A program made the translations under genes and the position numbers. A stretch of DNA of 64,000 nt from Crocinitomicaceae bacterium (GTDB lineage Bacteria > Bacteroidota > Bacteroidia > Flavobacteriales_D > Crocinitomicaceae). The notes beneath the pieces are model-generated. The model had not been told where the DNA came from. It searched no databases and saw nothing but the letters and a program-made list of their open reading frames with translations. Numbering within the stretch: position 1 is the first letter of the stretch; each line of letters begins with the position of its first letter. Shown here piece by piece: positions 1 through 64,000 of the stretch. The DNA lies in assembly GCA_029238665.1 (NCBI GenBank), contig JAQWFQ010000002.1, positions 1-64,000 on the forward strand. The letters are read 5' to 3'.

Positions 1-3000
1 TTAACCGTACAACGCTCTGGTAGGTTTGTAATTTTTACACGTGTATCCAACCTGTTTCGCTCATACTGAGAATATGCATAGTATGGATTTGGAACCACAT
101 TAATTAGATCCAAAGCACTTGTTAATTCATCTGCACTTCCCAGTTCAGTTGCTATATCACTTGTACTCCAAGAATACATTGGCTTACCTCCATTAGGCCC
201 GCCCGTATTGTTGGTTGGATTAGAGAAGTTTTTATACTCCTTGTTTACACGTAGTCGAATTGTGGCATCTGTTGACAACAACTCTTGTGATGCCGCTAAA
301 ACAGGGTTCGCTACCCAAGAAATACTACTGTAAACCTTCTTCTTTGCTGAAGTTTGATTTGCTGCAATGTTTTGGAAGTCATTATACAGTTCGTTGGTTG
401 CATTGTTTTCTGCTTGACTTGGAATATAAGCTGGATAGTTTTGAGCTTGTAAGAAGTTATTCTTTGCCTTATTCTGAAAACTAAACACATAAAAGGCATG
501 CATACCTCCTAAAATTGGTGTTCCGTTGTTATCCATCATGTCTTCTGTTGGATTCCAAAGCATATCTGCTCCGTTGTTAGAGACTAAGAACGAGTTCTCT
601 CCAAATGCCATATACAATCGAGCTCCTGACTCAACATCAATAGCATAACCTGGGAACCAACCCATACCAGTTCCTGTTCCATCTGAATTTCCGTTTTTAT
701 CCACACTTGGACTTGCACGTAATTCTCCTGGAGCTGCTCCTCCTACATTCAATGAGGATTCTCTTCCGAGTTCGATTACTGGACAACGTGTCCATTTACT
801 CTTATCTGATGTAAAGACAATGTCAACACTTGGCAACCAGCTTAATGAAGATAGCTTACGTGCCACTCCTACTCCAGCATAGTTGTCATATGCAATTGGC
901 ATGTAGCTTGACTCGTATCCTACTAATTTGTGTGGGGCAATACCTCCCTCTAAAATACTCGCCCAGTTTTTATCCGTATCTTGATTTAAGACATCTGGAT
1001 AGTTACATGGATCTGTATACGCAAGGTATTCAGGGTCAGTTGCATCGGTACAGTCATCATCATCTACCGTTGCTGTTCCATTGGTAGGGTCATAATCTCC
1101 TGAACGAATCCAGTTGAAGGCATTGAACCCATCGCCATCTGGAACTGCAGATAACCAACGTTTTGAACTATCGCCATACGTGATTGTTCCACTCAAGAAA
1201 TCTGTTGTGCGCTCTTTGGCATCTCCTGAAGCTCCTTCTGGTAAGTAGTAGTTGTTTTGATTTATCTGAACAGAAACTCCCCACTCAGGAATAATTTGTT
1301 CGTTGTTAATCGCTATTGATCGACTTGAAGATATAGATTCCAAAAGTGATCCGCCTTCTTTATCGTAACGGTTAATTACCCAGTCTGCTGTATCTGCTGA
1401 GTTTGTTGGGGTTGTGTTGTAATCTGTAAATAAACACTCAAAATAACCATCTACAACATTCAATGGATCCACAACTTTTACGTTGATTGGACCGTTTCCA
1501 TTTGAATAAACAGGCGTATCTACATATCCTTCCGATATAATTGATGCTGTTGTTGCTGCATTTAATTCTAATACTTGACCACCATTTCCATGACCGTCCA
1601 ATCGCTTGATCTGAGGCCCTGACCCGTAAGCTACGGATTGGATTGTTCCATCTGATTCTGGAGAGGGATTGTGTGGGATAACTTCAAGTATTTTTATTTC
1701 ACCAACAGGCGCTTTTCGACTAGCGATGTAGTTCTTTTTCTGACCATCTAATCCATTTGGATCCGTTGGGTCATACGTTTTGTAGTTGTTATATGCATAA
1801 GCAATGGCTACAAAATAATACCGTTTAAAATTAACCAACTGAGCGTCTCCTTGAGCAAATAAATCTTGTGTAACTTCAAAACTATGTCGAATTCCTTTAT
1901 TGGCACCATCTACACGTTCTGTAGGAATACTCCCGCCAAGGGCATCATCAAACTCAAAATTAATAACTCGATCAATATCATCTTCAATATCACATTGAGC
2001 AACTAAGCGTGCTTTTGAAACATCTTGCAGTTCTGAAGCAGGAACATCTTTTCCGGATAATTGATAAATTTGATAGCCTTGAAACCTATAATCTCTATCT
2101 GTAAATTCGCTAATAATAAATGGATCTCGCTCAATGTAATTTTCTAAATAGTTGTTTGAATTCACAGGGTTTGAGATTGTCAATATGACTGTATTCTCTA
2201 ATTCTTGAGCCTCCATTAAGGGGGCGTGTGGACCATCTAAAACCTTAAAGCAATTTTCAAATAATGATTGTGCTTTATCATCTGCGCGTTTTAATGCCTC
2301 AACCGAAGCAAAAGGATCACCGCCAGCAGCACGCGCCCAAACTACTCCAACAGTAATGTTGTTTACAGCACCTGGCTTTAATATAAAAGGTCCTGCAGAC
2401 TGAACAAAGCGTCGGTCATTTGGAGGATTACCTGCTGTTTGCTCTGTCCATTCCGGCTGTGGCACACCACCTGTCCCCCACCCTAAAGGGTCGGTATCTC
2501 CTGGAAACATAAAGTCGCACGGAACATTTGGGTCAGCGTCACTGTCCGAAACATGTCCAGACCCACCATAGTAAAAACGAGTTCCATCTTTCCAATACCC
2601 TTGTAAATAACTGTAATAATCTGCGGCAGATTCTGGGTCTGTTTGACTTGGATTAGCACCATTTGTATTGTTACTATAATACAAGAAACGCCTCATTCCG
2701 TAGCGTTCATTGTCAATGATTGTATCGCCAAATCCAATTCCATTTAAAGCTTCTCCTGAACCAATTCCATACGCATTATCTATACCATCGTCATCTTGAT
2801 AAGGGCCTTCAAAAAAATCAACGCCTACTGCTGGGGGGCTATTCCCATATCCTAGATATCCTGAGTTATCTCCATCAAAATTATCTCCGTTGTAGTAGTA
2901 GGCTAAACCACGGTTCACATCACACCCTACATAATCATCATAAGGATCGCCTAGTGCTCCATCGGTGAAACACCCAAAATAAGTTTCAAACAACGTTTGA

Positions 3001-3866
3001 GTTCCACGGTTAATTAATTCATAATTATAAAAGGTCATGTTGTTGATTTCATCATTCGAAGCAAATGAAAAAGCTTGTGCACGAATCTCCATCCCTATGG
3101 GATCTGCTCCTGTCTCTGTATGAATATTCCCCTTGTCATTCATCACCCACCAGTAATTCAAATCACCATAAAGTGAAACGCTTCGGTCTGCTGAACAATC
3201 TTTTGTTTTGGTAATGTCATACCATGGATAATCACCATTTTGCCAATCATAAACCCCATCTTCATCACGGTCAAAAAAGGGTGCTAGATAAAAATCTTGC
3301 CCCAGTGAAATGTCTCCATGGGCAGGCCAATTTTTAATCATGTTTGGAACCTCATACTCTGGAAATAAATCTGCTTGTGTTGATGTTCCACTTATTTCAT
3401 CAGCCAATCCAGCCTCAAACCAAGCATTAAATTCACGAACCGCATCTTGAGTAGTCACGTAATGCTTGTCATAAGCTACGCAGTTTTCAAATGTTGTTTC
3501 AGCTCCCCCTTGACTTAAAGGGCCTGTCCAATAGTCTTGGCCTGAGCGATAACGCAATGCTGCTAATTTCAATTGGTTATTTGCATCGACTCCACCAAGC
3601 CATAAAGCAGAGGTGAATAATGCCATTATACCTGAATTTTTAGGAACTTCGTATTGAGAATAGTTCTGCCCTGGTATTTGCCATAGATTTCCTCCTGTAT
3701 GAATAATTGCTTTTACATTATTCATTTCCATAAATGTAGACGAAGAAGGAGGGGCGCAATTGGCCGATTTCATGACAACACTAATTCCTGAATTTTCTCC
3801 AACATACATTTGTGCATTGGAGATATTGAACAATAAAACTCCAATAAATAATAGTAAAGCCTTCAT
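1..3866 (-). CDS. Very large secreted protein, probable T9SS cargo (3' end outside the window)
   Basis: An uninterrupted minus-strand reading frame runs from an ATG at 3866 to the window edge: 1288 complete codons, with no stop reached. Residues 1-19 form a signal peptide (MKALLLFIGVLLFNISNAQ). The following text resembles a Bacteroidota family of giant exported proteins, with phrases such as FTSALWLGGVD and YRSGQDYWTGPL and many aromatic, Asp and Asn residues. The last visible residues (NVVPNPYYAYSQYE, then RLDTRVKITNLPERCTV) resemble the start of a C-terminal beta-sandwich of the kind used for type IX secretion, so perhaps 60-100 residues are missing. It lies 36 bp behind the M28 peptidase gene and probably shares its transcript. 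No catalytic motif was recognised and its function is unknown. Export is a strong inference; the T9SS route is a moderate one. Confidence 0.85.
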   Translation of the reverse strand, partial: MKALLLFIGVLLFNISNAQMYVGENSGISVVMKSANCAPPSSSTFMEMNNVKAIIHTGGNLWQIPGQNYSQYEVPKNSGIMALFTSALWLGGVDANNQLKLAALRYRSGQDYWTGPLSQGGAETTFENCVAYDKHYVTTQDAVREFNAWFEAGLADEISGTSTQADLFPEYEVPNMIKNWPAHGDISLGQDFYLAPFFDRDEDGVYDWQNGDYPWYDITKTKDCSADRSVSLYGDLNYWWVMNDKGNIHTETGADPIGMEIRAQAFSFASNDEINNMTFYNYELINRGTQTLFETYFGCFTDGALGDPYDDYVGCDVNRGLAYYYNGDNFDGDNSGYLGYGNSPPAVGVDFFEGPYQDDDGIDNAYGIGSGEALNGIGFGDTIIDNERYGMRRFLYYSNNTNGANPSQTDPESAADYYSYLQGYWKDGTRFYYGGSGHVSDSDADPNVPCDFMFPGDTDPLGWGTGGVPQPEWTEQTAGNPPNDRRFVQSAGPFILKPGAVNNITVGVVWARAAGGDPFASVEALKRADDKAQSLFENCFKVLDGPHAPLMEAQELENTVILTISNPVNSNNYLENYIERDPFIISEFTDRDYRFQGYQIYQLSGKDVPASELQDVSKARLVAQCDIEDDIDRVINFEFDDALGGSIPTERVDGANKGIRHSFEVTQDLFAQGDAQLVNFKRYYFVAIAYAYNNYKTYDPTDPNGLDGQKKNYIASRKAPVGEIKILEVIPHNPSPESDGTIQSVAYGSGPQIKRLDGHGNGGQVLELNAATTASIISEGYVDTPVYSNGNGPINVKVVDPLNVVDGYFECLFTDYNTTPTNSADTADWVINRYDKEGGSLLESISSSRSIAINNEQIIPEWGVSVQINQNNYYLPEGASGDAKERTTDFLSGTITYGDSSKRWLSAVPDGDGFNAFNWIRSGDYDPTNGTATVDDDDCTDATDPEYLAYTDPCNYPDVLNQDTDKNWASILEGGIAPHKLVGYESSYMPIAYDNYAGVGVARKLSSLSWLPSVDIVFTSDKSKWTRCPVIELGRESSLNVGGAAPGELRASPSVDKNGNSDGTGTGMGWFPGYAIDVESGARLYMAFGENSFLVSNNGADMLWNPTEDMMDNNGTPILGGMHAFYVFSFQNKAKNNFLQAQNYPAYIPSQAENNATNELYNDFQNIAANQTSAKKKVYSSISWVANPVLAASQELLSTDATIRLRVNKEYKNFSNPTNNTGGPNGGKPMYSWSTSDIATELGSADELTSALDLINVVPNPYYAYSQYERNRLDTRVKITNLPERCTV

Positions 3867-3902
3867 AATTTAGTGTTTAAGTCTCTAATTTAATCAAAAG
3901 AC

Positions 3903-5177
3903 TTACTTATATCCAAGCGCATGAACAAATTCAACCAACAAGCTTGTAATGTCTTGAAATTCTAAAAAACTCAAGGCTTCGTATTCATCAAAAACATCAT
4001 GGTAATGTTTATTGGGACCTCTTGTATAGATAAAAAACGCTGGAACACCTTTTTCAGTAAACCAATGGTGGTCAGAATTAGCCGCCGGACCTCTTTTTTT
4101 CACTTCTTTCAACAGTGACTTAGAAGCATTGATTTCTTGAAGCATTGAAAATTCCTTTTCAAAAAGCGAACCATTGACAACAGTGATTCCATCTTCGCCA
4201 CTTCCCATAATATCCAAATTGATTACAAATTGGATTTTCTTCAATTTAAGTATGGGATTTTCAACAAAGTACTTTGACCCTACCAACCCAGCCTCCTCAC
4301 CTGCAAAAGCAACAAACATAACATTCAATTCAGAAGGGTTTTCTTTGAAGTATTTTGCCATTGTAAAAAGCATCGCAGTTCCAGAGGCATTATCATTCGC
4401 ACCAGGGAAGTAGGTGTCTTTACCCATTCTTCCAAGGTGATCATAGTGCGCCGTAAAAAGAACTGTTTTAGCACATTTGTTTTTTGCCGGAATGTAGGCG
4501 ATTACATTTTTTGTTTCGTAGTCTTTCAAAAATTCCGAATCGATATTTAGCGCTAAGACACCCGCCTTATTAAGTGCATAATCTTGAATCTGTAAATAAG
4601 GGAGAAATCGTTCCGATCTTCCGACAGACCACGTAAATTTTTCATTAACAACTTCGACAACAGGAAAATATACCGCAAGTTCTGTTACTATTTCCCGAAG
4701 TAGTTTTGCAGTGTCACTAGGTACAATTGTCATGTCGAAAAGGAAAGCTACATCTTCCTCGAACTCAGATTGAATTACTTGTGTAATAACCGACTCTAGA
4801 GTATCCAAATTTAAGGCTTGTTGGGCACTGATTTCATACAGTTGTAAGTTTCCCTTACGGCCAACCGAACTCGGATTAATAGAAAAGTCTAACCCTGGGT
4901 TCAATTTCTTTCCTTCATGAATGATCTCCATTTCGTTCGGAAAGGTATTTACATCCAAATTAAAATGTTGAAAATAAGACCCTTTATATGCTTCTACACC
5001 TAGTTTTTGAAATTCTGTTTTTAAGAACTCCGCAGCGAGTGAATCTCCTTTATTTACGTAGCCCCTTCCGTGAAAACTTGAAGCGCATAAAGCCTTTGTT
5101 ATCCTCCTTGCTTCTTCTAGTTGAGCAACTGCCTGGAGGCTTAGTAAAAGGCTGGTTATCGCTAAAAAATTACGCAT
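3903..5177 (-). CDS. M28 family zinc aminopeptidase, secreted
   Basis: This is a 424-residue exported metallopeptidase with a signal peptide at residues 1-19 (MRNFLAITSLLLSLQAVAQ). The M28 co-catalytic dizinc site is complete: H244 and D246 in AHYDH, D262 in GANDNASG, E294/E295 in FAGEEAGL, D322 in INLDIMG, and H391/H393 near the C-terminus in NKHYHD. Family members remove N-terminal amino acids from peptides in the periplasm or outside the cell; the exact substrate cannot be read from sequence. Its ATG overlaps the end of the upstream acidic-protein gene by 8 bp, which suggests translational coupling. The giant secreted-protein gene follows after 36 bp. Family assignment is very secure. Confidence 0.93.
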   Translation of the reverse strand: MRNFLAITSLLLSLQAVAQLEEARRITKALCASSFHGRGYVNKGDSLAAEFLKTEFQKLGVEAYKGSYFQHFNLDVNTFPNEMEIIHEGKKLNPGLDFSINPSSVGRKGNLQLYEISAQQALNLDTLESVITQVIQSEFEEDVAFLFDMTIVPSDTAKLLREIVTELAVYFPVVEVVNEKFTWSVGRSERFLPYLQIQDYALNKAGVLALNIDSEFLKDYETKNVIAYIPAKNKCAKTVLFTAHYDHLGRMGKDTYFPGANDNASGTAMLFTMAKYFKENPSELNVMFVAFAGEEAGLVGSKYFVENPILKLKKIQFVINLDIMGSGEDGITVVNGSLFEKEFSMLQEINASKSLLKEVKKRGPAANSDHHWFTEKGVPAFFIYTRGPNKHYHDVFDEYEALSFLEFQDITSLLVEFVHALGYK

Positions 5178-5904
5178 AGCGTCTATTCAAAACAGTCATG
5201 AATTCAACCACACTTTCTTCTTCTGTATCCCATTCATGTTCAGAAGCTAACGCAGAAACAATGTCTTTGGCTTCGTTCATTGTCGATTTTGCATCAAGGC
5301 TTTTTATGGCATCTGAAAATGATTCGCTTGAACCGTCAAACAATTCATTGATATATCTTAATTTTTGATTTAACCCAAAAGCGCCCACCAGCGTCTCAAT
5401 TTTTGCACCATTGAAACTGGCATTGACTGAGTTGTCTACAGATTTCATGAGGTCTAAGAACGAACTTCCAGCGGTAGAGTTTTCATCATCATTTTCAGAT
5501 TTGACAACCATAGGTTCTTCTTGAACAGGCTCAATAATTTGCTCCGGATCTTCTTGAACGGCAACTTCTTCTTCGTGTATTTCGTTTGTTTCAATAGCAG
5601 GTGATTCTTCAACAACAGGTGCTTCATCACCACTAAACATCGAAAATTCAATTGTTGGCACTTCAACCACGGGGTCTTTTGTCTGTTCCTTAGTCGGTGC
5701 TACAGTATTTGCAACTGAATCATTACCAGGGTTCACCTTGTTTTCAAAGGCTTTATACTTTAAAATAACACTACGTTCATGAAGTGCGCGCGTTAAACTT
5801 TCGAGCGTTACGAGCTCTTCCACATTTAACTCTCCATCTTCAAGTTTCACCACCAATGATTCAACCTCCTGTATTTGACTCTTGTATTTTTGTATATCTC
5901 CCAT
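5170..5904 (-). CDS. Acidic conserved Bacteroidota protein of unknown function
   Basis: This 244-residue protein has no signal peptide or membrane segment, so it is probably cytoplasmic. Three parts are visible: an N-terminal helical segment of about 50 residues rich in Glu and Leu; a low-complexity acidic linker (about 60-145) dominated by Glu, Val, Pro and Asp; and a C-terminal globular segment (about 150-244) beginning FLDLMKSVD and containing GLNQKLRYINELFDG and HEWD. From memory, that C-terminal block recurs in many Bacteroidota proteins of unknown role, where it reads like GxNDKFxFIxELFxG. The stop overlaps the M28 peptidase start by 8 bp. I do not recognise a function. Confidence 0.8.
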   Translation of the reverse strand: MGDIQKYKSQIQEVESLVVKLEDGELNVEELVTLESLTRALHERSVILKYKAFENKVNPGNDSVANTVAPTKEQTKDPVVEVPTIEFSMFSGDEAPVVEESPAIETNEIHEEEVAVQEDPEQIIEPVQEEPMVVKSENDDENSTAGSSFLDLMKSVDNSVNASFNGAKIETLVGAFGLNQKLRYINELFDGSSESFSDAIKSLDAKSTMNEAKDIVSALASEHEWDTEEESVVEFMTVLNRRYA

Positions 5905-5983
5905 TACTTAGACTTTTCAACATTTTAACGAAGTTGCTAACGAAGTGACTGTTCTTTGCCACTTAATAACGACTTTTAGTATT

Positions 5984-5991
5984 CAAAGTTA
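5984..5991 (-). promoter_or_regulatory. Candidate Bacteroidota -7 element for the acidic-protein/M28 unit
   Basis: The minus strand reads TAACTTTG, a full match to TAnnTTTG, about 80 bases before the ATG at 5904. No TTG is visible at the expected -33 spacing, so this rests on one box only. Confidence 0.35.
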
Positions 5992-6070
5992 CCGAAAGAA
6001 GTATTGATTAATCTTCCGTTTAATTGTTTTTCTCTAAGGTCATTTGTTAATAACCTCAAAAGCCAAAAAT

Positions 6071-6646
6071 ATGTCACTAGAACACGTTCCGGGGGAAGTA
6101 AAAAATCAGGGGTGGATCGAAGTTATTTGCGGGTCAATGTTTTCTGGTAAAACAGAAGAATTGATTCGTCGTTTAAGGCGTGCGGAGTTTGCAAAACAAA
6201 ATATCTTATTAATTAAACCAAAAGTAGATAGCCGCTACCACAAAGAAAATGTAGTTAGTCACCAAGGCAACTCATTTGATGCTGTCTGTGTTAACAATGC
6301 TTTAGAAATACCTAAAATTTGGACCAATGAAAAAATTGTAGCAATTGATGAAGCGCAATTTTTTGACGATACACTTGTTGCTGTTTGTACTGAGTTGGCA
6401 TCAAAAGGAGTGCGTATTATCTTAGCAGGATTGGACATGGACTTTAAAGGAATTCCTTTCGGCCCAATGCCGCAGCTCCTCTGTATTGCTGAATATGTTT
6501 CCAAGGTTCATGCCATTTGTGTATCTTGTGGTAACCTTGCACAGTTCTCACACAGAACAGTTAACGTAAATGAACAAGTACTTTTAGGTGCTGTGGAAGA
6601 ATATAAGCCTCTTTGTCGGGCTTGTTACACTAAAATTGAAACGTGA
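6071..6646 (+). CDS. tdk: Thymidine kinase (type II)
   Basis: The enzyme phosphorylates thymidine to dTMP in the pyrimidine salvage pathway. The N-terminal region carries the P-loop CGSMFSGKTEEL; further motifs are the Walker-B-like VAIDEAQFF, the lasso-region segment FKGIPFGP, and two Cys pairs (CVSCG and CRACY) expected for the structural zinc of type II enzymes. I start at ATG 6071 (MSLEHVPGEV, 191 residues). A nine-codon longer frame exists only with a TTG at 6044 and adds nothing conserved. The stop codon overlaps the GTG start of murF-alr by 4 bp (GTGA), so the two are coupled. Confidence 0.95.
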   Translation: MSLEHVPGEVKNQGWIEVICGSMFSGKTEELIRRLRRAEFAKQNILLIKPKVDSRYHKENVVSHQGNSFDAVCVNNALEIPKIWTNEKIVAIDEAQFFDDTLVAVCTELASKGVRIILAGLDMDFKGIPFGPMPQLLCIAEYVSKVHAICVSCGNLAQFSHRTVNVNEQVLLGAVEEYKPLCRACYTKIET

Positions 6647-8901
6647 ATTTAGACTATTCATACAGTAAACTATCTCTACTATTGAGCGGTCAGAATTCTT
6701 CTGACTCAAGCCCTATTCGTTCTGTATCATTTGACACACGTAAAATAACAAACGGGGATCACACCTTATTTTTTGCCCTAGCGGGAGTATTTCGTGATGG
6801 CCATCAATTCATTGAGCTAGCTTATAAAAAAGGAGTGCGTCACTTTGTCGTTTCAACTGCCGGCTCTACAAAATCATTTCCTGGAGCACAAGAGATTGTT
6901 GTAAACGATACGCTGTTGGGTTTATTAGATTTAGCTAAACACCATAGAAATCGGTTTAACTTCCCAATTATTGCCATCACAGGCAGCAATGGAAAAACAA
7001 CCGTAAAAGAATGGTTGGCCCAATTTTTAGGCAGTCAATTTCAAGTAAGTCGTAGCCCAAAAAGCTACAACAGTCAGCTGGGTGTTGCCTTATCTATTCT
7101 TGAATTTAATTCAAAAACAGAGATTGGAATTGTTGAGGTCGGGGTTTCAACAATGGAAAACATGATTCGAATACGTGAAATACTTAAACCGACCCATGGC
7201 ATACTTACCTCTTTTGGAAGTGCCCACAGAGCGTTGTTTGATTCTGAGCATGAACACCTATCCACAAAGATGGCGTTATTTAATACCGTTTCAGAATTGT
7301 TTTACCCAGATCACCTAAACTTAGATAAAGGCATTGCAGTTTCAACCGATTCGAACCCTGAAATTATTCCACATTTCAAATTGACGGGAGACTTCAACCT
7401 AATGAATGTGCAAATTGCCATTTCAGTTGCTGCTTTTTTTGGGCTTGATAAAGCGAAGTTACAGCAGGTTATTCCTTGTATTAGCCCTTTGGCTTTAAGG
7501 CTCGAAACCTTTGCTGGGAACAACAACAATATTATTCTAAACGATACATACAGCTTAGATTTTGAATCATTACGAAACTCACTAGGGTATCAACTTGCAA
7601 CCGCGAAAGGAAAGAAACGATACGCAATTATTGGTGTGTCTGATGCCTCACAACAACACACGTACGAGGCCTTATTAAATGAATTTAAACTAGATGGATA
7701 TTATTTTCATACGCAAGAAGTAAGCTCTAATTATCAATTTCACGATTCCAGTATTCTAATCAAAGGCGATCGTGAGTTAAAGATGGGAACTCTCGCAAAT
7801 ACATTTAAAGAAAAAAATCATCAAACTTATCTAGAGATTGACCTTAAGGCAATTCGGCATAATGTCAATTATACAAAATCACTTCTAAGCACAGGGACTA
7901 AACTCCTTTGTATGGTCAAGGCTTCTTCGTATGGGTCAGATGCCAAGACAATGGGACGGTTTCTAGAAGAACTTGGTGGAGATTATCTTGGTGTAGCCTA
8001 TGTTAGTGAAGGGGTTGAACTCCGAAAGAATGGTGTTTTAACTCCAATTCTAGTTATGAATGCAGAAGAGAGCACATTTGGAGATTGTGTCAAGTACTCG
8101 CTTGAACCGGCTATTTTTTCACTCAAACAGTTTGAATCACTTATTAAAGAATTAATCCTTCAGGAGTGCGCTAATTTCCCAATTCATATTAAAGTTGAAA
8201 CAGGAATGAACCGTTTAGGGTTTGTAGCCTCCGAAATTAAAACCTTGATTGAATCAATTAAAGTTCAACCTGAGGTAAGTGTAAAATCAATCTACTCGCA
8301 TTTAGTTGAGTCAGATGTTCTGCACTCTGAATTTACTCAGAAACAAATCAATTTATTTGAAGCCATTTCAACAGAAATAACCGACAATTTCCCTTATCAA
8401 ATTGATCGGCATATTTTAAATTCTGAAGGCATTAAAAACTATACAGAATCACAATTTGAGATGGTGCGTTTAGGCATAGGGATTTACGGTGGAAATGGCA
8501 CAAAACAACTACGACCGGCTATCTCTTGGTTAAGTACAGTTTCTCAATTAAAAGAGATACAGCCTCATAGCTCTATCGGGTATAATCGAAGTTTTATTTC
8601 AGAAAAAAAGAGAACCATTGCCATTATTCCCGTTGGATATGCCGATGGTTTTAAACGCCTATTAGGCAATGGAAATGGCGGTGTGTTTATTCAAAATAAT
8701 TATTGTCATACGCTAGGAAACGTATGTATGGATATGATTATGGTGGATGTTACAGGTCTAAAAATAGAAGAAGGTGAACCTGTTGAAATTATCGGTAAAA
8801 ATCAGACAATTCTTGATTTTGCACAAAAATCCAAAACAATTCCGTACGAAATAATGACAAGTTTTTCACAGCGTTTGCACCGAATGTATGTTGATCAATA
8901 A
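6643..8901 (+). CDS. Bifunctional MurF ligase / alanine racemase
   Basis: One 752-residue polypeptide joins two peptidoglycan enzymes, an arrangement common in Bacteroidota. Residues 1 to about 385 are the Mur-ligase part, which adds D-Ala-D-Ala to UDP-MurNAc-tripeptide; the ATP loop GSNGKT is at 114-119. From about residue 395 (YLEIDLKAIRHNV) comes alanine racemase, with the PLP lysine at K426 in MVKASSYGSD and the second catalytic base Y647 in IGYNRSF, plus the C-terminal GNVCMDMIMVDVT segment. The start codon is GTG, overlapping the tdk stop. The MurF half looks shorter than a free-standing MurF of about 450 residues, chiefly after TSFGSAH. Its 3' end converges on the lipoprotein gene with 5 bp between the stops. 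Confidence 0.94.
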   Translation: MNLDYSYSKLSLLLSGQNSSDSSPIRSVSFDTRKITNGDHTLFFALAGVFRDGHQFIELAYKKGVRHFVVSTAGSTKSFPGAQEIVVNDTLLGLLDLAKHHRNRFNFPIIAITGSNGKTTVKEWLAQFLGSQFQVSRSPKSYNSQLGVALSILEFNSKTEIGIVEVGVSTMENMIRIREILKPTHGILTSFGSAHRALFDSEHEHLSTKMALFNTVSELFYPDHLNLDKGIAVSTDSNPEIIPHFKLTGDFNLMNVQIAISVAAFFGLDKAKLQQVIPCISPLALRLETFAGNNNNIILNDTYSLDFESLRNSLGYQLATAKGKKRYAIIGVSDASQQHTYEALLNEFKLDGYYFHTQEVSSNYQFHDSSILIKGDRELKMGTLANTFKEKNHQTYLEIDLKAIRHNVNYTKSLLSTGTKLLCMVKASSYGSDAKTMGRFLEELGGDYLGVAYVSEGVELRKNGVLTPILVMNAEESTFGDCVKYSLEPAIFSLKQFESLIKELILQECANFPIHIKVETGMNRLGFVASEIKTLIESIKVQPEVSVKSIYSHLVESDVLHSEFTQKQINLFEAISTEITDNFPYQIDRHILNSEGIKNYTESQFEMVRLGIGIYGGNGTKQLRPAISWLSTVSQLKEIQPHSSIGYNRSFISEKKRTIAIIPVGYADGFKRLLGNGNGGVFIQNNYCHTLGNVCMDMIMVDVTGLKIEEGEPVEIIGKNQTILDFAQKSKTIPYEIMTSFSQRLHRMYVDQ

Positions 8902-8906
8902 AACAA

Positions 8907-9362
8907 CTACCAGTATTTTAAATCTGAACTACGTATCGTTCGTTTTTCATTGACGTTCAATTCTTTTCCAAACATCCAAACCTTTGCCTTAACGGTTCCT
9001 TTAATGCAAACTTCAAGCTCTTCTTTATTGACAAATTTCAACGTGCGAAACAATGCTCCGTCAGCAAGGGTAGCCACAAAAGTTCCTTCTACATACTCTT
9101 CGCTTTTACGATTCACCCGAACCTCCTTTTCAAGGTAAACAACCCCCATATATTCACCTTCTATTATTAATTTTAACTCCGAAGGTTTTACTTTAATCGC
9201 AAATCCATTTGGGTTTAAAATGGTTGCTCCTGCAGTAAAAGAAACTTGTTTTTTATTTAAACCCCCAAACGCAATTCGTTCACCTCCTTTGTATTCAAGC
9301 TGGTGAAATGAGCACGAAGAAAATACAAGTAAAACGACAAGAAGTCCGAAGGTTTTTTTCAT
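8907..9362 (-). CDS. LEA14-like (WHy domain) lipoprotein
   Basis: This is a 151-residue lipoprotein precursor whose signal ends in a lipobox with Cys16 (VLLVFSSCSF). The mature part resembles LEA14/WHy beta-sandwich proteins: SFTAGATILNPNGFAIKVKP followed by alternating strands. Related bacterial proteins are attached to membranes, and some are linked to desiccation or stress tolerance, but the role here is not known. It lies 2 bp behind the M20 dipeptidase gene on the same strand, so the two are probably co-transcribed. Confidence 0.75.
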   Translation of the reverse strand: MKKTFGLLVVLLVFSSCSFHQLEYKGGERIAFGGLNKKQVSFTAGATILNPNGFAIKVKPSELKLIIEGEYMGVVYLEKEVRVNRKSEEYVEGTFVATLADGALFRTLKFVNKEELEVCIKGTVKAKVWMFGKELNVNEKRTIRSSDLKYW

Positions 9363-9364
9363 AA

Positions 9365-10756
9365 TTAAGACTTAAGTAGCTCGCTGTAGTAGTGAAAGAA
9401 GTAAGGGATTGTTTCTATTCCTTTATAGAAATTAAATAGGCCATAATGCTCATTTGGTGAGTGAATTGCATCGCTGTCTAACCCAAACCCCATTAGGATT
9501 GTTTTCAGCCCAAGCTCCTTTTCAAACATGGCTACAATTGGGATAGAACCTCCACTTCTTACTGGAATTGGTTTTTTACCAAAGGTTTTTTCGTAGGCCA
9601 TACTCGCCGCTTTATACCCGACAGAGTCAATTGGTGTTACTGCCGCCTCTCCTCCGTGATGAGGGGTCACTTTTACCCGTGTTCCAACTGGAGCAATTGA
9701 CATAAAATGATCGTAAAACAATTGTGTAATCTCTTCAGGGTCTTGATCCGGAACTAAACGCATTGAGATTTTAGCAAAAGCTTGTGAAGCTATTACCGTC
9801 TTTGCACCTTCTCCAATATATCCACCCCAAATTCCATTCACATCTAACGTTGGCCTAATTGATCCTCGTTCCATTGTAGAGTATCCAGCTTCACCATAAA
9901 CCTCATCAATATCTAAGGCTTTTAAGTACCCTTCTTTTTTAAATGGAGCTTTAGCCATCTCTACCCTTTCCGCATCCGACAACTCTACAACCTTATCGTA
10001 AAATCCTGGAATTGTGATTTTATTATTTTCATCGTGTAATGACGCAATCATTTTCGATAAAATGTTAATTGGGTTTGCAACACAACCTCCATAAAGGCCT
10101 GAATGTAAGTCTCTATTTGGCCCTGTTACCTCAACCTCAACATAGCTCAATCCTCTTAATCCAGTTGTAATTGAAGGCACGTCATTTGCAAAAATTCCTG
10201 TGTCAGAAACTAAGATGATATCTGCCTCAAGGCGCTCGTGATTGTTTTTAACAAAAATCCCTAAGTTTTCACTTCCAACCTCTTCCTCTCCTTCAATCAT
10301 AAACTTAACATTACAAGGTAATGCGTCAGATTTCACCATTGATTCAAAGGCTTTTACATGCATAAACATCTGACCTTTATCATCACATGCTCCACGGGCA
10401 AAAACAGCACCTTCAGGATGAATCTCTGTCTTTTTAACAACCGGTTCAAAAGCTGGGCTGGTCCAAAGTTCAATTGGATCTGCAGGCTGAACGTCGTAGT
10501 GTCCATAAACCAATACTGTTGGTAAGCTCGGATCAATGATTTTATCCCCATAAACAATAGGGTAACCTGCTGTTTCACAAATCTCTACGTTTTCAGCTCC
10601 AACATGTTTAAGTCCTTCTGCCAACACTTCTGCTGTTTTTCGAACATCTCCTGCAAAACTAGGGTCTGCAGACACTGAAGGGATTCTTAATAAGTCGATT
10701 AACTCTTCTAAAAATCGCTCTTTATTTGCTTGAATATATGCTTGTGTTGCTTTCAT
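9365..10756 (-). CDS. M20 family dipeptidase (CNDP-like)
   Basis: A cytoplasmic dizinc peptidase of 463 residues, the usual length for the carnosinase-like M20 group. Visible active-site landmarks are H86 and D88 in YGHYDVQPAD, the bridging aspartate in GACDDKGQ (D125/D126), the catalytic and ligand glutamates in IEGEEEVGSE (157-159), the lid-domain text GLRGLSYVEVEVTGPNRDLHSG with its conserved His, and a late His in DAIHSPNEHYG. Family members hydrolyse small peptides. No signal peptide is present. It is transcribed away from the T9SS type B gene at 10882 across a 125-bp gap, in which I saw no full TAnnTTTG. Confidence 0.92.
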   Translation of the reverse strand: MKATQAYIQANKERFLEELIDLLRIPSVSADPSFAGDVRKTAEVLAEGLKHVGAENVEICETAGYPIVYGDKIIDPSLPTVLVYGHYDVQPADPIELWTSPAFEPVVKKTEIHPEGAVFARGACDDKGQMFMHVKAFESMVKSDALPCNVKFMIEGEEEVGSENLGIFVKNNHERLEADIILVSDTGIFANDVPSITTGLRGLSYVEVEVTGPNRDLHSGLYGGCVANPINILSKMIASLHDENNKITIPGFYDKVVELSDAERVEMAKAPFKKEGYLKALDIDEVYGEAGYSTMERGSIRPTLDVNGIWGGYIGEGAKTVIASQAFAKISMRLVPDQDPEEITQLFYDHFMSIAPVGTRVKVTPHHGGEAAVTPIDSVGYKAASMAYEKTFGKKPIPVRSGGSIPIVAMFEKELGLKTILMGFGLDSDAIHSPNEHYGLFNFYKGIETIPYFFHYYSELLKS

Positions 10757-10881
10757 ACTTAATTGTTAGTTCGTACAAAAGTCGGTATTTTACTTAAAAA
10801 ATTAGGTAATCTGAATCAATTAATTCAACTTTAAGCAACCTTTTTATGGGTTTTTGAGTCTAAAATTTAAAGGACGAAGCT

Positions 10882-13146
10882 ATGTTTATCAAAACGATTA
10901 AATTATTCTGTATATCCTTACTGCTTTCAAGCAGTGTAAATGGACAAATAATAATTGACCCAACACCGACACCTATTAACATGGTTACCAATACCTTAAT
11001 TGGCCCAGGTCTTGCTACTAGCAACATTACATTCACGGGTAACGTGAATCAAATAGGAACCTTTAATGCAGGAAGTAGTAACATTGGCTTACCGTCCGGA
11101 ATTGTAATGTCATCAGGGGATGTAACCTCTATTGTTTCTGGAGGTAATCCTTCTACTGATTATGGTGGGCCTGGTGATCCTGATGTATTGGCTACAGCTC
11201 AATCCGTAACAACCAACCCAAACGCAGGCTCGATTAATTCAACAAATGACGCCGCAATTCTTGAGTTTGATTTTGTGCCAGATGGAGATGTTGTAGTCTT
11301 CAACTTTACATTTGCGTCCGAAGAATACCTCACATGGATTAACTCTCAATATAATGATGCCTTTGGATTTTACCTTTCTGGCCCAAACCCAGCTGGTGGA
11401 AGTTACGCCTCAGACAATCTGGCTTTAGTGCCTGGTACAACTGAACCAATTACAATTAGTACAATTTATATAGACCCTAGCGAAACTCCGCCTTCAATGA
11501 ATGGCCAGTACTTTTTGAGTAATCCAATCGGCCACAGTTTTAATGGATTTACAGTACCCATCGAAATTCGATTTGATGTAATTTGCGACTCTACGTATCA
11601 TTTTAAATTTGCTGTTGCAGATTGTGTTGATGGCATTTTAGATACGGGTGTATTTTTAGAGGGAGGAAGTTTTCAATCTGTACCAATTGACATCTCTTTA
11701 GAAACGAATATTGACCCAGGTTTATTTGGTGATAGTGTTATTTTAGAAGGCTGTGGTTCTGATGCAGATTTCATATTTACAAGACCTTCATGCCAATCAG
11801 GAGATTCTCTTTACGTGACCTTAGGAGTTGCAGGAGCTGCATCTAATGGTATTGACTATACGCTTTTACCCGATTCAATCTTATTCTTGCCCGGCGAAAC
11901 TTCCATTACACTTCCATTTACTGCTTTTGAGGATGCAATATTTGAAGGATTTGAAGACGTTGTTATAACGGTAACAACGATTCTAGATAATGGGAATATC
12001 TTAATTACCTCCGGTACTTTATGGCTGTATGACCAACCCAACTTAAGCTTAACCGCACAAGACACTTCCATCTATTGTCACCAAAACCCGTTAACAATTT
12101 TTGCTCCTGCGACTGGAGGCATGCCCCCCTATACATACACTTGGAGCAATTCAACTGATACCGTAGGGATGACTACAGTACCTGCAAACGTGAATGGAAC
12201 AATCGATTACTACGTAAGTGTGATTGATGCTTGCGGTTCTACTGCAAATGACACCCTAACCGTTAACGTTGATCAAACCTTAACTGTCGAGGCCATCTTA
12301 AATCAAAACACATCTTCCTGTGACAATACTGGAATTGTCTCTTCAACATGGTCAGGTGATTCACTTGTTTCACCAAACCTACTACAATTCCAATGGTTTA
12401 ATGAAGACATGTCAGACTCTTTCGATGCTTCCGTTTGGACTGGATTGCCTGCAGGATGGTACACAATTAGCATTACCGATGATGTTTGTTCAGTTTCTGA
12501 TAGTGTGTTTGTAGATTCCGAAAACCCTCCTATCGCTGAGTTTTCAGCTAACATGATTAATGGCTGTGACCCATTGACCGTTAATTTTACAAATACGAGT
12601 CAGAACACGTCAAATTACACGTGGAATTTTGGGGACGGAAGCCCATTGGTGACGGTTGGTAGCCTTGCTGCTCAAAGCCACACGTTTACACAAAATGCAT
12701 CTGTTCTATTAACAGCTTATACCTCAGACCCAGCGTGTTTTGATACAATGGCTATTGATATTAACATTGTAAATTGCGGTTGTACAGATCCTGAAGCAGT
12801 AAACTACGACCCAAATGCTGTTGTTGATGATGGCAATTGTATCTATCCAATTCCATCTGTAACTGCACCAAATGTCTTCACCCCAAATGGTGACAATGAC
12901 AACGACATTTTCTTCTTAACACATAAAAATGCCACGCACATTGAGTTGATTATCTTAAATAGATGGGGCAATGTAATGTATGAAGGTACAACAGATGTAA
13001 CAGACCCTAATGCAAGGGCAGAATGGGACGGGAAAACAAAAGGAGGATTGAATGCTGAAGAAGGAACATATTTCTATAAATATATAGCTACTGGTATTGA
13101 TGATACCAAGCTTGAAGGGCATGGTTTCATTCAATTGTTACCCTAG
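10882..13146 (+). CDS. T9SS type B surface protein with choice-of-anchor L and PKD-like domains
   Basis: This 754-residue exported protein opens with a signal peptide (residues 1-22, ending SSSVNGQ). Residues about 30-260 match the choice-of-anchor L pattern (GLPSGIVMSSGDV, FTFASEEY, NDAFGFYLSGP). A Calx-beta-like or Ig-like middle follows, then a PKD-type domain near 555-635 (CDPLTVNFTNTS, YTWNFGDGSP). A short DPEAVNYDPNAVVDDGNC motif leads into the C-terminal module (VTAPNVFTPNGDNDNDIF, ILNRWGNVMYEG, GTYFYKYI). That last module is the gliding-motility-associated (type B) sorting domain, which sends proteins through the type IX system to the cell surface. A strong hairpin terminator follows. 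The ligand is unknown; an adhesin or matrix protein is plausible. Confidence 0.9.
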   Translation: MFIKTIKLFCISLLLSSSVNGQIIIDPTPTPINMVTNTLIGPGLATSNITFTGNVNQIGTFNAGSSNIGLPSGIVMSSGDVTSIVSGGNPSTDYGGPGDPDVLATAQSVTTNPNAGSINSTNDAAILEFDFVPDGDVVVFNFTFASEEYLTWINSQYNDAFGFYLSGPNPAGGSYASDNLALVPGTTEPITISTIYIDPSETPPSMNGQYFLSNPIGHSFNGFTVPIEIRFDVICDSTYHFKFAVADCVDGILDTGVFLEGGSFQSVPIDISLETNIDPGLFGDSVILEGCGSDADFIFTRPSCQSGDSLYVTLGVAGAASNGIDYTLLPDSILFLPGETSITLPFTAFEDAIFEGFEDVVITVTTILDNGNILITSGTLWLYDQPNLSLTAQDTSIYCHQNPLTIFAPATGGMPPYTYTWSNSTDTVGMTTVPANVNGTIDYYVSVIDACGSTANDTLTVNVDQTLTVEAILNQNTSSCDNTGIVSSTWSGDSLVSPNLLQFQWFNEDMSDSFDASVWTGLPAGWYTISITDDVCSVSDSVFVDSENPPIAEFSANMINGCDPLTVNFTNTSQNTSNYTWNFGDGSPLVTVGSLAAQSHTFTQNASVLLTAYTSDPACFDTMAIDINIVNCGCTDPEAVNYDPNAVVDDGNCIYPIPSVTAPNVFTPNGDNDNDIFFLTHKNATHIELIILNRWGNVMYEGTTDVTDPNARAEWDGKTKGGLNAEEGTYFYKYIATGIDDTKLEGHGFIQLLP

Positions 13147-13162
13147 CCAATCAACTTGAAAT

Positions 13163-13198
13163 AAAAAATCCCTTTCAAATTTGGAAGGGATTTTTTTT
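13163..13198. terminator. Bidirectional intrinsic terminator
   Basis: A 12-bp perfect stem (AAAAAATCCCTT with AAGGGATTTTTT) around a 10-base loop, flanked by an A run on the left and a T run on the right, lies between the convergent T9SS type B gene and hflX. Either strand would give a hairpin followed by U residues. Confidence 0.85.
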
Positions 13199-13202
13199 GC
13201 GC

Positions 13203-14405
13203 TTAATATAAAAAGTGATGGTAAGGATAGCGCTCTTGAAAGATCTTCTTCACATCATTGTAGAGAACACTTTTAAGCTCTTCTATATTGTCTTTTTTTG
13301 AAGCTGAAATAAATACGCATTTTGTATTGTTCAACTTTGCCATCCATGTTTTTTCAAGATCCTGAAGGGAATAATTACACATTTCCAAAGGCGTTAAATC
13401 GTCCTCATCTTTTTTTACATAGTTATACGCATCGATTTTGTTAAAGACAACGATTGTAGGCTTTTCAGACTTATCTATTTCAGCCAATGTATCTTTTACA
13501 ACACGGTAATGGTCTTCAAAATTAGGGTGCGAAATATCCAACACATGTACCAATAAATCTGCCTCACGTACCTCATCTAACGTTGACTTAAAGGATTCAA
13601 CTAATTGGTGAGGTAACTTGCGAATAAACCCTACTGTATCGGTTAATAAAAATGGTAAATTTTCAACCACAACTTTTCGAACCGTAGTGTCCAATGTTGC
13701 AAAAAGCTTATTCTCAGCAAACACCTTAGACTTGCTAAGCATATTCATAATCGTACTTTTACCTACATTGGTATAACCAACTAAGGCTACACGAACCAGC
13801 TGTCCACGGTTTCCACGCTGAACAGCCATTTGCTTATCGATGCTCTTCAGTTTCTTTTGTAATGCAAAAATTTTATCTTGAATAATACGCCTATCGACCT
13901 CAATTTGAGTTTCTCCAGCACCGCTTCGCATACCAATACCTCCTTGCTGTCGTTCAAGGTGTGTCCATAAACGCGTCAAACGTGGCAAAAGGTACTTCAA
14001 TTGTGCTAATTCAACCTGTGTTTTTGCATGAGAAGTTCTTGCCCTACTTGCAAAAATGTCTAGAATCAAATTGTTTCGATCCAACACCCTTACTCCTAAA
14101 GCTCCCTCTAAGTTTCTAAGCTGAGAAGGCGACAATTCATCGTCAAAAATGACAATTTCAATCGTGTTCATCAATGCATATTGACGAATTTCATCCAACT
14201 TCCCTGTACCAACGTAAGTCTTTGGGTTTGGGCGCTCTAAATTTTGATTGAATTTCTTCTGCGTTATCATTCCAGCCGTCAAAGCCAGAAATTCTAACTC
14301 ATCAATGTATTCTTTTGCTTGAGCTTCAGTTGTTTCTTGGGTTGTTACACCAACCAAAACACACTTTTTTTCAACAGCATCAACTAAAACGTGCTCAGTA
14401 CTCAT
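13203..14405 (-). CDS. hflX: GTPase HflX
   Basis: A 400-residue ribosome-associated GTPase that splits stalled or hibernating ribosomes. The N-terminal HflX domain is visible (YVGTGKLDEI, IFDDELSPSQLRNLE, DRNNLILDIFA), then the coiled linker with GAGETQIEVDRR, then the G domain with G1 GYTNVGKST, G3 DTVGF and G4 NKID. The start ATG lies 2 bp after the stop of the cytochrome c gene, so hflX is the last gene of a three-gene unit with the two small membrane/heme proteins. The usual hfq-hflX linkage of Proteobacteria is absent. Length and motifs are normal. Confidence 0.95.
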   Translation of the reverse strand: MSTEHVLVDAVEKKCVLVGVTTQETTEAQAKEYIDELEFLALTAGMITQKKFNQNLERPNPKTYVGTGKLDEIRQYALMNTIEIVIFDDELSPSQLRNLEGALGVRVLDRNNLILDIFASRARTSHAKTQVELAQLKYLLPRLTRLWTHLERQQGGIGMRSGAGETQIEVDRRIIQDKIFALQKKLKSIDKQMAVQRGNRGQLVRVALVGYTNVGKSTIMNMLSKSKVFAENKLFATLDTTVRKVVVENLPFLLTDTVGFIRKLPHQLVESFKSTLDEVREADLLVHVLDISHPNFEDHYRVVKDTLAEIDKSEKPTIVVFNKIDAYNYVKKDEDDLTPLEMCNYSLQDLEKTWMAKLNNTKCVFISASKKDNIEELKSVLYNDVKKIFQERYPYHHFLY

Positions 14406-14407
14406 AA

Positions 14408-14722
14408 TTATTTTTTCAATGTTAAAATATGATCTACAATGTTGTTCTTCTCTTCCGAGCTCGAAATTATTGTTTTAAATGCAGGCATTCCACTACCTCC
14501 ATTTTCAATCATTTTCATTATCTCTTGTTTTGACAACCTTGTGTTTCTTAAGTCTGGAGAATTAGAGCCTTGAAGCCCCCCGTCTACACCATGACAAACC
14601 GCACACCGTTGTATAAAAAGGTCTTTCCCTGTGAATTCCACAGCAGAGTTCCTATTATTTCCTTCTGAGCTACACGAGTATAAAATTACTGCTAGAAATA
14701 AAACAGCGCTTTTTACACCCAT
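14408..14722 (-). CDS. Small monoheme cytochrome c lipoprotein
   Basis: A 104-residue precursor with a lipoprotein signal (lipobox Cys17 in AVILYSCSSE), so it is probably tethered to a membrane facing the periplasm. It carries a single heme c site, C40-A-V-C43-H44 (RCAVCHGVDG), and a likely distal Met ligand M79 in GGSGMPAFK, the class I pattern. Electron shuttle is the natural inference. The gene overlaps the upstream small membrane protein by 10 bp and is followed by hflX after 2 bp. The partner oxidase or reductase cannot be named from sequence, but the adjacent four-helix membrane protein is a candidate. Confidence 0.85.
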   Translation of the reverse strand: MGVKSAVLFLAVILYSCSSEGNNRNSAVEFTGKDLFIQRCAVCHGVDGGLQGSNSPDLRNTRLSKQEIMKMIENGGSGMPAFKTIISSSEEKNNIVDHILTLKK

Positions 14723-15159
14723 GATCCACCTAATACTTCTCTAAAAGGCCAAGGAATTGAAGCAAGAATCACAATCAAACCAATCGTATAGCTTACCATG
14801 ATTTTTCTGTGTTTATCTCTTGTTCCCGTAAGTTTTTCTGCTTTTTTACGCCCAATTGTAACAATCATAATTGCAATTAACATTCCTAGTAGGTGCTCCA
14901 ATCCAAAAAACCTAAAGAGTGAATCACTCATCCAACCCTCTCCGTAGTTGATTTTTAATTTTTCATTGATAAAGAACAATCCTAAGCCTATTAATAATTG
15001 CGTATGAAGAAGAATCATAGCAAAGAGGTTGATCATTTTATCCTTTTTCAAATACTTTCCTGAAGTTTGAGACTTTGCAGCATTAATTATTGCTAAAAGA
15101 ATTAAGCAAAGAGCAATCCATCTTAAGCCTGAGTGTGCGTGAAGTAATCCATTATACAT
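14713..15159 (-). CDS. Four-helix membrane protein, cytochrome b-like candidate
   Basis: A 148-residue integral membrane protein with four predicted helices (about 12-30, 43-64, 84-104 and 122-140). Histidines lie in or next to the helices: H8 and H10 near the N-terminus (LLHAHSGLRW), one in ILLHTQLL and one in GLEHLLGML. This spacing is compatible with b-type heme binding, and similar Bacteroidota proteins are sometimes labelled cytochrome b. That is inference, since no diagnostic motif is present. It overlaps the cytochrome c lipoprotein by 10 bp, supporting a joint electron-transfer role. A good TTG-N17-TATTTTTG promoter lies just upstream. Confidence 0.7.
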   Translation of the reverse strand: MYNGLLHAHSGLRWIALCLILLAIINAAKSQTSGKYLKKDKMINLFAMILLHTQLLIGLGLFFINEKLKINYGEGWMSDSLFRFFGLEHLLGMLIAIMIVTIGRKKAEKLTGTRDKHRKIMVSYTIGLIVILASIPWPFREVLGGSWV

Positions 15160-15172
15160 AATACTTTATTTA

Positions 15173-15200
15173 CAAAAATAGAAAAATGCATGAAGACCAA
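15173..15200 (-). promoter_or_regulatory. Bacteroidota-type promoter of the membrane protein/cytochrome c/hflX unit
   Basis: On the minus strand, TTG (15200-15198) is followed after 17 bases by TATTTTTG (15180-15173), a full TTG-N17-TAnnTTTG match. The start codon at 15159 lies about 14 bases past the -7 box, so the leader would be only about 10 bases. Confidence 0.7.
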
Positions 15201-15265
15201 TGCAATTAATCAATGGCTGTTTGCATACAATTTTTAATTTTACAGCTACATCAAATGATATTCGA

Positions 15266-18200
15266 ATGAAACTCTCTTTACTTTTTGCTTTTTTGTGTTG
15301 CTCAATTTCACTGTTTGGCCAATTGAAACCACAAAACGGGGTCATAGAATCTGAAGCTGATTTTTATGCACTAAAGCACGCTACAATATATGTGAGCCCA
15401 ACTAAAAAGCTTTCAAACGCAACCATTTTAATTAAAAACAATACGATTGTCAAGGTAGGGGTTTTACTGAAAGTGCCTAAAAATGCCGTAGTTATTGATT
15501 GTGAAAACAAGGTTATTCTACCTTCTTTTATTGAATTATACACAAATGTAGGATTGCCTAAAGTAAAAGCAGAAACATGGTCGAGTCGACCTCAATACGA
15601 AACAAGTAAAGAAGGTGCTTTTTATTGGAATCAAGCCGTTCATCCTGAAATTGATGCTGCAGAACACTATGTAAATAATGCTAAATCAACAAAACCGTTA
15701 ATGGAAAAAGGATTCGGATTTGCCTTAAGCCATCAGACAGACGGAATTATTCGCGGTCAAGGAGCTCTAGTTTCATTAGGAGCAGAAGAAGCAATACTCG
15801 ATCTTGAAAATCCTTCCAGTTATTTTTCCTTCGAAAAAGGAGTTTCAAGACAAAGCTACCCTTCATCGCTAATGGGATCTATTGCACTTATGCGTCAAAC
15901 CTTATACGATGCAAGATGGTACGCTAGTAATCATTCAAAAAAGAACTTATCTCTGGAAGCATTAAACAAACTACTTTCAGGTAATCTCTACCTAAAAACA
16001 CGAGATAAACTAGACATTATACGGGCAAAAAAAATTGCAGATGAATTTAATTTAACGTTTAGCTACATCGGTTCAGGAAATGAATATGAGATTGTAAATG
16101 AACTCAAGGACGTAAAATCTACTATTGTCATTCCAATTGATTTTCCAGAAGCTTACGATGTAAAGAACCCTTATGTCTCCCGGCAAATTCCACTAAGCGA
16201 CTTAAAACATTGGGAAATGGCTCCTCAAAACCCATCAATTCTACTAAAAAATGGGATTCACATTGCTATTTCATCAGAAAACACCAAAAATAAAACCGTA
16301 TTCTGGGACAACCTCCGGAAAGCAATTAACCACGGACTGACCATTGAACAAGCCTTAAATGCACTAACCATGAGCCCTGCAATGGCTATAGGCGCAGAGA
16401 AGCAAATAGGTTCATTGGAATCAGGAAAACTAGCAAGTTTTATGGTTTATGATCAAGATCCTTTTACAACAAAGGGGAAAGTCATCGAATCTTGGTCAAT
16501 GGGAAAACGCACGGTGTTTGAACGTACAAACGATGCTGAAATTGCTGGAGAGTATGCCCTGACAATCGCAGACCAACAATTTTCCATTAAAATAACAGGA
16601 ACACCAAAAAAACTGAAGGGGGAACTTACATACAAAACAACCACTGAAGGGCTATTGAAGGATACGACTTCACCGGCAATTATTGAGCTCTCTGACAATG
16701 ACATTACGATTCAATTTCACATTCAAAAAGAAGGGCAAAAAGGAAGTGTAAACCTCAGGGGTAAAATCAACACAAAATTTGGTGTATTTGAAGGCAGTGG
16801 TTTTTTACCAAATGGCGAATGGGTTAAATGGGCTGCTGTGAAAAGTAAAAAATCTAAAACCATTAAGCCCTCTAAAAAATCCAATTCTGAGATTGACTCT
16901 ACAAATTATGCCTGGCTACCAAATATGGCTTATGGTTTTGAACGGCTGCCTACAACAGAAACAATTGTCATTAAAAATGCAACCATTTGGACAAATGAGG
17001 ATCAAGGAATTATCGATAATGGCCTAATTATTATTAAAAAAGGTAAAATTTCATTTGTCGGAGATATGAGTCATCGTCCTCCGGCATTAGCAAGGGTTAT
17101 TGATGCTAAAGGAAAGCATGTAACATCTGGTATTATAGATGAACATTCACATATTGCAATCTCAAAAGGAGTGAACGAGAGCGGTCAGGCAATTAGTGCC
17201 GAAGTAAGTATTGCCCATGTTGTTAACCCCGATGATATTAATATTTATCGTCAATTATCTGGGGGAGTTACCGCTGCGCAACTGCTACACGGTTCTGCAA
17301 ACCCTATTGGCGGTCAATCTGCTCTAATTAAATTAAAATGGGGCCATTCTGCCGAAGAAATGTTAATTGATCAAGCACCAAAATTCATCAAATTTGCCTT
17401 GGGTGAAAATGTAAAACAATCGAACTGGGGTATTAATTCAGGTAGATTCCCTCAGACACGAATGGGGGTTGAACAAATTTATTACGATGGTTTTATCCGA
17501 GCAATGGCTTATGCCAATGAATGGAAAGCGTTCAAGTCAGGAAAAATAACATCGCCTCCTAGAACAGACTTAGAGCTTGAGGTTTTAACTGAAATTTTGA
17601 ATAGTGATCGTTTTATCTCATGCCACTCGTATGTACAATCTGAAATAAACATGTTAATGCATGTTGCCGATTCGATGGGATTCACCATAAATACATTTAC
17701 CCATATTTTAGAAGGGTATAAAGTTGCAGATAAGATGAAGGCTCATGGGGCTGGTGGCTCTACATTTTCTGATTGGTGGGCGTACAAATATGAAGTAAAT
17801 GATGCTATACCTTACAACGCCTCTGTTATGCATGAACAGGGAATTGTGGTAGCCATTAATTCTGACGATGCTGAAATGGGAAGAAGACTAAACCAAGAAG
17901 CGGCAAAGAGCGTAAAATATGGAGGAATGTCTGAAGAGGACGCTTGGAAATTGGTAACACTTAACCCCGCAAAACTCTTACACTTAGATCAACGAATGGG
18001 AAGTGTTAAGGTTGGTAAAGACGCTGACATTGTGATTTGGAGCCATAACCCACTGTCTGTTTTAGCAAAAGTAAACTATACAATTATTGATGGGGTTGTT
18101 TTATTTGACCACCAAAAAGATATCGAACTAAGGAAAAGAAACCTTGCTGAACGCGCTCGAATTATCTCAAAAATGCTTGATAAAAACAAGGCTGGAAATC

Positions 18201-18289
18201 CAAGCAGAACCTTTGTTAAAAAGAAAAAAGGGCATTATCACTGTGACACCATAGGAGAAGAATTATCCACTGAAGAAAATCACCATTAA
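15266..18289 (+). CDS. Secreted double-domain amidohydrolase (about 1000 residues)
   Basis: Two amidohydrolase-like TIM-barrel segments are joined in one exported protein. I start at ATG 15266, where a signal peptide begins at once (MKLSLLFAFLCCSISLFGQ, 1007 residues in all); a longer frame from 15200 would bury it. The C-terminal half keeps the metal-site pattern: HSH at 627/629 (IIDEHSHIA), later His residues in CHSYVQ and FTHILEG, and the Asp pair in NSDDAEMG. At the corresponding N-terminal place the text is FIELYTNVGL, with no HxH, though the closing motif GSLESGKLASFMVYDQDPF is kept, so that half looks non-catalytic. It is followed after 1 bp by a second amidohydrolase-like gene. The substrate is unknown. 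Confidence 0.88.
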   Translation: MKLSLLFAFLCCSISLFGQLKPQNGVIESEADFYALKHATIYVSPTKKLSNATILIKNNTIVKVGVLLKVPKNAVVIDCENKVILPSFIELYTNVGLPKVKAETWSSRPQYETSKEGAFYWNQAVHPEIDAAEHYVNNAKSTKPLMEKGFGFALSHQTDGIIRGQGALVSLGAEEAILDLENPSSYFSFEKGVSRQSYPSSLMGSIALMRQTLYDARWYASNHSKKNLSLEALNKLLSGNLYLKTRDKLDIIRAKKIADEFNLTFSYIGSGNEYEIVNELKDVKSTIVIPIDFPEAYDVKNPYVSRQIPLSDLKHWEMAPQNPSILLKNGIHIAISSENTKNKTVFWDNLRKAINHGLTIEQALNALTMSPAMAIGAEKQIGSLESGKLASFMVYDQDPFTTKGKVIESWSMGKRTVFERTNDAEIAGEYALTIADQQFSIKITGTPKKLKGELTYKTTTEGLLKDTTSPAIIELSDNDITIQFHIQKEGQKGSVNLRGKINTKFGVFEGSGFLPNGEWVKWAAVKSKKSKTIKPSKKSNSEIDSTNYAWLPNMAYGFERLPTTETIVIKNATIWTNEDQGIIDNGLIIIKKGKISFVGDMSHRPPALARVIDAKGKHVTSGIIDEHSHIAISKGVNESGQAISAEVSIAHVVNPDDINIYRQLSGGVTAAQLLHGSANPIGGQSALIKLKWGHSAEEMLIDQAPKFIKFALGENVKQSNWGINSGRFPQTRMGVEQIYYDGFIRAMAYANEWKAFKSGKITSPPRTDLELEVLTEILNSDRFISCHSYVQSEINMLMHVADSMGFTINTFTHILEGYKVADKMKAHGAGGSTFSDWWAYKYEVNDAIPYNASVMHEQGIVVAINSDDAEMGRRLNQEAAKSVKYGGMSEEDAWKLVTLNPAKLLHLDQRMGSVKVGKDADIVIWSHNPLSVLAKVNYTIIDGVVLFDHQKDIELRKRNLAERARIISKMLDKNKAGNPSRTFVKKKKGHYHCDTIGEELSTEENHH

Positions 18290-18290
18290 C

Positions 18291-19571
18291 ATGAGAATCA
18301 TTATACAATATATCGGGGTATTGATTTTAAGTACCACAGCATTTGCTCAAGACTATTCAAGTAAACTCTTGGTTAATGGGTACCTGCATGTCGGGAATGG
18401 AGATGTAATGGAAACGGCCGTGGTTGGAATTGTTGACGGAAAAATATCTTTTGTGAAAAATGCCAATGCATATACCATTAAACCGTCAGCATGGGATACA
18501 ATCATTCAGCTCGAAGGACGACACATCTACCCCGGGTTTATTGCTCCTAATTCAACATTAGGCTTAACAGAAATTGATGCTGTAAGGGCAACCCGTGACT
18601 TTGATGAGGTTGGAACTTACAACCCACACATTCGGTCGCAAATTGCATTTAATGTTGAATCTAAAGTGATTAGTACGGTCCGAACAAATGGTGTATTAAT
18701 ATCTCAAGCCACTCCAAGAGGAGGTTCTATTTCTGGAAGTTCCTCAGTTATGAGACTTCATGGGTGGAACTGGGAAGATGCAACCATTTTAAACAATGAT
18801 GGTATTCACTTAAATTGGCCGCTAAGTATATCTAGCGGAGGTTGGTGGGCAGAGCCGGAACCAAAATCTTCAAACAAGGCATACACGTCACAAAAATCGG
18901 CCTTGTATGATTTCTTCAACCTTGCAAAAGCCTATTCAAAGACGACTAAAAATGATAAGTTCGACATTCGACTAGAGGCAATGCGCGCATGTTTCAACGG
19001 AAACAAACGTGTGTATATCCACGCAGATGAATTACAACAATTGGTTGATGTTGTTGATTTCGTAAACTATTTTGATTTGGAATATCCTGTGATTGTTGGA
19101 GGGTATGATGCGCATAACATTACACGCTTACTTTCCGATGCTAAAATTCCTGTGATGCTTCTTCGTCCACACAGCCTTCCTCAAAATGAAGAGGATGACA
19201 TTGATATGAGCTACAAGCTTCCTTATTTACTGCAGCAAGGTGGCGTTCAGTTTTGCATTCAAAACGAAGGAGATATGGAAGTAATGAACGCACGGAACAT
19301 TCCTTTTTTAGCAGGAACAGCAATGGCATACGGACTAACAGAAGAACAGGCTGTTCAGGCGATTAGTCTATCTGCTGCTGAAATTCTTGGCATCGATAAG
19401 GAATATGGATCTGTTGAGAAAGGAAAATCGGCGACACTCTTTGTCTCTGATGGAAATGCACTAGACATGCGTTCAAATCAGCTTTTTATGGGGTTAATAG
19501 ACGGGGTGTTCATTCCCGTTTCGAATATGCAATATGACCTATTCAAGAAGTATACTAAAAAGTATAATTAA
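18291..19571 (+). CDS. Secreted amidohydrolase-like protein, probably lacking the metal site
   Basis: A 426-residue protein with a signal peptide (residues 1-19, ending STTAFAQ). Its fold markers are those of amidohydrolases: the opening beta-sandwich with GRHIYPGFIAPNSTLGL, and the closing GSVEKGKSATLFVSDGNALDM. The usual HxH after PGFID is replaced by PNSTLG, and no SDD or similar late Asp motif is clear, so metal-dependent catalysis is doubtful. It begins 1 bp after the larger double-domain amidohydrolase stop and is almost certainly co-transcribed and co-exported with it. Partner or structural subunit is one inference; an unusual active site is the alternative. Confidence 0.85.
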   Translation: MRIIIQYIGVLILSTTAFAQDYSSKLLVNGYLHVGNGDVMETAVVGIVDGKISFVKNANAYTIKPSAWDTIIQLEGRHIYPGFIAPNSTLGLTEIDAVRATRDFDEVGTYNPHIRSQIAFNVESKVISTVRTNGVLISQATPRGGSISGSSSVMRLHGWNWEDATILNNDGIHLNWPLSISSGGWWAEPEPKSSNKAYTSQKSALYDFFNLAKAYSKTTKNDKFDIRLEAMRACFNGNKRVYIHADELQQLVDVVDFVNYFDLEYPVIVGGYDAHNITRLLSDAKIPVMLLRPHSLPQNEEDDIDMSYKLPYLLQQGGVQFCIQNEGDMEVMNARNIPFLAGTAMAYGLTEEQAVQAISLSAAEILGIDKEYGSVEKGKSATLFVSDGNALDMRSNQLFMGLIDGVFIPVSNMQYDLFKKYTKKYN

Positions 19572-19611
19572 TTATACATACTTAGCCGTTTCCCTTTTAG
19601 ACTTGATTTTG

Positions 19612-19619
19612 TATCTTTG
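19612..19619 (+). promoter_or_regulatory. -7 promoter element before superoxide dismutase
   Basis: TATCTTTG matches TAnnTTTG 40 bases before the sod ATG. The -33 position shows only GTTTCCC rather than TTG, so the match is partial. Confidence 0.5.
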
Positions 19620-19659
19620 AAAACATTCATTATTAAGCGAACAATTAAATTATACAACT

Positions 19660-20259
19660 ATGTCATTTGAATTACCAAAATTGCCATATGCATATGATGC
19701 ATTAGAGCCACACATTGATGCTAAAACAATGGAGATTCATCACTCAAAGCACCACAATGGCTATACTACGAATTTAAACAATGCGATTGCAGGAACAGAC
19801 TTCGAAGGAAAATCGATTGAAGAAATTCTTACAACGTGTACGGATAATCCAGCTGTAAGAAATAACGGTGGAGGTTTCTGGAATCACAGCTTATTTTGGG
19901 AAGTAATGAGCCCAAATGGTGGAGGTGAGCCAACAGGAGATCTTGCTCAAGCTATTAACGCTGCTTTTGGATCATTTGACGCATTTAAGGCAGCTTTTTC
20001 TAAAGCCGCAGCGACACGATTTGGTTCAGGATGGGCTTGGTTATGTGTTGTTGATGGTAAACTAGAAGTTTGTTCTACACCAAATCAAGATAATCCATTA
20101 ATGGGGTTAGGTTGTGCTGGAACTCCAATACTAGGGCTAGATGTATGGGAGCACGCTTACTATTTAAACTACCAAAACAAAAGACCAGATTATATCAATG
20201 CATTCTTCAATGTACTAAACTGGGAAAAAGTGGCAGCTAACTTTAAAGCAGCTAACTAA
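19660..20259 (+). CDS. sodA: Superoxide dismutase, Mn/Fe family
   Basis: A 199-residue cytoplasmic enzyme converting superoxide to hydrogen peroxide and oxygen. All four metal ligands are in place: H27 (IHHSKHH), H76 (FWNHSLFW), D161 and H165 (DVWEHAYY). The outer-sphere glutamine is at Q143 in PNQDNP and a Gly stands at the position used by Gln in Fe enzymes (GGGFWNH); this favours the Mn-type arrangement, although Bacteroidota enzymes can accept either metal. No signal peptide is present. A -7 element lies upstream and a hairpin terminator follows, so it is a single-gene unit. Confidence 0.95.
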
Positions 20260-20282
20260 TTTAAAGAATACGATTTACAAAC

Positions 20283-20313
20283 AAAAAGGGAGGCTGAAAA
20301 GCTTCCCTTTTTG
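20283..20313. terminator. Terminator between sod and the NifU-like gene
   Basis: The arms AAAAAGGGAGGCT and AGCTTCCCTTTTT around GAAA form a stem of about 12 bp with one bulge, followed by TTTTTGTTT. The A run on the left would also serve the opposite strand. Confidence 0.8.
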
Positions 20314-20374
20314 TTTATTTCTTATTTTCTTGTTGAGCTTCTAGCTAGAAACTGGATATACAATGAATACTGGA

Positions 20375-20635
20375 TTAAACAGTAGCAGGCATATTAATGG
20401 CTACTACTGCTTTTACTTCTGGGGAAACCCGTTTAACAGCTTCTTCAAGCCCAGCCTTCAATGTATTCATTGACATCGAACAAGCGCTACAAGTGCCTAG
20501 TAAACGTACAACTACAGTAGCATCATCTTGTACTTCTACAAATTCCATATCTCCTCCATCTGCATGAAGAAAAGGTCTTAATTCAGCTAACGATTCTAAT
20601 ACTTTGACCTCGATGGCCTTCTTATCAATTGACAT
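20375..20635 (-). CDS. NifU-like C-terminal domain Fe-S scaffold protein
   Basis: An 86-residue protein made only of the NifU C-terminal domain, which binds or passes on an Fe-S cluster. Motifs include LRPFLHADGGDMEFVEV and the CxxC pair in LLGTCSACSMSMNTLKAGLE. The usual CxxCP here reads CSACS. It lies 1 bp behind mrp, another Fe-S cluster carrier, and the pairing supports a shared role in cluster delivery. It shares the terminator with sod. Confidence 0.9.
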   Translation of the reverse strand: MSIDKKAIEVKVLESLAELRPFLHADGGDMEFVEVQDDATVVVRLLGTCSACSMSMNTLKAGLEEAVKRVSPEVKAVVAINMPATV

Positions 20636-20636
20636 G

Positions 20637-21710
20637 TTATTTCTTTTTGGCTTTCAACAACTTAACTTGCTCCACAAAGGTAGTCACTAACTCATCGAAT
20701 GCTGTAGAAACGATTGTATTTTCTTGAAAAACAGCTGGTCTACCAATGTCACCTGCCTCTCTAACACTTTGCACTAATGGAACGTGTCCTAAAAATGGAA
20801 CTCCCATTCCATGTGATAAATTTTTAGCTCCATCACGTCCAAATATGTAATATTTATTCTCCGGTAATTCTGCCGGTGTAAACCAAGCCATGTTTTCAAT
20901 CATACCTACCACAGGAACATTAATCGTCTCCAATTTAAACATATTTATTCCCTTACGTGCATCCGCTAAAGCAACCTCTTGAGGCGTACTAACTATAACT
21001 GCTCCATCCAATGGAACCGTTTGCACTAAAGATAAATGAATGTCTCCTGTTCCTGGAGGTAAATCAATTAATAAATAATCTAATTTACCCCAATAAGCGT
21101 CTGTAAACATCTGTGTCAATGCTTTGGAGGCCATAGGTCCCCTCCAAACAACAGCACTATCTTGATCCGTGAAAAAGCCAATTGAAAGAATTTTAATTCC
21201 ATAGCTCAATACAGGGTTTATTTTAGGAACACCATCGATGTCAATCATTGTTGGTTTCTGGTCAACAACATCAAACATTGTAGGCATAGAAGGCCCGTAA
21301 ATATCCGCATCTACAATCCCAACACGATACCCTGCTTTGGCTAATCCTCCTGCAATGTTTGCAGTAACAGTAGATTTACCAACACCTCCTTTACCAGAAG
21401 CAATAGCAATAACATTCTTTACTTCAGGAAGTACTTTTCGATGTGCTGATTTAGCTTCTGCCGGCAATCCTTTAACCTCACTTTCTACAGTAAGATCATC
21501 ACCAAATGACTTTTTAAGATTGAATTCAATTGCTTCGGTCATTCTTTTACGCGCATGCAATGCTGGGTTTGAAACAAGTACTGTCAGTTTAATTTTTCCT
21601 GTAGAAATTTCAAGGTTTTCTACCAAGTTTGCAGAAACGATGTCTTGTTTTAGGTCTGGCTCAATAATACCACCCAATACCTCTAAAATTTTTTCGCGTG
21701 TTAACTCCAT
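20637..21710 (-). CDS. Mrp/NBP35-type Fe-S cluster carrier ATPase
   Basis: A 357-residue P-loop ATPase with an N-terminal DUF59/MIP18-like domain (about 1-90) and the Mrp ATPase domain starting near residue 97. The deviant Walker A is ASGKGGVGKSTVTANIA, with later motifs IVDADIYGPSMP and LIDLPPGTGDIHLSL. The family carries [4Fe-4S] clusters to apoproteins. The CxxC used for cluster binding in many homologues is not evident near the C-terminus (the region reads ENMAWFTPAELPE). The next gene, 1 bp away, is the NifU-like protein. It is cytoplasmic and of normal length. Confidence 0.93.
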   Translation of the reverse strand: MELTREKILEVLGGIIEPDLKQDIVSANLVENLEISTGKIKLTVLVSNPALHARKRMTEAIEFNLKKSFGDDLTVESEVKGLPAEAKSAHRKVLPEVKNVIAIASGKGGVGKSTVTANIAGGLAKAGYRVGIVDADIYGPSMPTMFDVVDQKPTMIDIDGVPKINPVLSYGIKILSIGFFTDQDSAVVWRGPMASKALTQMFTDAYWGKLDYLLIDLPPGTGDIHLSLVQTVPLDGAVIVSTPQEVALADARKGINMFKLETINVPVVGMIENMAWFTPAELPENKYYIFGRDGAKNLSHGMGVPFLGHVPLVQSVREAGDIGRPAVFQENTIVSTAFDELVTTFVEQVKLLKAKKK

Positions 21711-21744
21711 TTGTTTTCTGGTTCAATAACCAAGAATTTAATTT

Positions 21745-22341
21745 TTATTTCATTGCTCGAAGTGACCGAATCGACTTCGCCATTAATTCAATAATTACTT
21801 TTTCATAGCCGTCTTCACGGCTCTGTAACTCATATGTAACTCCATTAATTACTTTTGCTCCATATACATGGTAAGACTTGTGTTCTACACCAACATTTGG
21901 AGAAGCGTTTTCAATTCCTTTAACAAGTAATATTCTTTCGTAAAGAATTAAGCCAGGTTCATCAATTAAATAATTTACATGAAAGAATAACTGTTCTGCA
22001 AGTGCCGTTTTTTCAACTTCAATTAAATCAGTGATGTCTCCATAATCTTCAATTAACAATTGAAAACTTGAGCCAATATTTACCTCCCATTGAATGTCAT
22101 TCTGTATGTGATTTACCTCAGGTTTTGTCGAAGCTCCAATGTTTGCTGTTTCGTCTGGGAGGGAAATAAATGCAGGTATGCCGTACGTATTTAAATTAAA
22201 GTCTTGAAACTCGTAATAATCGTCTGTAATGTCTTCTACTACAGATACATCGGGTGTATTTCCACCACAGGAACTTAGCGTGAGCAGGGAGCTCATTATT
22301 TCAATTAAAATTAATCCTTTGTTCAACGTTGGCTTCAACAT
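21745..22341 (-). CDS. Hypothetical lipoprotein
   Basis: A 198-residue precursor with a lipoprotein signal: basic start, hydrophobic stretch and lipobox Cys25 (SSLLTLSSCGG). The mature part begins with a short acidic linker (DVSVVEDITDD), then mixed alpha/beta text with no motif I recognise. It sits 34 bp upstream of mrp on the same strand and 74 bp after the next conserved hypothetical gene. No function is proposed. The signal and coding potential are clear; membrane anchoring is inferred. Confidence 0.7.
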   Translation of the reverse strand: MLKPTLNKGLILIEIMSSLLTLSSCGGNTPDVSVVEDITDDYYEFQDFNLNTYGIPAFISLPDETANIGASTKPEVNHIQNDIQWEVNIGSSFQLLIEDYGDITDLIEVEKTALAEQLFFHVNYLIDEPGLILYERILLVKGIENASPNVGVEHKSYHVYGAKVINGVTYELQSREDGYEKVIIELMAKSIRSLRAMK

Positions 22342-22380
22342 AATTTATGTTTGATGATACGCTTTAAATCTGTAGTTATG

Positions 22381-22388
22381 CAAATATA
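22381..22388 (-). promoter_or_regulatory. Candidate -7 element for the hypothetical lipoprotein (and mrp) unit
   Basis: The minus strand reads TATATTTG about 40 bases before the ATG at 22341. There is no TTG at usual -33 spacing; single-box evidence only. Confidence 0.35.
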
Positions 22389-22415
22389 CAAAATGAAGAC
22401 GGGATACCTATAGAA

Positions 22416-22826
22416 TCAAATAATGATGACTCCCTTATGTCCTATTTCAGGGATTATTTTCATATTCTTCTCTACCAAGGTTTCTGGCAAGAACACGAAT
22501 TTTTTATCATACATTTTCTCGTGACAATAATAGCTTACCCAAAACTCATTTGCCAAGCCAAAAACAGCTTCCATGATTGGTTCAATTTTCGCAATCTCAT
22601 TAGGCATCAACAAATCAACCTTGTGCCTTAATGTAGATGTTTTTATCTTTTCTCCAGTGGTTCTGTTTTCACCATACCCACGGCTAGTAATTAAAATTTC
22701 ATCAATAATTTCTTCCCCTAAATTAAGCAGGTATACATTGTATATTTTCTCACTCTTTTCGTTCAATTGTTGAACTACAGCTACTCCAATGTTTTTTACT
22801 TCTGGTCCTTTGAGCTCGTTACGCAT
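22416..22826 (-). CDS. Conserved Bacteroidota protein of unknown function
   Basis: A 136-residue cytoplasmic protein (no signal or membrane segment). Characteristic phrases are KIYNVYLLNLGEEIIDEILI, SRGYG, KTSTLRHKVDL, FWVSYY and YDKKFVF. From memory these recur in small uncharacterised proteins across Bacteroidota. Its start lies 32 bp after the serine hydrolase gene on the same strand. I cannot assign a role. Confidence 0.75.
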   Translation of the reverse strand: MRNELKGPEVKNIGVAVVQQLNEKSEKIYNVYLLNLGEEIIDEILITSRGYGENRTTGEKIKTSTLRHKVDLLMPNEIAKIEPIMEAVFGLANEFWVSYYCHEKMYDKKFVFLPETLVEKNMKIIPEIGHKGVIII

Positions 22827-22858
22827 TTGACTTTTCTCTTCGTTTTACAAATAATGGA

Positions 22859-24097
22859 TTACCTCTCTGAGCTTATTAATTTTCCAAGTGAAATATATTC
22901 AAACAAGCCAGAAGAATGCCCAACTTTAAACTTTACTTTCTCAATATAATCTGCATCATGCAACTTGTTTTTAGGAATCGTTACCAATGATTTTTTCTTT
23001 GAACCTAACCGAACAATTACGATGTTTTCACTCGGAATTGTAATCACATATTGTCCGTTTACACCACGGCAATAATTCACTTTTCCTTCAGGGTCTAAAT
23101 ACGTCCATGTATGCAACCCATATCGATAATTTGGGATCCCCTCTCTTGTTGTCAACTGCTGTGGAGTTACCATTTCAGAAAAATACCACGATGGGATTAT
23201 TTGTTCGTCATTTAAACGACCTTTATTTAAAATAAGTTTCCCTAGTTTAGCGTAATCTCGTGCTGTAGCATACATACAACAAAATGCCTTTTCATCGCCT
23301 AACGTTTTATCTAAACTCCAATAAGCATCGTGTTCAGCACCCATTTTGCGCCAAACTTTATCCTCTGCATATTCAGACAAATCAACCCCTGTTGCCGACT
23401 CAAGAATGTAGCCAAGTAGCTGAGAGTTTCCACTTTGATACTTAAACACTTTTCCAGGTGTACTTTTCATTGATTGCCCTAACACAAGTCTCCTTAACTC
23501 ACTTCCATAGTATGATTCAGCATTATCTGAAAAGGGGTTTTTTGCACTCTCTTCCCAATCTAAACCAGAGGCCATCTCCAATAAATGGCGAATGGTAAGC
23601 TGTTCTTTCTCTTTGTTTATAAATTCGGGTAAATACAACGAAACAGGGTCGTCAATACTCTTAATGTCTCCATCTTCGATTGCGACACCAATTAAAATAG
23701 CAACCAATGTTTTGACAACAGAAAAGGAGTTTGATACCGTTTCTGCCGTGTGACCTCCCCAATATTTTTCATAAATGAGTGTGTCATTCTTCAAAACTAA
23801 AAATGCTTTCGTTTCCAAATCTGCAATTAAATCCCTGTATTTTTCAGGCAATTCAAACTGATTAAACGCTTCATTTTTGATGCTTTTTGACGGCACATCA
23901 GCAGAGTGAATTGTTGCGTATGGAGATACGTCTAGATCATAAATAGTTGGTCCTGTTTTTCCAATTAAATAGGTGTGTGCAATTCCTTTGTACATGTAAA
24001 ATCGGCCCGATAGAACAATAAACAAATTGATCGTGATGAACAATGCCACCAAGAAAAATAAACTATATTTTAAAACTTTTTGAATACGTGCTTTCAT
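22859..24097 (-). CDS. Serine hydrolase of the beta-lactamase (class C-like) family, membrane-anchored
   Basis: A 412-residue protein with one N-terminal membrane segment (about residues 9-31), placing the catalytic domain in the periplasm. The SxxK nucleophile motif is S126-V-V-K129 (NSFSVVKT), and the Tyr motif region reads FKYQSGNSQLLGY from about 218. Members of this family include esterases, D-aminopeptidases and DD-peptidases as well as beta-lactamases, so resistance should not be assumed. It abuts lipB directly (the lipB stop is immediately followed by this ATG). Confidence 0.88.
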   Translation of the reverse strand: MKARIQKVLKYSLFFLVALFITINLFIVLSGRFYMYKGIAHTYLIGKTGPTIYDLDVSPYATIHSADVPSKSIKNEAFNQFELPEKYRDLIADLETKAFLVLKNDTLIYEKYWGGHTAETVSNSFSVVKTLVAILIGVAIEDGDIKSIDDPVSLYLPEFINKEKEQLTIRHLLEMASGLDWEESAKNPFSDNAESYYGSELRRLVLGQSMKSTPGKVFKYQSGNSQLLGYILESATGVDLSEYAEDKVWRKMGAEHDAYWSLDKTLGDEKAFCCMYATARDYAKLGKLILNKGRLNDEQIIPSWYFSEMVTPQQLTTREGIPNYRYGLHTWTYLDPEGKVNYCRGVNGQYVITIPSENIVIVRLGSKKKSLVTIPKNKLHDADYIEKVKFKVGHSSGLFEYISLGKLISSER

Positions 24098-24799
24098 CTA
24101 AATTGTGTACGAAAAATTAAATAAGGTTGAGAGTTTTTCCTTTAGAACGCCTGAGACTTCTTTCATGTCCAACTTACGCCCTAACTCACTCTCCATTGAA
24201 GTTACGGCTTTATCTTGAATTCCACAAGGGATGATATGAGAAAAATAGGACAGGTCTGAATTGATGTTAAATCCAATTCCGTGCATGGTTACCCAACGAG
24301 AGCTTTTTACACCAATTGCACAAATTTTTCGAGCAGTTGGTTTATTTCCATCAATCCAAACACCCGTTAAGCCTTCTACACGTCCCGATTCTATTCCATA
24401 ATCCAAAAGCGTAAGTATTACACTTTCTTCTAAGTAACGCAGGTATTTATGAATGTCAGAAAAGAAATGGTCTAAATCGAAAATCGGATACACAACCAAC
24501 TGTCCAGGCCCATGGTAGGTTATGTCGCCCCCACGATTTATTTTATAATACGTAGCATTGTTCTTCTTTAGCAGTTCATCGTTTAGTAACAGGTGGTTTT
24601 TATCGCCACTTTTACCCAAGGTATACACATGAGGGTGCTCACAGAACAACATGTGATTTTCTGTTGGCTCAGACGTTTCTCCATTACGAATACGTATTTT
24701 CTGATCCACCGTAGCTCGAAACATTGTTTCTTGATAATCCCAAGCTTCCTTGTAATCAATCAATCCTAAATCTTGAAACTTAACCGTTGGTTTGCTCAT
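24098..24799 (-). CDS. lipB: Octanoyl-[acyl carrier protein]-protein N-octanoyltransferase (LipB)
   Basis: A 233-residue cytoplasmic enzyme that moves octanoate from ACP to lipoyl domains, the first step of lipoate synthesis. The family signature GGDITYHGPGQLVVYP is present, followed by the conserved lysine in RKICAIGVK and the catalytic cysteine C192 in IIPCGI. The length is usual. The serine hydrolase gene follows with no gap. The upstream region has TAACTTTA on the minus strand near 24830, one base off the -7 consensus. Confidence 0.95.
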   Translation of the reverse strand: MSKPTVKFQDLGLIDYKEAWDYQETMFRATVDQKIRIRNGETSEPTENHMLFCEHPHVYTLGKSGDKNHLLLNDELLKKNNATYYKINRGGDITYHGPGQLVVYPIFDLDHFFSDIHKYLRYLEESVILTLLDYGIESGRVEGLTGVWIDGNKPTARKICAIGVKSSRWVTMHGIGFNINSDLSYFSHIIPCGIQDKAVTSMESELGRKLDMKEVSGVLKEKLSTLFNFSYTI

Positions 24800-24958
24800 T
24801 CTCGTTTATATATTCTGTCTGGTAAAGTTAAGCAAACACAGAAAAAAAACTTATTATCGGTCAGTATTCTTCGAATATTCGTTAATAAAGCCTCAAAAAA
24901 AACACCAAATGGTAAATGACGTCTTGATTAATCCTAATTTTACAAAAAAAATAACGGC

Positions 24959-25474
24959 ATGAAAACGAAGAAAGCAAAAGAGACTTTATCAATAACAACA
25001 AAGGTTGTACTTCCAAATGACACGAATACATTGGGGAACCTATTTGGTGGTGAATTACTTGCATGGATGGACGTTATTGCCAGTGTTTCTGCTCACAGGC
25101 ATTGTAAGCGTGTTGTTGTAACTGCAGCAGTAAACAATGTTTCATTTAGACAGCCCATACAGCATGCTTCTATCGTTACATTAGAAGCTAAAGTTTCTAG
25201 AGCGTTTACTTCTTCTATGGAGGTTTTTGTAGATGTTTATGTGGAAGACCACCTTACCGGTGAACGCGTTAAATGTAATGAAGCGATTTATACATTTGTG
25301 GCTGTGGATCAAAACGGTGGTCCGATTCAAGTTCCGGGGTTAATCCCAGAAACAGAGAAAGAAAAACTACGTTTTGACGGTGCCTTAAGAAGAAAACAGT
25401 TAAGTCTAATTTTAGCTGGGAAAATGAGCCCTTCTGATGCTACTGAATTGAAAAAGTTGTTCTTAGAAGATTAA
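24959..25474 (+). CDS. Acyl-CoA thioesterase, hotdog fold
   Basis: A 171-residue protein of the YciA/BACH-like single-hotdog acyl-CoA hydrolases. The signature segment PNDTNTLGNLFGGELLAWMD is close to the N-terminus, with the conserved Asn and Asp of the active site, followed by the core strand text VTAAVNNVSFRQPI. The enzyme releases free fatty acid from acyl-CoA in the cytoplasm. It is a single gene, transcribed away from lipB and converging on the GT9 gene with 42 bp between stops, where no hairpin is evident. Chain-length preference cannot be read. Confidence 0.9.
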   Translation: MKTKKAKETLSITTKVVLPNDTNTLGNLFGGELLAWMDVIASVSAHRHCKRVVVTAAVNNVSFRQPIQHASIVTLEAKVSRAFTSSMEVFVDVYVEDHLTGERVKCNEAIYTFVAVDQNGGPIQVPGLIPETEKEKLRFDGALRRKQLSLILAGKMSPSDATELKKLFLED

Positions 25475-25516
25475 ATTCACTCCACGTTACTATCAATTAT
25501 CTTTAGATGTTTGGGC

Positions 25517-26476
25517 TTAGGAATAACCCATCTCAATTATCGCGTCATAAATCTCATCAGTAGAAATTGTTTTGATGCACCCGTCAGATTGAAAACGGCA
25601 ATGTTTCCCATGTTTAGAGCATGGAAATTCAGATTTATTTGACAAAACAGTAATGGAGCGATCGGGATCAACCCGTGGCCCAAAACCAATACTGGGTTTA
25701 GTGCAGCCCCAAAACGAGATTATTTTTTTATTGAAGGCCGCTGCAATATGCATAACCCCTGTATCATTTGTTAAAACCAACTCACTTTTCTGAACCAGGT
25801 ATGCAGATTCATCTAAAGAAAGGTCCCCACAAAAATTATGAAGCGAAGGATTCACTGTTTTTTTTACAATAGATGCAGCCAACTCTTGTTCACCTGGTCC
25901 TCCAACTAAAACAACGCGACACGTCAATCGATTACAAACCTCTAAAATCTGTTTTTCTGAAAGCTTCTTTTTATAGAAACTAGCTCCAATGCTCCAAACG
26001 ACGAATGGTTTTGAAACATCATAATCAACCGAAACAGTTGAGGGGATATGGTATTCAAGACCTTTATGATCATTATAAAACCCGGCCTTAGCAATGCATT
26101 CAAAGTACCGGTCTACTACATGGTCTTTTAATACATTTCGACGAAAATGTATTAAAAGCATTTTTTGCCAGTTTTTCTTATCTACAGTGTGTGTCTTCGT
26201 TTTTAGATGTGATTTAATTGACCACGATTTTGCGTTATTTTGAAGGTCAAAAACCAAATCAAAATTTTCTGATTTCAATTCAGATAACACTTCTTTAACA
26301 CTGTTGTTAAAGACATGAAGTTTGTCAATGTGTGGATTGTGTTCTAAAACCTTTGAATACCCACTTTTAACAACATAATGAAGCGTACATTTTTTCTGTG
26401 TTTTTAAACAACGTAAAATTGGAGATGTCAAAACAACATCGCCAATAGCACTAAAACGAATAATTAGAATTTTCAT
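25517..26476 (-). CDS. Glycosyltransferase family 9 (heptosyltransferase-like)
   Basis: Family 9 enzymes add heptose or similar sugars to the lipopolysaccharide core on the inner face of the membrane. I start at ATG 26476 (MKILIIRFSAIGDVVL, 319 residues), where the conserved glycine-rich N-terminal strand begins; a longer frame would overlap the preceding gene. The second Rossmann domain shows VVWSIGASFY and the acceptor/donor-site segment LTNDTGVMHIAAAF. A Cys-rich tail (CSKHGKHCRF) follows. It starts 1 bp after the LTA-synthase-like gene, so the two form a cell-envelope pair. Confidence 0.9.
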   Translation of the reverse strand: MKILIIRFSAIGDVVLTSPILRCLKTQKKCTLHYVVKSGYSKVLEHNPHIDKLHVFNNSVKEVLSELKSENFDLVFDLQNNAKSWSIKSHLKTKTHTVDKKNWQKMLLIHFRRNVLKDHVVDRYFECIAKAGFYNDHKGLEYHIPSTVSVDYDVSKPFVVWSIGASFYKKKLSEKQILEVCNRLTCRVVLVGGPGEQELAASIVKKTVNPSLHNFCGDLSLDESAYLVQKSELVLTNDTGVMHIAAAFNKKIISFWGCTKPSIGFGPRVDPDRSITVLSNKSEFPCSKHGKHCRFQSDGCIKTISTDEIYDAIIEMGYS

Positions 26477-26477
26477 G

Positions 26478-28352
26478 TTATAGCGCTTTATAGTCTTGGT
26501 AAATTTCGTGCAAAAAGGCATTCCCTTTTTGTGTTTCTACTTCCTCTTCTTCTGCAGAAAAACTACTATTTACAACCTTTTGGCTTCGCATAGAATAAAC
26601 CATAGACCCTTTAGGTGTAACCCACCCATACCCTCCTATAACCGTATGAAGTGCAAATTCAGGAACATTTGGGTTAAGCAGGTCTTTGCTCCACTTATAC
26701 GAAGAAACATCTCCGCCTAGCTGATTCATTAACGTTGTTGCAATGTCAGATTGAGATCCCACTTTATTAATCTTTACCCCACGAAATTCATCGTTTAATG
26801 GGGCTCCCCAAATAAGCATTGGAATTCTATAGAAAGCATTGTCGTGTGGACTTTGGGCCGTAGGCGATGCATGCCCATGATCGGCAACAAAAATGAAAAT
26901 TGTATTTTCAAACCAATCTTGTTTCTTACACGAGACTACAAAATCATTTAAGCACTCATCTGCGTAAACCATTGAATTCATAAAAGCACCTTCAATACCC
27001 TTCCATGTCTGACGTGAGCTAGTTGGATGATCATACGGCGAATGCGTGCTCCCTGTAAACGCACACTGTAAGAATGGTTCTTTGGCTTTATTGATTCGAT
27101 CAAGAAACAACGTATACAACGCTTCATCATAGTAATTCAGTTTTCCGCGGTCAAGCCCAAAAGGAAAATCACTTTCATCTTTAACATCTTCAAAACCATG
27201 ATCCATAAAATACCCACCAATGTTTCCATACTTTAAATCGCCACTAAAAATATAGCCTGAAGAATACCCCCAATCTTGAAAATCTTGATTCAATGCCCGA
27301 AGTTTTCTATGTTTTTCAGGCTGTAACGATACTGATATTTCTGGAATAGCTGGATTTCCACTAAAAATACTACTGTTTCCTATTTCAGAAGTACTGCTTG
27401 TTGAATACATGTTTGTAAATAACAGTCCTTCTTTTGATAGCGCGTCAAAATTTGGAGTTGCTCCCTTTGTTTCACTCAAACACCCTACCGCTTCGGCGGC
27501 CCAACTTTCCATAATCACAAACACAACATTGGGACGCTTGTTAGAGAAGATTTGAACGTCATGTTCGCGTGGATAGGCGTAATAATCTTCAACAATACTT
27601 TTGGCTATCTTAGGGTCAACCTTAGGGATTGACTCGTCTATTTCACTCCTGTTGTAAAGTAAATAGCTGTTCCCAAAATAATACGTTGAATTGATTGATA
27701 AATCGTTCGCAATGTGTTTTTTTGAAAAATATGCAGAATCAATATTAATTGGTATCTGTTGCCATCCACCTCGTGCCAATAAGAAACAAAGACCGCCTAA
27801 GAATAAAAATGAGCTTAATGCTGTTGGTATTCTAAATACAACTTTTTGGGTCTGTAAAATTGTTTTTTTCTTAAACAAAAAATGCATTATTCGCCACGCA
27901 AAAACAAACTCTAAAATGGCATATACAACAAACCAAAAGGTCATTGAATAATCAGCAGTTCGAAACACTTCATCAGGGTTAGATAAATGCGTAAAAACCC
28001 GCGATGTTAATTTGTGATTCCACTCTGGATATGCATTAATTTCACCCGCATGAATGAACGAACAGATTAAAGCTTCAATAAGTATAATTCCAAGGAATAC
28101 GGCTCGTGTTAATTTGAAGGGCTTAACTAAATAAACGGCGATAAAAAATAATGGGATGACACTTAAAAACCCACCTGTTGAAAGGTCTAAACGAATGGAA
28201 TAAATAAACGTTAGGCACCATTCTATCCATGAAACATCTTGAAATTTATCCCAATTATGAATTGAAAACAAAAGTCGTTGAAAATCAAATAACAGAATCC
28301 AAAACAAAAGTAGTTTTAGAAAATGAAGTGTGAGTCGTTTCACTAGTTGCAT
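26478..28352 (-). CDS. LTA-synthase-like sulfatase-fold membrane protein
   Basis: A 624-residue protein with about five N-terminal membrane helices (residues 1-220) and an extracytoplasmic alkaline-phosphatase/sulfatase-fold domain beginning NVVFVIMESWAAEAVG. The metal and nucleophile region reads STSEIGNSSIFSG, and a late metal motif is FVADHGHASP. In Gram-negative relatives such proteins transfer phosphoglycerol or phosphoethanolamine to surface glycans or lipids; the exact product is unknown here. The neighbouring GT9 gene fits LPS modification. A -7 element ends 4 bases before the ATG, implying almost no leader. Confidence 0.9.
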   Translation of the reverse strand: MQLVKRLTLHFLKLLLFWILLFDFQRLLFSIHNWDKFQDVSWIEWCLTFIYSIRLDLSTGGFLSVIPLFFIAVYLVKPFKLTRAVFLGIILIEALICSFIHAGEINAYPEWNHKLTSRVFTHLSNPDEVFRTADYSMTFWFVVYAILEFVFAWRIMHFLFKKKTILQTQKVVFRIPTALSSFLFLGGLCFLLARGGWQQIPINIDSAYFSKKHIANDLSINSTYYFGNSYLLYNRSEIDESIPKVDPKIAKSIVEDYYAYPREHDVQIFSNKRPNVVFVIMESWAAEAVGCLSETKGATPNFDALSKEGLLFTNMYSTSSTSEIGNSSIFSGNPAIPEISVSLQPEKHRKLRALNQDFQDWGYSSGYIFSGDLKYGNIGGYFMDHGFEDVKDESDFPFGLDRGKLNYYDEALYTLFLDRINKAKEPFLQCAFTGSTHSPYDHPTSSRQTWKGIEGAFMNSMVYADECLNDFVVSCKKQDWFENTIFIFVADHGHASPTAQSPHDNAFYRIPMLIWGAPLNDEFRGVKINKVGSQSDIATTLMNQLGGDVSSYKWSKDLLNPNVPEFALHTVIGGYGWVTPKGSMVYSMRSQKVVNSSFSAEEEEVETQKGNAFLHEIYQDYKAL

Positions 28353-28356
28353 GACA

Positions 28357-28364
28357 CAAAAATA
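28357..28364 (-). promoter_or_regulatory. -7 element directly before the LTA-synthase-like start
   Basis: The minus strand reads TATTTTTG, then 4 bases, then the ATG at 28352. Transcription would start at or next to the start codon. The -33 box is not clear. Confidence 0.45.
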
Positions 28365-28504
28365 CTTAATTAAAACGCACGTACCACCGCATATTTAAGT
28401 TCCAATTTTACACAACCAATTCACCTTAAGCCTTTGCTTTTAAATTGGAAGAACGCCATTGTAAATACATTAAATGAAAAACAGAAGGCAAACACCCTTC
28501 TCAA

Positions 28505-28540
28505 AAACAAAAAGAGCCTCCAAAAATGGAAGCTCTTTTT
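28505..28540 (-). terminator. Intrinsic terminator of the fabH-accB-accC unit
   Basis: On the minus strand, AAAAAGAGCTTCC pairs with GGAGGCTCTTTTT around a short A/T loop (one mismatch), followed by GTTTTTGA. It begins 19 bases after the accC stop. Confidence 0.75.
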
Positions 28541-28558
28541 ACTAAATTATATCAAATA

Positions 28559-29893
28559 CTAAAACTCGAACGTTTCCATGAAACTTGTTGTAAAGTCGCC
28601 TAAGTTAAACTGCTCATCTTCCATTAATTTCTGATGGAAGGGAATAGTCGTTTTAACTCCTTCGATAACGTATTCACCCAAAGCTCTTTTCATTTTTAAG
28701 ATTGCTTCTTCACGCGTTTGTGCAACAACAATCAATTTTGAAATCATAGAATCGTAGTTAGGTGGAATTGTATAACCCGCATATACATGGGTATCAATAC
28801 GAATCCCATGTCCTCCTGGAGCATGATAACTTGTGATTTTACCTGGAGAAGGTCTAAAGTTTGCATTCGGATCCTCTGCATTAATTCTACATTGAATTGC
28901 GTGCATTTTTGGATAGTGATTCTCTCCAGACATTTTTTCACCTGCAGCAAGTTTTATTTGCTCCTTAATTAAGTCAAAGTTAATTACCTCTTCTGTAATT
29001 GTGTGCTCAACTTGAATTCGTGTATTCATTTCCATGAAGTAGAAGTCACGGTGCTTATCTACCAAAAACTCAACAGTACCTACACCTTCGTAACTTACTG
29101 CTTTTGTCGCTTTAATCGCTGCAACACCCATTGCCTCTCTTAACTCATCGGTCATAAACGGAGAAGGTGTTTCTTCTACCAATTTTTGGTGACGACGTTG
29201 AATAGAACAATCTCGTTCAGATAAATGGCAGGCATTCCCATATTGGTCACCTGCAATTTGAATTTCAATGTGTCTTGGCTCTTCAATGAATTTCTCCATG
29301 TAAAGACCATTGTTTCCAAAGGCTGCTGCAGATTCAGCACGGGTACCATCCCAAGCTGACTCCATTTCGTCCTCTTTCCATACCACACGCATTCCCTTTC
29401 CACCACCACCGGCAGTTGCTTTAAGAATTACAGGGTATTTAATTTTTTTAGCCGTGATTATCGCATCTTTTAAATCTTTAAGGATACCTACAGAACCTGG
29501 AATACATGGTACTCCCGCTGCAATCATCGTTGCTTTTGCACTGGCCTTATCTCCCATTCCTGCTATTTGCTCTGGAGTTGCACCAATAAATTTGATGTCG
29601 TGCTCTTCACATACTTTCGAGAATTTTTCATTCTCAGAAAGAAAGCCGTAACCTGGGTGAATGGCATCTGCATTTGTGATTTCTGCAGCTGCAATAATAT
29701 TAGGGATTGATAAGTATGACTGAGCACTAGTCGCAGGACCAATACAAACAGCTTCGTCAGCAAATCGAACAGGTAAACTATCCTTATCTGCAGTTGAATA
29801 AACTGCAACCGTTTTAATACCCATTTCTTTACACGTACGAATTACACGCAAAGCGATTTCTCCCCTATTGGCAATCAATATTTTTTTGAACAT
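28559..29893 (-). CDS. accC: Acetyl-CoA carboxylase, biotin carboxylase subunit
   Basis: A 444-residue ATP-grasp enzyme that carboxylates biotin on AccB, the first step of malonyl-CoA formation. Visible landmarks are [20 protein letters not shown] at the N-terminus, the glycine-rich ATP lid [10 protein letters not shown], the catalytic segment [17 protein letters not shown] and the C-terminal biotin-carboxylase domain. The length is typical of the free-standing subunit. accB lies 71 bp upstream and fabH before it, all on one strand. The terminator follows directly. Confidence 0.96.
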
Positions 29894-29964
29894 GCCTAAA
29901 TGTTTTTATTTAAAATAATAACTAGTTCACTTAATTAAAATAGGTGAACCTAACTATAAATAGA

Positions 29965-30456
29965 TTATGAAGGATCAACCAAGAATAATGGTTGGTCATA
30001 TTCAACTGGAGTAGCATCGTCAACTAAAACCTTAACAATTTTACCTGTAATTTCCGCTTCAATCTCGTTAAACAATTTCATTGCTTCAATGATACAAACG
30101 GTATCTCCATTCCCAATTGTTTCTCCAACAGATACAAAAGCATCTTTGTCTGGCCCAGCCGAACGATAGAATGTTCCAATCATTGGAGATTTAATTGTTA
30201 AATATTTAGAATCTTCACTTGCAGTGTCTTCCTTAGCTGGAGCAGCAACTGCTGGCGCAGCAGCCACAGGAGCAAGAGCAGCAGCTACAGGAGCTTGAGC
30301 TGGCAAAGCTGCAGGAGCTTGAACGAAAATTTGTTTTTCCTCTTTTTTGTCTGCAGCCTTGATTGTAATTTTAAAATCGTTTTGTTCGATCTCAACTTCA
30401 CTAATCCCTGATTTAGCGACAAATTTGATTAAATCTTGTACCTCTTTAATATTCAT
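29965..30456 (-). CDS. accB: Biotin carboxyl carrier protein of acetyl-CoA carboxylase
   Basis: A 163-residue protein. The N-terminal helix segment (MNIKEVQDLIKFVAKSG) is followed by a mobile Ala/Pro-rich linker (about 48-85) and the biotinyl domain. The biotin-accepting lysine is in IIEAMKLFNEIEAE, and the thumb-containing strand reads MIGTFYRSAGPDKDAF. It carries carboxyl groups between AccC and the carboxyltransferase AccAD, which is not in the window. It lies between fabH (36 bp) and accC. Confidence 0.96.
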   Translation of the reverse strand: MNIKEVQDLIKFVAKSGISEVEIEQNDFKITIKAADKKEEKQIFVQAPAALPAQAPVAAALAPVAAAPAVAAPAKEDTASEDSKYLTIKSPMIGTFYRSAGPDKDAFVSVGETIGNGDTVCIIEAMKLFNEIEAEITGKIVKVLVDDATPVEYDQPLFLVDPS

Positions 30457-30492
30457 TTCTTTTCTATTTTAATCGTGTGAAAATAATATTTT

Positions 30493-31482
30493 TTACGAGT
30501 TATACGCCCATTTAATATATACTGCACCCCAAGTGAAACCTCCACCAAATGCAGATAAAATTAACGTATCCCCTTTCTTTAATTGCTTTTCATAATCCCA
30601 CAAACATAAAGGTAAAGTTCCGGCAGTTGTATTCCCGTACTTCTCTATGTTTATCATAACCTTTTCTTTTGGAAGCCCCATGCGGTTTGCTGTAGCATCA
30701 ATAATTCTTAAGTTCGCCTGATGCGGAACAAGCCAATCAACATCGTCACTTGTAAGGTTATTTTTCTCCATAATTTCAGCAGAAACCTCAGCCATGTTTG
30801 TTACTGCAAACTTGAAAACTTGTTTCCCTTCTTGCTTCACAAAATGCATTTTCTTTTCAACGGTTTCAGCTGAAGCTGGATTTGCCGATCCTCCAGCAGG
30901 TTGAACTAAAAATTCTCTACCTGCACCATCAGAACGAAGGATAAAGTCTTGAACTCCTAAACCTTCTTCATTTGGCTCTAACATAATTGCGCCAGCTCCA
31001 TCTCCAAAAATTACACACGTTGTCCTGTCTTCGTAGTCAATGATTGAACTCATTTTATCTACCCCAACAACAATTACCTTCTTATACTTTCCAGTTTCAA
31101 TGAATTGAGCGCCCGTAGAAATTGCATAGATAAACCCTGAACATGCTGCAATTAAATCAAAACCCCAAGCATTACTCATTCCTACCTTGTCACACAATAC
31201 ATTTGCTGTACTAGGGAAAGGGTAGTCAGGTGTTACCGTTGCTAAAATGACCAAGTCAATATCCTCGGCTGCTGTATTTGTTTTCTTAAGTAAAGCCTCA
31301 ACCGCACCTGCGGCCATGTCAGAAGATGCCCCATCTTTCATGATGCGTCTTTCTTTGATGCCTGTTCGAGAGGTAATCCACTCATCGTTCGTATCTACGA
31401 TTTTAGAAAGCTCTTCGTTTGTAAGTACATATTCTGGTAAATACCCTTGTACTCCTGTTATTCCTGCAGTTATTTTACTCAT
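30493..31482 (-). CDS. fabH: 3-oxoacyl-[acyl carrier protein] synthase III (FabH)
   Basis: A 329-residue condensing enzyme that joins acetyl-CoA and malonyl-ACP to start fatty acid chains. The Cys-His-Asn triad is visible as Cys in [12 protein letters not shown], His in [11 protein letters not shown] and Asn in [10 protein letters not shown], with the family-typical [13 protein letters not shown] near the N-terminus. It is the first gene of a fabH-accB-accC unit. A 24-bp dyad at 31531-31554 and a weak TATATTTA box lie about 45-70 bases upstream, and a terminator-like hairpin separates it from rpmF, so independent regulation of initiation is likely. Confidence 0.95.
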
Positions 31483-31523
31483 AGTCTAGTTAATACTCTG
31501 TTCTAATCAATAATAATTCCGAT

Positions 31524-31554
31524 TAAATATAGTGACAATGTATACATTATCACT
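31524..31554 (-). promoter_or_regulatory. Probable operator (24-bp dyad) overlapping the fabH promoter
   Basis: The two plus-strand halves AGTGACAATGTA (31531-31542) and TACATTATCACT (31543-31554) are inverted copies with 11 of 12 positions paired. On the minus strand the dyad runs straight into TATATTTA (31531-31524), a near match to TAnnTTTG, about 42 bases before the fabH ATG. A dimeric repressor such as a TetR- or GntR-type protein bound there would cover the -11 to -35 region. The regulator is not identifiable here. Confidence 0.6.
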
Positions 31555-31590
31555 GAGAAAAGTTCCAAAATCATTCGTCAATCTAGTTCC

Positions 31591-31634
31591 AAAAAACAAA
31601 GAAAGGCCACACAAGAATCACCCTGGTCGCCTTT
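31591..31634 (-). terminator. Terminator-like hairpin after rpmF
   Basis: On the minus strand AAAGG and CCTTT form an outer stem with an inner CCA/TGG, separated by a 3-base bulge, followed by CTTTGTTTTTT. The stem is imperfect, so termination may be partial. Confidence 0.45.
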
Positions 31635-31704
31635 GGGCTTTAAATCCCCATTGAAGAATATTCTAAAACGGAACTTAATCCATTTTTTAGAATCTCAATA
31701 CCAA

Positions 31705-31720
31705 TCTTCATAAATGAAGA
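31705..31720. repeat. Perfect 7-bp dyad just after rpmF
   Basis: TCTTCAT and ATGAAGA are separated by AA, 16 bases after the rpmF stop. A looser 8-bp hairpin (TTCTAAAA/TTTTAGAA, 31661-31692) follows. Neither has a T run. They may be processing or 3'-end stabilising structures, or chance. Confidence 0.35.
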
Positions 31721-31735
31721 ATAACTTACAGCTAA

Positions 31736-31927
31736 TTAAACTGCAACTTCTTTTTCTGCAACTACCTTACCTTTGTAGTACAATTTCCCTTCATGCCAGT
31801 GAGCATGGTGAAATAAGTGTGGTTGTCCAGTTGTTGGGCATGTTGCAATATTCTTTGCCTCAGCCTTCACGTGAGTTCTTCTTTTGTCACGTCTCGTTTT
31901 CGAGATCTTTCGTTTTGGATGTGCCAT
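31736..31927 (-). CDS. rpmF: 50S ribosomal protein L32
   Basis: A 63-residue basic ribosomal protein beginning [19 protein letters not shown], the standard Bacteroidota L32 opening. The zinc-ribbon remnant has one Cys followed by His residues ([15 protein letters not shown]) rather than four Cys, which I take to be normal in this group. It lies 103 bp after the DUF177 gene, its usual partner in bacteria. Three dyads lie between its stop and fabH. Confidence 0.97.
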
Positions 31928-32030
31928 TTTACTTTGTTTACTTTTTTATTTACTTGTTCTCCGTATCCCTACGTCAAACTTAATAATCACTTTTCGCAGT
32001 TTCCTGCATTTATAATAAATGCTTTCGCTT

Positions 32031-32594
32031 CTATTTCAATCCTTTTAATGCTGACCAACGCGGGTCAACTTCATCCTGGTCATCTTCTTCTGAATCATCA
32101 GACAACTCATCATTGTCTTCAGCTTCAAATTTCTCTTCAACTAATACATACTCTTTTAATTGTTCCATCATGTCTTCATTGCATTCCCCTTCATCATGAA
32201 TTGATCTTAAAGGCAATGAAACCATAATAAGTTCAAGGATATTGTCCGAAACATCCAATTCAAATTCTTCAGGGTAAACAATAATTAACGATTCATCGTC
32301 ACAAGGCTCAGTATCAAACTTATAAACAAGTTGATACGCTCCTTCAACAGCAACCTCGATTGGGTCAGTACAACGGTCACATTCAGACTGAATAACTCCG
32401 CTAATGGCATAATGACCAATAAGCATTGTTTCCTTTTTGTCTAGAATCAACTCGATTTTCACATTCCCCTTGCGAATTATTGAGTACTCATAGTTATCAA
32501 AGAACGTGTCTGTGATGTTAAAATCAAATTTGTGTGCCCCTATCTTTAAACCAACAAAGGGTATAATATAATCTCTATTTAACTTCACTTTCAC
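32031..32594 (-). CDS. YceD/DUF177 family protein
   Basis: A 187-residue protein of the DUF177 family, linked to 23S rRNA or L32 biology through its near-universal pairing with rpmF. Landmarks are the CxxC pair in ECDRCTDPIEV and the acidic C-terminal stretch ending VDPRWSALKGLK. The start is GTG at 32594: an in-frame TAG immediately precedes it, so nothing longer is possible, and no ATG is near. A 9-bp hairpin sits at the presumed 5' end of its mRNA. It is cytoplasmic. Confidence 0.92.
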   Translation of the reverse strand: MKVKLNRDYIIPFVGLKIGAHKFDFNITDTFFDNYEYSIIRKGNVKIELILDKKETMLIGHYAISGVIQSECDRCTDPIEVAVEGAYQLVYKFDTEPCDDESLIIVYPEEFELDVSDNILELIMVSLPLRSIHDEGECNEDMMEQLKEYVLVEEKFEAEDNDELSDDSEEDDQDEVDPRWSALKGLK

Positions 32595-32602
32595 CTAAAT
32601 TT

Positions 32603-32626
32603 CCCTACTTCACACTAGAAGTAGGG
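32603..32626 (-). ncRNA. 5'-end leader hairpin of the yceD-like/rpmF mRNA
   Basis: The arms CCCTACTTC (32603-32611) and GAAGTAGGG (32618-32626) form a perfect 9-bp stem with a 6-base loop. The -7 box at 32631-32638 would place the transcript start within a few bases of the hairpin foot. A stabilising or regulatory structure is inferred; no known riboswitch or ribosomal-protein binding fold is recognised. Confidence 0.45.
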
Positions 32627-32630
32627 GCGG

Positions 32631-32638
32631 CAAAGTTA
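32631..32638 (-). promoter_or_regulatory. -7 promoter element of the yceD-like/rpmF unit
   Basis: The minus strand reads TAACTTTG, a full TAnnTTTG match, 37 bases before the GTG start. Upstream there is TTTA rather than TTTG at about the -33 distance. Confidence 0.5.
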
Positions 32639-32691
32639 ACAATTTTAACTTTAAACCTGAAAAATACTGACTTTTATTTTTAACTGCTTTT

Positions 32692-33801
32692 TTATGTTTC
32701 TTTTCGTTTGTCTCTTCTAAAGTCAACTCTTTTTTGTGCCTCTAGTGGATTTGCCGTTATTTCTTTTTCCAATTCATGGTTTCTAAAAGCATCAATAGCC
32801 ATGTATATCGCATTTCTCATTGAAGTTCCAGAAGCTTTATCTTGCCCAACAATATCATATGCTGTGCCGTGATCTGGAGATGTTCTAATAATTGGAAGGC
32901 CTGCCGTGAAATTAACACCCTCGTCAAATGAAAGTGCTTTAAACGCAGCCAATCCTTGATCGTGATACATTGCTAAAACACCGTCATAATGCTGTCGAGC
33001 ACTCGAACCAAAAAAGCCATCAGCTGGAAACGGTCCAAAAGCAACAATTCCTTCGCTTTTCGCTTTATCAATACCTGGTATAATTGACTCTAATTCCTCC
33101 GTGCCCATTTTACCACTTTCGCCAGCGTGTGGATTCACACCAAATACTGCTATTTTCGGTCTTCTAATTCCAAAATCGTGCGTCAAGCTTGCAGCGAAAG
33201 ATTTGATCTTACCATACACCTTGTCTGCTGTTAACGTAGTAGCAACATCCTTTAATGGAATATGACTAGTAACCAATCCTACACGTAGAGATGGAGCAAT
33301 CATTAGCATAAGCGCATCATCTTGGCCTGACATGTCAGCTAAGTACTCTGTATGACCGGGGAATTTAAATCCAGATTGATTCATTGCATCTTTTGATATT
33401 GGCGCAGTAACAAGCACATCAATTTTACCTGAAGCTAAATCACTCGTTGCCGCCTCAAGGGATTCAAATGCTAAACGACCCCCTTCAGGCGTTGCTCTAC
33501 CTAAGTCAAACTTAATTTCGTCTTGCCAAAGGTTAACAATGTTGATTTTTTTATCCTTAGCCCCATCAACGGAGTCCGAATTCAAAAACACAAATTCTTT
33601 GACATCTAAGTTTTTCTTGTGAAACGAAAACACTTTAGATGACCCGTAAATAATTGGTGTACAGCTCAACAATAACCGTGTATCGTTTAAAGCTTTCATG
33701 ATAACCTCAGGACCAATGCCGTTCACATCTCCTATCGAGATACCTACACGAACTGGTGCCTTTGTTATAATTTCTTTATTTGCTTCTTTCTTTTTATCCA
33801 T
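32692..33801 (-). CDS. pdxA: 4-hydroxythreonine-4-phosphate dehydrogenase (PdxA)
   Basis: A 369-residue enzyme of the pyridoxal 5'-phosphate pathway that oxidises 4-phosphohydroxy-L-threonine. Motifs: RVGISIGDVNGIGPEV at the N-terminus, the metal-binding His in FPGHTEYLADMSG, GVNPHAGESGKMG, and MYHDQGLAAFKAL with a second metal His, then SPDHGTAYDIVG with the third. Its ATG overlaps the pepA stop by one base. PLP is also the cofactor of the Alr half at 6643-8901. Normal length. Confidence 0.95.
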   Translation of the reverse strand: MDKKKEANKEIITKAPVRVGISIGDVNGIGPEVIMKALNDTRLLLSCTPIIYGSSKVFSFHKKNLDVKEFVFLNSDSVDGAKDKKINIVNLWQDEIKFDLGRATPEGGRLAFESLEAATSDLASGKIDVLVTAPISKDAMNQSGFKFPGHTEYLADMSGQDDALMLMIAPSLRVGLVTSHIPLKDVATTLTADKVYGKIKSFAASLTHDFGIRRPKIAVFGVNPHAGESGKMGTEELESIIPGIDKAKSEGIVAFGPFPADGFFGSSARQHYDGVLAMYHDQGLAAFKALSFDEGVNFTAGLPIIRTSPDHGTAYDIVGQDKASGTSMRNAIYMAIDAFRNHELEKEITANPLEAQKRVDFRRDKRKET

Positions 33802-35192
33802 TAAGCGTAATTTTTAAGGAAGTGATACAACAACCTAACACCTACACCAGAACCTCCTTTGGTTCTATAGGCTTCATTTTTATCTAACCATGCTGGACCA
33901 GCGATATCCATATGTACATACGGTGCTTTAACAAAATGCTCTAAGAATTTCCCTGCGGTAATCATCCCCGCAGAAGGGCCTCCTAGATTCTTTAAGTCCG
34001 CAATTGGAGATTTTACTTCGTCAAAATATTCATCCCAAAAAGGAAAGCGAACTACGCGTTCAAACGAATTATTTCCAGCAACTTCTAATTGCTTAAAATA
34101 GCGATCATCTGCATTACCCATAATTATTGAAGCATGCATTCCGATGGCACGGTGTGCAGCACCCGTTAATGTAGCAGAATCAATAACAACTTCCGGATCA
34201 AACTTTGCAGCATAAGACAAGGCATCTGCCAAAATCATTCTTCCTTCAGCATCCGTATTTAATACCTCAACCGTTGTGCCGTCAAACATTGTAATTACAT
34301 CACCTGGAGCGTATGCATTTAGTCCTGGCCTGTTATCTGTAGCAGGAATTAGAGCTATAATATGGAGTGGAAGATTTTGTTTTGCTGCCAAGTAAATTGC
34401 TCCACCCATACACGCTGCTCCACCCATGTCACTTTTCATAATATCCATAGACTGAGCTGTTGGCTTCAAGCTTAATCCTCCGGTGTCATACACAACTCCT
34501 TTACCAACTAAAACGATGGGCTTTGTGTTTACCGCATTGTCTGGCTTGTATTCTACAATTGTAAACGTTGGCGGATCAATTGATCCTTTATTTACACTGA
34601 GGAGCCCTCCCATTTTCAAGGCTTCGATTTGAGCTTTTTCAAGCACCGTAACCTTTAAATCAGAATCCATTCCTAAGGCTTTTATTTCTTCGGCCAATTG
34701 TTCTGCATTTAAAAACGAAACAGGTTCATTCACCATGTCTCTTGCCCAAGAAACTGCCTTTGTAATATTCACAAGTTCGTCTACATCAGCAGTAGAAAAA
34801 CTGTCATCAACACAAATTGACTTTAGTTTATTCGTTCTTTTTTCAGCATCTGAAAAGTATTTATTGAACTGGTAATTAGACAACATTAGACCTTCAACAA
34901 AAGAGAAGCTTGCATTTTTAGTTCCATGAACAGCAATCGCTTCTGCTTCTTTACTTAGTGACGCCCTTACTTTTGAGCCTGCAACACGCATCTTTTCATC
35001 GTCAGTGTTCACTTTTACTAACGCTATGATTGAATTAAGACTTGATACAATTTTCAACTCTTCGTCCAATAACAAGAATTCAGAAAACAACGCTGTATCT
35101 TCTGTTGACAGTGTAGTTGGAATATTCCCTTCTGAACCAATAATTACGCGATTTGTAATATATTCTTCGTTAGCCTTATTTATTAACTGCAT
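33801..35192 (-). CDS. pepA: Leucyl aminopeptidase, M17 family
   Basis: A 463-residue cytoplasmic dizinc exopeptidase. The catalytic domain carries GKGVVYDTGGLSLKP (metal Lys/Asp and catalytic Lys), the Asp cluster around MKSDMGGAACMGG, and the M17 signature NTDAEGRMILADAL, with the catalytic Arg. The N-terminal macro-like domain is short and diverged. The stop shares a base with the pdxA start. A TATTTTTG box precedes the gene by about 20 bases. I infer general peptide turnover. Confidence 0.94.
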   Translation of the reverse strand: MQLINKANEEYITNRVIIGSEGNIPTTLSTEDTALFSEFLLLDEELKIVSSLNSIIALVKVNTDDEKMRVAGSKVRASLSKEAEAIAVHGTKNASFSFVEGLMLSNYQFNKYFSDAEKRTNKLKSICVDDSFSTADVDELVNITKAVSWARDMVNEPVSFLNAEQLAEEIKALGMDSDLKVTVLEKAQIEALKMGGLLSVNKGSIDPPTFTIVEYKPDNAVNTKPIVLVGKGVVYDTGGLSLKPTAQSMDIMKSDMGGAACMGGAIYLAAKQNLPLHIIALIPATDNRPGLNAYAPGDVITMFDGTTVEVLNTDAEGRMILADALSYAAKFDPEVVIDSATLTGAAHRAIGMHASIIMGNADDRYFKQLEVAGNNSFERVVRFPFWDEYFDEVKSPIADLKNLGGPSAGMITAGKFLEHFVKAPYVHMDIAGPAWLDKNEAYRTKGGSGVGVRLLYHFLKNYA

Positions 35193-35211
35193 TTTCTAGT
35201 ATTTTGATAAG

Positions 35212-35219
35212 CAAAAATA
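35212..35219 (-). promoter_or_regulatory. -7 promoter element before pepA
   Basis: The minus strand reads TATTTTTG (TAnnTTTG) 20 bases before the ATG at 35192. No clear TTG at -33. Confidence 0.45.
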
Positions 35220-35276
35220 ATCAACTTAATGGATAAACTAAGAAGTAAATGCGTGAACTCTAGATTCCCTAGAAAT

Positions 35277-36233
35277 CTAATTCACTTCCCAAAAGAAGTA
35301 TTCAATTGTTTCCACATGAAAACAACTTGACTTAGATTCATTCAATCGGGTTTCACGAATAATTTTTACAGGTAGTCCTGCGTGTGTTTCAAAAGAAGTG
35401 AATTCAGAATTCATAAATCCTTTACTGCTAAACATGGAGTCAACAAACCCTATGCATATCCCATTATTGTCATAATTGATTGATCGTTTCGTTCTAAATG
35501 GATATGCGTCATAACTTATTTCCTGCACAAACTCTCCCGTATTGTCATAGCCGAAGTTAATTCCATTTGTTTCCTTTACGATGTTTTCTACTTGATATGA
35601 CTTATGAGGCATAAGCGGTGTCCCTAATACAATTTGATCTTCTGCCGTTGGGTTCAAAATTGAATCTACAGAAAGTGCACCCCAATTCTTTTTGTCCAAC
35701 ATGTAAAACAACTGATTCCCTGAAAATTTATCTCGATAGCGTAAAACCTTGCTTCCGTACCCTATCTTTTCGTAAATGGAATACGGCCCTGTAGTGTGTT
35801 CTTCTAAATTGGAGTCCGTGACTTCTTCGACCCTAGAAAACCCATTCTCATCTTTCGGAGTTGAATAATTAAACAGTGACGACCCTACGTTTGTGTTTTC
35901 GTAAAATTGCTCAAACTGTGCAGAAATCAAATCGCCTTCGTCATTGAATAAATAGACCTTTTTTTGTTTGGGAGTATTCTCACTCACATCGACACCTTGT
36001 GAAGCCGGAAATGCATTCAATATAATTTTCTTGATTCTTTGCTGCTTTAGTACGGTGTCATTAAACCAAAGCGGAAACGACATGTTATATTCATTGTCCG
36101 AGAAAGGCTGTTGCATATTAAATAAGAAAGGCTGACAATCCACACGTTCCGATAATTCGAGTTGGTGTTTTTGTTCCGAGCAACTCGTAATTACAAACAA
36201 GATCAATAGCAGGTTGATAAGTAGAAACCTCAT
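35277..36233 (-). CDS. Hypothetical lipoprotein
   Basis: A 318-residue precursor if it starts at ATG 36233 (MRFLLINLLLILFVITSCSEQ), which places a lipoprotein signal with lipobox Cys18 at the N-terminus; a ten-residue longer frame would hide it. The mature protein is rich in aromatic and polar residues with beta-strand character, including repeated phrases such as YDNTGEFVQEISYD and YDNNGICIGFVD that recall short Y-D-x-x-G beta-hairpin repeats. I recognise no enzyme motif. It is a single gene, divergent from the radical SAM gene. Confidence 0.75.
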   Translation of the reverse strand: MRFLLINLLLILFVITSCSEQKHQLELSERVDCQPFLFNMQQPFSDNEYNMSFPLWFNDTVLKQQRIKKIILNAFPASQGVDVSENTPKQKKVYLFNDEGDLISAQFEQFYENTNVGSSLFNYSTPKDENGFSRVEEVTDSNLEEHTTGPYSIYEKIGYGSKVLRYRDKFSGNQLFYMLDKKNWGALSVDSILNPTAEDQIVLGTPLMPHKSYQVENIVKETNGINFGYDNTGEFVQEISYDAYPFRTKRSINYDNNGICIGFVDSMFSSKGFMNSEFTSFETHAGLPVKIIRETRLNESKSSCFHVETIEYFFWEVN

Positions 36234-36315
36234 ACGATTCGTTATTATTAAGGGTGTTCCCACAAGATAAAGACTCTTTCGTTATTATATCAAATATATG
36301 TTCAGTTTTTTAGCT

Positions 36316-36323
36316 TAAATTTG
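36316..36323 (+). promoter_or_regulatory. -7 element directly before the YgiQ-type start
   Basis: TAAATTTG is followed by 4 bases and then the ATG at 36328, so the mRNA would begin at or beside the start codon (leaderless). No TTG at -33 is evident. Confidence 0.5.
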
Positions 36324-36327
36324 TACC

Positions 36328-38223
36328 ATGTCAATTGAACGCCCTATAACAGATTGGTTACCCCTAACAAAAAAAGAACTCGAGAAACGCGGGTTTGAGG
36401 AAGTTGATGTTGTCCTAATTTCAGGAGATGCATATGTAGATCACCCTGCCTTTGGAACAGCCGTTGTTGGTCGAATCATTGAAGATGAAGGGTTTTCTGT
36501 TGCGATTGTTGCTCAGCCTAACTGGAAGGATGATTTAAGAGATTTTAAAAAATTCGGAAAACCCAAACGTTTTTTTGGAGTAACTGGTGGCTGTATGGAT
36601 TCCATGGTGAATCACTATACGGCAAACAAACGATTAAGGTCTACAGATGCTTATACTCCAGGTGGAGCTGCAGGGTTTAGACCCGATTATGCTACGGTTG
36701 TTTACGCTAAAATCCTTAAAGAACTCTATCCTGATGTCCCTATTTTGATTGGTGGAATTGAGGCGTCATTAAGACGTGTTACTCATTATGATTACTGGGC
36801 TGACAAATTATTTCCTTCTATTTTAGAAGACTCTGGCGCTGATTTGTTGGTTTACGGAATGGGGGATCAACCTTTAAGAGAGGTACTTCAATTACTTAAA
36901 AAAGGTGTTCCCTTTAAAGGATTATCCACGGTTAAACAAGTTGCTTTTTTAATGGAAGAAAATGAACCTCTTCCAAAGAATAAGAATTGGAACACGGTTG
37001 AAATGGCAAGCCATGAAGATTGTTTGGAAGACAAACTAAAATATGCAGCCAATTTCAAAATTGTTGAAGTTGAATCAAACAAGTGGCAGGCAAATAGAAT
37101 TACGCAAAAAATAGGAGATAAAACACTTGTAATCAATCCGCCATATAAAACAATGGTCGAAAAAGAGATTGATGAATCGTTTGATCTACCTTACACGCGA
37201 TTACCACACCCTAAGTATAAAAAACGTGGAGCTATTCCAGCCTATGATATGATCAAATTTTCAATCAACATGCACCGTGGGTGTTTTGGAGGTTGTAGCT
37301 TTTGTACCATTAGTGCGCATCAAGGGAAGTTCATTGCCTCACGTAGTGAAAAATCAATTCTAGAAGAAGTAGATAAAGTTGTAGCTCATCCTGACTTTAA
37401 AGGATACATTTCCGATTTAGGGGGGCCTTCAGCGAACATGTACCGCATGCAAGGGAAAGACGAGGCTATTTGTGCAAAATGCTCTAGTCCGAGCTGTATA
37501 CACCCTGTTATCTGTTCTAATTTGGACACTTCTCATAAACCAATGACGGAGCTTTATAAAAAGGTTGACGCTCATCCTGGTGTAAAAAAAGCATTTGTTG
37601 GATCTGGAATTCGATATGACCTATTGGTAGATGATTTTAACAAAAACAACAGTGATGGAAATCACGATGAATACATTGAACAAGTAGTTACACGACACAT
37701 CAGTGGTAGACTAAAAGTTGCACCGGAACATACGTCTGACAACACCTTGAAAATGATGCGTAAGCCATCGTTTAAATACTTCCATAAATTCAAACAGAAG
37801 TATGATGAAATATCTGCAAAACATAACTTAAACCAACCGTTAATCCCATATTTCATATCGTCTCACCCCGGATGTGAAGACGAAGACATGGCGAATTTAG
37901 CCGTTGAAACAAAAGATATGGGATTCCAATTGGAACAAGTTCAAGATTTCACACCAACACCAATGACCGTTGCTACAGTTATTTACTATAGTGGCGTTCA
38001 CCCTTATACATTACGACCACACCGTACGGTAAAAGACAAAGAAGAGAAATTAAACCAACGTAGATTCTTTTTCTGGTATAAAAGAGAAAACCATTCCTTT
38101 ATACGGAAATCTTTACAAAAGGCAAAACGAATGGATCTCGCTGAAAAACTCTTAGACGGGAATACTTCAAACTCTAGGGTTCCAACATGGCTTGAAGAAA
38201 AACGTAAAAAGGGAAGGAAATAA
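36328..38223 (+). CDS. YgiQ family radical SAM protein
   Basis: A 631-residue cytoplasmic radical SAM enzyme of the UPF0313/YgiQ group. The N-terminal region includes RPITDWLPLTKKELEKRG and VDHPAFG; the cluster motif is C-x3-C-x2-C in HRGCFGGCSFCTISAH near residue 320. A second Cys group (CAKCSSPSCIHPVIC, about residue 383-397) and GRLKVAPEHTSD follow. The reaction of the family is not established. The lone gene sits downstream of a TAAATTTG box with practically no leader. It is full length, ending in a basic tail. Confidence 0.93.
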   Translation: MSIERPITDWLPLTKKELEKRGFEEVDVVLISGDAYVDHPAFGTAVVGRIIEDEGFSVAIVAQPNWKDDLRDFKKFGKPKRFFGVTGGCMDSMVNHYTANKRLRSTDAYTPGGAAGFRPDYATVVYAKILKELYPDVPILIGGIEASLRRVTHYDYWADKLFPSILEDSGADLLVYGMGDQPLREVLQLLKKGVPFKGLSTVKQVAFLMEENEPLPKNKNWNTVEMASHEDCLEDKLKYAANFKIVEVESNKWQANRITQKIGDKTLVINPPYKTMVEKEIDESFDLPYTRLPHPKYKKRGAIPAYDMIKFSINMHRGCFGGCSFCTISAHQGKFIASRSEKSILEEVDKVVAHPDFKGYISDLGGPSANMYRMQGKDEAICAKCSSPSCIHPVICSNLDTSHKPMTELYKKVDAHPGVKKAFVGSGIRYDLLVDDFNKNNSDGNHDEYIEQVVTRHISGRLKVAPEHTSDNTLKMMRKPSFKYFHKFKQKYDEISAKHNLNQPLIPYFISSHPGCEDEDMANLAVETKDMGFQLEQVQDFTPTPMTVATVIYYSGVHPYTLRPHRTVKDKEEKLNQRRFFFWYKRENHSFIRKSLQKAKRMDLAEKLLDGNTSNSRVPTWLEEKRKKGRK

Positions 38224-38305
38224 ATTTTATTTCTCGCAGCGATTTACCCCTTATTTAACCTCGGTCGATCTATTTTAATCAATTATCTTAAGATTTAGCA
38301 CAAAA

Positions 38306-38335
38306 AAAAGTCCCGATGAAATCATCGGGACTTTT
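38306..38335. terminator. Strong bidirectional terminator after rplY
   Basis: The arms AAAAGTCCCGATGA and TCATCGGGACTTTT are perfectly complementary over 14 bp with two central bases, flanked by A and T runs. It lies 20 bases beyond the rplY stop and 83 bases beyond the convergent radical SAM gene. Confidence 0.9.
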
Positions 38336-38354
38336 ATATTTTAATTGAATTAGA

Positions 38355-38975
38355 TTATTCAGCAGCAGCTTCTTCAGTGCTTCCTTCAGCAACTTCTTCA
38401 GCACTTTCTTCCTCTTCTTCTTCGTCAGCGGCACCTCTGGCCATCTTAACACCAATAACTACAGCATTTGCTGGTTCATTGAATTCCATTCCTGAAATTT
38501 TCAATTCAGAAACACGAATAGAACTTCCAATTTTCAATGTAGAAATATCAACTACGATTTCTTCTGGAAGAGATCCTGGTAAACCAACTACACGTAACAT
38601 TCTGTATGGCTGTCTTAATTTACCACCATTCAAAACTCCTGGTGCAGCACCTTTAGCTCTAACTGGCAAACTAACCTTTACAGGCTTTTTATCATTCAAC
38701 TCAAGAAAGTCAACATGAACTGGTGTGTCTCTAACAGGGTGCATTTGCTTGGCTTGAATAATTGCCATTGCTTTTTTCCCATCGATATCCAATTCAACTT
38801 GATATACATCTGGAGAGAAAATAAGTTTCTCTACGTCTACTGCTCTTACAGAAAAGTGAGTTTGCTCACCTGATCCATAAAGCACACAAGGAACCTGCCC
38901 TTCATTTCTCAATGCAGCATTGTTCTTTTTCCCTACGCTCGCTCTTAACGAACCGCTCAATTGCGCTTTTTTCAT
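38355..38975 (-). CDS. rplY: 50S ribosomal protein L25/general stress protein Ctc
   Basis: A 206-residue, two-domain (Ctc-type) L25 that binds 5S rRNA. The N-terminal L25 domain starts MKKAQLSGSLRASVGKKNNA, with YGSGEQTHFSV; the beta-rich TL5/Ctc domain follows, with HVDFLELN. The C-terminus is a low-complexity acidic tail of Glu and Ala (about residues 180-206), typical of Bacteroidota forms. It follows prs by 10 bp, an arrangement widely conserved in bacteria, and ends before a strong hairpin terminator. Confidence 0.95.
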   Translation of the reverse strand: MKKAQLSGSLRASVGKKNNAALRNEGQVPCVLYGSGEQTHFSVRAVDVEKLIFSPDVYQVELDIDGKKAMAIIQAKQMHPVRDTPVHVDFLELNDKKPVKVSLPVRAKGAAPGVLNGGKLRQPYRMLRVVGLPGSLPEEIVVDISTLKIGSSIRVSELKISGMEFNEPANAVVIGVKMARGAADEEEEEESAEEVAEGSTEEAAAE

Positions 38976-38985
38976 TTTTATTTAT

Positions 38986-39921
38986 TTATGAGATTATAAA
39001 ATGTGAACTAATGGACTCGTTGTTAACCATGCGTTTGATAACATCTGCAAATAAATCTGCAACGCTGATAACACGAATCTTGTCATGTGTTTGTGTCAAT
39101 GGAATTGTATCCGTAACAATTAATTCTAAAATTGACGAATTTGTAATTCTATCGAAAGCTGGACCAGACAGAACGGCGTGTGTACAAAATGCACGAACAC
39201 TTTTCGCTCCTTTTTCCATAAATAAATCTGCCGCTTTGGTTAATGTACCTGCTGTATCGCACATGTCATCGACAAGAATAACATCCTTTCCGGCAACATC
39301 TCCAATTACAGTCATTTCTGCGACTTCATTTGGTTTCTTACGTTGTTTATGGCAAATTGCCAACCCAATGTTAAGACGTTTAGCATATGAATTTGATCGT
39401 TTGGTACCCCCAGCATCTGGAGCTGCCATAATCAAATTACCATTGTTTAATTTTTCAATTTCTGGGTGAAAAATTGTAGACCCATACAAGTGATCAACAG
39501 GAACCTCAAAGAATCCTTGAATTTGATCTGCATGTAAATCCATGGTCATAATTCGATCTATACCCGCGGCCATTAGCATATTAGCAACTAATTTTGCTCC
39601 TATTGCAACACGTGGCTTATCTTTTCTGTCTTGACGCGCAAAACCAAAGTAAGGGATAACTACAATAATTTTTCTAGCAGACGCACGCTTGGCGGCATCA
39701 ACCATCAACAATAATTCAAATAAATTATCTGCGGGTGGCATTGTAGATTGTACAATAAAAACATCTTGACCCCTTACCGTTTCCTCAAAAGAAGGTTGAA
39801 ATTCACCATCGCTAAAGCCCGTAACCTTAACGTCTCCTAATTTAACACCATACGCAACCGCTACCTTTTCAGCTAGTATTTGTGAAGCGCGACCCGAAAA
39901 TATTTTAATCCCTACAGACAT
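38986..39921 (-). CDS. prs: Ribose-phosphate pyrophosphokinase
   Basis: A 311-residue enzyme making PRPP from ribose 5-phosphate and ATP for nucleotide, His and Trp synthesis. Motifs seen: KIFSGRASQILAEKVA at the N-terminus, YFGFARQDRKDKPR (catalytic flexible loop and ATP site), the metal site in MTMDLHADQIQGFF, and the PRPP-binding loop VILVDDMCDTAGTL. Length is standard. One of the best promoters in the window (TTG-N20-TACCTTTG) lies just upstream, and rplY follows on the same transcript. Confidence 0.97.
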   Translation of the reverse strand: MSVGIKIFSGRASQILAEKVAVAYGVKLGDVKVTGFSDGEFQPSFEETVRGQDVFIVQSTMPPADNLFELLLMVDAAKRASARKIIVVIPYFGFARQDRKDKPRVAIGAKLVANMLMAAGIDRIMTMDLHADQIQGFFEVPVDHLYGSTIFHPEIEKLNNGNLIMAAPDAGGTKRSNSYAKRLNIGLAICHKQRKKPNEVAEMTVIGDVAGKDVILVDDMCDTAGTLTKAADLFMEKGAKSVRAFCTHAVLSGPAFDRITNSSILELIVTDTIPLTQTHDKIRVISVADLFADVIKRMVNNESISSHFIIS

Positions 39922-39940
39922 AACTTATTATTGAAGAGGG

Positions 39941-39971
39941 CAAAGGTAGTATATTTAATATAAAAAAACAA
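39941..39971 (-). promoter_or_regulatory. Promoter of prs-rplY
   Basis: On the minus strand TTG (39971-39969), 20 bases, then TACCTTTG (39948-39941), 19 bases before the prs ATG: both Bacteroidota boxes at accepted spacing. Confidence 0.7.
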
Positions 39972-40112
39972 TGTGTTGGGGGAGGGTTCCAATACATAGC
40001 TCCCTGAAAGAATTGTGCTCAATTGAGTTTGATTATGATGCTTTTGCTGAATCTCAACCTGCCTACAAACCCCGAAAACACACCTGATAAAATACAGTTT
40101 AATTTCTCCTTT

Positions 40113-40667
40113 TTATTGAGACTTAAAAACATCTTCTGGTAACGCGCCATCTACTCCGTTGGCTAACGTTTCTTTTAAATAGAGGGTGCTTTGTTCAAAG
40201 GAAGGGATACAACTTGTTACCAGTTTCTTTACCGGGTAATAAACAAGGGATTCATTCTTTGTTTCATCTGAAATAAAGTCCCCTTTTTCATCAAACGATT
40301 CTGCAAGAAGAATACACCCACCAAAGATAAATGTGAGTTTAAGCACAGAGAAAAATACGCCTAGTAATTTATTCACCAAGCTTAATTGAATTACGGACAC
40401 TAGTTTTTCTAAGGCCTTTCCACCAAAATAAACCATAGCACCAACAATTAAAAAGATAACCGTAAATGCGATTGTCGGCAAGTAATCGGAATTGACATTG
40501 AAGCTATTCTTTAGTCCATTTACGACGACATCAGAAAAATGAATTCCTGCATACAACCCTACAAATAGGGCTAGAAAAGTAAATAACTCAATAATAAATC
40601 CTTTTTTAAACCCGCGCCAAGCAGCAAGTGAAAAGAGAATAATGAATATGATATCAATGAAATTCAT
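40113..40667 (-). CDS. CvpA family membrane protein
   Basis: A 184-residue inner-membrane protein with four hydrophobic helices in the first 130 residues (MNFIDIIFIILFSLAAWRGF, then FTFLALFVGLYAG, PTIAFTVIFLIVGAMV and FFSVLKLTFIFGG). The GxKKGFIIEL sequence after the first helix is typical of CvpA. Family members are tied to colicin V production, biofilm and envelope stress, with no settled biochemistry. The ATG at 40667 is preferred over a TTG four codons upstream. It starts 13 bp after the YceI-like lipoprotein stop. Confidence 0.88.
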   Translation of the reverse strand: MNFIDIIFIILFSLAAWRGFKKGFIIELFTFLALFVGLYAGIHFSDVVVNGLKNSFNVNSDYLPTIAFTVIFLIVGAMVYFGGKALEKLVSVIQLSLVNKLLGVFFSVLKLTFIFGGCILLAESFDEKGDFISDETKNESLVYYPVKKLVTSCIPSFEQSTLYLKETLANGVDGALPEDVFKSQ

Positions 40668-40680
40668 TCCTATAAACAAC

Positions 40681-41307
40681 TTATTTGCAGTCAGACTTTA
40701 ACCTTGTTTTAAACGACAATTGTACTTCAGGCCATAGCTTGGAAATGCCATCTGCACCCGTATGTAGTTCTTCACAAACAGCATTTAAGGCTTCAATTCC
40801 TGAAAGGGCATTCCACGATTGAACATTTACTACCGTCTCAAATGTGAATGCATTATCTGTAAATGCAAAATCTCCTGGTACTTCAACAGAAATACCATTC
40901 ATCAAAACCTCTAGAGTACATTCGCCCGATGTTTCATTAATAGACAATACACGCCCTGTAATTACTGGTGTATTAATTGTTCCAAAAAAATAGTTGGCAA
41001 CCTTTTTGTTTCGATCTTCATTGTTGGTTTCAACAGAAGGCGTCTCCATACTGAAAGACATTGACTTCAATACCACCATTGGATCATCAGAGGCATCACT
41101 TGCAACCTTAATCTTGTTAAATGTTCCACTTACCCCAACCCGCTCAGTTGTTTTAAATGCCGTCCATTGAAACGTTGTTGCTCCTTCGTTGTAGGTGTAA
41201 AAACAAGATTGAATTGGATCGTCTATTTTTTCAGTAGACTCCCCCTTACAAGATGTAAACCCAAAAACGATTAAGGCACTCGCCAATAAAACTAAGGTGT
41301 TTTTCAT
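40681..41307 (-). CDS. YceI-like lipoprotein
   Basis: A 208-residue lipoprotein precursor with a signal and lipobox Cys20 (IVFGFTSCKG). The mature part has the YceI beta-barrel features: FQWTAFKTTERVGVSGTFNKI, matching the family's W-T-A-x-K and G-x-F opening strands, and a closing SFKTRLKSDC strand. YceI proteins bind polyisoprenoids or amphiphiles; the ligand is not known here. It is followed by cvpA after 13 bp. Two extra Cys residues in the mature protein (CFYTY, ECTLE) are notable but unexplained. Confidence 0.82.
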   Translation of the reverse strand: MKNTLVLLASALIVFGFTSCKGESTEKIDDPIQSCFYTYNEGATTFQWTAFKTTERVGVSGTFNKIKVASDASDDPMVVLKSMSFSMETPSVETNNEDRNKKVANYFFGTINTPVITGRVLSINETSGECTLEVLMNGISVEVPGDFAFTDNAFTFETVVNVQSWNALSGIEALNAVCEELHTGADGISKLWPEVQLSFKTRLKSDCK

Positions 41308-41394
41308 ATGTCCATTTTTTTCGAAGTTAAGAATAACTCAATAAAGCGCCACATAATTTAACGGCTATTGCATCTGAATGTCTACATTCGCTAA

Positions 41395-41754
41395 ATGGAT
41401 TATGATATTGAATTAAAATTTCAACAAGTTAAGAACCAACTTGAGTCAAAATTTGGAGAAGGGATGGATATGCAAGCCATTTTATTCTTAGTAGGAGTGA
41501 ACGAACTGGGTATTGGATACAAGGAGTTTTCTAAGTCTGAAAAAACAGACCTCCTACACGTTGCTATTTGTACTCTTTTAGAACCTTATGGTTATTATGA
41601 GTTTGAAGGGCGTGATGAAGAACAATGGCCACATTTCAAGCTCATTAAAGAGATTCCACCCATTAACGATCGGGAGCAACAGCACCTAATGAAAGAAGCA
41701 CTTACGGCTTATTTTGTTCAGAATGACTATGTTCAGCTCACTCCTAACGCTTAA
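41395..41754 (+). CDS. Small conserved hypothetical protein
   Basis: A 119-residue soluble protein with no signal peptide. Phrases such as MDMQAILFLVGVNELG, HVAICTLLEPYGYYEFEGRDEEQWPHF and the helical tail MKEALTAYFVQN look conserved, and I believe the family is Bacteroidota-specific. It precedes rseP by 30 bp on the same strand, so the two may be co-transcribed. Function unknown. Confidence 0.78.
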   Translation: MDYDIELKFQQVKNQLESKFGEGMDMQAILFLVGVNELGIGYKEFSKSEKTDLLHVAICTLLEPYGYYEFEGRDEEQWPHFKLIKEIPPINDREQQHLMKEALTAYFVQNDYVQLTPNA

Positions 41755-41784
41755 AACAATATATTTACACGCATAACTTTTACT

Positions 41785-43113
41785 ATGGATATTTTAATCA
41801 AAGCAACGCAACTATTACTGTCTCTATCATTGCTAGTTGTATTACATGAATTCGGGCATTACTTAACGGCACGTTATTTCAAAATTCGTGTAGAAAAATT
41901 CTACCTGTTTTTTAATCCGTGGTTTTCGCTTTTCAAAAAGAAAGTAGGTGATACAGAATGGGGGATTGGATGGTTGCCACTTGGTGGATACGTGAAAATT
42001 TCAGGGATGATTGATGAGTCTATGGACAAGGAGCAAATGGAAAAACCTGCAGAGCCTTGGGAATTTCGATCAAAACCAGCTTGGCAACGACTGATTGTAA
42101 TGATTGGTGGAGTTGTAGTAAACCTAATTGTAGGGGTTCTTATATACATCTTTGTTGTCTTCGCTTGGGGAGAGGAGCAGGCTCCGACAAAAACATTGAA
42201 ACACGGTTTAAACATTCACGCTTCACTTGCTAAATATAACCTCAACAACGGTGACAACATCCTTGCGATTAATGGCGAAGAAGTTACCCATGTAAATGAT
42301 ATTAATAACGGAATCCTTTTAAGGAATCACCGCACGTTAGATGTTCAACATAAAGATGGAACCCTTGAGACAATCACACTTCCCGAAGGCATAGACTACG
42401 AGCTTTTTGAAGCAGGCGCCTTTCCTGCGGTTACACTACAAAGTTACGCTGTAATTCAGTCTGTGGACTCTGCAGAGGTTGCAGAAGCGTCAGGGCTTCA
42501 GAAAGGAGATGAAATTCATGCTGTTGGAAATGAATTGGTGTACTATGGTGATATTGCCTCTGCTTTTGGACAAAATGCAGGAAAAACAATCAACATTGAT
42601 GTTTTACGTGATGGCAAAAAGAGGACCTTTAGCGCTGCTGTTCGAGCTGACAGTACAATTGGAATGGTCTATGCTGCAGAACGCTTCATTGAACAGGATA
42701 AAATTAAAACCGTTCATTATGGGTTTGGGTCAAGTATTGGCAGAGGTTTTGACCGTGGAGTGACTACCCTAGGTGATTATGTAGGCCAATTGAAATTTTT
42801 ATTTACTAAAAAGGGGGCGACTTCCTTAGGAGGATTTGGGGCAATTGGAAATTTATTTCCTGCAGAGTGGGACTGGGAAAAGTTCTGGCTAACCACAGCC
42901 CTTATTTCAATCATTTTGGCATTCATGAATATTTTGCCGATTCCTGCATTGGACGGTGGCCATGTTGTGTTCTTGTTGTATGAAATTGTTACAGGCAAAG
43001 AGGCTCCTGAAAAAGTGCTTGAGTACGCACAATATGTAGGATTCTTTATTCTAATGTCCTTACTGATTTATGCAAACGGTAACGATGTGTACCGAGTAAT
43101 ATTTGGCGGATAA
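41785..43113 (+). CDS. rseP: Site-2 protease RseP (M50 intramembrane metalloprotease)
   Basis: A 442-residue integral-membrane zinc protease that cuts membrane-spanning segments, classically anti-sigma factors. The zinc motif HEFGH occupies residues 21-25 in the first helix; the third ligand is D390 in ALDGGH (389-393) in a late helix. Between lie a second helix near 110-130 and two PDZ-like stretches (LAKYNLNNGDNILAINGEEV and ASGLQKGDEIHAVGNELV). In Bacteroidota the target is probably an ECF anti-sigma factor, not encoded in this window. The length fits. Confidence 0.95.
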   Translation: MDILIKATQLLLSLSLLVVLHEFGHYLTARYFKIRVEKFYLFFNPWFSLFKKKVGDTEWGIGWLPLGGYVKISGMIDESMDKEQMEKPAEPWEFRSKPAWQRLIVMIGGVVVNLIVGVLIYIFVVFAWGEEQAPTKTLKHGLNIHASLAKYNLNNGDNILAINGEEVTHVNDINNGILLRNHRTLDVQHKDGTLETITLPEGIDYELFEAGAFPAVTLQSYAVIQSVDSAEVAEASGLQKGDEIHAVGNELVYYGDIASAFGQNAGKTINIDVLRDGKKRTFSAAVRADSTIGMVYAAERFIEQDKIKTVHYGFGSSIGRGFDRGVTTLGDYVGQLKFLFTKKGATSLGGFGAIGNLFPAEWDWEKFWLTTALISIILAFMNILPIPALDGGHVVFLLYEIVTGKEAPEKVLEYAQYVGFFILMSLLIYANGNDVYRVIFGG

Positions 43114-43138
43114 AAAGTGCTGGTAATCTTAATGCTAG

Positions 43139-44065
43139 CTAGCCTGTAATAAACTTGATGTTTCTCTTGAGGCCATCATACTTTGTTCTTTTTACGGCAC
43201 TTTTCCTAAAAACTTCACGAAACAACTCTTCGGAGATGTCTTCCCAGTCAGATTTTGACATGCGCAATAATTGCTCATGTGGGTTAAATTTTTCTTGGTT
43301 GTGTGGCTTTGAAAATCGATTCCATGGGCAAACGTCTTGACAGACATCGCACCCGAACATCCAGTTATCCATCTTGCCTTTAAATTCTGTTGGGATTTGA
43401 TCTTTTAGCTCAATGGTTAGGTATGAAATACACTTAGATCCATCAACTTTATAGGGCGCTACAATAGCATCTGTTGGACAAGCATCAATGCATTTTGTAC
43501 AGGTGCCACAATAGTCTTTTATTGGCCCGTCTTCTTCCAGTTCCAGGTCAATGATTAACTCTGCTATAAAGAAAAATGAACCGTGTTTGGGGTGAATAAT
43601 ATTGGTGTTTTTTCCCAGCCAACCTAAACCGCTTCGTTTTGCCCATGCTTTATCCATAACTGGTGCTGAATCCACAAACACTCGGCCTCCCACTTCGCCA
43701 ATTTCATCGGTAATAAACTGAAATAATGTTTTTAATTTATCCTTGATGACAAAGTGGTAATCTTCCCCATACGCATATTTAGAAATCTTTGGCGCACCTT
43801 CCACTTGTTCTGAATTTTCAGGATAGTAATTCAATAACAGTGATACGACAGATTTTGCACCATCAACTAAAAGCCGCGGATCTAAACGTTTGTCAAAGTG
43901 ATTTTCCATATAGGTCATTTCACCATGGCCTCCCTGTTTTAACCAATCTTCTAATTGTCGAGATTCTTCTTCTAAAAAGTCTGCTTTAGAAACTCCCGTA
44001 TAAAAGAAGCCTAGTTCTTTTGCCTTGTCTTTAATTAACCGGGTATATTTAGCTGTGTTGCTCAA
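43139..44065 (-). CDS. queG: Epoxyqueuosine reductase QueG
   Basis: A 308-residue cobalamin- and Fe-S-dependent enzyme performing the last step of queuosine synthesis in tRNA. Two [4Fe-4S] motifs are visible: [16 protein letters not shown] and [14 protein letters not shown]. The N-terminal part ([30 protein letters not shown], then [23 protein letters not shown]) is typical. The start appears to be TTG at 44065, since no ATG or GTG fits the conserved N-terminus. It begins 7 bp after ruvB ends. Confidence 0.95.
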
Positions 44066-44072
44066 CGTATGT

Positions 44073-45095
44073 TTAAAATAAACCCCCTTGAGTATATCCT
44101 TTTTCCTTCCCTAAATGAAGGTAAGCCTTTTCAGTAGCTTTTCGGCCACGTGGTGTCCGCATTAGGAATCCTTCTTGGATTAAAAAAGGTTCGTAGACTT
44201 CTTCTATCGTTCCTGCATTTTCGCCAATAGCCGTTGCTATTGTTGTCATTCCAACAGGGCCACCTTGAAACTTGTCGATAATTACCGTTAATATTTTATT
44301 GTCCATTTCGTCCAATCCATTTTGATCTACGTTTAAGGCTGTAAGCGCCATGTTCGTAATGTCTAATGTTATATTTCCGTCTCCTTTTATTTGAGCAAAA
44401 TCACGCACCCTACGAAGTAGAGCATTTGCTATACGCGGTGTCCCTCTGCTTCGGCTTGCAATTTGATAAGCAGCTTCTTCTGTAATAGGAATGCCTAATA
44501 AATCTGCCGATCGTTCAACAATCAATGTCAAGGTTTTAGCATTGTAATACTCTAATCGTAAATTAATCCCAAACCTTGCTCGCAAAGGAGATGTAAGTAA
44601 TCCTGACCTTGTTGTTGCGCCAATTAAGGTAAATGGGTTTAACGCGATTTGAACAGTTCGAGCATTTGGTCCACTATCAATTAAGATATCAATGCTATAA
44701 TCTTCCATTGCAGAATATAAATATTCTTCAATAACTGGGCTAAGGCGATGTATTTCATCAATGAATAAAACATCTCCTTCTTGTAAGTTTGTAAGTAAGC
44801 CTGCAAGGTCTCCTGGCTTATCCAAAACAGGGCCGCTAGTGACTTTAAACCCAACATTCAGTTCATTCGCTATAATGTGAGCCAAGGTTGTTTTACCTAG
44901 TCCTGGAGGGCCGTGTAATAATACATGGTCTAGTGGTTCGTTTCTAAGAATTGCTGCTTTGATGAAAATCTCAAGGTTCTCTACAATTTTTGGTTGCCCT
45001 GTGAAGTCCTCGATCTTTTTAGGACGCAACACTTTGTCATAGTCCTGATCGCCAGGGCTACCTGCTTCTTCTTTATAATCAAACGAATCTTCCAA
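44073..45095 (-). CDS. ruvB: Holliday junction branch migration helicase RuvB
   Basis: A 340-residue AAA+ motor that drives branch migration with RuvA. Visible: [12 protein letters not shown] at the N-terminus, Walker [13 protein letters not shown], Walker B FIDEIHRL, sensor text [19 protein letters not shown], and the winged-helix end [15 protein letters not shown]. The start codon seems to be TTG at 45095, since no other initiator lies before the conserved text. Its promoter box TATTTTTG (45119-45112) lies in the tail of the upstream oxidase terminator. queG follows after 7 bp. Confidence 0.96.
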
Positions 45096-45111
45096 GTAAT
45101 TTGAATTTACT

Positions 45112-45144
45112 CAAAAATACAAAAAGCCCTTTGTCAAATAACAA
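45112..45144 (-). promoter_or_regulatory. ruvB promoter overlapping the upstream terminator
   Basis: The minus strand has TATTTTTG (45119-45112), 17 bases before the ruvB start codon. A TTG at 45144-45142, inside the terminator stem, lies 22 bases upstream of it; another at 45137-45135 lies only 15 bases away. Confidence 0.5.
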
Positions 45145-45152
45145 AGGGCTTT
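45123..45152. terminator. Terminator of the act-cox respiratory operon
   Basis: The arms AAAGCCCTTTGT and ACAAAGGGCTTT form a perfect 12-bp stem with loop CAAATA, followed on the minus strand by TTTTTGTATTTTTG. It begins 20 bases after the coxA stop. Confidence 0.85.
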
Positions 45153-45172
45153 CAATATTTCAACTATTATTT

Positions 45173-46960
45173 TTAATGTTCTTCTTCACCATCTTTCAAT
45201 GGAACATTTTGAGGAATGAAATCCGCTTCAGCTCCTGGCTTAGAATAATCGTAAGGCCATCTGTGTACTGTTGGCAATTCACCAGGCCAGTTACCATGTA
45301 TGTGCTCAACAGGAGTCGTCCATTCTAATGTGTTTGATCTCCAAGGATTTTGATCAGCCTTAGGGCCTCTAAAAATACTGTAGAAGAAATTAAACAAGAA
45401 GATAATTTGACCCAATGCTGCAATAATTGCAAAAACTGTAATGATAATGTTTAAGTCCAACATTAAATCAAATGATTCAACATCGAAATCTTGGTAAACA
45501 GAATAGTTGTAGTAACGTCTAGGTGCTCCTGCTAATCCAACAAAGTGCATTGGGAAAAACACCCCATAAGCTCCAATAATTGTAATCCAGAAGTGCGCAT
45601 ACCCCATACGCGTATTCAGCATTCTACCAAACATTTTAGGGAACCAGTGATAAACTCCGGCAAACATCCCAAATACTGCAGACAATCCCATTACAACGTG
45701 GAAGTGAGCTACAACAAAATACGTATCATGTATCGTAATATCCAACGCTGCATCAGCCAAAATAATACCTGTAACACCTCCTGTAATAAATGTTGACACT
45801 AACCCTATTGTAAACAACATTGCTGGTGTAAAAATTATTGACCCTTTCCACAGTGTTGTGATGTAATTAAACACCTTAACTGCAGATGGAATAGCAATCA
45901 GTAATGTTGTAAATACAAATACGGATCCTAAGAATGGATTCATACCTGTAACAAACATGTGGTGTGCCCATACAATAAACGACAAGAATGCAATCGCTAA
46001 GATAGAACCAATCATTGCTCTATATCCAAAAATAGGCTTACGTGAGTTTGTTGAAATTACCTCAGAAGATAAACCTAATGCAGGAATTAATACAATGTAT
46101 ACCTCAGGGTGCCCTAAGAACCAAAATAAGTGTTGGTATAACAGCGGTGAACCACCGTGTTGTGTTAACATCTCTCCACCTACAATAATGTCAGATAAGT
46201 AGAAACTCGTTCCAGCCATTCGATCCATAATCAACAATAAAGCTGCAGAGAATAGAACAGGGAATGATAATACACCAATAATTGCAGTAATAAAGAACGC
46301 CCAAATAGTTAATGGTAATTTAGTCATTGCCATTCCTTTTGTTCTCAAGTTCAATACTGTTACAATGTAGTTCAATGAGCCAATTAATGAAGATGCGATG
46401 AAAATTGCCATCGAGAACAACCAAAGTGTCATTCCTAATCCAGATCCACTTACCGCTTGTGGTAATGCAGACAACGGAGGGTAAACCGTCCATCCAGACA
46501 TTGCTGGCCCAGACTCAACAAACAAAGACGCCAACATGATAATTGAAGACAGAAAGAAGAACCAGTAAGATAACATGTTCAAAAATCCTGAGGCCATATC
46601 ACGGGCTCCAACTTGCAGTGGAATTAATAGGTTAGAAAAGGTACCTGATAACCCTCCTGTTAAAAGGAAGAATACCATAATTGTACCGTGAATTGTAACT
46701 AAACCTAAGTACATGTCCTCTTTCATTACTCCTCCTGGAGCCCATTGGTCTCCTAAAAAGAAGGACACAAAATCAGAAGCCTCTCCTGGCCAAGCCAATT
46801 GAATTCTAAATAATATCGACAATAACATTGCCACTACTCCCATAAATACAGCAGTCATTAAAAACTGCTTTGCGATCATTTTATGGTCATGGCTAAAAAT
46901 GTATTTTGATACAAAGCTCTCCTCGTGGTGATCGTGTTCGTCATGCGCTACTGTCGCCAT
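45173..46960 (-). CDS. Cytochrome c oxidase subunit I (aa3 type)
   Basis: The 595-residue catalytic subunit of the heme-copper oxidase, with about 12 membrane helices. The CuB ligand and cross-linked Tyr lie in FWFLGHPEVYIVLIPALG; its glutamate is the proton-channel residue of A-type oxidases. The paired heme and CuB histidines follow in IHDTYFVVAHFHVVMG and the earlier LGLVTIHGTIMVFF. It is the last gene of the act-cox operon, 43 bp after subunit II. Subunits III and IV are not adjacent. It reduces oxygen to water and pumps protons in the inner membrane. Confidence 0.95.
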   Translation of the reverse strand: MATVAHDEHDHHEESFVSKYIFSHDHKMIAKQFLMTAVFMGVVAMLLSILFRIQLAWPGEASDFVSFFLGDQWAPGGVMKEDMYLGLVTIHGTIMVFFLLTGGLSGTFSNLLIPLQVGARDMASGFLNMLSYWFFFLSSIIMLASLFVESGPAMSGWTVYPPLSALPQAVSGSGLGMTLWLFSMAIFIASSLIGSLNYIVTVLNLRTKGMAMTKLPLTIWAFFITAIIGVLSFPVLFSAALLLIMDRMAGTSFYLSDIIVGGEMLTQHGGSPLLYQHLFWFLGHPEVYIVLIPALGLSSEVISTNSRKPIFGYRAMIGSILAIAFLSFIVWAHHMFVTGMNPFLGSVFVFTTLLIAIPSAVKVFNYITTLWKGSIIFTPAMLFTIGLVSTFITGGVTGIILADAALDITIHDTYFVVAHFHVVMGLSAVFGMFAGVYHWFPKMFGRMLNTRMGYAHFWITIIGAYGVFFPMHFVGLAGAPRRYYNYSVYQDFDVESFDLMLDLNIIITVFAIIAALGQIIFLFNFFYSIFRGPKADQNPWRSNTLEWTTPVEHIHGNWPGELPTVHRWPYDYSKPGAEADFIPQNVPLKDGEEEH

Positions 46961-47003
46961 TTCTATCTATTTTAATTTAATTCTAATCGTATGTTATTTC
47001 CTT

Positions 47004-48209
47004 CTACATTTCTTCTTCAACTACAGCAGTTGAAGCGAAATATTTATCTCTAAATGTTTGTGTTAATTTAGAGTCTTCCCATTTTTTATAATCAGGCTCC
47101 TCCAAAACAACAACCATCATCTTCATTTTGTAATGTGCTCCTCCGCATATTTTATTACAAAGTAATGCGTAATTGAATTGTGTGTCATTCTTTTTCTCAC
47201 GCATTTCAGCAGTAGAAAGACTTGGTACAAATTTAAATCTGGTAGTCATACCAGGCACTGTATTCATTTGAGCTCTAAAGTGCGGGAAGTAAGCAGAGTG
47301 AATTACATCTTTTGATCTGAAGTTGAACTCATACTCCTTTCCTTTACATAAATACAAGGTGTCTTTTTGAATAAAATCATCCCAGGCTTGAGCATCTAGT
47401 TTAGAATCGTGTCTACCCTTCATTTGATATAATAGACGAACAAGTTTGTTCTTACGATTTAAATCTTTCACCATTGCATTTCGATCTGCAGGAGCTAACA
47501 TTAAGTGCGTATCATTCAACTTTGACTCTAACGCCTTTATCCCTGAAATCCCACTTTCCATATTCTGGATAGCTGTATCAATCGTATTCGTTGTCAAAAT
47601 AGCCAATTCATTGTTGTCCGTAGTTAGTTTGTAATCAAACTTTCCTAAGGTGTTATCAACTCCTGAATAGCGAGCAGTCCAATCAAACTGCTTAGAAAAT
47701 AACTCTACGCGTATTGATTCTGCCTTTGCGTCAGCAGTTGCCTCGTTCCAAGTTTTAAGCCCTAAGATTATAATTACCGCTAATACTACAGCTGGAGTTA
47801 TCGTCCAAAGCATCTCTAACTTATTGTTGTGCGGATAGAAAAACGCCTTAACACCTGGTTTTTTCACATATTTAAACGCGAAGAAAAACAACAATGTATT
47901 TGTAATAAAGAAAACTGAAATAATGATTATGAAATTCAAGTTCAATAACCAATCTATTTCTGCTCCATGAATTGAGGCTGCTTCTCCACGACCTGTCCAA
48001 CCATAAGTTAACATTAACCAAATGAAGCCACCAAACAATCCAAACATGAATAAAAGCATCATGTTTGCATTCAGTCTATTATCACGTGTGCTTATTTCAG
48101 CTTCGTTGTTCTTTCTTAGTTTAGAAGATATTTCATAAACTCTCATTAACTGAGCGATCGCGATTACTCCTAAAATAATTACCGCTATTATGACTAATTT
48201 CTCTACCAT
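47004..48209 (-). CDS. Cytochrome c oxidase subunit II, enlarged
   Basis: A 401-residue subunit II with three N-terminal hydrophobic segments instead of the usual two (about 4-22, 51-69 and 91-113). The CuA domain follows, with His in KDVIHSAYFPHFRAQM and the cluster C351-N-K-I-C355-x3-H359-x2-M362. The residue between the cysteines that is commonly Glu, whose side chain holds a Mg ion in studied oxidases, is Lys353 here. An insertion of about 90 residues (after YSGVDNTLG) separates the first CuA-domain strands from the rest. It receives electrons from the alternative complex III encoded just upstream. Confidence 0.93.
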   Translation of the reverse strand: MVEKLVIIAVIILGVIAIAQLMRVYEISSKLRKNNEAEISTRDNRLNANMMLLFMFGLFGGFIWLMLTYGWTGRGEAASIHGAEIDWLLNLNFIIIISVFFITNTLLFFFAFKYVKKPGVKAFFYPHNNKLEMLWTITPAVVLAVIIILGLKTWNEATADAKAESIRVELFSKQFDWTARYSGVDNTLGKFDYKLTTDNNELAILTTNTIDTAIQNMESGISGIKALESKLNDTHLMLAPADRNAMVKDLNRKNKLVRLLYQMKGRHDSKLDAQAWDDFIQKDTLYLCKGKEYEFNFRSKDVIHSAYFPHFRAQMNTVPGMTTRFKFVPSLSTAEMREKKNDTQFNYALLCNKICGGAHYKMKMMVVVLEEPDYKKWEDSKLTQTFRDKYFASTAVVEEEM

Positions 48210-48239
48210 CTATTATAAATTATCTTAATGTATTTTTAA

Positions 48240-49427
48240 TTATATCTCGTGATGAATACTTTCATCTAAAAATGGGTGATTCACCGGGGTAAGTGGACCT
48301 TTTGCTAGGTTCGCTAAAATCACTTTTATAAAAATCCCTGCCATTAATATTGCCATTCCAATTTCCATAAATCCAATTGAAGCAGTTGCTCCCATAGCTC
48401 CAGCAGAAACCATAATGTATACATCAACCCAGTGAGAGCTCAAAATGATAACACCTACAATGGTTAAAATACCTGCGTGGCGCTTAGCTTCTCTAGACAT
48501 TAACAACAACATCGGGAATGCAAAGTTTACAATGAACATACCGAAGTAAAGAAACTTGAAGTTCTCAATTCTCATCATGTAATAAACAACTTCTTCACCA
48601 ATGTTAGCGTACCAGATCAACATGTATTGTGAAAACCATAAATAAGACCACAAGAAAGACGTAGCAAACGTCCATTTCCCTAAATCATGAATATGACTAT
48701 CATTTACCTTTGGCAAGTAACCTAGCTTCTTTAAGTATAACGTTAAAATTACTAGAACAACCATCGCAGAGCACCAAACACCAGCAAATGTGTACCATCC
48801 AAACAACGTTGAGAACCAGTGAACGTCAATTGACATTAGCCAATCCCAAGAAGATGTAGAACTGAATACAGAAAAGTAAACTAAGAATAAGGCTCCTTTT
48901 TTGTAATTCGTAAAGTGAATTTCTGTTCCACCAATTCGATCTTCTTCTATCGATCTTCTCTTAAAGCCTTTCCAAAACATATAGTAAACGCCTAAATAAA
49001 CAACCGTTCTAATCCAGAAAAATCCTTTGTTTAAATAGAATGATTTGGCTTCTATAATTTTGTCATGAGCAACAACTTCTGGATCCATCCATGTATAGAT
49101 ATGGCCTCCATCCGTTAATGTTAAAACCAGAAGAATCAAGACCATAAATCCAATTCCATAAGGTATAAAACCTGTTACCGCCTCAACAACTTTCTTTATT
49201 GCAGCATACCATCCTGTTTCTGTTGCGTACGCTAATGCTAAGAAAAACAACGCCCCTAATCCTATAGAAAAGAAAAAGAAACTGTTAATTAATCCATTCG
49301 CCATAAAGCGTTGGCTAAAATTGTGATCTTCCCAAGTTAAAGCAATACCTATTCCGGTAAAAGCAACACCAATAAGTATCAATGCACGTGTTAACCTTTT
49401 TGCTTTATTTGCTATTTTGAATTCCAT
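48240..49427 (-). CDS. actF: Alternative complex III subunit ActF
   Basis: A 395-residue integral-membrane protein with about ten helices, the small NrfD-like homologue of ActC in alternative complex III. Visible phrases include WDWLMSIDVHWFSTLFGWYTFAG and FATSFLWSYLWFSQYMLIWYANIGEE, typical of ActF. It contributes to the quinol-oxidising membrane domain; homologous structures propose proton-conducting half channels there. It lies between actE (38 bp) and coxB (30 bp) on the same strand. Confidence 0.9.
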   Translation of the reverse strand: MEFKIANKAKRLTRALILIGVAFTGIGIALTWEDHNFSQRFMANGLINSFFFFSIGLGALFFLALAYATETGWYAAIKKVVEAVTGFIPYGIGFMVLILLVLTLTDGGHIYTWMDPEVVAHDKIIEAKSFYLNKGFFWIRTVVYLGVYYMFWKGFKRRSIEEDRIGGTEIHFTNYKKGALFLVYFSVFSSTSSWDWLMSIDVHWFSTLFGWYTFAGVWCSAMVVLVILTLYLKKLGYLPKVNDSHIHDLGKWTFATSFLWSYLWFSQYMLIWYANIGEEVVYYMMRIENFKFLYFGMFIVNFAFPMLLLMSREAKRHAGILTIVGVIILSSHWVDVYIMVSAGAMGATASIGFMEIGMAILMAGIFIKVILANLAKGPLTPVNHPFLDESIHHEI

Positions 49428-49465
49428 CTTCTTGTGTTAGTCAAATTTATAATCGTTATCCGAGA

Positions 49466-50185
49466 CTAGTGTGCTTCTACAACTTCTACATTCTCAGCTG
49501 CTGAGAATGTACCGTAATCAGCATCTTGAAACTTCCTAATGTAGTGAACCAATGTCCAAATTTCTTTTTTGTCTAAAATTGGATTATGAGCACCCATCAT
49601 TCCTTTTCCATAATAAATAGAATAGAATAATTGTCCATCACCAAGGTTCGTAAGGTTAGCATAATCAGGAACACCTGCATAAGCACCACTCAACACCATT
49701 GGTCCGTTTCCATCACCCTTAGCCCCATGACAATGTGCGCAATTTGCACTAAATAATTTTTTACCTGTAGCAAAGATCTCTTTTGAATTCTCAGAGTCAA
49801 GTGCCAACGGATTCTTATCTGAAGCAGCTAAGTCATACTCATTGACTTCTGTTAAATCAGCTCCATACATTCCATGCGTAGTTTTCATAGATGTGTGTGC
49901 TTTTCTTGCATAAGGCATCATTAAAGCAACAGTTGCTGAATCAGTTCCATAATATGGGATAGTTCCAGAAGGAGGTGTCATTGCTGACTGCTTCAACTTA
50001 AGTTCTGTGTTTTCTCGTCCTTTTACTTCACCGTAATCAACATAAGGTTCAATTGCTGGAGAACGATACATGTCTGGCATATATTCTAACCCTGAACTAT
50101 CAGGATCTGACGCACATGAGCCAAACATTAGTGTTGTAACTGCTGCTATAGCTATACTTGATATAATTCTAAATTTCATTTTCAT
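49466..50185 (-). CDS. actE: Alternative complex III cytochrome c subunit ActE
   Basis: A 239-residue lipoprotein cytochrome c. The signal ends at lipobox Cys24 (TTLMFGSCASD), and one heme c is bound at C149-A-H-C152-H153 (SANCAHCHGAKGDGNG). A likely Met ligand lies in the GKGMMGAHNP segment. The N-terminal stretch with YMPDMYRSPAIEPY and MTPPSGTIPYY is characteristic of ActE. It is thought to be the exit heme to the terminal oxidase. It lies 20 bp after actD. Confidence 0.93.
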   Translation of the reverse strand: MKMKFRIISSIAIAAVTTLMFGSCASDPDSSGLEYMPDMYRSPAIEPYVDYGEVKGRENTELKLKQSAMTPPSGTIPYYGTDSATVALMMPYARKAHTSMKTTHGMYGADLTEVNEYDLAASDKNPLALDSENSKEIFATGKKLFSANCAHCHGAKGDGNGPMVLSGAYAGVPDYANLTNLGDGQLFYSIYYGKGMMGAHNPILDKKEIWTLVHYIRKFQDADYGTFSAAENVEVVEAH

Positions 50186-50205
50186 CAGTGTTGTATGAAA
50201 AACTA

Positions 50206-50739
50206 TTAAATTTCTTTTTGCTCAATCTCTACCAATCCTGTCTCTTTCACCAAAGATTCTAACTCTGCAGCTGAAAACTTTGTGTTCTGAGAAGCTCTTA
50301 GTTCAATTACAAAACGATCGTCTGTTGTTCTTGGATCTGGATTTTGAGCTTTCATTCCAGGTAAAGTTCTATTTGCAATAAAATATGTTATTGCCATACC
50401 ATGTGCTGCACACAGTACAGTAAACTCAAATGTAATTGGAACAAATGACAACATATTCTCCATGTAAGAGAAGTTTGGTTTACCTCCAATATTCATTGGC
50501 CAATCAACAATCATGAAGAATCGCATTCCCACTGTTGCCAATGTTAATCCAATTAATCCATAGATGAATGCAAATATCCCTAAACGCGTTTGCTCAACAC
50601 CAATTATTGGGTCTATTCCGTGAATAGGAAACGGAGAAAATACCTCTTCTACCTTTACACCTTTAGACACTAAATGTTTTGCACCATCTTTAAGTACATC
50701 ATCATCGTCATACATTGCGTATATTACTCTGTCTGCCAT
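50206..50739 (-). CDS. actD: Alternative complex III subunit ActD (DUF3341)
   Basis: A 177-residue subunit with a cytoplasmic alpha/beta N-terminal domain (VIYAMYDDDDVLKDGAKHLV, EEVFSPFPIHGIDP) and two membrane helices (FIYGLIGLTLATVGMRFF and the MLSFVPITFEFTVLCAAHG segment), the standard DUF3341 layout. It holds the membrane part of the complex together rather than binding cofactors. It starts 3 bp after actC ends and precedes actE by 20 bp. Confidence 0.93.
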   Translation of the reverse strand: MADRVIYAMYDDDDVLKDGAKHLVSKGVKVEEVFSPFPIHGIDPIIGVEQTRLGIFAFIYGLIGLTLATVGMRFFMIVDWPMNIGGKPNFSYMENMLSFVPITFEFTVLCAAHGMAITYFIANRTLPGMKAQNPDPRTTDDRFVIELRASQNTKFSAAELESLVKETGLVEIEQKEI

Positions 50740-50742
50740 GTC

Positions 50743-52458
50743 TTATTGATTGTTAGATTTATTCATTAATTCCTTAACTTGACCTGCCCAATCGTCACGT
50801 TCAGCACGACCTTTAGAAGCTCCTGTCAATTCATCAAGAAGGTTATATTCTTTTTTAGTCATTTTACTTACTTGTAAATAAGTAACGATTCCTATTTCAT
50901 TCAGTTTCCCTTCTAATACAGGTCCAACTCCTGAAATTGCTTTCAAGTTATCTTTCTTCCCTTCTGATTCAGTTCCTAATACTGACATCAAAGCTGTTCT
51001 TTTTTCAGAAACTTCACCATCAGCTAATTTCGTCTTCGCTTTTGCTTTAACCTCTTTTTTCTTTTCAACTACAGGTGCTGCGTGAGTATCTGGAGCATTC
51101 TTGTAAGACTCTCCTGATGACTTCAAAATTGATTTAACCTCTGCAATTGGCAGTACTGGGAAGTATCTTGCAAACAACAAGAAGAAAACAAAGAACAATC
51201 CAATTGTACCAACGTACACACCAATATCAATGTGACTTGGGTAGTGCATACTCCATGAAGATGGAAGGTAATCTCTGTGAATCGATGTTACAATAATTAC
51301 ATAACGCTCGAACCACATTCCGATGTTTACAACGATAGAGATTATGAATGTAAAAATTAAACTTCTTCTTAACTTTTTGAACCACATTAATTGTGGTGAA
51401 ATAACGTTACAAGTCATCATTGAAGCATACGCCCACCAGTAAGGTCCTGTTGCTCTATTGATAAATGCATACGCTTCATATTCAACACCTGAATACCAAG
51501 AAACAAACAACTCCGTAATATATGCAGTACCTACAATAGATCCTGTTACCATAATTACAATGTTCATATACTCAACATGTCTTGTGTGTATATACGCCTC
51601 AAGATTCATCGCCTTACGCATAACAAGCATCAGTGTTTGTACCATTGCAAAACCTGAGAATACAGCTCCTGCAACAAAGTAAGGTGGGAAAATTGTTGTA
51701 TGCCAACCAGGTATAACTGAAGTGGCGAAATCAAAAGATACAATCGAGTGTACAGAGAATACAAGTGGTGTTGCTAAACCAGCCAATACCAATGAAATTA
51801 ATTCAAATCTATTCCAATGTTTAGCACGACCAGACCATCCAAAAGATAAAATTCCGTACATTTTTTTAGAAATAGGCTTCTTTGCTCTATCACGAATAGT
51901 TGCGAAATCAGGAATCAAACCAATGTACCAGAATACCAATGAAACTGATAGGTATGTCGAAATCGCAAATACATCCCAAAGAAGTGGTGAGTTAAAGTTA
52001 ACCCACAATGAACCAAAGTGATTTGGCAAAGGCATTACCCAGTAACCTACCCATAAACGTCCCATGTGAATTAACGGGAACATACCAGCCATAAATACGG
52101 CAAAGATTGTCATCGCTTCCGCTGAACGGTTAATGGCCATTCGCCATTTTAGACGGAATAATAACAGTACCGCTGAAATCAATGTTCCTGCGTGACCAAT
52201 ACCTACCCACCAAACAAAATTAGTAATATCCCAAGCCCAACCAATGGTCTTGTTCAATCCCCAAACACCAACTCCTGTTCCTAAAAGATATAGGATACAT
52301 CCTACACCGTAAATCCCAATAATTAATGCGATTCCAAACAGGATATACCATGTTTTTGGCGCTTTGTCCTCAATCGGTTTACAAACATCTTCTGTAATGT
52401 CGTTAAAGGTCTTGTGACCTAAGATGAGGGGTTCTCTAATTGCTGCTTCCTTATGCAT
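50743..52458 (-). CDS. actC: Alternative complex III subunit ActC (NrfD-like) with C-terminal helix-hairpin-helix extension
   Basis: A 571-residue protein. Residues about 30-455 hold some ten membrane helices of the NrfD/PsrC fold that oxidises menaquinol (TKTIGWAWDITNFVWWVG is reminiscent of, though not identical to, family text: here it reads GLNKTIGWAWDITNFVWWVG). A charged linker of Lys, Ala and Glu follows, and residues about 500-565 form a separate globular segment, LKAISGVGPVLEGKLNEIGI with a downstream helix pair, which looks like the helix-hairpin-helix module found as an add-on to other Bacteroidota proteins. Its role on a respiratory subunit is unknown. actB lies 22 bp upstream and actD 3 bp downstream. 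Confidence 0.92.
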   Translation of the reverse strand: MHKEAAIREPLILGHKTFNDITEDVCKPIEDKAPKTWYILFGIALIIGIYGVGCILYLLGTGVGVWGLNKTIGWAWDITNFVWWVGIGHAGTLISAVLLLFRLKWRMAINRSAEAMTIFAVFMAGMFPLIHMGRLWVGYWVMPLPNHFGSLWVNFNSPLLWDVFAISTYLSVSLVFWYIGLIPDFATIRDRAKKPISKKMYGILSFGWSGRAKHWNRFELISLVLAGLATPLVFSVHSIVSFDFATSVIPGWHTTIFPPYFVAGAVFSGFAMVQTLMLVMRKAMNLEAYIHTRHVEYMNIVIMVTGSIVGTAYITELFVSWYSGVEYEAYAFINRATGPYWWAYASMMTCNVISPQLMWFKKLRRSLIFTFIISIVVNIGMWFERYVIIVTSIHRDYLPSSWSMHYPSHIDIGVYVGTIGLFFVFFLLFARYFPVLPIAEVKSILKSSGESYKNAPDTHAAPVVEKKKEVKAKAKTKLADGEVSEKRTALMSVLGTESEGKKDNLKAISGVGPVLEGKLNEIGIVTYLQVSKMTKKEYNLLDELTGASKGRAERDDWAGQVKELMNKSNNQ

Positions 52459-52480
52459 TACAATAGGGTTTTTGTTTCAA

Positions 52481-55400
52481 TTAATGATTATTGTGTTCTC
52501 CATGTCCTTCTGAACCATGCGCTTCACCGTGTGCATCTGTATCCTCTTGGTGATGTGGTTCTTCAACTACTTGAAGATCATTTAACTCCTTATTTTCTTC
52601 GTTTCTAACTTTGACTTTAAACCAAACGTTAGGTTTTACTCCGATTTCCTCTAATGCTTGGTAAGATCTCTTATCATCAGCACTTTTACGTACCATTGAT
52701 TTTATATCATTCCAATCACCAACTGTGATGGCGTTCGTTGGACAAGAATCTGAACAAGCAGATGTAACGTCTCCGTCAACAACAGCTCTACCGTCTTTCT
52801 TAGCAACTAATTTTCCTTCTTGAATTCGTTGAACACAGAAAGAACATTTCTCCATTACACCTCTAGTTCTAACAGTAACGTCTGGATTTAATACCATACG
52901 CCCTAAATCATCCTGTGCAGGATTAATTTCTGCTTGCGCTTTGTATGATGGGTAATTAAACCAGTTGAAACGACGAACTTTATACGGACAGTTGTTCGCA
53001 CAATATCGTGTACCAATACACCTGTTATAAGTCATTTGATTTAATCCTTCATTACTATGCGTTGTTGCAGCAACAGGACAAACAGTTTCACAAGGAGCAT
53101 GATTACAGTGGTGACACATCATAGGCATGTGAACAACCTTTGGATTTTTAGCTGCAATTTCTGCATCTGCAAACCAATCAATCTTACTCTTCTCATGATC
53201 CTTACGCTGTCCAGGGGCAGCTTCTTCATCAGATGCGAAATAACGGTCAATTCTTAACCAGTGCATTTCACGTCCTTTTCTGATTTCAGTTTTCCCAACA
53301 ACAGGAACATTGTTTTCAGCTTGACAAGCAACGAGACAAGATCCACACCCGATACAAGAAGACAAATCAATTGTCATTCCCCATCTGTGACCAATCTTTT
53401 CTACTGGATGCTCATCCCACAAAGTGAACTCACTTACAGGTGCAGCAACGTGATGACCATTCTCATCTAACTTCTGTAAAGTATGCGTTGGATTATACGC
53501 TTCTTTATCTTTTGCATTATAAATATCAAGTGTTGTTTCTCTAACAATTGAATGACGTCCCATCACCGTTTGGTGAATTTGTGTCGCTGCAATTGGGTAA
53601 GAACCTTCTTGTTTTGTAATTGTAGCAACCCCATCGTAAGAGGTAGTTCCATTCACAGTTGAAGTGAATGCAAATGCATTTGCTCCAATAGGTGCAGGGT
53701 TTCCATTTTCTAATGTAACATGTCCACCATATTCTTTCGTTTGGAAAGCCGCCTTACCAATATTTTCGCCGTTAGCACCTCTACCATAACCCAAGGCAAC
53801 ACCAACTGTGTTTAATGCTTGTCCTGGTAAAGGGAAAACTGGAAGAGTAAGCTCTTGAGAACCAACCTTGATTGTCGCTAAGCCTAACCCATGTTGCTCA
53901 TCGTATGTTGTAGCATAATCTTGCTTCAACATGTCTACAGGGTTCATTGTAATGTAGTTGTCCCAAGTAGCTTTAGTCATTGGGTCTGGAAGCTCTTGCA
54001 ACCATGGGTTGTTCGCTTGAGACCCATCTCCTAGTCCTGCTTTTTGGTATAAAGAAACCTCAACCGCACCTCCTTTTGGAAGCTGTGCTGCTAACCCGTT
54101 CAATGCTGATCCATTAAATGAAACACCAGTAGCAGCAGGAGCTGCTTCGTTATCACAACTGTTATGAACTACAGCATTCCAGTATGATTCAAAATCAGCA
54201 TGTTCAGTTTGAGTTGGGAAGCCATATTGTTCCCAAAGCCCTCTAATGTAATCGTATGCTACCTTAGAGTCTTTTCCTCCACGCTTTGCTTGACCTGCCC
54301 ATACTAAAAACGACTCAATCGCAGAAGCTGTATTGTGAAGTGGACGTATAGTTGGTTGTGCAATTGCGGAATGTGATCGTGTAATCCCCATGTCCATCCA
54401 TCCTTCTAAAGCATGGTGGTCTGGTGTTACATATGTACAATTTGCAGCCGTTTCATCTGCGTAAGATGATAATGCTACTGTAATTTTAGCTTTACTTAAG
54501 CCCTCAACAAATGCAGACCCATTTGATAAGGTGTATGCTGGGTTTACTCCGTAGAATATTACAGCTTCAGGGCTTTTATTGTTAACAACATCCTGAACAA
54601 ACGCATTCATTTTCTCATCTTGAGACATGAAGATATTTAGTGGATTATTAACGTTGATTGTAGTTTCGTATGCTCCTAAAATGTCATTTAGCTTATTAAC
54701 TAAAACCTGAACAGCTTTATTGTTAGAGTCACACACAACTAGAGATTCTCCTTTAGAATGTTTAAGTGCTTTTACAGCAGCATCAGCAACTTTCACTGCT
54801 TCTTTATCAGCAATTGAAGTAGAAACTCCTGTGTTAACCCCCATCTTACTTAAGATGTAAGAAATAACATTTGCTTGTTCAGATGGTTTAATCATCCCTC
54901 TGCTATCGGCATTCGAACCGGTAATAGACATGTTTGATTCGAATTGGAAGTGTTTTGACATCCATTCGCCATCAGGATTTCTTCTTGAAGCGTATTGAGG
55001 TGTGAACTGAGTCGGTAATAACCATGAGTTCAAGAAATCAGCACCAATACTTACAATTGTTTTTGCTTTAGAGAAGTCATAATCTGGAATGATTCCATCT
55101 GAAGATGGATTTTCCGTATTAACAAGCAATCCTAAGCTTTCTTTATTTGCCGCACGCATACCAGCGTAAGAAACAGCATCGTACTGAATGTGCTCAAATT
55201 TATTTTCGTCACCCAATGATTTAGCCAATTCAGAAATTGCCGTCTGTGCAGAAGAGCTAATAACCGTATTAGAAACTAAAACAACTTTACTCGCAGATTT
55301 AAGCCCTGAAATGATTTTTGAATCAATGTCAGCATACGACTTAACTTCGCCTTGCATTGTTGGTCCAGTCAATCTAGCGCCATCATACAACCCCAAAACA

Positions 55401-55816
55401 GAGGCAATAATTCTTGGATTAACAGCACCTTGAGTAATTCCTTGATCTTTATTCCCTTTAATGAAAATTGGTCGACCTTCTCTCGTTTTTACAACAATAC
55501 TCGCATAAGCAGCACCGTCATAGTATGTAGAAGCATACCAAGTTGCCATTCCTGGAGTTACATTTTCTGGTTTGTTAACATAAGGGATAGCCTTAGTAAC
55601 AGGCGCCTCACAGGCCGCAACAGTAGCAGCAGCAACACTAAACCCTAAAAACTTCAAGAAATCACGACGTGCTGTCGATGTTTCCTCTAAGCTCTCATCA
55701 CCCAAAAACTCTTCAACAGAAGTTTGAGCAGGAAACTCTTGATCTCTGGATTCTAAGAAAGATGAAGTCTCTTTCAACTCATCCATACCTTTCCAATATT
55801 TTCTTTCCATCGCCAT
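52481..55816 (-). CDS. actB: Alternative complex III subunit ActB (molybdopterin-like plus Fe-S)
   Basis: A 1111-residue fusion. The start is taken at ATG 55816 (or 55810), because a 14-residue longer frame would run into actA. A Tat-type signal with R50-R51-D-F-L-K is followed by a possible lipobox Cys69 (VAACEAP). The middle is a degenerate molybdopterin-oxidoreductase-like domain; in studied complexes it binds no Mo. The C-terminal third (about 815-1050) holds four Cys groups for Fe-S clusters: CIGCGSCLVACQ, CHHCNHAPCETVCP, CIGTRYCANNCPY and CSFCVQRIQ with CSDSCP. Electrons from quinol pass through these to ActA hemes. Confidence 0.94.
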   Translation of the reverse strand: MAMERKYWKGMDELKETSSFLESRDQEFPAQTSVEEFLGDESLEETSTARRDFLKFLGFSVAAATVAACEAPVTKAIPYVNKPENVTPGMATWYASTYYDGAAYASIVVKTREGRPIFIKGNKDQGITQGAVNPRIIASVLGLYDGARLTGPTMQGEVKSYADIDSKIISGLKSASKVVLVSNTVISSSAQTAISELAKSLGDENKFEHIQYDAVSYAGMRAANKESLGLLVNTENPSSDGIIPDYDFSKAKTIVSIGADFLNSWLLPTQFTPQYASRRNPDGEWMSKHFQFESNMSITGSNADSRGMIKPSEQANVISYILSKMGVNTGVSTSIADKEAVKVADAAVKALKHSKGESLVVCDSNNKAVQVLVNKLNDILGAYETTINVNNPLNIFMSQDEKMNAFVQDVVNNKSPEAVIFYGVNPAYTLSNGSAFVEGLSKAKITVALSSYADETAANCTYVTPDHHALEGWMDMGITRSHSAIAQPTIRPLHNTASAIESFLVWAGQAKRGGKDSKVAYDYIRGLWEQYGFPTQTEHADFESYWNAVVHNSCDNEAAPAATGVSFNGSALNGLAAQLPKGGAVEVSLYQKAGLGDGSQANNPWLQELPDPMTKATWDNYITMNPVDMLKQDYATTYDEQHGLGLATIKVGSQELTLPVFPLPGQALNTVGVALGYGRGANGENIGKAAFQTKEYGGHVTLENGNPAPIGANAFAFTSTVNGTTSYDGVATITKQEGSYPIAATQIHQTVMGRHSIVRETTLDIYNAKDKEAYNPTHTLQKLDENGHHVAAPVSEFTLWDEHPVEKIGHRWGMTIDLSSCIGCGSCLVACQAENNVPVVGKTEIRKGREMHWLRIDRYFASDEEAAPGQRKDHEKSKIDWFADAEIAAKNPKVVHMPMMCHHCNHAPCETVCPVAATTHSNEGLNQMTYNRCIGTRYCANNCPYKVRRFNWFNYPSYKAQAEINPAQDDLGRMVLNPDVTVRTRGVMEKCSFCVQRIQEGKLVAKKDGRAVVDGDVTSACSDSCPTNAITVGDWNDIKSMVRKSADDKRSYQALEEIGVKPNVWFKVKVRNEENKELNDLQVVEEPHHQEDTDAHGEAHGSEGHGEHNNH

Positions 55817-55845
55817 ATTCTTATTTAGAATTCTTCTGTTTCTTA

Positions 55846-57189
55846 TTAATAGTGGCATTTAGCGCATTCCCATCCGCCTAATTCCATAACTGTAACTTTT
55901 CCATCCTCCAAATATTTGCCGTATAGCTCTTTATCGCCATCCATCAAACGTTTGTGAATCTCATCGTAATACCCATCTTTTTTCGTGTCTAACACGCCAT
56001 TAGAAATTTCTTTTTCCTTGTGACACTCGATACACCAACCCATTGTTAAGGTTGTCTTCGTTAATTGAATATTACCTTCAACTTTATTAAGCTCTTCAAC
56101 TGTTTGAACTTTTGCAGTTTCAGTCATTGAAGCCATGTCTCCATGACACTGCTTACAATCAACCCCACCTACTTCAACGTGTTGAGAGTGATTAAAATAA
56201 ACGTGATCTGGAAGAACGTGAACTTTATTCCAAACAATTTCTTTTGTTTCACCTGTATATTTACCCGCTCCTGAAGGATCATACCCTGCAGCGTCATAAA
56301 TTTTCTGAATTTGTTCTTGTTGCTCAGGAGTTGTACCACTAACCTGCTTATGACAATTCATACAAACGTTTACTGTTGGTAGCCCAGCAGTTTTCGATTT
56401 TGTAACTGAATTATGACAATACTTACAGTCAATTCCATTTGTTCCAGCGTGAACTGAATGCGGGAAAGCAATTGGTTGAGACGGTTGATAATTTTCAACA
56501 AGCCCTATTGAGTATAAACTTAAAAACAGTGTGACCAACAGTCCTAAAACAACGGCAACAATTCCAAGCGCAACAAACTTTCGGTTTGACCAAGCCCACT
56601 GCTTCAACTCATCTGTGTATGTCATTTCATCATCAAATGCCTCACCTTCCATTTCAGCGGAAGCAGACTTCAATTGACGACGCACACCACCTACAGCTAG
56701 AATCACAACAACAAACACAATTGCAAGTACAATCCAAACCCAGCCTAAGCCAGATTCTTGCTCTACACTTGCACCTCCTGCACCCCCTAGAGAACCAACC
56801 GCAGCGGTAACTTCTTCTTGAGAATCAACCCAATCAAAAATACTTGTGATTTGCTCCTTTGACAAGTCAGGAAACGCTGTCATTGCAGTTTCAGACCAAG
56901 TTGAAACCGACTGCGCATAAGGATCTGCAGCTGCAGCATTGCTCCAGTTGTTTACCCACTGGAAAATTGAACCCTCGGCAGCACCTCCGTCAGACCATTT
57001 CTGACGAGCCTCAAAAAGCTTCGGTCCGGTACCATCTTTAAAAATTTGGTGACACGTTGCACACTTTGCCTTAAAAAGGGCGTCACCTTGTGCCTGGGCA
57101 TTGAATGCTCCAGTCAACAACAACAATGTTAGTGCTCCAAAGCACCACTTACTAAGATCTCTAAACATCTGACTACTAGATATTTTCAT
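55846..57189 (-). CDS. actA: Alternative complex III multiheme cytochrome ActA with N-terminal monoheme domain
   Basis: A 447-residue protein if started at ATG 57189. A longer in-frame ATG at 57264 lies upstream of the promoter box at 57237-57244 and puts 25 residues ahead of the signal peptide (FGALTLLLLTGAFNAQAQ). Six CxxCH sites are visible: one in an N-terminal cytochrome c domain (C43-A-T-C46-H47), then, after two membrane helices, five more (CKYCH, CMNCH, CKQCH, CIECH, CAKCH). The pentaheme part is the canonical ActA, which takes electrons from ActB. It is the first gene of the act-cox operon. Confidence 0.93.
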   Translation of the reverse strand: MKISSSQMFRDLSKWCFGALTLLLLTGAFNAQAQGDALFKAKCATCHQIFKDGTGPKLFEARQKWSDGGAAEGSIFQWVNNWSNAAAADPYAQSVSTWSETAMTAFPDLSKEQITSIFDWVDSQEEVTAAVGSLGGAGGASVEQESGLGWVWIVLAIVFVVVILAVGGVRRQLKSASAEMEGEAFDDEMTYTDELKQWAWSNRKFVALGIVAVVLGLLVTLFLSLYSIGLVENYQPSQPIAFPHSVHAGTNGIDCKYCHNSVTKSKTAGLPTVNVCMNCHKQVSGTTPEQQEQIQKIYDAAGYDPSGAGKYTGETKEIVWNKVHVLPDHVYFNHSQHVEVGGVDCKQCHGDMASMTETAKVQTVEELNKVEGNIQLTKTTLTMGWCIECHKEKEISNGVLDTKKDGYYDEIHKRLMDGDKELYGKYLEDGKVTVMELGGWECAKCHY

Positions 57190-57211
57190 GTAAAAAACTG
57201 TTAGTCCAACA

Positions 57212-57244
57212 TCGAAAAAACACTTTTCGACGAAAGCAAATTTA
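57212..57244 (-). promoter_or_regulatory. act-cox operon promoter box and 5' leader hairpin
   Basis: The minus strand has TAAATTTG (57244-57237), a full -7 match 48 bases before the chosen actA ATG. Just past the expected start point is a hairpin with arms TCGAAAA (57212-57218) and TTTTCGA (57224-57230) around five bases. No clear TTG at -33. Confidence 0.5.
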
Positions 57245-57441
57245 GTAGAAATGTGAGAGTTCATGACAGTTTTATGACAATTTCAACCCCGTATAACTTA
57301 ATTTAAAACCATTCTAAATAAGCCAAGTCTCCTAATTTAAATTAACATACTTTCACAACCCTCTTTACAACAAAAACTTAGGGACTTTAATTAACTTCGG
57401 CATAAAGATTGATTAAATCTATTTTGTAACTTAGCAGCAGC

Positions 57442-57873
57442 ATGAAAATAAATCTTAAAAAAACACGAATTATAACGCTTGGACTTGTTATGAACCTGGG
57501 GTTTCTTTTTGCACAAGAAGGAAACGTAAAAATCATTAAGGACAATAGAATTGATGCACTCGTAAAGCAACAAGGAGAAGTAATCCCCCCAGCACTAAAC
57601 CCAACTATAGATGGGTTCAGAATACAGCTGTTTTTCGACTCACAAAAAAGTGAGATTAACGCCGCCAAATTAAAGTTCATGTCTCAGTATAAAACTATTG
57701 ACACATACGTTTCTTACAACGCCCCTAACTTCTTTTTAAAAGTTGGAGACTTTAGAACACGTTTAGAGGCTGAAAAAATAAAGGCACAGATAACAGCAGC
57801 GTTTCCAACCAGCTTTATTGTCAAAGAAAAGATCAATCTACCTCGTTTAGAAAAAAGCACTTTTTCAAATTAA
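57442..57873 (+). CDS. SPOR-domain secreted protein
   Basis: A 143-residue protein with a signal peptide (about residues 1-25, ending LGFLFAQ). The C-terminal half is a SPOR domain (FRIQLFFDSQKSEINAAKLKF, then FFLKVGDFRTRLEAEKIKAQI), which binds denuded glycan strands of peptidoglycan, often at division sites. It is the first gene before rnpA and the S41 peptidase. An imperfect -7 box (CTATTTTG) lies about 15 bases upstream. Confidence 0.85.
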   Translation: MKINLKKTRIITLGLVMNLGFLFAQEGNVKIIKDNRIDALVKQQGEVIPPALNPTIDGFRIQLFFDSQKSEINAAKLKFMSQYKTIDTYVSYNAPNFFLKVGDFRTRLEAEKIKAQITAAFPTSFIVKEKINLPRLEKSTFSN

Positions 57874-57881
57874 TTTTGGGC

Positions 57882-58274
57882 ATGAACTATAAGCTCGGGA
57901 AGAACTATAAACTCTGTAGCAAAACAACAATACAGGGACTCTTTGACAATGGTGTTTCTGTTAAATGCTACCCTTTTGTCGCACTAATCAAAGAAGTCAA
58001 ATTCGAAGATGAAATGCCATTCAAGGTCGTTTTTTCAGCACCAAAACGCACCTTTAGAAAAGCGGTTCAAAGAAATGCAATTAAACGAAAGTCAAAAGAA
58101 GCTTTTCGTCTAAATAAAAACATTCTTGAACAGTACCTTAAAGAGAATAATAAACAAATCGCACTCTTTTTGGTATATTCCACCCTCGAAGAATTTGACC
58201 ACATTATTCTTCAAAAGAAAACAAAGAAATTATTTGATAAAATCATAAAGAAACTAAATGAGCCGCATGTTTAA
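57882..58274 (+). CDS. rnpA: Ribonuclease P protein component
   Basis: A 130-residue basic protein that helps the RNase P RNA remove 5' leaders from tRNA precursors. The signature is SAPKRTFRKAVQRNAIKRK, with the RNR motif. Start chosen at ATG 57882 (MNYKLGKNYKLCSK); two extra codons would need a TTG. It lies 8 bp after the SPOR gene, and its 3' end overlaps the S41 peptidase start by 17 bp. rpmH, the classic neighbour, is not here. Confidence 0.93.
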   Translation: MNYKLGKNYKLCSKTTIQGLFDNGVSVKCYPFVALIKEVKFEDEMPFKVVFSAPKRTFRKAVQRNAIKRKSKEAFRLNKNILEQYLKENNKQIALFLVYSTLEEFDHIILQKKTKKLFDKIIKKLNEPHV

Positions 58275-59913
58275 TTTTTCAAACCCTATACGAGTAGCAC
58301 TTGTTATTCTTTCACTAACGTTTACAGCACCTTCTTTTTCTCAATCGAATGGATTTGAAGTTGTACGCAGCCTAGAGTTACTTGATCAAATCTATGAGCA
58401 TCTCGAAAAGTATTACGTTGATGATTTAGAAACAGGAAAAATGGCAAAGACTGCAATTGATGCAATGCTAAAAGAGCTTGATCCTTATACTGTATACTAT
58501 CACGAATCTAACATTGAAGATTATCAGCTAATGACTACAGGCCAGTATGGTGGTATTGGGTCGTTAATTCAGAAGCACGAAAACTTTGTTTACATATCTG
58601 AACCCTACAAAGGAAAACCTGCAGAAAAAGCAGGGTTAAAAGCCGGAGATAAAATTCTTGAAATTGACGGAAAAGACATGGAGAATAAATCTTCTGCTGA
58701 TGTCTCTGCTGCGCTAAAGGGACCTAAAGGAACCAATGTAAAGATTAAAGTGGTGCGCAATTTTAAAGACATAAAAACAATAACTGTTGCTCGCGATGAA
58801 ATAAAACTTCCAGACGTTCCATACTCTGGTATGTTAAACGAAACAACTGGATACATCAAACTCAATAGTTTTACACACACAGCGTCTTCAAATGTTAAAT
58901 CAGCATTCGCTGCATTGAAAAAACAAGGAATGAAAGAACTCGTCCTTGATTTGCGTGGCAATGGCGGAGGACTCTTAATTGAGTCTGTGCGAATTGTGAA
59001 TATGTTTATTGAAAAAGACCAACTTGTTGTCTCCACAAAAGGTAGAGTTATTGAAGAAAATAACGTTTACAAAACGATGAACGCACCCATGGATTTAGAA
59101 ATCCCATTAGTTGTATTGGTTGATCAAGGCTCTGCTTCTGCCAGTGAAATTGTTTCAGGTAGTTTGCAAGATTTAGATCGCGCGGTAATTATTGGGACGC
59201 AGTCTTTTGGAAAAGGACTTGTTCAAAGAACTTATGATTTAAATTATGGCTCAAAAATAAAATTGACAATCGCTAAATACTACACCCCTTCAGGAAGGTG
59301 TGTTCAGCGACTTGAATACTATGATAACGCCCATGGCGATAAGGCATTGGAAATACCTGATTCGTTGGTGACAATTTTTAAAACTAAAAACGGTAGGCCC
59401 GTAATTGATGGTCGGGGTATTGATCCAGACATTGCAGTTGAATTAAACGACTTGAGCCGATTAACTGCAACCATTTATAGAAACCACCTGTTCTTTGACT
59501 TTGCAACACAATACTACTATGCCCATGATTCTATTTCAGAGGCAGCAACATTTGAATTGTCAAATGAAGAGTACGAAGCGTTTAAAGATTATGTCTTGGA
59601 TCAAGAATTCACGTATTCTACTGCATCTGAAGAAATGCTAAACCGAATGAAAAAGACTGCAGAGCAAGAAGGGTTTTTTAAAGACTCAGAAGCAGCATTT
59701 AATGCCTTAATGGAAAAAGTTACACCATCAAAAGAGCGTGATTTAACCAAGTTTAAAACACAAATAAAATCCATGCTTGAAAATGAAATAATTTCAAGGT
59801 ATCACCACCAATCTGGAAGAGCTCAACACGCATTCAAGGACGACCCATTCATTAAAAAATCATTGGAGATTCTTCAAGATAATAGCCAGTACAATACTAT
59901 TCTTAAAAATTAA
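58258..59913 (+). CDS. S41 family C-terminal processing peptidase
   Basis: A 551-residue periplasmic serine protease. A signal peptide occupies about residues 1-29 (ending TAPSFSQ). The PDZ domain is near 85-165 (KPAEKAGLKAGDKILEIDGKD), followed by the catalytic core with the nucleophilic Ser in QGSASASEIVSGSLQD and the Lys general base in GTQSFGKGLVQRTYD. Family members trim the C-termini of exported proteins. The first ATG (58258) lies inside rnpA; one 9 bases later is an alternative. The O-antigen-ligase-like gene follows after 32 bp. Confidence 0.93.
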   Translation: MSRMFNFSNPIRVALVILSLTFTAPSFSQSNGFEVVRSLELLDQIYEHLEKYYVDDLETGKMAKTAIDAMLKELDPYTVYYHESNIEDYQLMTTGQYGGIGSLIQKHENFVYISEPYKGKPAEKAGLKAGDKILEIDGKDMENKSSADVSAALKGPKGTNVKIKVVRNFKDIKTITVARDEIKLPDVPYSGMLNETTGYIKLNSFTHTASSNVKSAFAALKKQGMKELVLDLRGNGGGLLIESVRIVNMFIEKDQLVVSTKGRVIEENNVYKTMNAPMDLEIPLVVLVDQGSASASEIVSGSLQDLDRAVIIGTQSFGKGLVQRTYDLNYGSKIKLTIAKYYTPSGRCVQRLEYYDNAHGDKALEIPDSLVTIFKTKNGRPVIDGRGIDPDIAVELNDLSRLTATIYRNHLFFDFATQYYYAHDSISEAATFELSNEEYEAFKDYVLDQEFTYSTASEEMLNRMKKTAEQEGFFKDSEAAFNALMEKVTPSKERDLTKFKTQIKSMLENEIISRYHHQSGRAQHAFKDDPFIKKSLEILQDNSQYNTILKN

Positions 59914-59945
59914 GCGTTCTTAAAAAAACAATAGCTTCTTCAATT

Positions 59946-61484
59946 ATGTTGAACCGAATTTTCGGACAAAATGTTCACACTTCCTTACATGTTCTAGGTC
60001 TTTGTGGCGTAGCTGTTGGCATTCCTTTGAATAAGGTTGTGATGTCGGTGTCTATGCTTTTTTTAGCGCTCAACTTACTCCTAGAGTCTGACTTTAAAAC
60101 GTATTGGAATAATATCAAACAACATAAGATCTACCACGTAATCCTTCTTTTTTTTCTGTTCAAACTGCTCAGCTTGACTTGGACTTCAAATTTTGGATAC
60201 GCAATTCATGATTTTAGAGTAAAGCTCCCTTTATTAGCAATTACGACCGTACTCGCTGTTAAACCCATAGTAAATCGCACCCATTTACACCTTATTCTAG
60301 TTGCTTTTGTTACCTCTACAATATTGGTTTCCTTTATAAATTTTGGCATGTATCAGCACTGGATTGGGAGTCGGAATTACGATGACATACGCGGAATGTC
60401 GATTTTTTCTTCACACATTAGATATGCTTTAACAGTTACTTTTTCCATTGGGATTTTATTACATTTTTATTCCTTTTCAAAAAAATATTGGCCACTTATT
60501 TCCGTACTCATTTTATGGTTATTGTTCTACACTTATTATAGTCAAGTTGTTAGCGGGTACCTGACTTTAATTGGAGTACTCGGCGTATTTCTAATCTATA
60601 AACTATGGAATACTAACCGAATAATAATTCGTTCAATTGGACTCGTTTTTATTGTGTTGTCTACATTTTTTAGCCTCTGGCTTTTTACCCCCATTGAAAT
60701 CAACCATTCTGACTATAAAGACCTGCCTAAGCAAACAGCAAAAGGGGCGTATTACACAAATCATTTTAGCGCTGTTTCTCCAGTTACTGAAAAACCAATT
60801 TATATTTTAGTTTGTGAAGCTGAATTAAGAAATGACTGGCCAATGTACTCAAGAATTCATTTTGATACACTGGATAAAAAAGGCCAGCCAATTAAATCTA
60901 CCATAATTCGATACCTTTCGTCAAAAGATTTGACGAAAGATGCTGAAGGGCTATCTAACTTAATCCCTGGAGATATTCAAGCAATCGAAAATGGAGAAGC
61001 TAGCTATATTAATACGGGAATAACGGCCCGGTTATATGGCATTAAATATCAATTAAATAACACTGATAATCCGAATAATCATTCATTACTAGAGCGTTTC
61101 GAATACTGGAAGGCTGGTGCTCAGATCTTGTCTGACAATTATATTTTTGGTGTTGGAGTTGGAGATGTCGATGATGCGTTTAAATCGTATTACAAGAAAT
61201 CAAATACCCTTTTAACAGAAGAAAATCAGCATCGATCACACAACATGTATCTAACCGTATTTATCACCTTAGGGATTGTTGGATTAAGTATTTTTACACT
61301 ACTACATATACAATTTATTCGTTTAAACTTGACACACAAGAATCTACTAGCCTTAATATTTATAGTTATCATGTTACTTTCATTTCTAATTGAAGACACC
61401 CTAGAAACACAAACAGGAATTACATTTTACGCCTTATTTTTGGGGCTTTTCTTTTCTTCAAAACAGGCAGAAAAAATCGACTAA
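59946..61484 (+). CDS. O-antigen ligase family membrane protein
   Basis: A 512-residue protein with about ten to twelve hydrophobic helices and a large extracytoplasmic loop (about residues 245-385). The late signature RFEYWKAGAQILSDNYIFGVGVGD with HRSHNMYLTVFITLGIVGL is that of the Wzy_C/O-antigen ligase group, which join undecaprenyl-linked sugar chains to lipid A core or to proteins. Two His and an Arg in the final loop (EENQHRSHN) fit the proposed active site. Substrate is unknown. Terminator not seen. Confidence 0.85.
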   Translation: MLNRIFGQNVHTSLHVLGLCGVAVGIPLNKVVMSVSMLFLALNLLLESDFKTYWNNIKQHKIYHVILLFFLFKLLSLTWTSNFGYAIHDFRVKLPLLAITTVLAVKPIVNRTHLHLILVAFVTSTILVSFINFGMYQHWIGSRNYDDIRGMSIFSSHIRYALTVTFSIGILLHFYSFSKKYWPLISVLILWLLFYTYYSQVVSGYLTLIGVLGVFLIYKLWNTNRIIIRSIGLVFIVLSTFFSLWLFTPIEINHSDYKDLPKQTAKGAYYTNHFSAVSPVTEKPIYILVCEAELRNDWPMYSRIHFDTLDKKGQPIKSTIIRYLSSKDLTKDAEGLSNLIPGDIQAIENGEASYINTGITARLYGIKYQLNNTDNPNNHSLLERFEYWKAGAQILSDNYIFGVGVGDVDDAFKSYYKKSNTLLTEENQHRSHNMYLTVFITLGIVGLSIFTLLHIQFIRLNLTHKNLLALIFIVIMLLSFLIEDTLETQTGITFYALFLGLFFSSKQAEKID

Positions 61485-61576
61485 ATTAATCCAAGAGTGG
61501 ATTCCTGAATTGAAACAAGCTATTTCGAGTTCTATTTTTTAGCCAATTAATCCTTATATTTAAAAAACGCTGAACT

Positions 61577-62125
61577 ATGACAAAAGCATTACTCCTAATA
61601 TTACTATGTGCCCCTATACTTGGATTTGGCCAGTCACAGGGGTCCATTCTCTCGCTAACATTTTCTCCAACAAATCCAACCAACACAGACACCATTTCTG
61701 TTTATGCTGAGCTAGCATTCACCTCTTCTAATTGTCCCTTAGACATGAAAATGTTCAGTATTTCAGGAAATACGATTGTAGCATCTACACACCATTGTGT
61801 GGGAGTGCTTGCTGCAATTTGCAATACAATCGACACCTTTAAACTTGCACCTTTAGCTACAGGGAATTACTTATTTAATTTGTCACTCTCTTCTGGAATC
61901 GGTGGGCCTCCATGTTCGCCTGGGATTGTTCCAGATGACAATGATACTATAACGTTTGATGTCATTGGGTCTTCTGCAGGAATGGAAGAACAGCTTCTAA
62001 CAAGTAAGAAATTACTACGGGTAGTAGACCTCTTTGGAAAAGAGATTAACGCGAAACCATTTACCCCATGCCTCTATATCTATGACGATGGATCCGTTGA
62101 ACGGAAAATGGTTGTAAGACCATAG
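61577..62125 (+). CDS. Small secreted protein with T9SS-like C-terminal tail
   Basis: A 182-residue protein with a signal peptide (about 1-17, ending LGFGQSQ). The mature domain is a compact beta-sandwich-like text with four Cys that could form disulfides (CPLD, HHCVG, ICN, PPCSPG). The tail reads LRVVDLFGKEI then LYIYDDGSVERKMVVRP, closely resembling the short C-terminal module of type IX secreted proteins (VVDLxGRE, YIYDDGSVEK). No function is recognised. A TATATTTA box stands about 16 bases upstream of the start. Confidence 0.78.
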   Translation: MTKALLLILLCAPILGFGQSQGSILSLTFSPTNPTNTDTISVYAELAFTSSNCPLDMKMFSISGNTIVASTHHCVGVLAAICNTIDTFKLAPLATGNYLFNLSLSSGIGGPPCSPGIVPDDNDTITFDVIGSSAGMEEQLLTSKKLLRVVDLFGKEINAKPFTPCLYIYDDGSVERKMVVRP

Positions 62126-62195
62126 AGATTGACATGAGATTTAGTCAAAAACATGCTCTTTTTAATACCGTTAAACACTTCCAAGACAAAAGTAT

Positions 62196-62203
62196 TACCT
62201 TTG
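62196..62203 (+). promoter_or_regulatory. -7 promoter element before mgtE
   Basis: TACCTTTG matches TAnnTTTG, 16 bases before the ATG at 62220. At the -33 distance there is TTAAA, not TTG. Confidence 0.45.
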
Positions 62204-62219
62204 CTAAAAAAATTGAGCG

Positions 62220-63572
62220 ATGGGCTTCGAGTTAACGAAAGAATTTCTTGAGTTATTAAATACTGCAGTACAGCAGAAAAATGCTCCTTGGGTAGAAGAA
62301 AATCTTTTTATTCTACACCATGCTGATATTGCTGCAATTATTGATGAACTCGAGTTCGATGACTCCGTCTATATATACAAACTTCTTAATGAAGAGTTAC
62401 AGGCGGATGTTCTTGTTGAGTTAGACGAAGATCTTCGAGATAATATTATTAGTACGTTTTCATCGAAAGAAATTGCTGAACAATTGGAGTTTATGGACTC
62501 TGATGATGCAGCTGATTTAATTAATGAATTCCCTCAAAAACAAGTTGAAGAAGTCATTGGGCACATTACAGATGTGGACACCGCAGAAGACATTGTAGAC
62601 TTGTTAAAGTATGAGCCTGACACTGCTGGAGGGTTAATGCAAAAAGAGTTTGTTCAAGCGAAAGCAGAATGGCCTGTTAACCGATGTGTTGTTGAGTTAA
62701 GAAGGCAAGCCGAAGAGGTTGAGAAAATATTTACAATTTATGTTGTAGATGAAAACAATAAATTGGTAGGGTTTTTATCCTTAAAAAGTCTATTGTTTGC
62801 AAAGCAAAAAACAAAAATTAGCGACTTATACCAGCGTAAAAATATTATCTCTGTTAAAACGAGTGATGATAACGAGGAAGTTGCTAAAATCATGGAGAAA
62901 TACGATTTAGTTTCTGTCCCAGTTGTTGACATTCAAAACAAATTAGTTGGACGAATTACCATTGATGATGTCGTTGACGTAATTAAGGATGAGGCTGAGA
63001 AAGATTTTCAATTGGCATCTGGTATTTCTGAAAACATTGAGTCAAGTGATAGTGTTTGGAGAATATCTAAGGCGCGTATTCCATGGCTTTTTATTGGATT
63101 AGTAGGTGGTGTTCTAGGAGCTCAGGTAATATCAATGTTTGAAGGGGGTATTAGTGAAGTTCCACAGCTGGCTTTCTTTATTCCTCTAATTACAGCGATG
63201 GGAGGAAATGTTGGTGTTCAATCTTCAGCAATTGTGGTTCAATCATTAGCCAGAGGAACAGACCAATTTGGATCTACCTTTAAGAAATTAAGAAAAGAGG
63301 CGCTCGTCAGCCTTGTTAACGGAATCTTATTATCGATTATCATCTACGGGGTTGGCTTTGTATTCCACAGTGCTACCCTTGGTATTGTAGTAAGTACCTC
63401 TTTATTAACTGTTGTTATTTTTGCAGCTATATTTGGGACCTTAATTCCGCTCATGTTAGACCGGTACAAGATAGATCCTGCACTAGCTACAGGACCATTC
63501 ATTACCACATTAAACGATGTGCTTGGGTTGTTTATCTATTTAACCATCGGAGTACTCGCGTACGGGATATAA
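62220..63572 (+). CDS. mgtE: Magnesium transporter MgtE
   Basis: A 450-residue Mg2+ channel/transporter. Parts in order: N-domain of superhelical repeats (about 1-130; DDAADLINEFPQKQVEEVI), a CBS pair (about 135-260; FTIYVVDENNKLVGFLSLKSL and VPVVDIQNKLVGRITIDDVVDVI), a connecting helix, and five membrane helices beginning near 280. The pore segment contains FFIPLITAMGGNVGVQSSAIVV, here given as FFIPLITAMGG and NVGVQSSAIVV. Cytosolic Mg2+ binding to N and CBS domains closes the pore in studied homologues. serA-like follows after 12 bp. Confidence 0.95.
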   Translation: MGFELTKEFLELLNTAVQQKNAPWVEENLFILHHADIAAIIDELEFDDSVYIYKLLNEELQADVLVELDEDLRDNIISTFSSKEIAEQLEFMDSDDAADLINEFPQKQVEEVIGHITDVDTAEDIVDLLKYEPDTAGGLMQKEFVQAKAEWPVNRCVVELRRQAEEVEKIFTIYVVDENNKLVGFLSLKSLLFAKQKTKISDLYQRKNIISVKTSDDNEEVAKIMEKYDLVSVPVVDIQNKLVGRITIDDVVDVIKDEAEKDFQLASGISENIESSDSVWRISKARIPWLFIGLVGGVLGAQVISMFEGGISEVPQLAFFIPLITAMGGNVGVQSSAIVVQSLARGTDQFGSTFKKLRKEALVSLVNGILLSIIIYGVGFVFHSATLGIVVSTSLLTVVIFAAIFGTLIPLMLDRYKIDPALATGPFITTLNDVLGLFIYLTIGVLAYGI

Positions 63573-63584
63573 GTCAACTATACT

Positions 63585-64000
63585 ATGACCGTTGTTTTCC
63601 TTGATCGTGTCCACCCTATTTTAGAAGAGCGCTTATCTGAAAATGGCTACACCTGTATTGATGCTACATCACTTAATTATGATGACTGTTTAGCTGTATT
63701 ACCTGATACCCATGGGATTGTTATTCGATCGCGATTTAAAATCGATAAAGATCTTCTCTCCCATTGTCATGCGCTTAAATTTATAGCGCGTTCTGGTGCT
63801 GGAATGGAGAACATTGACATTGATGCTTGCAAACAACGCGACATTACTCTTTACAACGCTCCTGAAGGAAATCGAAACGCTGTAGGTGAACATGCCCTTG
63901 GAATGTTATTGAGTTTATTTAACAACATTTCATTTGCTGATACTGAAGTTCGCAATGGAAAATGGGATCGTGAAGGAAATAGGGGTGTTGAGCTCGATGG
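63585..64000 (+). CDS. D-isomer-specific 2-hydroxyacid dehydrogenase, SerA-like (cut by the window edge)
   Basis: The visible 138 codons form the N-terminal substrate domain of a D-2-hydroxyacid dehydrogenase: HGIVIRSRFKIDKDLL, LKFIARSGAGMENIDIDAC and the segment leading to the NAD domain, NAPEGNRNAVGEHALGMLL. The arrangement fits D-3-phosphoglycerate dehydrogenase (first step of serine synthesis), but without the NAD domain and C-terminus a related enzyme cannot be excluded. It starts 12 bp after mgtE on the same strand. The 3' end is outside the window. Confidence 0.85.
   Translation, partial: MTVVFLDRVHPILEERLSENGYTCIDATSLNYDDCLAVLPDTHGIVIRSRFKIDKDLLSHCHALKFIARSGAGMENIDIDACKQRDITLYNAPEGNRNAVGEHALGMLLSLFNNISFADTEVRNGKWDREGNRGVELD

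Follow-up and report, generated by a model that had tools for sequence, protein, structure and literature searches.

A dead plsX between rpmF and fabH in Crocinitomicaceae as a possible carrier of two functional sites, an RNA hairpin and a dyad

The window, by which we mean the whole 64,000-nucleotide stretch of DNA analysed here, contains a set of lipid genes located behind the gene for ribosomal protein L32. The order toward fabH is pdxA, a DUF177 gene, rpmF, a hairpin and a dyad, with accB and accC following fabH; pdxA and the DUF177 gene, like the genes below, were named from their translations. The features of the locus are as follows.

31736-31927, minus strand: rpmF (L32), 63 amino acids, named by reading of the translation
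31640-31711, minus strand: relic of the plsX start, a 23-codon open reading frame (MKIGIEILKNGLSSVLEYSSMGI) whose stop lies 8 nt before the hairpin core
31602-31634, minus strand: RNA hairpin AAAGGCGACC...GTGGCCTTT, a relic of plsX codons, single copy in the genome, matched by the R1 model at E 3.3e-11
31590-31601, minus strand: T-rich tail after the hairpin, 10 T in 12 nt
31531-31554, no strand assigned: 24-bp dyad AGTGACAATGTATACATTATCACT, half-sites AGTGACAATGTA and TACATTATCACT, 11 of 12 pairs
31524-31531, minus strand: -7-like box TATATTTA, seen in the window by an earlier, sequence-only reading
31508-31538, minus strand: candidate promoter, consisting of TTG (31538-31536, within the dyad), 20 bp and TATTATTG (31515-31508), near TAnnTTTG
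30493-31482, minus strand: fabH, 329 amino acids, ATG at 31482, named by reading of the translation
29965-30456, minus strand: accB, downstream of fabH, named by reading of the translation
28559-29893, minus strand: accC, downstream of accB, named by reading of the translation

A tRNA/tmRNA scan found none, and Rfam 15 gave no matches, either across the whole window at gathering score or within 31470-31960 at E up to 1. For comparison, 34 genomes of the genus were used, one per species, with that of the window designated G000; G000, G015 and G016 form the clade of the window, and G001 is a further member. The sequence-only reading had reported a dyad paired at 11 of 12 positions and a hairpin between it and rpmF. 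Both are present, and the hairpin does separate rpmF from fabH. What that reading overlooked is that the gap consists of the remains of plsX and that the hairpin originated inside its frame.

The order DUF177-rpmF-plsX-fabH is that of the rpmF-plsX-fabH operon of Escherichia coli and others. The locus resembles this operon in its gene order and in that its lipid genes follow the gene for a ribosomal protein, but here plsX is dead, and in Crocinitomicaceae a selected hairpin sits inside plsX. In relatives, plsX occupies the gap between rpmF and fabH. Searches with PF02504 were positive in 21 of the 34 genus genomes and negative in 13, including the genome of the window. The segment of that genome before the hairpin nonetheless aligns to intact plsX with a score of 57 (shuffle maximum 39), and the plsX start is recognisable at most decayed loci. 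The segment after the hairpin scores 34 in the clade of the window (shuffle maximum 40), and the 3' part of the gene is no longer recognisable there; G028 retains much of the plsX 3' end (score 108, versus 41 for shuffles). These loci thus have the place of plsX and, in most cases, its recognisable start, and no open frame of plsX length. By these marks, the sequence between rpmF and fabH is what is left of a plsX gene.

The loss of plsX requires six changes on a tree, five of which are forced by well-supported branches, and a single plsX-less clade is rejected (AU p=2e-5); only fabH and the following ~1.2 kb went into the tree, and exchange of this one locus between lineages may lie behind the pattern. 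PlsY, searched for with PF02660, was found in 18 of the 34 genomes. All 13 plsX-less genomes are also without plsY, which is additionally missing in three plsX-bearing genomes (G006, G014 and G025). Replacement of PlsX and PlsY by an E. coli-type GPAT_C (PlsB) was considered and rejected, with none found in any of the 34 genus genomes and the control detected in E. coli. That plsX and plsY are missing together, with no E. coli-type PlsB found, raises the question of how phospholipid synthesis starts in these bacteria.

The hairpin is a more surprising feature than the dyad. In the 21 plsX-bearing genus genomes it lies within the plsX reading frame, where GGCGACC...GTGGCC in the intact genes encodes (I)GDQxxILSGL, about 120 nt into the frame. 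Under codon shuffles that preserve both the protein and the codon pool, the hairpin window had a mean z of -4.44 across 18 genus plsX genes (18 of the 21 plsX-positive genomes, with G011, G013 and G031 omitted as partial, split or near-duplicate). The neighbouring windows that overlap it reached -3.49 and -1.94; among separate windows the best value was -1.38, and the best window in a control scan of fabH from 24 genomes was -1.42. A first codon scan covered 24 loci, part of which had been chosen for a visible hairpin. No such window was present in 16 plsX genes of other genera or families, hand-picked from loci without a visible hairpin (best -1.52).

The pairing itself is also maintained. 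Alignment A1 contains 33 of 36 hairpins (L005, L050 and L086 were omitted as near-identical to others), and 93.4% of its cells are paired, versus at most 55% when columns are slid by 1-3. Six of the 12 stem pairs vary on both sides, and there are 25 double-changed cells, versus a shuffle mean of 7.2, with 0 of 500 shuffles as high; these covariation counts are inflated by sequence kinship, and A1 includes loci from other genera that were chosen since they could be folded. In the strongest covarying pair, position three of a Gln codon (CAA/CAG) is matched with position one of a Leu codon (TTG/CTG), and the synonymous changes on the two sides compensate for one another. The architecture hardly varies, with a G.G mismatch and, in most cases, a bulged base, both at set positions.

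A model built from A1, R1, finds the hairpin in 33 of the 34 genus genomes, including 12 of the 13 without plsX, and misses it only in G001. It is single-copy in 31 of the 33 matching genomes; the other two, G011 and G025, each show a weak additional match. The shuffles, the covariation and this survival indicate that the RNA is selected beyond protein coding, both before and after the death of plsX. An RNA that overlaps a coding frame is usually inseparable from coding constraint. Here, repeated gene loss provides a natural experiment that separates the constraint on the RNA from that on the protein, and the RNA remains. In a sample of 60 genomes from the family, 36 match R1 at E up to 0.05 and 24 do not; part of the Crocinitomicaceae lacks the hairpin. 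At E up to 2.2e-4 there are 28 matches among the 60. One of these is the relic in the window, and the other 27 fall at the position of plsX, in open frames of 297-330 codons. Among the weaker matches, the two that were read, L193 and L194, are terminator-like hairpins located elsewhere.

In the window, the stem is extended to AAAGGC/GCCTTT and is followed by the T-rich tail. Relic hairpins have folding energies between -14 and -16 kcal/mol and are followed by 12 nt that contain 6-10 T, and a consensus terminator scan does not flag the hairpin of the window. Within the genus, the 12 nt past the stem contain a mean of 7.75 T at decayed loci versus 6.0 at intact ones (p=0.001, with rows that are not independent and with L031 dropped, as it has no tail by the pattern used). 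In several other genera, the intact element has no T-tract (GCCTAAA, GCCTTAA), so simple termination cannot be the family-wide role of the hairpin.

The best explanation overall, to which we would assign a probability of roughly 0.5, is that the dead plsX carries two functional sites, the hairpin and the dyad. The neighbours that are kept are rpmF upstream and fabH downstream, so the simplest role for the hairpin is at the boundary between them. It may be that the hairpin, first written in plsX codons, defines the 3' end of the rpmF transcript or protects it. The rpmF message, presumably highly expressed, would be ended there, and the lipid genes downstream would be expressed less. While plsX is alive, read-through and translation would let the downstream genes be made; once it is dead, the hairpin would be retained with a T-richer tail and would become the rpmF terminator. 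The choice between termination and 3'-end protection, like the promoter, the binding protein and the sign of its effect discussed below, is something that we infer.

A more elaborate and tentative proposal, possible at best, is that, in a clade of Crocinitomicaceae, the first ~50 plsX codons encode protein and also act as an RNA switch by which expression of the lipid genes is coupled to that of L32. The switch (start codon, short leader frame and hairpin) would then have been kept by selection after the loss of plsX and plsY, at least five times for plsX. The main rival of the two-site reading is a translation-controlled attenuator in which the first ~40 plsX codons are a leader frame and ribosomes decide whether the hairpin forms and whether transcription proceeds into plsX-fabH-accBC; after plsX loss, a short leader frame and the hairpin would remain. 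Twelve relic loci with the hairpin were read for such a frame (the window, L004, L005, L008, L017, L020, L021, L024, L025, L027, L028 and L196). By raw count, seven of the 12, representing three loss clades, have a frame from the plsX ATG that stops 8-10 nt ahead of the hairpin core, and in three the frame reads through the hairpin; ten have a predicted short frame that ends at or in the hairpin. These stops, the run-through cases and the retention of the plsX start region at decayed loci are as an attenuator would have them. However, the peptide sequence is not conserved (in the clade of the window the frames have 23, 16 and 23 codons), and one frame stops 30 nt short of the hairpin and another 15 nt short. 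On balance, the attenuator is doubtful.

Slightly less credible still is a third role for the hairpin, as a binding or cleavage site for an RNase, a ribosomal protein or another protein, independent of termination. The fixed G.G mismatch and the usual bulge would suit such a site, particularly as they are kept even where there is no T-tract. However, the site would have no second target, as it is nearly always single-copy in its genome; it matches no Rfam family, and its tail becomes T-richer after plsX loss, all of which make this role unlikely.

The dyad lies 48 bp upstream of the fabH ATG (31482, minus strand). Three zero-spacer 12+12 dyads with at least 11 pairs occur in the 64-kb window, so its symmetry alone is unremarkable, and its conservation is the notable part. 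Two of the 33 other genus genomes keep it before fabH, G015 at 23 of 24 positions and G016 at 21 of 24. Conservation in close relatives, by which the sequence-only reading had proposed to check its operator, therefore holds in two of the three nearest genomes. The third, G001, has lost the whole region: its rpmF and fabH are 89 nt apart, and both hairpin and dyad are absent. Across G000, G015 and G016, identical columns make up 21 of 24 in the dyad versus 39 of 84 in the flanks (13 of 36 before it and 26 of 48 after it; Fisher p=2.4e-4, from these three genomes only). Judged by these columns, the dyad is under constraint at this one place before fabH. In G016 its symmetry is lost at further positions, without compensation. 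The consensus terminator scan flagged the dyad as terminator-like, and as RNA the copy in the window has a folding energy of -11.1 kcal/mol; the -7.2 obtained for the G015 segment, which was cut one base short of the dyad end, is not a fair comparison with that value.

It is quite unlikely that the dyad has no function and is either a remnant of plsX in slow decay or a chance symmetry. The presence of three such dyads in 64 kb agrees with chance, and intact plsX has GTGATTATTGGTCAC or a similar sequence nearby, as a remnant would require. However, the post-hairpin segment, as noted, aligns to plsX no better than shuffles do, and the flanks have diverged where the dyad has not. An origin of the dyad in the plsX codons for VIIGHG was rejected on the same clade alignment.

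Copies of the dyad elsewhere are few. At up to three mismatches, four of the 34 genus genomes contain the 24-mer. G000, G015 and G016 have it at fabH, and the copy in G028 (three mismatches) lies at another place; 31 of the 34 have none at fabH. The further copies that the sequence-only reading had proposed to look for in the genome did not appear, with none at up to three mismatches in G000. Matches to a relaxed 20-mer core, also at up to three mismatches, are about as frequent as those to a reversed-pattern control (36 versus 47 in G000, 39 versus 55 in G015, 69 versus 64 in G016). Half-site counts against their control point to no regulon either (G000 15/6, G015 14/2, G016 16/19, G001 8/9, G010 9/13, G030 17/9, G019 11/11). 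As the dyad is single-copy and looser matches are about as frequent as in the control, a global lipid regulator is unsupported; these counts and the conservation support a putative local operator or promoter element of fabH. The wider claim of the sequence-only reading, an operator for a Bacteroidota lipid-synthesis regulator with a regulon, has the conservation before fabH in three genomes in its favour and the single copy, the control counts and the 31 genomes without the dyad at fabH against it, and is improbable.

An upstream TTG and its spacing are part of the flavobacterial promoter. In the candidate listed above the TTG falls within the dyad; G015 has the same arrangement with a 19-bp spacer, and G016 is without any. 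PMC9723704 gives TAnnTTTG as the flavobacterial -7 box. Shuffled sequence yields at least one TTG/-7 match in 25-35% of cases, and the candidate is weak. As for the near-consensus -7 box named by the sequence-only reading, TATATTTA is indeed present at 31531-31524, but it is not retained as such in G015 or G016. A fabH promoter at the dyad is plausible. Under the two-site reading, the barrier at the hairpin and the absence of plsX would leave transcription of fabH-accB-accC in this clade dependent on a local promoter with its -33 region in the dyad, and the dyad would have been gained along with that promoter after plsX died. It is probably bound by a dimeric protein, which would block or aid RNA polymerase at this one promoter. 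The loss of both hairpin and dyad in G001 fits the model, as one case.

Exaptation of terminators as regulators is described in PMC2965389. Like intrinsic terminators and attenuators, the hairpin at the relic loci lies between two genes and has a T-rich tail; it differs from them in that it originated in a coding frame, is kept by covarying synonymous codons and outlives the gene. A terminator or attenuator can, it appears, arise inside a neighbour's gene. With the ribosomal-protein leaders in the accessible portion of PMC7247131, the hairpin shares a lineage-restricted structured RNA adjoining a ribosomal protein gene, but it is located downstream of rpmF and not in a leader, and no L32 motif from Bacteroidota is among those listed in that portion. 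Neither the hairpin nor the dyad is described in the available parts of PMC7247131, PMC8144410, PMC9723704 and PMC2965389. A literature search that covered mainly openly accessible papers found nothing on structured RNA in plsX, on its survival after plsX loss or on the dyad. With this locus, the way in which cells link the synthesis of membrane lipids to that of ribosomes becomes open to testing. FapR, FabR and FadR/DesT operators are short dyads at fatty-acid promoters. The dyad here is similar in this respect but single-copy.

Several minor features accompany these sites. At 49487-49511, a second dyad, TACATTCTCAGCTGCTGAGAATGTA, has the same half-site letters in everted order within a frame that reads as cytochrome c-like in translation; being inside a coding frame, it was taken as a coincidence and rejected as a related site. 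Around the old plsX start, at 31700-31716, the window has a small inverted repeat, TCTTCATTTATGAAGA, a similar form of which is present in most of the relic and intact loci read. In G007 and G017 (L024 and L027), an identical block of ~36 bp, CTCAAAAAAAGTGATATTCACACTCGGAAATCGATT, lies between the hairpin and fabH in surroundings that have diverged, and is perhaps another control site of fabH newly fixed after plsX loss.
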